DNA from: Pseudomonadota bacterium | GTDB lineage: Bacteria > Pseudomonadota > Gammaproteobacteria > Acidiferrobacterales > Acidiferrobacteraceae | Direction: 5' to 3' | Length of the DNA stretch: 39,306 bases | NCBI GenBank assembly: GCA_021819245.1 | Contig: JAKARI010000022.1 | Span: forward strand, 1-39,306 | In this document: positions 1 to 39,306 of the stretch, one piece after another | Layout: every line of letters begins with the position of its first letter | Position numbering within the stretch: the first letter of the stretch is position 1 | Notes under the pieces: model-generated | Databases searched by the model: none | Told to the model about the DNA's origin: nothing | Seen by the model: only the letters and a program-made list of their open reading frames with translations | Position numbers and translations under genes: made by a program

Positions 1-1213
1 GCAGCGCCAGATGCGCCGCTTCGCTGGCTCGTGCCGGTTCGTGTTCAACAAGGCGCTGGCGTTGCAAAAGGAACGCTACGAGCGAGGCGAGAAGAGGCTG
101 GGATACGCAGGACTGTGCAAGGAACTCGCCGCCTGGCGCAACGGCGTGGAGACGCCTTGGCTTTCCGATGCGCCGATTCACCCGCTGCAACAGACGCTCA
201 AGGATTTGGAACGAGCGTATTCCAACTTCTTCGCCAAACGGGCAGGCTTCCCGCGCCTCAAGAAGAAGGGCCGGTCGGACGGCTTCCGCTACCCCGACCC
301 GAAGCAAATCAAGCTCGACCAGGCGGGCGGCCGTGTGTTCCTGCCCAAACTCGGCTGGCTGCGCTACCGCCACAGCCGCGATGTGCTGGGTGCGGTCAAG
401 AACATCACCGTGTCGCAGAGCAGCGGCAAGTGGTTCGTGTCGATCCGGACCGAGCGAGAGGTTGCGCAGCCCATTCCGACCGGTGATGCGGTTGGCATCG
501 ACATGGGCGTGGCGCGGTTCGCCACGCTCTCGGATGGCACGTACTACGCTCCGCTGGGCAGCTTCAAGCGGCACCAGGACAGACTGCGCAAGGCGCAGCA
601 GTCCATGAGCCGCAGGTGAAATTCAGCAACAACGGGAGACGAGCGAAATCCCGCGTCCAGAAGATTCATTCCCGCATCGGCAACGCCCGCCGCGACTTTC
701 TGCACAAAACCTCGACCGCGATCAGCCAAAACCACGCGATGGTGTGTATCGAGGACTTGCAGGTACTGAACATGTCCAAGTCGGCAGCAGGCACAGTCGA
801 GAAGCCGGGCAAGAATGTTCGGGCCAAGTCTGGCTTGAACAAAGCCATCCTCGATCAAGGCTGGTTCGAGTTCCGCCGCCAGTTGGACTACACGCTGGCG
901 TGGCGGGGCGGCTGGTTGGTGGCCGCGCCACCACAGAACACGAGCCGCACCTGTCCGTGCTGCGGCCATGTGTCGGCGGAGAATCGCCAGACACAAGCCC
1001 GGTTCGAGTGCGTGGAATGCGGTTTCGAGGAAAACGCCGATGTAGTCGGCGCGATCAATATCTTAAGGGCGGGGCACGCCCGGTTCGCCTGTGAAGTGAG
1101 CGGTGCAGCAAGGCCGCCAGCAGCAGGAACCCACCGAAGCGACTCAGGGGCGGCTCAATGCCGCGCCTGAGTGCCGTAGGAACCTCCGGCATTCATGCCG
1201 GGGAGGGTGTCAA
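1..1213 (+). mobile_element. IS200/IS605-type element, 3' part with right end
   Basis: Only the right portion of the element is in the window; its left end lies before position 1. It holds a frameshifted tnpB and ends in a right-end structure: CCGGCAT (1186-1192), a TC loop, then ATGCCGG (1195-1201), flanked by CCTC (1183-1186) and GAGG (1203-1206) and followed by TGTCAAC. This is the usual layout of IS605-family right ends, where a subterminal hairpin is followed by a short terminal motif. The exact terminal base (about 1213) is inferred. No tnpA belonging to this copy is visible. Confidence 0.7.
2..1170 (+). pseudogene. tnpB: tnpB (IS605 OrfB) RNA-guided nuclease homologue, frameshifted
   Basis: The protein is read in two frames. 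The first (to the stop at 617-619) has the OrfB helix-turn-helix region (RRFAGSCRFVFNKALALQ) and the first RuvC acidic motif (VGIDMGVARFATLSDG). The second (from about 616) resumes with KFSNNGRRAKSRVQKIHSRI, the RuvC-II glutamate (MVCIEDLQV), the four-cysteine zinc finger (CPCCG...CVECG) and RuvC-III (NADVVGAINI). Family members read SRKVKFSNN across the junction, and here CGC-AGG-TGA fits loss of a single A near 614. In-frame sequence continues to the left edge (QRQMRRF), so the true start is outside the window. All catalytic residues survive but no full-length product is expected unless a frameshift is suppressed or the base call is wrong. Confidence 0.85.
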
Positions 1214-1367
1214 CGTCCTTATCCCAGGGCCCGGCCACCTGCATCAGGGCGCGCTGCCTTTCGGGGATTAAGCCGCCGCGTGCTTTAGGGCACGCCCCTG
1301 TCGGACCCGGCGAGAAGGACTTTGTAAAGGGCGCGATCCCATCTCGGCACGCCTGCGGCCCTTCCCG

Positions 1368-2402
1368 TCATGATGGGGGCTGGTAGACGCCACCGCGCGC
1401 CATACCGTTGGCCCTGGCGCGCTGCTTCAGCACCGCCTGGGCCGCGCTCGCCTGGCGTGCGTCACCCTTCCAGACATCCATGGCCGGCTGTTGAATCGCT
1501 CGCGAGAAGGAAAAGGTCAGGGCCCAGGGCGCCTTGTCCCGCCAGCGGACGTTCATCGCATTGAGGCGGACCGAGGCCATCTCGGCACTTTGGCCGCCTG
1601 AGAGAAAGGCAATGCCCGGGACCGCCGCCGGTACCGTCCGCAACAGGACCTTCACGGTGGTGTCCGCGACCTCCTCTACGCCCGCCTGCACAGGACAGTC
1701 CGCCCCGGAGAGCACCATGTTGGGTTTCAGGATTATACCTTCGAGCAGGATGCGCTGCGCGTGCAATTGGTCAAACACGACATGCAGCGTAGCCTCCGTG
1801 ACCTCCGCGCATCGCTCCAGGGTATGGCCCCCATCCATGAGCACCTCGGGCTCGACGATGGGCACGAGCCCTACTTCCTGACACAGGCCGGCATAGCGCG
1901 CGAGGGCGTGGGCATTGGCCAAAAGGCAGCCCGGGCTCGGGATCCCCTCGCCGATGGCAATGACGGCACGCCACTTGGCAAAGCGGGCACCCATCTGCCG
2001 GTATTCCGTCAGGCGCTCACGCAGCCGGTCGAGCCCTTCCGTGACCTTCTCTCCGGGGTGGGCCGCCAAGTCCTTGGTGCCGGCATCCACCTTGATGCCT
2101 GGTATGATGCCTGCCTTTGCGAGCAACACCAAAAACGGCCTCCCGTCGCTTGCCGTCTGGCGAATGGTCTCGTCATACAAAATGGCGCTGCTGATGTATT
2201 CGCCCAAGCCAGGCGTGGTGAGGATCAATTCGCGCCATGCGCGGCGCGCATCGACGGTCTGCGGGATTCCGAGCTTGGCAAAGCGCCGGTTGGCGGTCGG
2301 ATTGCTTTCATCCATGGCGAGAATTCCCTTGCCCGCCTGCATCATCATCCGCGCCGTGGTAGTAAGATCGCGTGCCGCGGAGGTAAGTTCGACCGCACCC
2401 AT
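1368..2402 (-). CDS. fructose-bisphosphate aldolase, class I
   Basis: This 344-residue protein belongs to the class I (Schiff-base) aldolase family, which cleaves fructose 1,6-bisphosphate to glyceraldehyde 3-phosphate and dihydroxyacetone phosphate in cytosolic glycolysis, gluconeogenesis or the Calvin cycle. Visible family motifs are GKGILAMDES near the N-terminus, GARFAKWRAVI in mid-protein, the Schiff-base lysine segment LEGIILKPNMVL, and FLSGGQS in the phosphate-binding region. Length is typical. The ATG start at 2402 has a purine-rich GGGGGTGCGAG directly upstream. The gene is monocistronic on the minus strand, between an IS605 relic and a gene-poor stretch. The symbols fda or fba are used for such genes, but the sequence does not decide between them. 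Confidence 0.93.
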   Translation of the reverse strand: MGAVELTSAARDLTTTARMMMQAGKGILAMDESNPTANRRFAKLGIPQTVDARRAWRELILTTPGLGEYISSAILYDETIRQTASDGRPFLVLLAKAGIIPGIKVDAGTKDLAAHPGEKVTEGLDRLRERLTEYRQMGARFAKWRAVIAIGEGIPSPGCLLANAHALARYAGLCQEVGLVPIVEPEVLMDGGHTLERCAEVTEATLHVVFDQLHAQRILLEGIILKPNMVLSGADCPVQAGVEEVADTTVKVLLRTVPAAVPGIAFLSGGQSAEMASVRLNAMNVRWRDKAPWALTFSFSRAIQQPAMDVWKGDARQASAAQAVLKQRARANGMARGGVYQPPS

Positions 2403-4060
2403 CTCGCACCCCCTTTTTTTCTAGAAGGCCATCGCACTTCTGGCGGGACCGACTCCGATCAGCGTGCACACCACCCCGCCTAGTTCATTATACGTCCGCC
2501 GCAAATTTCGGCAAATTTTCGTGGACCGCCCGCCTGCTTTCGAGATGTCTCATTTCAACGGTCTAGGACATGAGAGGCCCCGCAATCCGCGAACACGGAA
2601 TTCACGCTTTGTAGGCGCCTTGCGCATTTTAAGACGGGCACGGGCGCCTGCAATCCGCGCATGGGGCGCGGGGCGTGCCCCGCGGACCGTATACGTGTGC
2701 ACCGTGCGCCGCCACGAGGACGAACGACTCACCCTGGGGCCCTGCCTCACGTCAAAGCGCGGGGGGCTTTACCGCGGCCGCCTTTGCTGGGGGGATTGCG
2801 CGGAGGCGCGGGCGCCGTGCCGGGCGCGTACTACCGCACACCCGCCCCAGGCAAGTGTCATGCAGCCCCCTTGCGCGCACGGCCAATGACTCGCGCAGAT
2901 GACCCGAGCTCCCGTGTCCGCCTTGCAAAAAGCGCCATTTCCTATGCCCCTCCCCATCGATGGGCGACATAACGGAAAGCCCGCATTCCCGCGAGGCGAA
3001 GGCCAAGGCCTTCATCTGCCCCGTCGCCCGCATCTGCGCCGGCTGCATCTTTTCGCGTTGCCCAAGCCCGACCTCTTGAGGGGGTCCCAGGCTCGGCCTG
3101 GCAACCGCCTTGGCGTCGGCCTGATGGTGAATCGATGCCGGAAGGTCGAAGGTCGGAACGGCCACGGAGTCACTGAATGGAGGACCGATTTTTGGATACA
3201 GGCGGTGCAGCCGTGCAGCGAGCCCCCGCTTGATGGCCGCGGCATAGAGGTCCAGGTCCGCCGCTATCGGCTTAAGGGGTGATCCCCCGGTTGCAATGTC
3301 CACGGCATACGGTGTGGCGCTATCGTTCAGGATTTTCAGACCACGCGTAGTGTGGTCGGCACGCGGCTCCCTCTGAATTTGATGGGTTTCTCGATAAAAA
3401 AGCGGGACGCGGCGGGGGGTGAGCGAATACCGCACAACCACGGCGACGGCCCCCCATCGTCACCCCCGGTTGTCGCGAGAATGAAGGTTCCGCCTCTCGG
3501 CCATGGTTTGCATGGTGTCGACGCGCCTCATGAAGCCCGCAATGGTTACGGGCAAGCCGGAATCGGCGATGGTCCTATCAATAATAGCCGGTAAGGCGGT
3601 TCCCCCTTATACCGACGGAACCGATTGGAACGCGCACGCGCCCCGCCAGGACGGCCAGGGTGAAGGGGAGGGCCAGAAGGCCGTGCTTTTTCATAAAGGC
3701 CCTTTTTCACCACCGGAGTCTGTCCGGAGCGCGCACCACGGCGCGCGAGACGTCTTCCAGGCCCGACATATGAGGGGCGCGCTCGCGGCCAGAGATCTCC
3801 CCGGACTCAGTTTCCTCGCCCGCGAACCGAAAATATATTTGCGCGGGAGGCGTCACGGCATCAGGATGGATGCCGGAGGGGCCTTATCAAGCCGCACAGA
3901 GACCCGGCGGTCCCCCGGGCTTGCGCTATCGCCTCATGGTGCACCATGCGCCTATAAGGCCACCGGGGGCACGACTGCCCAGGCAGGTGGCCATAACCGT
4001 CCCGGAGCCTCGTCCACTCACGCTGTTTCTCAGGCCATCACCCGGGCGGCCGATGGCCCC
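2403..4060. other. gene-poor, probably decayed region
   Basis: I see no confident gene in these about 1.65 kb. The longest open frame (minus, 3441-2752, 229 codons) has no recognisable motif, a biased Arg/Ala/Pro composition and no good ribosome binding site. A short minus frame at 3694-3578 begins with a lipoprotein/secretion-like signal (MKKHGLLALPFTLAVLAG) and stops after 38 codons. Further along the same strand, in another frame, is protein-like sequence (ADSGLPVTIAGFMRR), which suggests a broken exported-protein gene. There is an inverted TCTCAT/ATGAGA pair around 2546-2575. The stretch also carries the region downstream of nrdB, with its hairpins. Confidence 0.5.
3958..3992 (-). terminator. 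candidate terminator hairpin downstream of nrdB
   Basis: There is a nested perfect hairpin: GGCCACC (3958-3964) pairs with GGTGGCC (3986-3992), and inside it GGGCA (3967-3971) pairs with TGCCC (3976-3980). On the minus strand it is followed by TTATAGG, a weak U tract, about 70 nt after the nrdB stop. A second stem, GGCCATC/GATGGCC (4033-4058), lies just before it. Termination is inferred from position and fold. Confidence 0.4.
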
Positions 4061-5176
4061 TTAGTCCCACGATAGCGCCCCACCGGTTTGATATTCCGTC
4101 ACGCGTGTCTCGAAGAAGTTCTTTTCCTTCTTCAGATCCAGGACCTCGCTCATCCACGGGAAGGGATTGGACACGCCGGCGTACTGGACGGGCAATCCAA
4201 TCTGCTGGCAGCGCCGGTTCGCGATGAACTTGAGGTAATCGTCGAACATCGCGGCGTTGAGCCCGAGGACGCCGCGCGGCATGGTGTCGACCGCATAACG
4301 GTATTCGAGGGCCACGGCCTGTTTTATGAGTTCCGCCACCTCGCTTTGAAAGGCCTCGGTCCAGAGGGTAGGGTTCTCGATCTTGATCTGATTGATAAGG
4401 TCGATGCCGAAGTTCAGATGCATGGATTCGTCGCGCAGTATGTACTGGAACTGTTCGCTTGCGCCCACCATCTTGTTGCGCCGGCCGAATGACAGCATCT
4501 GCACGAAGCCGACATAAAAGAAGATGCCCTCCATGATCACATAATATCCAATCAGGTTGCGCAGGAACCGCCGGTCATTGTCCTCGGTGCCGGTCGAGAA
4601 ATTCGGGTTCATGAGTTCGCGGGTGAATTGGAGCTCGAACACATCCTTATCCGATATGCATGGCACCTCGCGATACATATTGAAGATCTCGCCCTGGTCT
4701 AGGCCGAGGCTTTCTACGATGTGCTGATAGGCGTGTGTGTGCAGCGCCTCCTCGAAGGCCTGCCGCAGCAGGTACTGTCGGCATTCCGGATTGGTGATGT
4801 GGCGATAGATCGCCAGCACGAGGTTGTTGGCCACGAGCGAATCGGCGGTCACGAAGAAGCCCAGATTGCGCTTTATGATCATGCGCTCGTCGGCCGTGAG
4901 CCCGGCGGGATCCTTCCAGGTCGCGATATCGCGCGACATGTTGACCTCCTGTGGCATCCAGTGGTTTGCGCAGGCGTCCAGGTACTTCTGCCACGCCCAC
5001 TGGTACTTGAAGGGCACGAGCTGATTGACGTCGGCCTGGCAGTTGATGATGCGCTTGTCGTCGACCTGCACCCGCCCAGAACCAATCTTAAGATCCTCGA
5101 GCCCCGTGACGCCCCCCTGAGGGACCTTGTCCGTAATTGGTGTGCTGTCAAAGTCCAGCATATTCTCCCCCATCAT
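4061..5176 (-). CDS. nrdB: ribonucleoside-diphosphate reductase, beta subunit (class I)
   Basis: The small, radical-generating subunit of class I ribonucleotide reductase, partner of NrdA, about 371 residues. The di-metal ligands are all present: D112 (FFVTADS), E143 and H146 (EEALHTH), E216 (MEG), E250 and H253 (RDESMH). Y150 sits where class Ic enzymes such as the Chlamydia protein have phenylalanine, so a tyrosyl radical is expected. The C-terminus ([13 protein letters not shown]) is the tail that docks on the alpha subunit. The first ATG overlaps the nrdA stop (TAATG), indicating translational coupling. A second ATG five codons on (5161) follows a GGGGGAG tract at short spacing and is an alternative start. 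The sequence resembles the Pseudomonas type more than the E. coli type. Confidence 0.95.
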
Positions 5177-8100
5177 TATTGGCAGGCCTCACACTGCGGG
5201 TCGTTGATGGCGCAGGCCTTCGGCGCCTCGGGCGCGGGTCCCCGTACGGCATTCAAGGCCCCATCGTTGAGTGTCGACTTCTCGACCGAGGTGGCACCCA
5301 GGGTCCGCAGGTAGTATGTGGTCTTCAGACCCTTTTCCCATGCCAGCATATACATGTCGGAGAGCTTCCGTCCGGAGGGCTCGGCCATATAGAGGTTGAG
5401 ACTCTGGGCCTGGTCGATCCATTTCTGGCGGCGCGAGGCGGCCTCGATCAGCCAGCGTGGCTCGATCTCGAAGGCGGTCGCATACAGGGCCTTTAAGTCA
5501 TCGGGCAGGCGGTCTATGCCCTGCACGCGGCCGTTATAGTACTTGAGGTCATTGACCATCACCGGGTCCCACAGGCCGCGCTCCTTGAGGTCGTGGACCA
5601 GGTGTTCGTTGAGCACCGTAAATTCGCCCGACAGGTTCGACTTCACGAACAGGTTCTGATAGGTCGGCTCGATGCTTTGCGCAACCCCGGCAATGTTCGA
5701 GATCGTGGCCGTCGGCGCTATCGCCAAACAGTTCGAGTTGCGCATGCCGTGGCGCGCCACCGCCTCGCGAACCGGCGTCCAGTCGAGATGCACGCTCCGG
5801 TCCATCGTGAGCGACCCGCCACGTGCCTCCTCCACGAAGGCGATGCTGTCTATAGGCAGGATCCCCTTGCTCCATAGGGATCCCTCGTAGCTCGCGTAGG
5901 CCCCGCGTTCCTTGGCGAGCTCGGCGGAGGCGAGGATGGCATAGAAGCTCACGGCCTCCATGGAACGGTCGGCGAACGCCACGGCCTCATCCGAGCCATA
6001 GGGCAGGCGCAGCTTATAGAGCGCGTCCTGAAATCCCATGAGCCCGAGGCCCACGGGACGATGGCGCAGGTTGGAGGCGCGCGCCTGAGGCACCGAGTAA
6101 TAGTTGATGTCGATGACATTATCCAGCATGCGCATGGCGGTCCGTACCGTGCGCCCAAGCCTTTCCATGTCCATGCCGCCCTTATCGCCGACATGGGCCG
6201 CGAGGTTTACGGAGCCCAGATTGCAGACCGCGATCTCCTGGTCTGAGGTATTGAGGGTGATCTCGGTGTTTTTTGTAATGAGCCCGTTTACGGTCCAGGC
6301 GTGCGTCGGCGAGTCCACCGTGAGGCAATACGCATCCTCATTCGGCAGCCTTGTGAGCCCGGTGAAGGTTGCGTAGCCGCGCTCTCTGTCGCTCATCGGC
6401 AGGTGATCGCCCTGGCCGCGCGCCAGATCCCCGGCGTGTGCTGCGAGCGCGGATGCCGCGCGCGCCAGACCTTCGTGGCTGCCCATCGCAAGCTCAAGGG
6501 ATATGTCCTGCGACCGGGTTCCGGTGATCTCCACGATGCGCGTCTCGACCCCGAGGTTGGCCCACAGGATCTGCAGGTCTTGGAGAAATGGCCGGTCGCA
6601 GGATATGAACGCACGCCCCGTGATTCGCCCGCTTCCTGCTTGATAGAGGCCGCGCAGATAGGCCATCACGGTCTCCTTGTCACCCTGCCAGATGAGATCG
6701 GGAATGGTGATAGGGCCGGGCCCGCGCCCCTCCGATGGCTCATGCCGCGACTCGTCCCTTTCGTAAGCCGCGCCCGCGGCCATGGCCGCGCAGGGCGCCC
6801 CGGCATGAGCGGTGTACGCCACGCCAAGGTCCGTTGCCAAGCCCCGTGCACTGGCCATGCGGCCTGCGGTCATGAGCCCCATCACAAACCCCATCTGCGG
6901 ATTGTGGGCGGGCCCAAACAGCCCCTCGCGCTGCTGAACCAGCAGATGGTCCCCGGGCTTTAAGTGCTGCGCCTCGACCCAGCCGCGGTCTTTGACCCAG
7001 ACCTTGTGGTCCGGTGTCACCTTGTGACGGTAGCCCTCCAGGGTCTCGATGCGCACGATCGGGGCATTGGGGCGCGGCAGGAGCATCTCCGACGCATCGT
7101 AGACGCCATCGAGTCCGACCACTCGGTTTGCGCCCCCCATGGCGTAGAGTTCTCCCACGGTCAGCAATCCGCGGTCAGTCACCACCCTCTGGTCGGCGGT
7201 CATGCAGCACAGATTGGAGCTGTGCACCACGCCTCTGTGCCGCTGGGGGCTGCGCAGGTTGCAGGGGTCCTTGAAGGTCAGCCAGGGATGGCCGGTTTCA
7301 AAGAGCATCGAAAGCATCTTGCGCCACAGGTCGAGCGCCCGGACTTTCTTGAAGAGCTTGAGCTCGCCGCGCGCCACGCGTTGCTCATGGCGTTCGTAGG
7401 CGGCCCGGAATGCCTCGCCATAGACGTCATGCAGGTCCGCGGTGTCGGATGGCGAAAACAGCGTCCACTCGGTGCCCGCGCGCACCCGTTCCATGAACAG
7501 GTCCGGAATCCAGTTGGCGGTATTCATGTCGTGAGTGCGCCGCCGGTCATCGCCGGTATTCTTGCGCAGCTCGAGAAACTCCTCGATGTCCAGATGCCAG
7601 GTCTCGAGGTAGGCGCAGACCGCGCCCTTGCGCCGGCCGCCTTGATTGACCGCCACCGCGGTATCGTTTGCGACCTTGAGGAAGGGGATCACGCCCTGCG
7701 ATTTGCCATTGGTGCCCTTGATGCGCGCCCCCAGGGCCCGCACCCGCGACCAGTCATTGCCGAGGCCCCCCGCGTATTTCGATAGCAGGGCGTTATCCTT
7801 GATCGCGCTATAGATGCCATCGAGGTCATCGGAGACGGTCGTGAGATAGCACGACGACAGCTGCGACCGCAGGGTCCCGGCGTTGAACAGGGTAGGGGTC
7901 GACGATACGAAATCGAAGGTTGAGAGGACCTCGTAGAATTCGATGGCGTGCGCCTCCCGATCCACTTCATTGAGGGCGAGCCCCATGGCCACGCGCATCC
8001 AAAACGCCTGGGGCAGCTCGATGCGCCGTTCCTCCCGGTGCAGGAAGTAGCGGTCATAGAGGGTCTGAAGGCCGAGGTAGGTAAAGGAGAGGTCGCGGTC

Positions 8101-8904
8101 GGGTTTGAGTGCCTGTCCCAGGCGCGCGATGTCAAATTCGGCAAGCCGCGGGTCGATGAGCTCCGCTTCCACCCCTTCGCGGATGAAGGCCTGCAGGTAC
8201 TGGGCGTATTCGCTGCGCATCTCGCCATGGGTCGCCGACCGGCCCAGTACCTCGCGCCGCAATACATCGAGCAACAGGCGGGCCGTCACATAGGTGTAGT
8301 TCGGTTCTGTCTCCACGAGCGCCCGGGCGCTCAGAATCGCCGATTGCATGATGTCGCGCTCATCGACCCCATCGAACAGGTTGCGAAGCAGGGCCTGGAG
8401 TACGGTGTCGGCAGACACTTCCTGCAGGTCGCCGCAGGCCTCGTCGATCACGGCCTTGAGCCGCGCGCGGTCGAGCGGGACGCTGCGCCCATCGGCGGTA
8501 CGGACATGGATCTCCGGCTGCTCGGCCGCAGCCTGGCTGCTCGCGCGTGCCTGGGCGCGCTGCTCCCGGTATAGCACATAGCGCCGCGCGGCCTCGTGGT
8601 GGCCGTTGCGCATGAGCGCAAGCTCGACCTGATCCTGAATGTCCTCGATATGGACGGTGCCGCCGCCGGGGACTCGCCGCGTAAGCGCGCCTATGACCTG
8701 ATCCGTGAGCCCCGCCACGATCTCGCGCACGCGCGTCGATGCAGCACCCGAGCTGCCCTCGGTCGCGAGGAAGGCCTTGGTGATGGCGATCGAGATCTTC
8801 GAGGGGTCAAAGCGCGTGGCGTGTCCGTTGCGGCGAATGACGCGTAGGCCGCTTTCGGCGACTCCTGCGCCCAGCGAAGCCTGTGATGAGTGCGCGTAAT
8901 CCAT
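5176..8904 (-). CDS. nrdA: ribonucleoside-diphosphate reductase, alpha subunit, containing an intein
   Basis: The catalytic subunit of class I ribonucleotide reductase, encoded as a 1242-residue precursor. A 313-residue intein (567-879) would splice out to leave 929 residues, close to the length of two-cone NrdA proteins. The N-terminus holds two ATP-cone-like regions (about 21-115 and 132-220). C352 (SSCYL) and C894 (AVCNLG) match the active-site disulfide pair. N564, C566 and, after splicing, E881 form the radical site NLC-TEI. The C-terminal tail [12 protein letters not shown] carries the shuttle cysteines. The ATG at 8904 has AAGGAG ten bases upstream. The gene is first in an nrdA-nrdB unit, downstream of speE and behind a region of inverted repeats. 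Confidence 0.96.
6268..7206 (-). mobile_element. intein in NrdA, with degenerate LAGLIDADG domain
   Basis: Residues 567-879 of the NrdA precursor have intein architecture. Block A is [10 protein letters not shown] with nucleophile Cys567. Block B has the T-x-x-H of [10 protein letters not shown] (T630, H633). Degenerate LAGLIDADG helices lie at 671-682 ([12 protein letters not shown]) and 746-761 ([12 protein letters not shown]). Block F has H868 and block G is NGLITKN ending in Asn879. The +1 extein residue is Thr880. The insertion falls between extein C566 and T880 within SNLC/TEI. The usual acidic residues of both LAGLIDADG motifs are absent, so homing activity is probably lost. The penultimate residue is Lys instead of the common His. 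Boundaries come from extein continuity and the Cys1/Asn-Thr rules, so they are well supported. Confidence 0.92.
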
Positions 8905-8964
8905 GAGGCCAGGTCTCCTTGGGGGAAGCGGGTACGAGCCTGGGAGTCTACTGCAAGGCGCCGG

Positions 8965-9018
8965 TGTTGATCAACATCAATACCAACATATTGGGTATTA
9001 GCGCCCACTAATACCCAA
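8965..9018. promoter_or_regulatory. inverted-repeat operator region upstream of nrdA
   Basis: TTGGGTATTAG (8991-9001) and CTAATACCCAA (9008-9018) form a perfect 11-bp inverted repeat around six bases. A third, weaker half-site AATACCAA (8979-8986) and the palindrome TGTTGATCAACA (8965-8976) lie between it and nrdA. Neither side is followed by a T tract, so this reads as protein-binding sites and not a terminator. A weak promoter match (TTGATC, 18 bases, TAGACT) lies on the nrdA side. A stretch ACCCAATATGTTGG on the minus strand partly resembles the NrdR box, but the match is incomplete, so the regulator is unknown. Confidence 0.55.
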
Positions 9019-9090
9019 GAGCTAGGATATACGGCGATTATGCGCGTGTCCGACGGTACCCGCCGGGTGATGACTGGCAGGCGCGGATCT

Positions 9091-9939
9091 TCAGAGCAGG
9101 GTCTTGAACAAAAATTCCGGGGAGGCGAACGCCGCCTGATGAATGCCGGCGTTGTAGTAGCGGGTCGCAAAGGCCCGTTCGTGGCAGGCCTCTTCGCGAA
9201 AGCCCGCGAGTGTCGCGCCCTTGCGCGCCATGGTCGCGCTCCACCACCCCGAGGGGTAGGTGCATTGCGGGAAGTGAATGGTGGCGACATCGAGGAAATC
9301 CGCGCCGCGCAGGGCCTCGTGCATCTCCTTTATGAGCCCGGCATGAAAGAGCGGTGACTCGCTTTGACCTACGATGATGCCGTCGCTCTTTAGAGCCCGA
9401 TGGCAATCGCCATAGAAGGCCTTTCCGAACAGACCTGCGGCCGGGCCGATCGGATCCGTTGAGTCGACGATGATGATGTCATACGACCCCGGCCGGGCCT
9501 CTGCCACCCAGCGTATGCCGTCTTGAAAATGAAGGTGTGCCCGTGCATCGCCATTGGCGGCGCACAATTCCGGGAAGAATCGCTCAGAGACCCGCGTCAC
9601 CCGTTCGTCGAGCTCCACCTGGTCGACGTGCTCCACTTCATCGTGCTTTAGGACCTCACGCAAGGTCCCGCAGTCGCCGCCGCCGATGATCAGCACGCGC
9701 CGCGGCGCCTGATGGGTAAAGAGCGCAGGGTGCGACATCATTTCGTGATAAACGAAATTATCCCGATCGGTCACCATGACCAGACCATCTAGGGTCATGA
9801 GCGTCCCGAAGGTCTCGGTCTCGTAGATCTCAATGCGCTGATAGGGCGATTGCTCGTCGTGCACCTTGTCTTTTATGCGCAGCGAGATCGCAGACCCCTG
9901 GCCGGCCCATTCCTCGGTGTACCAGCCGGCCTTGTCCAT
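9091..9939 (-). CDS. speE: spermidine synthase (aminopropyltransferase)
   Basis: A cytosolic enzyme that transfers the aminopropyl group of decarboxylated S-adenosylmethionine to putrescine (or another amine). From the chosen ATG it has 282 residues, typical for bacterial SpeE. Family motifs: N-terminal W-Y-T-E-E, the nucleotide-binding GGGDCGTLREVLKH (the second G of GGGDGG is Cys here), and the catalytic-aspartate segment IIIVDSTDPIGPA, followed by QSESP and YYNAGIHQAAFA. The ATG at 9939 overlaps the upstream decarboxylase stop (TGATG). An in-frame ATG four codons earlier is less like the family start (MDxxxWYTE). It is the third gene of the operon. Acceptor specificity cannot be read from sequence, and a partner arginine decarboxylase makes agmatine a possible acceptor. 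Confidence 0.93.
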   Translation of the reverse strand: MDKAGWYTEEWAGQGSAISLRIKDKVHDEQSPYQRIEIYETETFGTLMTLDGLVMVTDRDNFVYHEMMSHPALFTHQAPRRVLIIGGGDCGTLREVLKHDEVEHVDQVELDERVTRVSERFFPELCAANGDARAHLHFQDGIRWVAEARPGSYDIIIVDSTDPIGPAAGLFGKAFYGDCHRALKSDGIIVGQSESPLFHAGLIKEMHEALRGADFLDVATIHFPQCTYPSGWWSATMARKGATLAGFREEACHERAFATRYYNAGIHQAAFASPEFLFKTLL

Positions 9940-10415
9940 CAAAGATCCCACAGCACCACGGCCGCGAATGCCGCGCCGATCTTCTCGACGCGGTGGTCGA
10001 CGGCCACGGATTTCAGGACCTTGACCTCCCAGCCGCGCTTGCGCATGCCTTCCTCGGCCATGCGCCGCACGACCGATTCCGCGTCCTCGCGGTGACCGTG
10101 GGCATGGTATTCCATGATCAGCCCGGGCTTTTTGGGGTCGGTCGGCCAGGCCGCCGCGACCGCCGCGCAGATCATGGATCCCGGAATATCGGACTCCATG
10201 GCGGCATAGGCGACCGGCACCAGGGCGCCGGGCGGGAGCACGAGTTCCGCGATTGGTACCTCCCGAGTCCCCGGAGGCACGATGGACGACATCTTGACGA
10301 GGTTCGTGTTGCCGATGCCGGCCGCCAGCAAGGCGCCGTCGAAGGCGTTCAAGGGCGTATAGCCCTCACTCGAGCCCGTCACAAATGTGTGGGACGTAGG
10401 GGTCTTGATGATCAT
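9939..10415 (-). CDS. pyruvoyl-dependent arginine decarboxylase
   Basis: A 158-residue member of the PvlArgDC family, which converts arginine to agmatine with a self-generated pyruvoyl cofactor. The segment [11 protein letters not shown] holds the Ser43-Ser44 pair where the proenzyme is expected to cleave, giving a small beta chain and a pyruvoyl-capped alpha chain. GNTNLV, the AAMESDIPG strand and the catalytic-glutamate segment LIMEYHAHG also match the family, whose best-studied members are archaeal and chlamydial. It lies 24 bases after speD and overlaps speE by one base, so the three are probably co-transcribed. Neither agmatinase nor agmatine deiminase is in the window. Arginine is the inferred substrate from the family only. 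Confidence 0.88.
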
Positions 10416-10439
10416 GGCACATCCTGTTTGCGGGTCGGA

Positions 10440-10841
10440 TCAGCCCGCCGCGCGCTTCATGGCCGGCCGTTTCGCCTCGGCCACCGACATCATGTCGATC
10501 TGTCCGCGGTGGACCTCCATGGTCGACACATGGCCTGCGACCAGTGCCTCGCGGAGGTGATTGAAGCCGGTCTCCGCGGACACGGAGTCGCCGCAGGTGA
10601 ACAGGTCGACCGCCGCGTAGCCATATTCCGGCCAGGTATGAATGGCCAGATGGCTCTCGGCGATGATGACCGCGCCTGATACCCCGTGCGGGGAAAAGTG
10701 ATGGAATGTCTCCGTGACAATCGTGGCGCCGGATTTCACGGCCGCCTCCAGCATGTGGTTCCGAATGTATGCGACGTCGTTGAGAAGCGCTTTGTCGCAT
10801 CCATAAAACTCGGCCACAATCTGATGTCCAAGTGAGCGCAT
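10440..10841 (-). CDS. speD: S-adenosylmethionine decarboxylase proenzyme (class 1B)
   Basis: A 133-residue prokaryotic class 1B AdoMet decarboxylase (also called SpeH), which makes the aminopropyl donor used by SpeE. The proenzyme cleaves itself between E62 and S63 in AESHLAIHTWPEYG, and S63 becomes the pyruvoyl group. H68 and C83 (FTCG) are the conserved processing and catalytic residues. The ATG at 10841 is chosen because GGAGGG lies seven bases upstream and MRSLGHQIV matches the family start; an ATG five codons earlier overlaps that ribosome site. It is the first gene of the operon and is preceded by a leader of about 160 nt. Confidence 0.93.
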   Translation of the reverse strand: MRSLGHQIVAEFYGCDKALLNDVAYIRNHMLEAAVKSGATIVTETFHHFSPHGVSGAVIIAESHLAIHTWPEYGYAAVDLFTCGDSVSAETGFNHLREALVAGHVSTMEVHRGQIDMMSVAEAKRPAMKRAAG

Positions 10842-10858
10842 GGGCAAGCCCTCCAATT

Positions 10859-10964
10859 CTGTTACCGAGGAACTCCCAGACCTTCGTCTAAGGCAGTCCC
10901 GTTGAAGTAGCTCCCGTGCACACCCGGTCAGCGTTAGGCCTGAGAGCGAGGGACTCGCTAACAG
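10859..10964 (-). promoter_or_regulatory. candidate structured 5' leader RNA of speD
   Basis: Read on the minus strand, CUGUUAGCGAG (10964-10954) pairs with CUCGGUAACAG (10869-10859) over 10 of 11 positions. Stacked inside it, UCCC (just after the 5' arm) pairs with GGGA, leaving GUUC bulged. Further in, UCUCAGGC pairs with GCCUUAGA at 7 of 8 positions. The closed structure of about 105 nt ends about 10 nt before the speD ribosome binding site. It does not match the SAM, SAH or guanidine riboswitch consensus I know. A regulatory role (polyamine, SAM or ribosomal) is inference. Confidence 0.45.
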
Positions 10965-11002
10965 AGAATGGCGGCCGCCTTCGGTGCCGTGGAATCGGGC
11001 GA

Positions 11003-11031
11003 ATCATAGGCATCTTTTTCCGCTAATGCAA
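11003..11031 (-). promoter_or_regulatory. sigma-70 type promoter of the polyamine operon
   Basis: On the minus strand, TTGCAT (11031-11026) is followed by a 17-base spacer and TATGAT (11008-11003). That is four of six and five of six matches to consensus at ideal spacing. Transcription would start about 160 nt before speD and include the structured leader. Confidence 0.6.
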
Positions 11032-11170
11032 TTTGATTTTTCGCGTGGGGACAAAAATTTCTGATCGTGTTCCCCTGGCGGGCCGGTTTCGGGTGTCCGG
11101 CGCGGGGCGGTTGGGGGCCTTTTTGCCTCGTGCGGCGGCCCCCGGCGGCGCCATGCCGTGATCCCGGATG

Positions 11171-11192
11171 GGGCCTCACGCAGGCCCTTTTT
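11171..11192 (+). terminator. orphan rho-independent terminator on the plus strand
   Basis: GGGCCT (11171-11176), loop CACGC, AGGCCC (11182-11187), then TTTTT. This is a textbook plus-strand terminator, yet every annotated gene for kilobases either side is on the minus strand. It may end an unannotated plus transcript or be a relic. The rest of 11040-11376 holds further hairpins (GCCGG/CCGGC, GGGGGCC/GGCCCCC) but no gene that I can support. Confidence 0.5.
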
Positions 11193-11376
11193 CGCACCGG
11201 TCTTTGGCCCTGCCGCGCGGGCAGGCGCCACGCCGCGTCACCGGACGCGCCGACGGGCCGCGGGTATCGGGCCGTGGCAGGCCCCACCCGGAAGGTTCGA
11301 GAGCGCGTCTTGTCGGCGGGCTCGATCCCGACTGGGGCGGGGCGCGTCCGCCCGCGGGGTGCCTGCGATGACCGCG

Positions 11377-12000
11377 CTAGTTGCCGCGCGCCTCGCGCAA
11401 CAGGATGGGCTTCAGGTTAAGCCGCGCCAGGATATCCCGGGCATGGCCGATTGCGCCGCGCGTAAGCGGCCCAATGCGCACGCGGTAAAACGCCCCACGG
11501 CCGGCGATGCTCACCTTTTCGATATACGTCCGCAGGCCGCGCAGGGTCAGTTCGGCGCGCAGCCGGTTGGCATCGGCCATGTCCGGAAACGAGGCCGCCT
11601 GCAGGATGTAGCGGCCCGCGACGATGCGTGCCGGGGCCGCCAGCGCGCGCGCGCCGGGCTGCGCACGCACGCTCATCGCCGTACCTGCCGTCGGGTGCCG
11701 GGCGGAAGGCCGCGACGTGGCATGCATTTCGGGGAGAATGGTATAGAAATCAAACTGAGTGGCGGCCGGCAGGCCTGGGGCCGGCCCCTTCGGTTTGGGG
11801 GCGGCGGGCCGTGTGAGCGCGGGTGGCGGGGGCGCATGCGCAGGCTTGGGCGCCACTACCGCCGCAGGCGGCGGGGGCCTGCGGCCGTGACGCGCGACCA
11901 ATAGTCCCACCAGGATGCCGATGGCGAGCGCCAGCGCCGTGGCCATCCACGGCTTTAAGCCCCCAGGCGATCCATTCGGGCGTCGGCGTCGGTCGGTCAT
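11377..12000 (-). CDS. SPOR-domain (FtsN-like) protein
   Basis: A 207-residue bitopic inner-membrane protein. It has a short basic cytoplasmic end (MTDRRRRP), one transmembrane helix (about 19-36), and a proline/alanine-rich periplasmic linker (40-80). The FDFYTILPEM motif (83-92) is shared by this group, and a C-terminal SPOR domain (about 128-203, RYILQAASFPDMADANRL onward) follows. SPOR domains bind denuded glycan at division sites. The gene follows argS with no gap (its ATG directly abuts the argS stop), the same pairing seen in Pseudomonas, so it is probably co-transcribed. Whether it acts as the essential FtsN or as an accessory SPOR protein cannot be decided here. Confidence 0.85.
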   Translation of the reverse strand: MTDRRRRPNGSPGGLKPWMATALALAIGILVGLLVARHGRRPPPPAAVVAPKPAHAPPPPALTRPAAPKPKGPAPGLPAATQFDFYTILPEMHATSRPSARHPTAGTAMSVRAQPGARALAAPARIVAGRYILQAASFPDMADANRLRAELTLRGLRTYIEKVSIAGRGAFYRVRIGPLTRGAIGHARDILARLNLKPILLREARGN

Positions 12001-13734
12001 CTACATGGCCTCGGGGGCGCTCACGCCGAGCAAGGCAAGCCCGTTTGCCAGGACCACGCGCGCCGCGGTGATCAGCGCCAGGCGCGCGTCACGCAGCGGC
12101 GCCTCGACGCCGAGAAAGGCGTGGGCGTTGTAGTAGGCATGCAGGGCGCCGGCCAATTCCCGGAGATAGTAAGCGATCTGGTGCGGCTCGCGCGCGCCCG
12201 CGGCCTCATCTACGACATCGATATAGCGGGCAAGTGTCCGCTCGAGCGCGTGTTCCTCCGGGGCGTTCAGAACGCCGAGATCGGCCTGTGCGAGGTCCGG
12301 TGGCGTAAGGCCCCGCTCCCTCAGCTGACGGAATACGCTGCAGACCCGCGCATGGGCATACTGGACGTAATAGACGGGGTTGTCATTGGACTGCGATTTG
12401 GCGAGGTCCAGATCGAAATCCATGTGCTGCTCGCTCTTGCGCAGGACGTAAAAGAAGCGCGCGGCATCGTTGCCCACCTCGGCGCGCAGCTCCCTGAGCG
12501 TCACGAAATCCCCACTCCGCGTAGACATCTGGGCCCGTTGTCCGCCGCGATAGAGGATTGCGAACTGGACGAGCAGGACCTGAAGGCGGTTTGGGTCTTC
12601 GCCGAGGGCCGCGAGCGCCCCTTTGACGCGCGGCACATAGCCGTGGTGATCGGCCCCCCAGATATCGATGAGGTCGGTATAGCCCCGCTCGCACTTCTCG
12701 AGATGATAGGCGATGTCGGAGGCGAAGTAAGTGGCGGCGCCGTTTTCGCGCACCACGACCCGATCCTTTTCGTCGCCGTAGCGGCTTGCGCGAAACCACA
12801 GCGCCCCGTCTTTCTCGTAGACGTCATTGCTGGCTCGCAACCGTTGCAGGGCCCGGTCCACGGCCCCGCTCTCTACGAGCCCCCGCTCCGAGTACCAGCG
12901 GTCGTACTGGACGCCGAATGCCGCCAGATCGTCTTTGATGTCGGCGAGCATGGCATTGAGACCGAAGCCATGCACGGTCTCGTACTGCCGGCCAAGGGCC
13001 TCTTTCAGGCGCGCTATCCAGTTGTCCATGAGCGCATCGGCATCGAGATCGGGATTGGCGATCAGGATGTCCGAGATCGGGCGCTCAAGCCTATCGCCCC
13101 AGGCGCGCGCCAGGCCCTGGGCGATATCGGCCACGTAGGCCCCGCGATAGCCGGTCTCCGGGAAAACGACCTCATGGCCGCTTGCCTGCATGTAGCGCAA
13201 CCATACGCTGAGCGCCAGGATGTCCATCTGGCGGCCGGCGTCGTTGACATAATATTCGCGTTCCACCGCGTAGCCTGCGCACGCGAGCAGGCGGGCGAGC
13301 GAGTCTCCGTAGGCTGCCCCCCGGCCATGGCCGACATGCAGCGGTCCGTTGGGGTTGGCCGATACGAACTCGAGGAGGGTCTTGCCGGGTCGTGCCGGAA
13401 GCCGTCCATAGGCCTCCTTCTCGCGCAGGATGGCGCGCACGACTTCGTGAAAGGCCGGTCTCGCCACGAACACGTTGAGAAACCCCGGGCCTGCGATCTC
13501 GATGCGATCGATCAGGGGCGATGCCCCAAGGGCCCCTTTAAGCTCCTCGGCGAGCGCGCGGGGCGATCGTCCCGCGGCCTTGGCGGCGGCGAGCGCGAAA
13601 TTCGTCGCAAAGTCACCGTGCCCGCCCTGCCGTGGGCGCGCGATCTCGGGGGCCGGCAGGTCGGGCGGCAAACGCCCCGCGGCCACGAGGGCCGTCACGG
13701 TGTCCTGAAAAAGGGTGGCAAGGGCGCGCTTCAC
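12001..13734 (-). CDS. argS: arginyl-tRNA synthetase
   Basis: A class I aminoacyl-tRNA synthetase of 577 residues that charges tRNA-Arg with arginine. It has the N-terminal additional domain, the HIGH motif as HVGH (133-136, in ANPNGPLHVGHGRGAAYGD), the FASDIAYHLEK segment, the KMSKS-equivalent MSTRSGD (403-409), and a C-terminal DALR anticodon-binding domain from about 460. The start is GTG at 13734 (GTG-AAG-CGC), with AGGGA about nine bases upstream. It is followed without a gap by the SPOR gene. Directly upstream is a decayed IS605-type relic, so its original promoter context may have changed. Confidence 0.96.
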   Translation of the reverse strand: MKRALATLFQDTVTALVAAGRLPPDLPAPEIARPRQGGHGDFATNFALAAAKAAGRSPRALAEELKGALGASPLIDRIEIAGPGFLNVFVARPAFHEVVRAILREKEAYGRLPARPGKTLLEFVSANPNGPLHVGHGRGAAYGDSLARLLACAGYAVEREYYVNDAGRQMDILALSVWLRYMQASGHEVVFPETGYRGAYVADIAQGLARAWGDRLERPISDILIANPDLDADALMDNWIARLKEALGRQYETVHGFGLNAMLADIKDDLAAFGVQYDRWYSERGLVESGAVDRALQRLRASNDVYEKDGALWFRASRYGDEKDRVVVRENGAATYFASDIAYHLEKCERGYTDLIDIWGADHHGYVPRVKGALAALGEDPNRLQVLLVQFAILYRGGQRAQMSTRSGDFVTLRELRAEVGNDAARFFYVLRKSEQHMDFDLDLAKSQSNDNPVYYVQYAHARVCSVFRQLRERGLTPPDLAQADLGVLNAPEEHALERTLARYIDVVDEAAGAREPHQIAYYLRELAGALHAYYNAHAFLGVEAPLRDARLALITAARVVLANGLALLGVSAPEAM

Positions 13735-13911
13735 GTCAAAGAGTCCCTGAGAAAAAAGCGCATCGTGGCACTCTCAACCTGCTCAAGCGGGTGAGTTTCT
13801 TGCTGCAGGACACGGTTTATGGGCATGCTCCAGGGGGCCCGCGCAATCCTCTTGCGGTGTGTGATTCCGTGCTTCAACACGACCACTTCGGCCAGACGAA
13901 TCCAGCCGGTG

Positions 13912-14121
13912 GCCCCTGCCCGGGCTACTACACCGCCGGAGAGACCCCGGACGGCGGTACGTTGTGCGTTGGGGAAACGGCACAACCCGACCGCAGGCGA
14001 TGGGGTACATATTGACCGCGCCCCCGATGTCCCCGTGGTCGACAACGCCACAGACCTTGCACCGCCAGTTGTGCCCCTTGGGCCTGTAATGCTTGAGCGA
14101 ACCCACGCGGACACGTTTCAT
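13912..14121 (-). pseudogene. tnpB: tnpB remnant, C-terminal part only
   Basis: About 70 codons match the end of a TnpB/OrfB protein: KRVRVGSLKHYRPKGHNWRC, then the second half of the zinc finger (CKVCG), RuvC-III as DHGDIGGAVNMYPIACG, and the PFPQRTTYRRPG tail. The N-terminal three quarters, including the first two RuvC motifs and the first CxxC pair, are missing. The type differs from the TnpB at the left end of the window (HxDxxGAVNMYPIA versus ADVVGAINI), so they are separate lineages. Confidence 0.7.
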
Positions 14122-14139
14122 GGGCGATACTCTAGTCGT

Positions 14140-14552
14140 ATGAACGATACCCTGCAAGTCGGCAAGACCCGCCGGACGCACCATCAGATCGCGTATCGTG
14201 TCGTCTGGATACCGAGGTATCGGCGGAACGTTCTGACCGGAGAGGCGGGCGCGGTCTGCAAGGGGCCTATCGCCGAGTCCCGCGACCAGCATGGCTTTCG
14301 GTTCTTGGCCCTGGAGGCGGACCGTGGCCATGCGCATTGATTTCCTGCAAGCCCCGCCCCGATGGGCCCCAGCACCCATTGTGGGACGCCTCAAGGGATA
14401 CACATCGGTTACGTTGCGAGAGTGATTCCCGAAACGCGAGCGCCTTTGCGGAAAGGAACATCTCTGGACACAAGCCTCCTATGTCGGCACGGCAGGAGCG
14501 GTATCGAGAAGAGGATATCCGCCGATCCATACAGGAGCGCCACGGGAAATAG
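14140..14552 (+). pseudogene. tnpA: tnpA remnant (IS200/IS605 HUH/Y1 transposase)
   Basis: It begins as a good IS200-type transposase (MNDTLQVGKTRRTHHQIAYR, then VVWIPRYRRNVLTGE). It reaches the HUH motif as H-A-H (DRGHAH) and hits a stop at 14338-14340. In a second frame the protein resumes (FLQAPPRWAP, LKGYTS, a stop, then LCGKEHLWTQASYVGTAGAV). In a third it ends with RYREEDIRRSIQERHGK, which covers the catalytic-tyrosine helix. At least two frameshifts and internal stops make it non-functional. Confidence 0.82.
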
Positions 14553-14697
14553 GCGCTATCATCCGAGCCCCCTCAAGGGCTCGATTACATTCTCGATGGG
14601 GTGGCCCGCCCCCATGCGGGGTGATCGTCAAGAAGTCCCGTGTGCCGGCAGGGAGGAAGATCACCGTGCGATGGGTGCGGGTTGCGCCGTCTCACCG

Positions 14698-15324
14698 TCA
14701 CGGGCCGAGCAATTCCTCCACTTCGCGGGCGCCCGCCCGGCGCATGGGCCGGCCATCAACAGGAGAGACCGGGAGCTCGCGTATGGCCTCCGGGCTCAAG
14801 GCATAGAGGGCAAATGCCGTCTCCCCGGCCACGAACCGGAACACGGGCACCAGGACTGTGCGTGCATCGCTATAACGCAGCCGCCGCTCCTCCATGACGT
14901 GCGGGATCCCGTGGCTGTCTAGGAACAGGCCGAGATCTTCCGGCGCCGGGGTCGTCAGGTGCAACTGGATCTCGGGAAAGCGCGTCACCGCCCCGCTCAG
15001 CACCTCGCCCACGAGCTTTGGCGAGAAGTCGCGTAATAGCATCATGGCCTCCAGGGCATGGGCGCGCAGTTCGTGTATCACCGCCTGCGAGCCCTTCTGA
15101 AAAAGCTCGAGATGCTGCTTCAGGGCCGCCTCGATCTCGGCGTTTCCCGGCCAGTTCTTGTCTTCCGGCAGGTTCAGGCGGTGCGCGGCCTTGCGTTTCG
15201 CGCTCTGAAAGTCGCGAACGCCGTCTTCGGCCATGATCCGCGCTGCCTCGATCACGATCTTTTGCCGCACCGCCGCCTCGGCCGCGCGGCCGCGCGGCTT
15301 GGCACTGCGTGTATGGCGCCCCAT
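14698..15324 (-). CDS. conserved hypothetical protein
   Basis: A 208-residue soluble protein with no signal peptide or membrane helix. The N-terminus (RQKIVIEAARIMAEDGVRDF) looks like the first helices of a TetR-type or similar DNA-binding fold, followed by an LAKRKAA-like lysine-rich helix (FQSAKRKAAHRL). The C-terminal half (GEVLSGAVTRFPEIQLHL, then LFLDSHGIP and VPVFRF) has alternating strands that recall a nucleotidyltransferase-like fold, but no complete catalytic motif is visible. I do not recognise a named family. Its ATG is separated from the PBP1A stop by one base (TGACATG), so it is probably co-transcribed and translationally coupled with the PBP1A gene. Confidence 0.7.
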   Translation of the reverse strand: MGRHTRSAKPRGRAAEAAVRQKIVIEAARIMAEDGVRDFQSAKRKAAHRLNLPEDKNWPGNAEIEAALKQHLELFQKGSQAVIHELRAHALEAMMLLRDFSPKLVGEVLSGAVTRFPEIQLHLTTPAPEDLGLFLDSHGIPHVMEERRLRYSDARTVLVPVFRFVAGETAFALYALSPEAIRELPVSPVDGRPMRRAGAREVEELLGP

Positions 15325-15325
15325 G

Positions 15326-17725
15326 TCAAAAGAGCCCGCTGCTGCGAGCGCTCTGTGCGGGCCCGGGTACGCCGCGGTGCGCCCCCTTTTTGGGTACCGT
15401 GCCCTTTATGAAATACTCGACCATGGCGGCTGGGTTCGTCTTGCGGCACGGCAGACCGGTGTGGCGGTTTATGATGGCGGTCACGATACCGCGCGGGATC
15501 GGGAACGGGGTATCCGGCCTCCCCGCGAGCGCCGCGCCCATATACTGGATCCAGATCGGAAGCGCCGCATTCGCCCCCACCTCGTAGTGGCCCAGGGATT
15601 TCGGAATCGGGAAGCCCATCCAGGCGGTCGTTTCGAGATAGGGGCTAAATCCCGAAAACCAGGCATTGCGCTCATGATTCGACGTCCCGGTCTTGCCCGC
15701 GAGATCGATGCGTCTCAGTGAAAGCGCGCGCTGCCCGGTCCCTGAGCGGATGACGCTCTGCATCATGCTGGTCATGATATAGGCATTCTGCGGGCTGATC
15801 GCCTGCACCGCGAAATGGGGCGTTCCCTTGACGGGCGTGGTGATCTCGGGTGATGGCACGACCAGTGGCCTTGCCCGCCACAGGGTCTTGCCGCGCTCGT
15901 CTACGATCTTGCGGATGAAGTAGGGGCGAATCCGAAAGCCGCCGTTGGCAAACACGGTATAGCCGCGTGCCATCTCAAGCGGCGTGAGCGTGGCGCTACC
16001 GAGCACCAGCGACAGGCTATGCGGGAGTGCGGAGGCCTTGAAACCAAACCGCGTCGCATAGCGTATGGCATAGCGTATGCCCACGGCGCGCAGGATGCGG
16101 ATCGAGACGAGATTGATCGACTGGGCAAGGCCCACACGCATGCGTGTCAGGCCCCGGAAATGATCCGAGTAGTTATGCGGCCGCCACAGCTCGCCATGCG
16201 CCCCGCTCAGCGCCACGATCGGCGCGCCGCTAAAGAGACTCGCCGCCGTGTAACCCTTGGCGATGGCCGCCGAGTATACGAAGGGCTTGAAGCTCGATCC
16301 GGGCTGGCGGTAGGCCTGGGTCACGTTATTGAAGTTGTTGTGATAAAAGTCGAAGCCGCCGACCAGCGCCGCCACCGAGCCGTCGTGCGGCCGCAGGGAT
16401 ACGAGTGCGGCGTACGGACGCGGGATCTGTGATAAGGCCCATTGGCCGGTCCTATGGTGCCATAGGTAGATGATGTCGCCTATCTTCAGGATGTCGCTCG
16501 CCTGTTGGGGCGCATACCCCTCGGCGTTCACGGTGATAAACGGCGCCGCCCAGGATAATCCCTGCCATCCTACCTGTACGGTGTGATGGTCCAGGTCGTA
16601 GGCCTTTATTGAGTGATGGCCGACGGCCGTTACGATCGCCGGTATGAGTCCTCCGACGGTCGTATAGTGCCGCAGGTCATGGCGCAGGTCGCTCTTGGTC
16701 GTCTGCGCGGTGATCGGCACGACCGCAGTCGGGCCGTAGTAACCGTGGCGGATGTTATAGGCCAGCAGGCCATCGATGACAGCGCGATCGGCGGCCCGCT
16801 GTTCATGGGCCCCGAGCGTGGTATACACCCGGTAACCGCCGTTGTAAGTCTTTTTCTTGCCGAAATGTTTGACCATATATTCCCGGACCATCTCCGCGAC
16901 GTAGGGCGCCTGGACACGGTAATGGATGGAGTGGGCCCGGGTCGTGATCGGCGCGGCGTCGGCCTTGGCATACTGCGCCTGACTGATATCCCCGAGCGCC
17001 AGCATGCGCTGCAACACATACTGGCGGCGGGCACGGGCGTTGTGCGGGTGGTCTATCGGGTTGTCGAGCGACGGGGCCTGCGGGAGCCCGGCGAGCATCG
17101 CAAGCTGCGCCAGATGGAGGGCCTTGAGGGGCTTTCCATAGTAAACGTGCGCGGCGGCCTCGAACCCGTAGGCGTGATTGCCGAGAAAGATCTTGTTCAG
17201 GTACAGCGTAAGGATCTGATTTTTGGTCAATTCCCGTGCAATCTTGAACGACAGCAAGACCTCTTTGATCTTGCGCGTGAAGGTCTTGCGCGGGCTCAGG
17301 AAATAATTGCGCGCGACCTGCATCGTGATCGTGCTGGCGCCCTGGGCCTTGCGCCCGGTCACGATATCGACCCAGGCGGCGCGCGCGATACCGAGCAGAT
17401 CTATGCCGGGGTTCGTATAAAAGGACCGGTCTTCGGCGGCCAGTATGGCCTTGACGAGCGTCGTCGGGACCTGTTTCAGGGTCACCGGCATCCGCTCCTC
17501 ATTGCCGAATTCCGCAATCAATTGCCCATGGCGGGTCAGGACCTGCAGCGGGGCCTTGAGCCGTTTGCGCAGGATATTGTGGACCGGCGGGAGGGTCGGC
17601 GCGAGCACGACGGCCGTTACCGCCGCAGCGAGCACGCCGGCGGCAAATAATCCAAAGAAAATAAGTACTAGCCGAAACGCGAGCCGGCGTTGCAGGGACG
17701 CGCCGGGTGGTGATGATGGGGCCAT
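15326..17725 (-). CDS. ponA: penicillin-binding protein 1A (bifunctional transglycosylase/transpeptidase)
   Basis: A 799-residue class A PBP, also called MrcA, which polymerises and crosslinks peptidoglycan in the periplasm. It has one N-terminal membrane anchor (about 18-42). The GT51 domain has the catalytic glutamate E98 (AAEDRSFYTNPGID), QGASTITMQVARN and the KIKE segment. A central OB-like insert precedes the transpeptidase domain, which has SxxK as S477-S-F-K480, SxN as S536-I-N538 and KTG at 678-680. Length and motif order are standard for PBP1A. It is divergent from pilM, the conserved arrangement in gammaproteobacteria. A promoter match lies at 17753-17781 on the minus strand. Confidence 0.95.
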   Translation of the reverse strand: MAPSSPPGASLQRRLAFRLVLIFFGLFAAGVLAAAVTAVVLAPTLPPVHNILRKRLKAPLQVLTRHGQLIAEFGNEERMPVTLKQVPTTLVKAILAAEDRSFYTNPGIDLLGIARAAWVDIVTGRKAQGASTITMQVARNYFLSPRKTFTRKIKEVLLSFKIARELTKNQILTLYLNKIFLGNHAYGFEAAAHVYYGKPLKALHLAQLAMLAGLPQAPSLDNPIDHPHNARARRQYVLQRMLALGDISQAQYAKADAAPITTRAHSIHYRVQAPYVAEMVREYMVKHFGKKKTYNGGYRVYTTLGAHEQRAADRAVIDGLLAYNIRHGYYGPTAVVPITAQTTKSDLRHDLRHYTTVGGLIPAIVTAVGHHSIKAYDLDHHTVQVGWQGLSWAAPFITVNAEGYAPQQASDILKIGDIIYLWHHRTGQWALSQIPRPYAALVSLRPHDGSVAALVGGFDFYHNNFNNVTQAYRQPGSSFKPFVYSAAIAKGYTAASLFSGAPIVALSGAHGELWRPHNYSDHFRGLTRMRVGLAQSINLVSIRILRAVGIRYAIRYATRFGFKASALPHSLSLVLGSATLTPLEMARGYTVFANGGFRIRPYFIRKIVDERGKTLWRARPLVVPSPEITTPVKGTPHFAVQAISPQNAYIMTSMMQSVIRSGTGQRALSLRRIDLAGKTGTSNHERNAWFSGFSPYLETTAWMGFPIPKSLGHYEVGANAALPIWIQYMGAALAGRPDTPFPIPRGIVTAIINRHTGLPCRKTNPAAMVEYFIKGTVPKKGAHRGVPGPAQSARSSGLF

Positions 17726-17752
17726 AATCTCTCAATCAGCAGGGTAGCGTCT

Positions 17753-17781
17753 AGTATAAAGGTAAACGCGGGAAGCCTAAA
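17753..17781 (-). promoter_or_regulatory. probable ponA promoter
   Basis: On the minus strand, TTTAGG (17781-17776), a 17-base spacer and TATACT (17758-17753). The -10 is strong and the -35 weak. It lies about 30 bases upstream of the PBP1A start and back to back with the pilM promoter. Confidence 0.45.
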
Positions 17782-17784
17782 GCA

Positions 17785-17814
17785 TTGGCATACCGCCAAT
17801 CCCTGATCTATAGT
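17785..17814 (+). promoter_or_regulatory. probable pilM operon promoter
   Basis: TTGGCA (17785-17790), an 18-base spacer and TATAGT (17809-17814), five of six matches in each hexamer. It lies 61 bases before the pilM start codon. Confidence 0.5.
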
Positions 17815-17875
17815 TCAAGGCAAGCTCACCTAAAGAGCGACGTACCGGGCATAAGTTCCCGAAAAAGGGAGGAAA

Positions 17876-18940
17876 TTGAGTCTTCTCAACCAAAAAAAAC
17901 CGCCGCTCGTCGGTTTGGACATCAGTACCTCGTCGGTCAAGGTCCTGGAGTTGAGCCGCAGCCAGAGCCAGTATCGCGTGGAACGGTATGCCGTGGAGCC
18001 CATGCCGCAGAATGCGGTCGTCGAGCGCGCCATCGCCGATGTCGAACAGGTGAGCGCGACCATCGAGCGCGCGATGAAGCGCAGCGGGACGCGGTTAAAG
18101 CGCGTGGCCGTGTCGGTTCCGGCAAGCCAGGCGATCAGCAAGACCGTGCGCATGTCGGCGGCCTTGAGCGAGTCGGAGCTTCAGACCCAGATCGAGATGG
18201 AGGCCGAACACCACATCCCCTACCCGCTGGACGAGGTCAATGTCGACTTCCAGGTCCTGGGCCCGGCCGAGGACAACGCCGAGGAGGTGGACGTTCTGAT
18301 TGCCGCTTGCCGCAAGGAGGTAGTGGACGAATATGTCGCGGTTGTTCAGGCCTCCGGATTCCAGCCGGTCGTCGTGGATCTCGAGACGTACGCCATAGAA
18401 AACGCCTACGGGCTCCTCGCCGAACATATGGCCGGCGGCGGCATGGCAAAGACCGTTGCGGTCTATGATATCGGCGCGACCGCCACGACATTAAGCGTCA
18501 TGCATAACAATCGTTCGGTTTATTCGCGGGCCAATAGTTTCGGGGGTCGCCAGCTGACCGAGGAGATTCAGAGGCGCTACGGCCTGTCCTACGAGGAGGC
18601 CGGGCTCGCCAAGAAGCAGGGCGGGCTCCCCGAGAATTACCAGTCCGAGGTGTTGCGACCGTTTCTGGAGGCCCTGTGCCAGGAGGTTATCCGCTCCCTG
18701 CAGTTCTTTTACTCCTCGAGCCCCTTCAATAAAGTCGATCTCATTTTGCTCGCTGGCGGTTGCGCGCAGATCCCGGCGGTCGACAAGCTCTTGGCAAGCC
18801 GGGTCGGGGTGCCTGTGGCGATCGCGAATCCGTTCGCCGGCATGACACTGGCCTCACGGGTCAAGCCGCAGGTCTTTTCCACCGAGACCCCCTCCCTCGT
18901 CATCGCCTGCGGGCTTGCGCTCCGGAGCTTCGATCCATGA
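17876..18940 (+). CDS. pilM: type IV pilus assembly protein PilM
   Basis: A 354-residue actin-like ATPase that forms the cytoplasmic ring of the type IV pilus alignment complex and binds the N-terminus of PilN. Visible features are the phosphate-1 loop VGLDISTSSVKVLEL, the PYPLDEVNVDFQVL segment, the second nucleotide loop VYDIGATATTLSVM and LLAGGCAQIP. The start is a TTG at 17876 preceded by GGGAGGAAA. It is chosen because family members begin with a short LSLLxxKKPP leader exactly here. The stop overlaps the pilN start (ATGA), giving translational coupling. It is the first gene of pilMNOPQ. Confidence 0.95.
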   Translation: MSLLNQKKPPLVGLDISTSSVKVLELSRSQSQYRVERYAVEPMPQNAVVERAIADVEQVSATIERAMKRSGTRLKRVAVSVPASQAISKTVRMSAALSESELQTQIEMEAEHHIPYPLDEVNVDFQVLGPAEDNAEEVDVLIAACRKEVVDEYVAVVQASGFQPVVVDLETYAIENAYGLLAEHMAGGGMAKTVAVYDIGATATTLSVMHNNRSVYSRANSFGGRQLTEEIQRRYGLSYEEAGLAKKQGGLPENYQSEVLRPFLEALCQEVIRSLQFFYSSSPFNKVDLILLAGGCAQIPAVDKLLASRVGVPVAIANPFAGMTLASRVKPQVFSTETPSLVIACGLALRSFDP

Positions 18941-19512
18941 TACGGCTCAATCTTCTGCCATGGCGCGAGCAGCGCCGCAAGGAGCAGGATAAGCGACTTA
19001 TCCGCGACGCGGCGATGGCCTGGGCCGTCGTCTTGCTCGTGCTTTTTTACGCCTATATGCAGCTTGATGCCATAGTGGCCCACCAGCGGGCGCGCAATAG
19101 CTATCTCCAGCAGCAGATAGCGCTGATGGCCACCAAGATTCATAAGATCGCCTTGATCAAAAAGAAGCGCGCGGCGTTGCTTGCGCGCATGAACGTCATT
19201 CAGCAGCTTCAGACCGACCGGATGATGATCGTGCACAGCTTTAACAGTCTGGCGCGCGATGTCCCTCCGGGCGTGTATCTCGTGTCGCTTGGGCAGAAGG
19301 GCGAGGCGTTTACGATCTCCGGCGTTGCGCAATCCAACGAACGGGTGTCCCAGTTCATGCGCAACTTGGCGGCCTCACCGTGGTTCACAAATCCGGTTTT
19401 GGACGTCATTACCGTGAAAAAGAGCGGCGCAGGCCACCTGAGCTATTTTACATTGACCGCGCAGGGCAAGGGCATGGCGCCCATCAAGAAGCCCGTCGCG
19501 AGAAGGGGGTAG
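18937..19512 (+). CDS. pilN: type IV pilus assembly protein PilN
   Basis: A 191-residue bitopic inner-membrane protein of the pilus alignment complex. The cytoplasmic end carries the PilM-binding motif IRLNLLPWRE. One transmembrane helix follows (about 24-42), then a coiled-coil stretch rich in Gln/Lys/Arg (about 50-85) and a small periplasmic ferredoxin-like domain that pairs with PilO. The ATG at 18937 overlaps the pilM stop by four bases, and the conserved RLNLLPW at the N-terminus fixes the start. Confidence 0.94.
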   Translation: MIRLNLLPWREQRRKEQDKRLIRDAAMAWAVVLLVLFYAYMQLDAIVAHQRARNSYLQQQIALMATKIHKIALIKKKRAALLARMNVIQQLQTDRMMIVHSFNSLARDVPPGVYLVSLGQKGEAFTISGVAQSNERVSQFMRNLAASPWFTNPVLDVITVKKSGAGHLSYFTLTAQGKGMAPIKKPVARRG

Positions 19513-19514
19513 CC

Positions 19515-20117
19515 GTGGACTGGCGGCAGACGATCGAAGACCTGAAGAGCGTCGACATCAACAACCTCGCGGCCTCCCCGTATTCCGTCAAGGTCGTGGG
19601 GGTGGGCGTGTCGTGCGTGCTCCTGCTGGTAGCCGGCTACTGGCTCTTTCTGAGAGGACAGATCCAGACCTATGACGGCCTGCGGACTCAGGAGACCGCG
19701 CTGAAGCAGCAGTTCGTGCAACAGAAGATGGAGGCCGCGCAGCTGCCTGCCTATGAGCAGCAGATGAAGAAGATGAAGGTCGTGTTCGGGGGGGCATTGC
19801 AGGAGCTTCCCAATACCACCCACATGCCGGAATTCGTGACCGAGGTGACGCAGGCGGGCAAGAGCAGCGGCCTGCAGTTTGCGCTTTTTAGACCCGAAAA
19901 AGAGGTGCCCCAGGACTTCTATGCGGAGCTCCCGATAGCGCTTACCGTTGCCGGGACCTATGAGCAGCTGGGCCATTTTGTGGGTGACATCGCCGCGCTG
20001 CCCCGCATCGTGACGCTCGGTGACGTGAGCGTGGTGGTCAAGAAGGGCGATTACTTGTCGATGTCCGTGACCGCCAAGACCTATCGTTATCTCAAGCACC
20101 GGGTTATGAAGAAATGA
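19515..20117 (+). CDS. pilO: type IV pilus assembly protein PilO
   Basis: A 200-residue inner-membrane partner of PilN, linking the PilM ring to PilP and the secretin. The cytoplasmic segment MDWRQTIEDLKSVDINNLAA matches family starts. A transmembrane helix lies at about 26-46, a coiled coil at about 50-95, and the periplasmic domain contains PEFVTEVTQAGKSSGLQF and ELPIALTVAGTYEQLGHFVG. The start is GTG at 19515, two bases after the pilN stop, supported by AGAAGGGGG upstream. The last codons overlap pilP. Confidence 0.93.
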   Translation: MDWRQTIEDLKSVDINNLAASPYSVKVVGVGVSCVLLLVAGYWLFLRGQIQTYDGLRTQETALKQQFVQQKMEAAQLPAYEQQMKKMKVVFGGALQELPNTTHMPEFVTEVTQAGKSSGLQFALFRPEKEVPQDFYAELPIALTVAGTYEQLGHFVGDIAALPRIVTLGDVSVVVKKGDYLSMSVTAKTYRYLKHRVMKK

Positions 20118-20608
20118 CGATGCGCACATCGATTATGATCGTAGTCTGCGCGCTGCTTGCCGGGTGCTCTGGTGGCGGCATGACGCGCCTCCAGAGGTTC
20201 GTGGCGACCGCCGACGCCGGCTATCGCCCCCCTGTCTTGCCGGTCCCGAAGATGCCCGCGCCGCACATCGTGGCGTTTAACATGCATCACTATATCGATC
20301 CGTTTGAGCCTTTCTCCATGCGTCTGCCGGGCCGCGGTCCCAATCCCGACCTCGGTCTCCCCAAGGGTCCGTTGCAGCGCTTCCCGCTGGATGCGCTGAC
20401 GATGGTCGGGACCCTGGCTGCCGGCCCTGCCTTGTGGGGTCTGGTCAGGACCCCCAATCATTCGATCTACCGCGTCCATGTCGGGAGTTACATGGGTGAG
20501 CATTACGGAAAGGTCGTGCGCATCACGGCGCACAAGATTCATATCGTGGAAACCGTCGCTGGCCCGACGGGCTGGGTCAAGCAGCCCGTGTCTTTGGCCA
20601 TCAAGTAA
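20114..20608 (+). CDS. pilP: type IV pilus lipoprotein PilP
   Basis: A 164-residue lipoprotein that bridges the inner-membrane PilN/PilO complex and the PilQ secretin. The signal peptide ends in the lipobox LLAGC with the lipidated Cys18. After a disordered segment comes a beta domain with FPLDALTMVGTLAAGPALWG, LVRTPNHSIYRVHVGSYMG and HYGKVVRITAHKIHIVE, which matches the HR/pilotin-like PilP fold. The ATG overlaps the pilO stop (ATGA). The middle part is Pro-rich, as usual. Confidence 0.93.
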   Translation: MTMRTSIMIVVCALLAGCSGGGMTRLQRFVATADAGYRPPVLPVPKMPAPHIVAFNMHHYIDPFEPFSMRLPGRGPNPDLGLPKGPLQRFPLDALTMVGTLAAGPALWGLVRTPNHSIYRVHVGSYMGEHYGKVVRITAHKIHIVETVAGPTGWVKQPVSLAIK

Positions 20609-20621
20609 AGGGAGCCCCATC

Positions 20622-23171
20622 ATGATTAGAACCAAGCTCATTGCCATTGCCTTCGCGGTGTCCGCGTTTGCCGTGGCCGGGGCCGCAACGCTCACCGGGC
20701 TATCCTGGACCGCCGCCGCCGGCAAACCGGCCCTGCGGCTTATCATCAGCGGGGGCCGCCACGGTCGGCTCGAGGTCAGACGCCATGGGCGGCTCTTACG
20801 CGTGGATCTGCGCGATACCACGCTTGGTGCCCATGTCCAGGACCTCCCGGGGAGGGGCGCCGTCAAGGGCGTCTACCCGTATCTTGCCCACAATGGCCAC
20901 GGCGTCAACGTCGATGTGCTGCTGACGAAACGCGGCGGGATGCATCTGATGCGCGCCTCCTATGGGTACGAGGCGGTGCTCACGGGGGTCACGGGGGTCA
21001 CGGGGCTCACGGGCGCTGCGCCCTCCCCGGTGGCTGCGCCGATGCCGGCCCAGTCCGATGCCAGCGGCCCGAACGTGCTGGAGAAATTGAGCTATTTCGC
21101 GTTTCCCGGTAACAGGATCGAGCTCCATATCGTCACTTCAAAGCACCCCACGGCGCCGGCCGCCTTTGTGCTGACCAAGCCCGCCATGGTGGTGCTCGAC
21201 ATCCCGGATACCGTGATCAAGCCGTCGCTGGGTGAGTTGCAGGTGGGTGCCGGGGATGTGCGCAACGTGGCCGCGGTCGAGGGCAATAATATGGCCCGCG
21301 TCGTGATCCGCCTGGTAAGCCCCGCCGCCTATCGCGCCTATGTGCGGCCCAATGCCATAGACGTCATTATCGCAAGCCCCAATAACCACATCGCTCAGGC
21401 CGCTATCGCCGAGCCCAAGGCCCGCGTCCTGCCGCCGGGTCCCAACCATCTCCCGCGCTATACGCTGCGCGCCATATCGTTTCACCGTGGCCGCAACGGG
21501 GCCGGCAAGGTCGAGGTCAGACTGTCGAGTTCGAATGTCGCGGTGAGCGTTCATAACCGTGGCCATCGCATCGTCTTGACCTTCCACGATACGGCGGTGC
21601 CGCCGGCCGAGCAGCGCCGGCTCATCGTGACCGATTTCGCGACACCGATCGATACCATTCGCACGTTTCAGGATGGGCGTTCGGTGCGCATGGTCCTGCA
21701 TGCCTATGGCCATTACACGCAAATGGGCTATCAGGCCCAGCGGGAATTCCTGATGCGCGTCACGCCGGTCTCCCGGCGCGCCTACCGGATTCTCGAGCGC
21801 AAGAAGAATAAGTATGCCAGCCGCAAGATCTCGCTCAATTTCCAGCACATCGGCGTGCGCGCGGCACTCGAGGTCCTCGCCAACTTCAGCGGGCTCAATT
21901 TCGTGACGAGCAGCGCGGTCCACGGGACCCTGACGCTCGAGCTGCACGACGTGCCGTGGAAGCAGGCCCTGCATCTCATCCTGCGGACCAAGAACCTGGG
22001 TATGGAGCGCAAGGGCAATATCATTCTCGTGGCGCCGGCCGCGCAAATGGCCAAGGAACGCGACGCGCGGCTCAAGGCGCGTGCCGAGGCGCGCAAGCTC
22101 GAGCCCCTGGAGACGGTCCTGATTCGCCTAAATTACGCCAAGGCCTCGGAGATTGCGACGCTGCTCAAGTCGACCCGCACGGTGGGCACGCAGACGAGCA
22201 ACATGCCCTTTAGCTCCGTGAGCTATAGCAAGCAGGCCACGGAATCGACCTCGCTGCTCTCCAAGCGCGGCCAGGTGACCGTGGACAAGCGCACGAACTC
22301 CTTGATCATTCAGGACACCCCGCAGCGTGTCCGCGCCATTCGCAGGCTCATCGCCAAGCTCGATCGGCCGGTGCGCCAGGTGCTGATCGAGGCCCGGCTG
22401 GTGGAGGCCAACGATGGCTTCAACAAGAGCCTCGGCGCGCAGTTGGGCCTCAATTACTCCTACAGCACGCCGTCGACTTCGGTCTCGACCTGTCCCGCAG
22501 CGCAGTGCGCCGGATCCGGCCTGTCGGCGAATCCGGGGCTGCCATCCACCACCGCCGGGACGCTGCCGAGCTCGACGCTCGGGGCATTCAATGTGAACCT
22601 GCCCTCGGTGGGGGTCGGCAGCACGCTGCCGGCGACCTTTGCGCTGACCGTCGCCAAGCTCGCCAGCAACAACCTGTTGAACCTCGAGCTGTCGGCCCTG
22701 CAGGCGGAAAACAAGGGCAAGATCATATCGAGCCCGCGTCTCATTACCGCCAACGACCGCAAGGCCGACATCAAGCAGGGTCAGGAGCAGTTCTTTAACC
22801 TGGGCTTTGGCCAGAGCATGCTCCAGCAGGCCGTCCTCGGTCTTTCCGTGACGCCCCAGATCACGCCCGACAACCGCATCATCATGACCGTGAAGATTAC
22901 GGACAACAGCTTCGCGAATGCGGTCCAAGGGACCTTGGATGAGAAGAGCCTCAAGACCCAGGTGCTGGTGAACAATGGGCAGACGGTCGTGATCGGCGGC
23001 ATCTACCAAAACAGCCGCCTGCGCACGGTGACCAAGGTCCCGTTCCTCGGGGATATCCCGTTTTTGGGCTATCTGTTCCGCAATACCTCGGTCAACAACA
23101 CCCGTTCGGAGCTGCTGATCTTCCTGACGCCGCGCATCCTCGCGCCCGCCCTGTCTCTGCAGTCGGGTTGA
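20622..23171 (+). CDS. pilQ: type IV pilus secretin PilQ
   Basis: An 849-residue outer-membrane secretin through which the pilus is extruded. It has a signal peptide (about 1-22). Two AMIN-like peptidoglycan-binding regions (about 25-115 and 150-230) follow, separated by a linker containing the short repeat TGVTGVTGLTG. The secretin-STN domain starts near 403 (ISLNFQHIGVRAALEVLANF). Next come an N1/KH-type domain and the C-terminal secretin gate, with the signature VPFLGDIPFLGYLFRN near 806-821. The ATG at 20622 follows AAAGGGAG, thirteen bases after the pilP stop. A frame open further upstream lies inside pilP and is rejected as the start. Confidence 0.95.
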   Translation: MIRTKLIAIAFAVSAFAVAGAATLTGLSWTAAAGKPALRLIISGGRHGRLEVRRHGRLLRVDLRDTTLGAHVQDLPGRGAVKGVYPYLAHNGHGVNVDVLLTKRGGMHLMRASYGYEAVLTGVTGVTGLTGAAPSPVAAPMPAQSDASGPNVLEKLSYFAFPGNRIELHIVTSKHPTAPAAFVLTKPAMVVLDIPDTVIKPSLGELQVGAGDVRNVAAVEGNNMARVVIRLVSPAAYRAYVRPNAIDVIIASPNNHIAQAAIAEPKARVLPPGPNHLPRYTLRAISFHRGRNGAGKVEVRLSSSNVAVSVHNRGHRIVLTFHDTAVPPAEQRRLIVTDFATPIDTIRTFQDGRSVRMVLHAYGHYTQMGYQAQREFLMRVTPVSRRAYRILERKKNKYASRKISLNFQHIGVRAALEVLANFSGLNFVTSSAVHGTLTLELHDVPWKQALHLILRTKNLGMERKGNIILVAPAAQMAKERDARLKARAEARKLEPLETVLIRLNYAKASEIATLLKSTRTVGTQTSNMPFSSVSYSKQATESTSLLSKRGQVTVDKRTNSLIIQDTPQRVRAIRRLIAKLDRPVRQVLIEARLVEANDGFNKSLGAQLGLNYSYSTPSTSVSTCPAAQCAGSGLSANPGLPSTTAGTLPSSTLGAFNVNLPSVGVGSTLPATFALTVAKLASNNLLNLELSALQAENKGKIISSPRLITANDRKADIKQGQEQFFNLGFGQSMLQQAVLGLSVTPQITPDNRIIMTVKITDNSFANAVQGTLDEKSLKTQVLVNNGQTVVIGGIYQNSRLRTVTKVPFLGDIPFLGYLFRNTSVNNTRSELLIFLTPRILAPALSLQSG
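20980..21015 (+). repeat. four tandem 9-bp units inside pilQ
   Basis: Two identical TCACGGGGG units are followed by TCACGGGGC and TCACGGGCG. They encode the TGVTGVTGLTG linker between AMIN regions. The unit is a multiple of three, so copy-number change would alter linker length without a frameshift. Confidence 0.7.
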
Positions 23172-23202
23172 TTTATGGCCCTCATGCTGGCATAACGCCC
23201 GC

Positions 23203-23745
23203 ATGAGGGCAGGCGAGGAGCGGATATTTCTGGTGGGCCCCATGGGGGCCGGGAAGTCGACCATCGGGCGCTGTCTGGCGGAGCGCCTGGGGCGGGAGTT
23301 CTACGACTGCGACCAGGAGATCGAGCGGCGCACGGGGGCGAGCGTCTCGCTCATCTTTGCCGTCGAGGGCGAGGCCGGATTCCGGCGCTGGGAGTCGCTC
23401 GTGCTCGAAGATCTGGTCCACCGGCCGCATGCCGTGGTGGCCACCGGCGGCGGCGCGGTCCTGGCCCCGGAAAATCGCGCGCTCCTGAAGGCGCACGGCA
23501 AGACCGTCTATCTCCATGCCGATTGCCAGACCTTGTGGGATCGCGTGCGCCGCGACCGGCACCGGCCGCTTCTGCAGACCGAGGACCCCCAGGCGCGGGT
23601 GGCCGCGCTCTTTCAGGAGCGCGATCCGCTGTACCGCGAGGTCGCCGATCTCATCGTGGACACCGACCGGCGCGCGCCGCATGTCGCCGCCCGGGTGATC
23701 GTGTGCGGACTTAAGAGGGTAAGCGGTGTCGACGCTGACGCTTGA
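23203..23745 (+). CDS. aroK: shikimate kinase
   Basis: A 180-residue P-loop kinase that phosphorylates shikimate at the 3-hydroxyl in the chorismate pathway. Walker A is GPMGAGKST (12-20). D35 and D37 (YDCDQEIE) lie in the shikimate-binding region. FRRWES holds the substrate arginine, and [10 protein letters not shown] is the glycine-rich substrate loop. RDRHRPLL is the lid with its conserved arginines. It begins 31 bases after pilQ and overlaps aroB by 20 bases. The pilQ-aroK-aroB order is typical of gammaproteobacteria. Confidence 0.94.
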
Positions 23746-24799
23746 TCTCCCGGACGGGGGCTACCCCATTCATATCGGCACCGGCCTGCTCCCATCCGGC
23801 GATCTGCTGCGCGCGCCGGTGGCGGGGGACCGGGTGGCGATCATCACCAACGAGATCGTAGCCCCCCTGTACCTTGCGCATCTCACCTTGGCCCTTGCGC
23901 CCTACGATCCGGCGGTCGTGATCCTGCCAGACGGCGAGACCCAAAAGGCCTTATCGACCATCGACCATATTACGGGTGCGCTTCTTGCGGCGCGTTGCGA
24001 CCGGGCGACGACCCTCTTTGCCCTCGGCGGGGGGGTGGTCGGTGATATCACCGGATTTGCCGCGGCCGTCTATCAGCGCGGCGTGCCCTTCGTGCAGGTC
24101 CCGACCACCCTGTTGTCGCAGGTGGACTCCTCGGTGGGGGGCAAGACCGGCGTCAATCACGCCCTCGGCAAAAACATGATCGGTTGCTTTTATCAGCCCA
24201 AGGCGGTGATCATCGATACCGCGACTCTGGCGACGCTCCCGGATCGCGAGCTGTCCGCAGGCTTGGCGGAGGTCATCAAATACGGGGCCATAGGAAACCG
24301 CGCGTTTCTCGAGTGGCTCGAGCGCAACATGGAGGCGCTTTTGCGGCGCGACCCGGATGCCTTGGCCTACGCCATAGAGGTCTCGTGCCGCGACAAGGCG
24401 CGGGTGGTGATGGCCGATGAGCGCGAGGCCGGGGTCCGCGCCCTGCTCAATTTCGGGCATACCTTCGGGCACGCCATCGAGGGGGGCATGGGCTACGGGT
24501 GCTGGCTGCACGGCGAGGCGGTCGCGGCCGGCATGGTCATGGCCGCGCAGCTGTCGCAGCGGCTGGGTTGGCTTGCCGCCGCCGACGCCGAGCGCCTGCG
24601 GGTGCTCATCGCGCGGGCGGGCCTGCCGACCCGTGCGCCCGCCTTGGCCCCGCAGCGCTATCGGGAGCTCATGGCCGTCGACAAGAAGGCCGCCCATGGG
24701 CGTATACGGTTCGTTTTACTCCGGGCCCTCGGGGAGGCGTTTCTGACCGACGATGTCCCCGAGGATGCGCTCATGGCCATTCTCGATCCCGGCGGCTAG
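23726..24799 (+). CDS. aroB: 3-dehydroquinate synthase
   Basis: A 357-residue cytosolic NAD- and metal-dependent enzyme that cyclises DAHP to 3-dehydroquinate, the second step of the shikimate pathway. NAD-binding and active-site segments are [23 protein letters not shown] and [20 protein letters not shown]. The metal ligands lie in LAEVIKYG and [11 protein letters not shown], and in the HGEAV segment. The start is GTG at 23726 inside the 3' end of aroK, with GAGGGTAAGCG upstream and [17 protein letters not shown] matching family N-termini. An 87-base gap with its own promoter separates it from gltB. Confidence 0.95.
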
Positions 24800-24818
24800 A
24801 CCCTCGCGCGCGGATTCG

Positions 24819-24847
24819 TTGAAACCCCGCGGACCGGGCAGTATACT
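24819..24847 (+). promoter_or_regulatory. promoter of gltBD-hemE
   Basis: TTGAAA (24819-24824), a 17-base spacer and TATACT (24842-24847): five of six matches in both hexamers at ideal spacing. It lies 40 bases before the gltB start and would allow gltBD and hemE to be expressed independently of pil/aro. Confidence 0.65.
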
Positions 24848-24886
24848 GAACGGCCTTTTTGTGACGGTTTCGACCGACCCGGACCA

Positions 24887-31811
<6,925 letters not shown>

Positions 31812-32227
31812 CGGGATGGGCGCTGGGGATGCCACGACGCGCCCTGAGGAGGCCGAGCTGCGCCCCTTTTTGGGCCGCATTATTTTAGGTTTTTCTGATG
31901 CGCCTCCTTGGTTATTCACATTTCAGCCCTGTGTCAAGCCCCCTGGAACCGGTCTTGCGCAGGGCCTTGCGAACCCCCGGGGATCGTCTTTAAGTTATTG
32001 AATTATAATTGAGTATAAAGGCCGCTTATTTTTTCATCAGTTTGAAGCGGAGCCAGTAATCAGGCCAAGCGCGGAATCCTTCCCGCCGCTTTTCAACACA
32101 GTTATCCACAGAGTTTGTGGGTAAGGTGGAATTGCTTTTTTATCCAGCCGGTTAGCGCCGGAATCGCAAGCGGTTTTCAGACCGCATCGGGCGCCGGCCG
32201 AGGGGCCAAGGGGCCAAGGGGCAGGAC
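31812..32227. promoter_or_regulatory. AT-rich intergenic island with DnaA boxes upstream of priA
   Basis: This 416-base gap holds TTATTCACA (31912-31920) and the perfect DnaA box TTATCCACA (32102-32110). A one-mismatch box is present on the opposite strand (TGTGGGTAA, 32117-32125). An AT-rich run from about 31990 to 32018 includes TATAAT (32004-32009), which is unusual in this GC-rich window. GATCGTCTTTAAG at its left side resembles an unwinding 13-mer. The gap may hold the priA promoter under DnaA control or be part of an origin; sequence alone does not decide. Confidence 0.5.
32202..32224 (+). repeat. GGGGCCAA tandem repeat at the priA ribosome site
   Basis: Two perfect 8-bp units (32202-32209, 32210-32217) and a partial third (GGGGC, 32218-32222) end six bases before the priA ATG. 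The last unit probably contributes to the ribosome binding site, so unit number could affect translation. Confidence 0.65.
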
Positions 32228-34390
32228 ATGGTCGCGATACGCGTCAGCTTGCCGGTTCCGTTGCGACGGGGCTTTGACTATGAATATGAGCGGCCGCTCG
32301 CCCCCGGGGTCCGGGTCCGCGTCCCATGGGGGCGGCGTGTCCTGACGGGGTTCGTGATCGAGGTGCCGGCCGATCCGGTCCCCGGTGTGGCCCGGCGCGC
32401 GATCCTCGAGGTGATCGATGATGAGCCGCTTCTGTCGGCCGCGCAGCTGCAATTGCTGTACTTTGCCGCCGACTACTACCATCACCCCCTCGGGGAGGTC
32501 CTGTTTGCCGCCTTGCCCGCGGGTCTCAAGCGCGGCCGGGGTGTCGCTGCCCCTCAGGTCTATGTCCTCACGCCCGAGGGTCAGGCGGCAGCGGATACGC
32601 GTTTTGCGCGAGCCAAACGCCAGGCCGCCTTATGGCAGGCCATCAAGGCCGCGGGCGTGATGACCGAGGCAGCCCTCAAGGCGCTCGGGCCGGGCTTTGG
32701 GCCCGCCATGAGGGCATTATTGGCGCAAGGCCTGGTGGAGCGGCGCGACCCCGAGCGGGAATCCCCGCGCGCGCTGTCCCCCTCGGCCGTGACCTTGCGG
32801 CCGGATCAGCAGGCGGCCTGCAAGGCCGTGGCCGAGGCCTATGGGCGCTTTGCCGCCTTCCTCGTGTTTGGGGTCACGGGCAGCGGCAAGACCGAGGTCT
32901 ACCTGGAGCTCTTGGCGCAGGTGCTGGCCGCCGGCGGCCAGGCGCTCGTGCTGGTGCCGGAGATCGGCCTCACCCCGCAAATCGTCGCGCGCCTCTCGGC
33001 GCGGCTCGGGACCTTCATTGGCGTCCTGCATTCGGGCTGCACCGCCACGGAGCGCGCGCGCGTCTGGTCGGCGGCCGCCGCCGGGCACATCCGGGTGGTG
33101 GTTGGGACCCGCTCGGCGGTATTTGTCCCCTTGAAACACCCCGCGCTTATCATCGTCGACGAGGAGCACGACGCCTCTTTTAAGCAGCAGGAGGGCTTTC
33201 GTTATCACGCCCGCGACCTCGCCGTGTGGCGCGCCAAGCAGCTTGGCATCCCGATCGTGCTGGGATCGGCCACGCCCTCGCTTGAAAGCTACCGCCACGC
33301 GTGCCAGGGCCGCTATCGCCTGCTTACTCTGCCTGATCGCGGGCCGCACAGCGCCCTGCCGGCCGTGCGCCTGATCGATCTGGGGCGGGAGCCGTTGCGC
33401 GCAGGCCTGTCGGTCTCGTTGATCGAGGCCTTGCGCGGGTGTCTTTCACGCGGCGAACAGGCGTTGTTGTTTCTCAACCGCCGCGGCTATGCCCCGGTAC
33501 TCTTTTGCCCGGAGTGCCGCTGGCATGCCCCCTGCGACCGTTGTGACGCGCGTCTGACCGTCCATCTCGGCCGCCAGCGTCTGCGCTGCCATCATTGTGG
33601 TCGTGAACAACCCGTGCCGCAGGCGTGTCCGCAGTGCGGTCATCTCAGGCTTTTGCATGTGGGTGAGGGTACTGAGCGCATCGAGGAAGCCCTGCGCCGC
33701 ATCCTGCCGGGCGCCCGCATCGCACGCGTCGACCGCGACACCACCGCAAGCCGGCTCTCCTTCGAGACGTTATTACAGAAGGTCCATGGGCGCGAGATCG
33801 ATGTCTTGATCGGCACACAGATGCTGGCCAAGGGTCATGATTTCCCCCACGTGACGCTCGTCGGCGTCATTGCGGCCGATCAGGGACTGCATGGCAGCGA
33901 TTTTCGCGCCGACGAGCAATTGTTCGCGCAGATCGTGCAGGTCGCCGGCCGCGCCGGCCGCGCCGCAAAGCCCGGCGAGGTCCTTATTCAGACCTACCAT
34001 CCCGCGCACCCGCTGTGGGAGCCCCTGACTCGTCTTGACTACGGCGCATTCGCCGAGATGGCCCTGAAGGATCGGCGCGATACGCTCTTTCCTCCCTATG
34101 CCTATTGCGCGCTTCTGCGCGCCGAGGCGCGCGACCCCGAGTCTGCGACCCGCTTTCTCGAGGCCGCTCGAGAGCTCGCCAAGGGGCCTCCGGATGTCGC
34201 CCTGGGGTGTGTCCTTCCGGCGGTGCTCGCGCGTCGCGCGGGCTACCACCGCGCCCAGCTCCTCGCGACAAGCCTCAACCGTGCCGCCCTTCAGGGCTGG
34301 CTCAAGGTCTGGCTGCCGCGCCTTGCCAAGACCCCGCTTGCATCCCGTGTGCGCTGGTCGCTCGACGTCGATCCCTACTCGCTCTTTTGA
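32228..34390 (+). CDS. priA: primosomal protein N' (replication restart helicase)
   Basis: A 720-residue superfamily 2 DNA helicase that reloads the replisome at stalled or repaired forks. It has an N-terminal 3' DNA-binding domain (MVAIRVSLPVPLRRGFDYEY) and a winged-helix domain. Walker A is GVTGSGKT (215-222) and Walker B is DEEH (311-314). Eight zinc cysteines follow (427, 430, 436, 439, 454, 457, 467, 470) inserted in the second helicase lobe. Motifs V/VI are IGTQMLAKGHDFPHVTLV and QVAGRAGRA. Length is typical. The ATG at 32228 follows GGGGCAGGAC. Confidence 0.96.
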   Translation: MVAIRVSLPVPLRRGFDYEYERPLAPGVRVRVPWGRRVLTGFVIEVPADPVPGVARRAILEVIDDEPLLSAAQLQLLYFAADYYHHPLGEVLFAALPAGLKRGRGVAAPQVYVLTPEGQAAADTRFARAKRQAALWQAIKAAGVMTEAALKALGPGFGPAMRALLAQGLVERRDPERESPRALSPSAVTLRPDQQAACKAVAEAYGRFAAFLVFGVTGSGKTEVYLELLAQVLAAGGQALVLVPEIGLTPQIVARLSARLGTFIGVLHSGCTATERARVWSAAAAGHIRVVVGTRSAVFVPLKHPALIIVDEEHDASFKQQEGFRYHARDLAVWRAKQLGIPIVLGSATPSLESYRHACQGRYRLLTLPDRGPHSALPAVRLIDLGREPLRAGLSVSLIEALRGCLSRGEQALLFLNRRGYAPVLFCPECRWHAPCDRCDARLTVHLGRQRLRCHHCGREQPVPQACPQCGHLRLLHVGEGTERIEEALRRILPGARIARVDRDTTASRLSFETLLQKVHGREIDVLIGTQMLAKGHDFPHVTLVGVIAADQGLHGSDFRADEQLFAQIVQVAGRAGRAAKPGEVLIQTYHPAHPLWEPLTRLDYGAFAEMALKDRRDTLFPPYAYCALLRAEARDPESATRFLEAARELAKGPPDVALGCVLPAVLARRAGYHRAQLLATSLNRAALQGWLKVWLPRLAKTPLASRVRWSLDVDPYSLF

Positions 34391-34862
34391 CAAGAAACTT
34401 CAAGTTGGCCGCGCTGCCTTTAGGTTTCTGGCAGGCGCCGCCGTGCCCTCCCGGCTACCCCGGCGCCTCATCGCGCATGTCACAAAAGGCCCGGGCATGA
34501 CCTATGCTATGCCTGCGATGGTCTGCGTCCGGCAAGCAAAACCGCCGCCCACAAAATAGAAAAAATATTCGTACGACAATTCCATACACACACGCAAAAC
34601 GCATTACAAGGGCCCTTAAGGCGAAAGCAAGAACCTTTCCGCTCATGTTGTCTGTCCCGTGCGGCCGGCGCTGGTATTCGGCTTTAAGTTGCCCATGCGC
34701 GGCATGTGGCGGCGCGGATCATGGCGCATGTCACGCGGTTTTGACAAGGCGGCAGAAATCCGTTCATATTAGATGTGCAGGAGTGCCCCCTAATAACTGT
34801 GGGGGGCGGTCTTCAGGCCACGACCGGAAGAGATGGCTATATAAGTATAAAAGGAGATGATT
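34391..34862. other. intergenic region between priA and the b561 cytochrome gene
   Basis: No gene is supported here. It contains a perfect inverted repeat AGGCGCCG/CGGCGCCT (34433-34468) without a T tract, two copies of GCGCATGTCAC (near 34472 and 34725), and an AT-richer patch around 34550-34600. It also holds the promoter and a leader hairpin (GCCCCC 34785-34790 with GGGGGC 34802-34807) of the next gene. Confidence 0.5.
34741..34770 (+). promoter_or_regulatory. probable promoter of the b561 cytochrome gene
   Basis: A perfect -35 TTGACA (34741-34746), an 18-base spacer and CATATT (34765-34770) as -10. The leader of about 85 nt contains a six-base-pair GC hairpin before the AAGGAG ribosome site. 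Confidence 0.5.
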
Positions 34863-35429
34863 ATGGAATCACGTCCATGGGATAACGGTACACGGATTGT
34901 GCATGCGGCGCTCGCCATCACAGTCCTCGCGGAGCTGGCGACGGGTCTGGTCGTAGCGCAAGCCACCCGTCCGCACTGGCTTTACATTCACAGCATATTG
35001 GGCATGGCGACCACGCTCGTCATTATCATTGACTGGATGTGGACATGGGCACGGCGCGATCTGCCGATCTTGTTTCCGTGGAACCGCGCCGGGATGCGCA
35101 TAGTGGGCCGCGAGGCCTTCGAGGTGTTTCAGGGCAAACTGCCGGGCACCGGGGATCGGACGGGCCTGTCGAGCTTTGTTCATGGCGTGGGACTGCTCGC
35201 GGTCTCGGGGATGGCCATCACCGGCATCCTGATGTATATGGAGATCCCCGGTGGTTATGGGCTGTCTTTGCACTCGACGGCCTTCGCGTTCTTTACGGTG
35301 CTCGCAACCACGCACCTGTGGCTGTCGTATGTCGTCTGGGCCTACCTGGTCGGGCATGTGTTTTTCGCGCTCCTGCAGCAGGTGCTCGGCCATAACGTCC
35401 TGCGGCATTTTTACCTAGACCATCATTGA
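34863..35429 (+). CDS. cytochrome b561-type membrane haem protein
   Basis: A 188-residue integral membrane protein of the bacterial b561/hydrogenase b-type cytochrome family, which passes electrons between quinones and a redox partner. Four to five hydrophobic segments are visible (about 14-32, 43-60, 103-127, 138-160 and a short one at 160-175). Candidate haem-ligand histidines are H14 (RIVHAAL), H43 (YIHSILG), H107 (SFVHGVG) and H165 (LVGHVFF). The start is ATG at 34863, six bases after AAGGAG; an ATG two codons earlier abuts that ribosome site. It stands alone with its own promoter and terminator, and no hydrogenase or dehydrogenase partner is nearby. Confidence 0.8.
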   Translation: MESRPWDNGTRIVHAALAITVLAELATGLVVAQATRPHWLYIHSILGMATTLVIIIDWMWTWARRDLPILFPWNRAGMRIVGREAFEVFQGKLPGTGDRTGLSSFVHGVGLLAVSGMAITGILMYMEIPGGYGLSLHSTAFAFFTVLATTHLWLSYVVWAYLVGHVFFALLQQVLGHNVLRHFYLDHH

Positions 35430-35438
35430 TGGGAAGGT

Positions 35439-35473
35439 GCCCCGGTACCCTCTCAGGGCGCGGGTGCCGGGGC
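35439..35473 (+). terminator. terminator after the b561 cytochrome gene
   Basis: GCCCCGGTACCC (35439-35450) pairs with GGGTGCCGGGGC (35462-35473) over 12 positions with one G-U wobble. It begins ten bases after the stop and is followed by CTTTG, a short U tract. Confidence 0.65.
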
Positions 35474-35798
35474 CTTTGATGCTTGCCAAATACGCACTGC
35501 CTTTTGCGCGCGCCCGCGGGCGGTCCATGGCGAGTCTGTGTGTCGCGCGGGCCTCGTTACCGTCGACGATCTCTGGTGACCGATTGGCGGTGGCCTTTCA
35601 CCCTCTCTTTTCTGATCGCGACCGTGCCGCGTCGGCCGGGGGCGTGTGCACCAACAGGCCGCCGGGGCAAGGCGGCACCGGCCCTTGGGTGGTGCGCCCT
35701 CGTATCATGAGCCCATCATTATTTCGGGGTTGTTTCCGTCAAGCTGTGCAACTTCCCTCCTGGTGCGAGGAAGGGCTTCATCAGCCTGACTAGGTCTC
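35474..35798. other. intergenic region, no gene seen
   Basis: I see nothing I can support as a gene. Because a decayed ureG follows directly, this stretch may be remains of a urease accessory region, but no ureF, ureE or structural urease motif is recognisable. Confidence 0.4.
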
Positions 35799-36241
35799 AT
35801 GGGAACGGGCCCTTGCGGGTTGATGTCGGCAGGCCGGTGGGCTCGAGCAGGACCGCGCTCGTCGATACCCTGTGCAAGCACATGCGCGATAGCTATGAGA
35901 TCGCGGTGGTCGGCAACGATATCTATACCCGCGAGGGCGCCAAGTTTCTGATACGAAGCGGCGCGTTTAGCGTCGAGATCGGCAGTTGCCCGCATACCGC
36001 GATCCGCGAGGATGTGTCCATGAATCTTGCCGCCGCCGACGATCTAGCCCGCCACTTCCCAGTCCTCGACCTGCCCGCCATTAACAGGATCAATCTCGCG
36101 CCGTATGTCCGGGCCTCGCTCGAGGTCGTGTGCCCTAATGCTGCCCGTATGCGCCGCGCGCGCCCGTTTGCCTTAACGGACCTAAAGATTGGGGGGCTGT
36201 CCGATGTCGCGTCGTTTCTCGAGCGTGAAGGTGGTCTTTAA
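35799..36241 (+). pseudogene. ureG: ureG remnant (urease accessory GTPase)
   Basis: The translation aligns with UreG, the GTPase that delivers nickel to urease. Recognisable segments are RVDVGRPVGSSRTALVDTLC, SYEIAVVGNDIYTREGAKFL, GSCPHTAIREDVSMNLAAAD, NRINLAPYVRASLEV and RRARPFALTDLK. The ATG at 35799 (M-G-T-G-P) is out of frame with the rest by one base in a C/T stretch. The Walker A motif GPVGSGKT has become RPVGSSRT. The central part holding ESGGDN and the switch regions is deleted, leaving about 142 codons versus about 205. No other urease gene is in the window. Confidence 0.85.
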
Positions 36242-36698
36242 GGCCTTCCCGCTGCCTCGTTAAAGGGCAGGCGCAACCGCCACTTGCACCGGAAGCGGGC
36301 GCGCGGGGCATGGCGCGGCACGCCACTGCGGCAAAAACCCCCTGGTCATCTTTGTATACCGCGCATCTACGGCCCACCCCACCATCTTGGCACCGTTCTT
36401 GCTCAAGACGCTCCTCGAGCAGTTAAATGGGGAGGACCCCAATGTGTATCAATAACGACCTGAAGGCGATTGTTCCCAAAAGAAATATTGGCGGGGGCCA
36501 TGCTTGCGCCATGTTTCGGGGACATGGTCCAGCAAACGAGAGGCCGGGACACTTCTCGCAGCCGACGTTCATGCAGGTGCCGGCATCCAGGGATGACATT
36601 TCATAGCTAAAGGCGCGCTTCCGAGCTAATCCGGATGGGCAAGCCCTCCGCGGCCCATGGCGCGCCCACAACACAATCTGACAAAGAGGAAGGACATT
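36242..36698. other. intergenic region upstream of the outer-membrane protein gene
   Basis: No coding region is supported. One small hairpin is visible, CCATGT (36509-36514) with ACATGG (36522-36527). The porin ribosome site AGGAAGGA sits at the right end. I see no clear promoter. Confidence 0.4.
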
Positions 36699-37871
36699 AT
36701 GCGTAAGATGCTGTTTGCGGTACCGGTCGCGTTGTGCGGGCTCGGCCTTGCCGCCCCCCATGCCCATGCCACTCTAAACTCACCCACCGCGATCAACTTT
36801 TCGGGTGGCCCGCTTGGAACCCTATCGGCGGAGGGTGTTCTGAGCGCTGCCGGCACCTGGCAAAGCAACCCCGTGACCCTGACAGGCCCAGCTACATACG
36901 GCACCAACCGTAACGCGCGGCTCGACATCACAAACGCCGAACTGATCCTGCAGAAGACCACCGGTCTCGTGCAGTTCTTTGCCATGGCCGGGTCCTACAA
37001 TTTCCCGACCCTCGGCCAGGCGATACTTCCGACCCCCGCTATACCCGACTATTATTATGGGGCAGTCCCGGAGGCCTACCTCACGCTCGCCCCGACCAGC
37101 AGCTTTTCGGTCGAGGTCGGCAAGCTCCCGACCCTGATGGGCGGGGAGACCACATGGAGCTGGATGAATCAGAACATCGAGCGCGGTCTCCTCTGGAGCA
37201 GCGAGAACGCCGTCAGCCGCGGCGTGCAGGCTAATTACGCCGTGGGGCCGGTCAGCGCCTCGCTGTCGTTCAATGATGGCTACTATTCCGGGCACTATAA
37301 CGTCCTGACGGGGCTAGTCAGCTATGCCGTGAACAAGAACAGCACCGCCTCGGTGTTCTTCTATCACCACTTCGGCTCGACCATCATCAACGATACGACG
37401 CTAAACAACGTCTACGCCGCCCCGGAGAATCTCGACAACAGCGATATCTATAACCTGCTCTACACGACCAAGATCGGCGCGCTCACCGTGTCGCCCTATC
37501 TGCAGTACATCTATGCCCCGAGCTCGGCGACGCTCGGAGCGGGTTATGGCCACTCCGATCACGTCTTCGGGGCCGCGATGATCGCCAACTATCACTTCAC
37601 GCCAATGTGGTCGACGGCGGCGCGCGCCGAGTACGAGACCAGTACTGGTATCTCGACCGACTCCAATGCGGGTAACAATAACCTGCTTGGCTACGGCCCC
37701 GGCGCCAAGGCCTGGTCGTTTACGATCACGCCGACTTTCCAGGACAAGGGCTTTTTCACACGCGTCGAGTTGTCGCTCGTGCGTGTGACGAATGCGACTG
37801 CAGCCTTCGGCAGCGCCGGCACTGCGCCCAACCAGTTCCGCGGCATGGTGGAGACAGGCCTTATGTTCTAA
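36699..37871 (+). CDS. outer-membrane beta-barrel (porin-like) protein
   Basis: A 390-residue secreted protein. The signal peptide MRKMLFAVPVALCGLGLAAP is followed by AHA as a likely cleavage site. The mature part is made of alternating amphipathic strands rich in Tyr, Ser, Asn and Gly (ASVFFYHHFGS, AYLTLAPTSSFSVEVGKLPT, MIANYHFTPMWS). It ends in phenylalanine (ETGLMF), the usual barrel-assembly signal. It looks like the BBP2/OmpL-type porin group, in which a VxxGKxPT segment recurs. The ATG at 36699 follows AGGAAGGA. Two hairpins, one a strong terminator, follow the gene. Its substrate cannot be read from sequence. Confidence 0.85.
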   Translation: MRKMLFAVPVALCGLGLAAPHAHATLNSPTAINFSGGPLGTLSAEGVLSAAGTWQSNPVTLTGPATYGTNRNARLDITNAELILQKTTGLVQFFAMAGSYNFPTLGQAILPTPAIPDYYYGAVPEAYLTLAPTSSFSVEVGKLPTLMGGETTWSWMNQNIERGLLWSSENAVSRGVQANYAVGPVSASLSFNDGYYSGHYNVLTGLVSYAVNKNSTASVFFYHHFGSTIINDTTLNNVYAAPENLDNSDIYNLLYTTKIGALTVSPYLQYIYAPSSATLGAGYGHSDHVFGAAMIANYHFTPMWSTAARAEYETSTGISTDSNAGNNNLLGYGPGAKAWSFTITPTFQDKGFFTRVELSLVRVTNATAAFGSAGTAPNQFRGMVETGLMF

Positions 37872-37882
37872 CCCCCCCCATG

Positions 37883-37923
37883 AGGGACGCGAGCTAGCGG
37901 TTTACGCCCCGGCCCGCGTCCCT
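37883..37923 (+). terminator. hairpin after the outer-membrane protein gene
   Basis: AGGGACGCG (37883-37891) pairs perfectly with CGCGTCCCT (37915-37923) and is followed by TTCTG. It starts 12 bases after the stop codon. Confidence 0.5.
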
Positions 37924-37946
37924 TTCTGCCTTAAGGCGAGACTCGT

Positions 37947-37972
37947 GGGCGCGGCTATGCCGCGCCCATTTT
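37947..37972 (+). terminator. rho-independent terminator
   Basis: GGGCGCGGC (37947-37955), loop TAT, GCCGCGCCC (37959-37967), then ATTTTT. The stem of nine GC-rich pairs and the U tract make this a strong terminator for the porin transcript. Confidence 0.8.
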
Positions 37973-38012
37973 TGCCCCCCCAACAAGGGCGTCGCCTGGA
38001 TCCCATAGCGGC

Positions 38013-38209
38013 CTAACGGGTCTTTGCGTCATCGGTATACCCTCCGCGCAATCCCGGGCGCCGCCGTTGCCACAAGGCATAGAGGGCGGGGGCCACGAGC
38101 AGTGCCAGGAGTGCTGCGTTGAACATGCCACCGGCGATGGGGCGGCGATGCGCTTCATGACATCGGCGCCGGCCCCGTGACTGAACATGATGGGCAGGAG
38201 CCCTCCGAC
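38013..38209 (-). pseudogene. C-terminal remnant of a metal-type RND efflux pump (CzcA/CusA-like)
   Basis: Reading the minus strand from 38209: GGLLPIMFSHGAGADVMKRI then AAP, a one-base deletion, then IAGGMFNAALLALLVAPALYALWQRR and the stop at 38015-38013. This is the last transmembrane part of heavy-metal RND transporters (family pattern SHGAGADVMKRIAAPMxGGMxxxxxLxLxVxPALY). The gene is broken twice: by the frameshift near 38141 and by the IS3-family left end at 38210. The remaining 1000-odd codons are not in the window; if the insertion was simple, they would lie beyond the right edge. Confidence 0.8.
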
Positions 38210-39151
38210 TGATCCTCCCCCAGTTTCCCGGACACCCGGTTAAAGAGAATACACTCTTGACCTTAAGGTGAACGAATGAAAGCCAAGAAACCAATCGGGA
38301 AGATGACCCGCAAGCGTACCAGTGACGAATTCAAGGACCAAGCCCTAAAGCGCGCCGAGCAAGATGGCGTGGCCCTGGTGGCCCGGGACCTCGGGATTGC
38401 AAAGACCCAGATATACGCCTGGCGGCGCAAGCGCGAGCGGGAGGGCGCGGTCACCGAGGAGCAGAGGCTGAAGGACGCGGAGCTTGCCCGCCTGAAACGG
38501 GATATGGCGCGCCTCGAAGAGGAGAACGCCTTCTTAAAAAAAGCCTCGGCGTACTTCGCGGCGAGACACTCGAAGTGAAGTACGCCTGGATCCGACGCCA
38601 CGAAGCAGACCACGCGGTCTCCCTCATGTGCCGCCTGTTGTCGGTCTCCCGCAGCGGCTATTACGATGGGCGGGACCGTCCCGCCCCGCCCCGCGCACAA
38701 GCCGATGAGGGCCTTCTGAAGGCAATCGAGCGCATCTATGACGACCACAAGGGGCAGCGGCTTCCCGCGGATGACCTGGGCCCTTAGGGCCAAAGGACAG
38801 CGGGTCGGGAAGAACCGCGCAGCCCGCCTGATGCGCCAAAAGGCCCTGGGGCCCAAGGCCGCCCGCAAATTCAAGGCGACGACCCACTCCCAGCACAATC
38901 TGCCGGTGGCCCCCAACCTCTTGAACCAGGACTTCAGCGCCAAGCGCCCCAACGAGAAGTGGGTGTCGGATATCACGTATATCGCCACCGACGAGGGCTG
39001 GCTGTATCTCGCCGTGGTGCTTGATCTCTATGCCCGCAGGGTCATCGGCTGGGCCATGTCGGAGCGGATGACGGTGAAGCTCACCTGCGATGCCCTGCGT
39101 AGGACCTTGTGGCGGCGCAAGCGCCCTCGGGGTGTCATCCTCCACTCCGAT
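38210..39151 (+). mobile_element. IS3-family element, truncated
   Basis: The left end begins TGATCCTCCCCCAGTTTCCC at 38210, an IS3-family type terminal repeat, exactly where the RND homology stops. It carries orfA and a frameshifted orfB. Homology to orfB stops after the second catalytic Asp (HSD) near 39151, so the right third of the element and the right terminal repeat are missing from the window. The element cannot transpose by itself. Confidence 0.75.
38276..38578 (+). CDS. IS3-family transposase OrfA
   Basis: A 100-residue helix-turn-helix protein: TRKRTSDEFKDQALKRAEQD starts the HTH_Tnp_1 domain. The recognition helix is VARDLGIAKTQIYAWRRK. The C-terminal leucine-zipper-like helix (ELARLKRDMARLEEENAFLK) is used for multimerisation. 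The stop overlaps the orfB start (the ATGA-like overlap at 38575-38578), as usual for IS3 elements, where a frameshift can produce OrfAB. Confidence 0.88.
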   Translation: MKAKKPIGKMTRKRTSDEFKDQALKRAEQDGVALVARDLGIAKTQIYAWRRKREREGAVTEEQRLKDAELARLKRDMARLEEENAFLKKASAYFAARHSK

Positions 39152-39217
39152 AGTAAGAATATCCCTGTCAGGCATTCCCGGGTGAGTTTGACTCCCACAG
39201 CGATCGGCTCATCGTAG
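38575..39217 (+). pseudogene. IS3-family transposase OrfB, frameshifted and truncated
   Basis: It starts as a normal OrfB (KYAWIRRHEADHAVSLMCRL, then LLSVSRSGYYDG). Near 38750 it shifts frame: family members read DDHKGRYGYRRMTWAL, and here RMTWALRAKGQRVGKNRAAR continues in another frame. The integrase core follows with the first Asp (WVSDITYIATDEGWLYLAVV) and the second (VILHSD). After HSD the sequence diverges to unrelated residues and stops at 39217. The catalytic Glu and the C-terminus are absent. Confidence 0.82.
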
Positions 39218-39306
39218 AGGTGCTTGATGCCGTTGGGCATTGCCGGCGTCCTGACCTACACTCTGATCGACAATGTTTGTCTTTCCCCGGACCTGCCGAC
39301 CGCCCG
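39152..39306. other. unrecognised sequence at the right edge
   Basis: After the break in orfB the sequence is not IS3-like. A minus-strand frame from 39240 (MPNGIKHLYDEPIAVGVKLT) runs into the transposase region, but I do not recognise it and it has no clear ribosome site. It may belong to a second mobile element that truncated the first. Confidence 0.35.

Follow-up and report, generated by a model that had tools for sequence, protein, structure and literature searches.

The window analysed here, a stretch of 39,306 nucleotides from a genome of the family Acidiferrobacteraceae (assembly of 54 contigs, 2.25 Mb, 91% complete), carries a gene for the large subunit of class I ribonucleotide reductase (RNR) that is interrupted by an intein at the active site. 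This raises the questions of how the gene gives a working enzyme, why the element has stayed, and whether its place next to the predicted radical cysteine provides post-translational control of dNTP synthesis, which the initial annotation considered conceivable. We think it very likely that the element is a class 1 intein without mobility, which is spliced from NrdA, was acquired horizontally and has been inherited with the gene after loss of its endonuclease. It is an element of a known kind, an ordinary intein, in a moderately interesting setting.

In a profile search, the nrdA product matches the Pfam barrel, all-alpha and ATP-cone domains (the last twice), and the nrdB product scores above the cut-off against its own equivalog model. 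The intein splits the barrel domain exactly between C566 and T880. In the alignment with P. aeruginosa NrdA (5im3), the match breaks at 567 and picks up at 880, both of which correspond to chain residue 588. The match to E. coli R1 pairs precursor residues 134-568 with R1 residues 7-441, and these end coordinates put C566 on C439, which we take to be the thiyl radical residue of E. coli NrdA. The borders and length of the intein given in the initial annotation, and its insertion directly after the C439 equivalent, are thus confirmed (Table 1). The comparison with intein-free relatives that it proposed gives the same picture: in all 5 that were read (L019-L023), SNLC runs straight into TEI, with no gap, and this is the sequence that splicing would restore. 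An intein start at C566 was considered and rejected, since the product would lose the radical cysteine, yet the empty sites have that cysteine. The predicted spliced NrdA has 929 residues (1242 minus 313), and we infer, in agreement with the initial annotation, that NrdA would be unable to work before excision.

Table 1. Features of the nrdA locus (positions in the window; residue numbers are those of the precursor or, for C1, T64, H67, C294, H302 and T311 to N313, of the intein)
Feature	Position	Strand	Basis
nrdA precursor ORF, class I RNR large subunit, 1242 aa/codons	5176..8904	minus	NF005544 equivalog (two stretches); PF03477 in two stretches
N-extein, residues 1-566	7207..8904	minus	reading frame; alignments with E. 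coli R1 and P. aeruginosa NrdA
Intein, residues 567-879, 313 aa, C1 to N313	6268..7206	minus	flanks SNLC and TEI; profiles; empty sites in relatives
C-extein, residues 880-1242	5179..6267	minus	reading frame; alignments with E. coli R1 and P. aeruginosa NrdA
C566, equivalent to C439 of E. coli NrdA, position -1 at the splice junction	7207..7209	minus	alignment coordinates; Cys in 37/37
Cys1, predicted N-terminal nucleophile	7204..7206	minus	37/37
Block B TPDH (T64, H67)	7006..7017	minus	37/37
LAGLIDADG endonuclease remnant, intein residues 99-278	6373..6912	minus	PF14528 slightly below cut-off; dN/dS of 0.46 and 0.52 in comparisons with two close relatives
First LAGLIDADG motif, catalytic Asp missing	6856..6888	minus	alignment of homologues
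Second LAGLIDADG motif, catalytic Asp missing	6625..6663	minus	alignment of homologues
Block F position 4 Cys, C294	6325..6327	minus	37/37
H302, block F His that may take the role of the absent penultimate His	6301..6303	minus	37/37; role by analogy (PMC5050341)
Block G end T311-K312-N313, Lys replacing the penultimate His	6268..6276	minus	TKN in 37/37; THN in 3/3 viral contigs
T880, predicted +1 nucleophile	6265..6267	minus	Thr in 37/37
nrdB, small subunit	4061..5176	minus	directly downstream of nrdA; start overlaps the nrdA stop codon

Insertion at this site had been described as known for RNR inteins in general, which is imprecise. Inteins at the RNR radical cysteine do occur, among them those of SPbeta bnrdE and class II NrdJ, but these lie before that residue. 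All four other RNR inteins with both ends read (SPbeta bnrdE, NrdE of a Miltoncostaea plasmid, NrdE of a staphylococcal SPbeta-like phage and NrdJ of Thermus phage G20c) are inserted one residue earlier than the window allele, so that the radical cysteine is their +1 nucleophile. The window allele sits one codon further on, with the radical cysteine as residue -1 and a threonine as +1. The three NrdE inteins also have Asp in block F, unlike the Cys294 of the window copy. A scan of 13 of 15 loci from a class-wide genome sample found NP right before the first intein cysteine in 10, a result that concerns the upstream end only; L077 carries the window allele itself (SNLC/C), in L087 the pattern caught the downstream end only, followed by Cys, and in L089 the pattern found nothing. 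No published account of an intein in Acidiferrobacter, or of this lineage in the nrdA/RIR1 intein literature, was seen among the papers listed in a search of the openly accessible literature. Azotobacter nrdA inteins and RNR inteins in general are already in print (PMC4465626, PMC3653736, PMC2795772). The Azotobacter intein was rejected as a record of the studied site: the available text of PMC4465626 gives residues 442-800, which we take as the upstream VNQ/GG site. In addition to the intein at the studied site, four loci (L047, L048, L052 and L058) have another in nrdA, located upstream between VNQ and GGKRKGA.

Among the intein profiles, TIGR01445 (intein_Nterm) matches the window copy with 25.6 bits, over its cut-off of 24.5, and PF14890 (Intein_splicing; 33.9 bits, cut-off 35.8) and PF14528 (LAGLIDADG_3; 22.4 bits, cut-off 22.5) stay 1.9 and 0.1 bits under theirs. 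Each of the latter two matches 37/37 aligned homologues at E <= 0.001. This alignment contains the window copy and 36 of 39 homologous loci, and spans Proteobacteria, Verrucomicrobia and one Patescibacteria record. Patterns covering the first eight intein residues (CMTADQRV) or block B yielded the 39 loci; a row pattern (NLC, then Cys, plus a KN-TE end) was applied to 38 loci, of which 36 passed. L039 (short C-flank, same junctions), L066 and L071 (contig ends) and three viral loci are omitted. Twelve positions are invariant in 37/37 (Cys-1, Cys1, Thr64, His67, Val69, Trp70, Cys294, His302, Thr311, Lys312, Asn313 and Thr+1), an invariance that is partly built in by the search and row patterns, with no locus dropped for a differing residue.

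These residues suggest how the intein would be excised. Cys1, the block B TxxH motif (T64, H67), the terminal N313 and T+1, all features of class 1, are each present in 37/37. The penultimate histidine, which is common in class 1 and not obligatory, is absent, with lysine in its place in 37/37. Class 1 mycobacteriophage inteins with Gly, Lys or Ser at this position are described in the available part of PMC5050341, and an upstream block F histidine can take over. At block F position 4, Asp is the commonest residue across inteins and Cys the second, according to the accessible text of PMC4031507. From its residues, the allele is therefore best assigned to class 1; Lys takes the place of the penultimate His, and Cys occupies block F position 4.

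The C-terminal half of the allele, as judged by its motifs, resembles class 3. Inteins of class 3, typified by mycobacteriophage Bethlehem DnaB, lack a nucleophile at position 1; they have Trp at B:12, Cys at F:4 and Thr at G:5, and mostly Ser or Thr at +1 (available parts of PMC5222942 and PMC3196547). The allele shares Cys F:4 and Thr G:5 (37/37 each) and Thr+1, but has Cys1, and B:12 is Val with the Trp at B:13 (37/37); because these two defining class 3 features are lacking, we rejected class 3 and filed the allele under class 1. It could also be an intermediate of the two classes, in which the acyl group would travel via Cys294, in a triad with His67 and Thr311, before reaching Thr+1. Such a relay would draw on the shared class 3 residues (PMC5222942, PMC3196547 and PMC7664689, as far as their available text goes), which are invariant here together with His B:10. 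We nevertheless regard it as very unlikely, given that Cys1 and Thr B:7, both of class 1, are invariant too, that B:12 and B:13 are as stated, that many inteins have Cys at F:4 (PMC4031507), and that a WCT motif grafted on a class 1 intein failed (excerpts of PMC7664689).

In the preferred class 1 reading, Cys1 would attack the bond to C566 after translation to form a thioester, and the N-extein would pass to Thr+1. Asn313 would then cyclise, presumably helped by the block F His302, since Lys stands where the penultimate His usually is; an acyl shift would then restore SNLC-TEI, the normal active-site sequence. Splicing is most likely of the ordinary class 1 type and constitutive, yielding active NrdA; the Lys at the penultimate place could slow it.

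Selection on the gene bears on whether splicing still takes place. With dN/dS from Nei-Gojobori counts, for which single values are rough because several pairs have a synonymous distance near or above 1, the extein gives 0.03-0.10 in 18/18 pairs and the splicing part 0.02-0.06 in 13/13 pairs. Taken apart, the splicing halves give 0.01-0.07 (first 98 codons) and 0-0.22 (last 35 codons, with few changes). Splicing and the enzyme itself are under comparably strict constraint. Among the 18 family genomes, no match to the class II NrdJ_Z model over the cut-off was present in any (the matches listed are nrdA itself, and the search concerned this model only), and class III NrdD was found by profile search in 18/18. 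NrdD is oxygen-sensitive. Within the scope of the NrdJ_Z and NrdD searches, no oxygen-tolerant RNR other than NrdA was found in the family genomes. It is hardly credible, then, that the intein no longer splices, leaving nrdA inactive and the dNTPs to NrdD or another source. The PF14890 and PF14528 scores just below the cut-offs, the Lys in place of His and the decaying endonuclease part would fit such a loss; the low dN/dS of both extein and splicing part, the lack of internal stops in intein-bearing nrdA, an nrdB over its equivalog cut-off and the failure to find another oxygen-tolerant RNR in the 18 genomes all argue against it.

The endonuclease part tells a different story from the splicing part. 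In both LAGLIDADG motifs, the aligned catalytic Asp is missing from all 14 family rows, and 23/23 homologues outside the family have it. The window copy has no acidic residue ending either motif. The Asp of the second motif falls in a five-column deletion common to all 14 family rows; in two of these (L033 and L037), a Glu after the deletion could be read in its place. The family inteins are 304-316 residues long versus 363-382 for full-length homologues, and the deletions lie at identical alignment columns in both genera. Together with the missing Asp residues, these shared columns are most simply explained by a loss before the two genera diverged. The endonuclease is probably inactive and mobility lost, judging by these missing residues. 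The closest systems are the full-length NrdA inteins of Burkholderiales, Thiocapsa, Azomonas agilis, Macromonas bipunctata, Beggiatoa and Opitutaceae (within L047-L070), which have the same SNLC/C...TKN/T site and splicing residues and are 67-87% identical over the first 98 residues (six compared), but retain the Asp in both motifs. Three viral contigs (L072-L074) resemble the window copy in Cys1, TPDH, the block F Cys, Thr+1 and insertion after NLC, and differ in having the penultimate His and the Asp in both LAGLIDADG motifs.

The NrdA intein is present in 16/18 family genomes, in 17 copies: 13/14 genomes of the window's genus (window included), 3/3 of a second genus and 0/1 of a third. The two genomes counted as lacking it are G015, whose nrdA is intein-free, and G006, with one weak match to the precursor (E 3.7e-8). 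G011 holds two diverged intein-bearing nrdA copies (G011:C19 and G011:C71), from a duplication or a mixed bin. In the class-wide sample, any match at all was seen in 41/369 genomes; outside the window's genus, only G195 clearly has the same allele (72% identity over residues 1-114), and in the others the N-terminal pieces show 27-39% identity.

The origin of the element can be approached by comparing intein and exteins (110 residues before the intein and 300 after it). The first 98 intein residues are 86-88% identical to those of five full-length inteins from beta- and gammaproteobacteria, whose compared exteins are only 65-79% identical; an intein more alike than its exteins points to horizontal arrival. 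Against three Verrucomicrobia and Patescibacteria copies the intein does not exceed the exteins in identity (57-60% versus 54-70%), and against viral contig L072 it does (72% versus 40-45%). The IMG/VR viral contigs L072-L074, which have the same NrdA intein allele, are a possible vehicle between bacteria. The element would have entered the ancestor of this acidophile family by horizontal transfer from a pool of full-length NrdA inteins, would afterwards have lost some 50 residues and, in both endonuclease motifs, the catalytic Asp, and would since then have been inherited along with nrdA. Its retention may be explained by the fact that only exact removal leaves a working essential enzyme.

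Joint descent predicts similar synonymous divergence of intein and extein, and the two are indeed of the same order. The 15-row alignments omit G008 (gene split over contigs). The dN/dS of the endonuclease remnant, again rough for single pairs, is 0.09-0.24 in nine pairs without the window copy (L003) or that of G013 (L008) and 0.46-0.64 in four pairs with either; further values are 0.35 across genera (L004 and L015) and 0.40 for L008 with L010. The endonuclease part in the window species thus decays faster than in most relatives. In most of these relatives the remnant is still constrained, which our preferred explanation does not account for. The trees are not fully concordant either. L003 joins L008 in the intein protein tree (100/98), as does the window copy with that of G013 in the endonuclease protein tree (97/97), whereas in the extein tree L003 groups with L004-L007 (100/99). 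The extein grouping is mildly rejected by the endonuclease part (p 0.03, with long branches), and the splicing DNA does not reject it (p 0.49). The L003-L008 intein grouping, which goes against simple descent, possibly reflects either interspecies exchange or decay in parallel on long branches.

The initial annotation had singled out the two adjacent cysteines at the junction as a feature through which redox state or metals could affect splicing. This does not hold as a special feature, since the pair is present in 37/37 homologues, including copies of other phyla with intact endonuclease motifs. The adjacency arises because one cysteine is the radical residue of the enzyme and the other the class 1 nucleophile. 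We therefore rejected it as evidence of redox control: both cysteines are invariant for separate reasons, and an invariant C-C junction belongs to the allele rather than to the strain, and so provides no evidence for redox or metal control. Regulated splicing, in which a disulfide (C566-C567, i.e. C-1 to C1, or C567-C294, i.e. C1 to C294) or a metal would restrain excision and gate dNTP synthesis under stress, appears unlikely to us. It could build on the three invariant cysteines at the junction and in block F, one of them the radical cysteine, and on NrdA being the sole oxygen-tolerant RNR found (no NrdJ_Z match over the cut-off in 18/18 genomes). There are precedents in the available text of two papers: the block F Cys of M. 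smegmatis DnaBi1 forms a disulfide that stops splicing (PMC6195587), and the R2 intein of A. aeolicus increases iron loading (PMC8772380). However, all three cysteines (C-1, C1 and C294) are invariant across phyla in copies with intact endonuclease motifs, catalysis explains each of them, and the alignment holds no additional invariant cysteine. The Aquifex aeolicus R2 intein also interrupts an RNR catalytic site, but in the other subunit, between diiron ligands, and with 346 residues; it was shown to splice on recombinant expression (available part of PMC8772380).

The window genome has a second intein, of 244 residues, in dCTP deaminase (dcd; L001, G000:C44:44808-46103). A dcd intein of 242-249 residues is found in 17/18 family genomes, with TICLGK/C...HN/STYAR in 17/17; in G015, the genome with intein-free nrdA, no dcd match was found. 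Among the matches listed, PF14890 hits in the 18 genomes fall on nrdA and dcd only (34/34). The dcd intein of the window genome has no LAGLIDADG match at E <= 1. In 12 pairs, the splicing part of the dcd intein has a dN/dS of 0.05-0.28 versus 0-0.02 for its extein, and is less constrained. One could imagine that these two inteins, both presumably without a functional endonuclease and the only ones detected in two acidophilic Acidiferrobacteraceae genera, persist because they benefit the host by gating dNTP supply after translation, the sensor being the block F Cys beside the radical Cys; we find this distinctly improbable. The family copies, together with relatives with intact motifs, form a natural series for asking why an intein outlives its endonuclease, either because it is trapped in an essential active site or because it is useful. 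Within a single element, the series allows constraint on splicing to be told apart from decay of the endonuclease, and the single oxygen-tolerant RNR found and the dcd intein make the question of persistence testable.

The NrdD of these genomes looks split. The ORF for its body ends after the Cys motifs, and the glycyl-radical end (EVWTRVMGYHRP) forms a separate short ORF just downstream. This arrangement is seen in 5/5 genomes read (G000:C37:13500-16800, i.e. L114, and L115-L118), and the NrdD body and glycyl-radical stretch are separate profile matches in 18/18 genomes.
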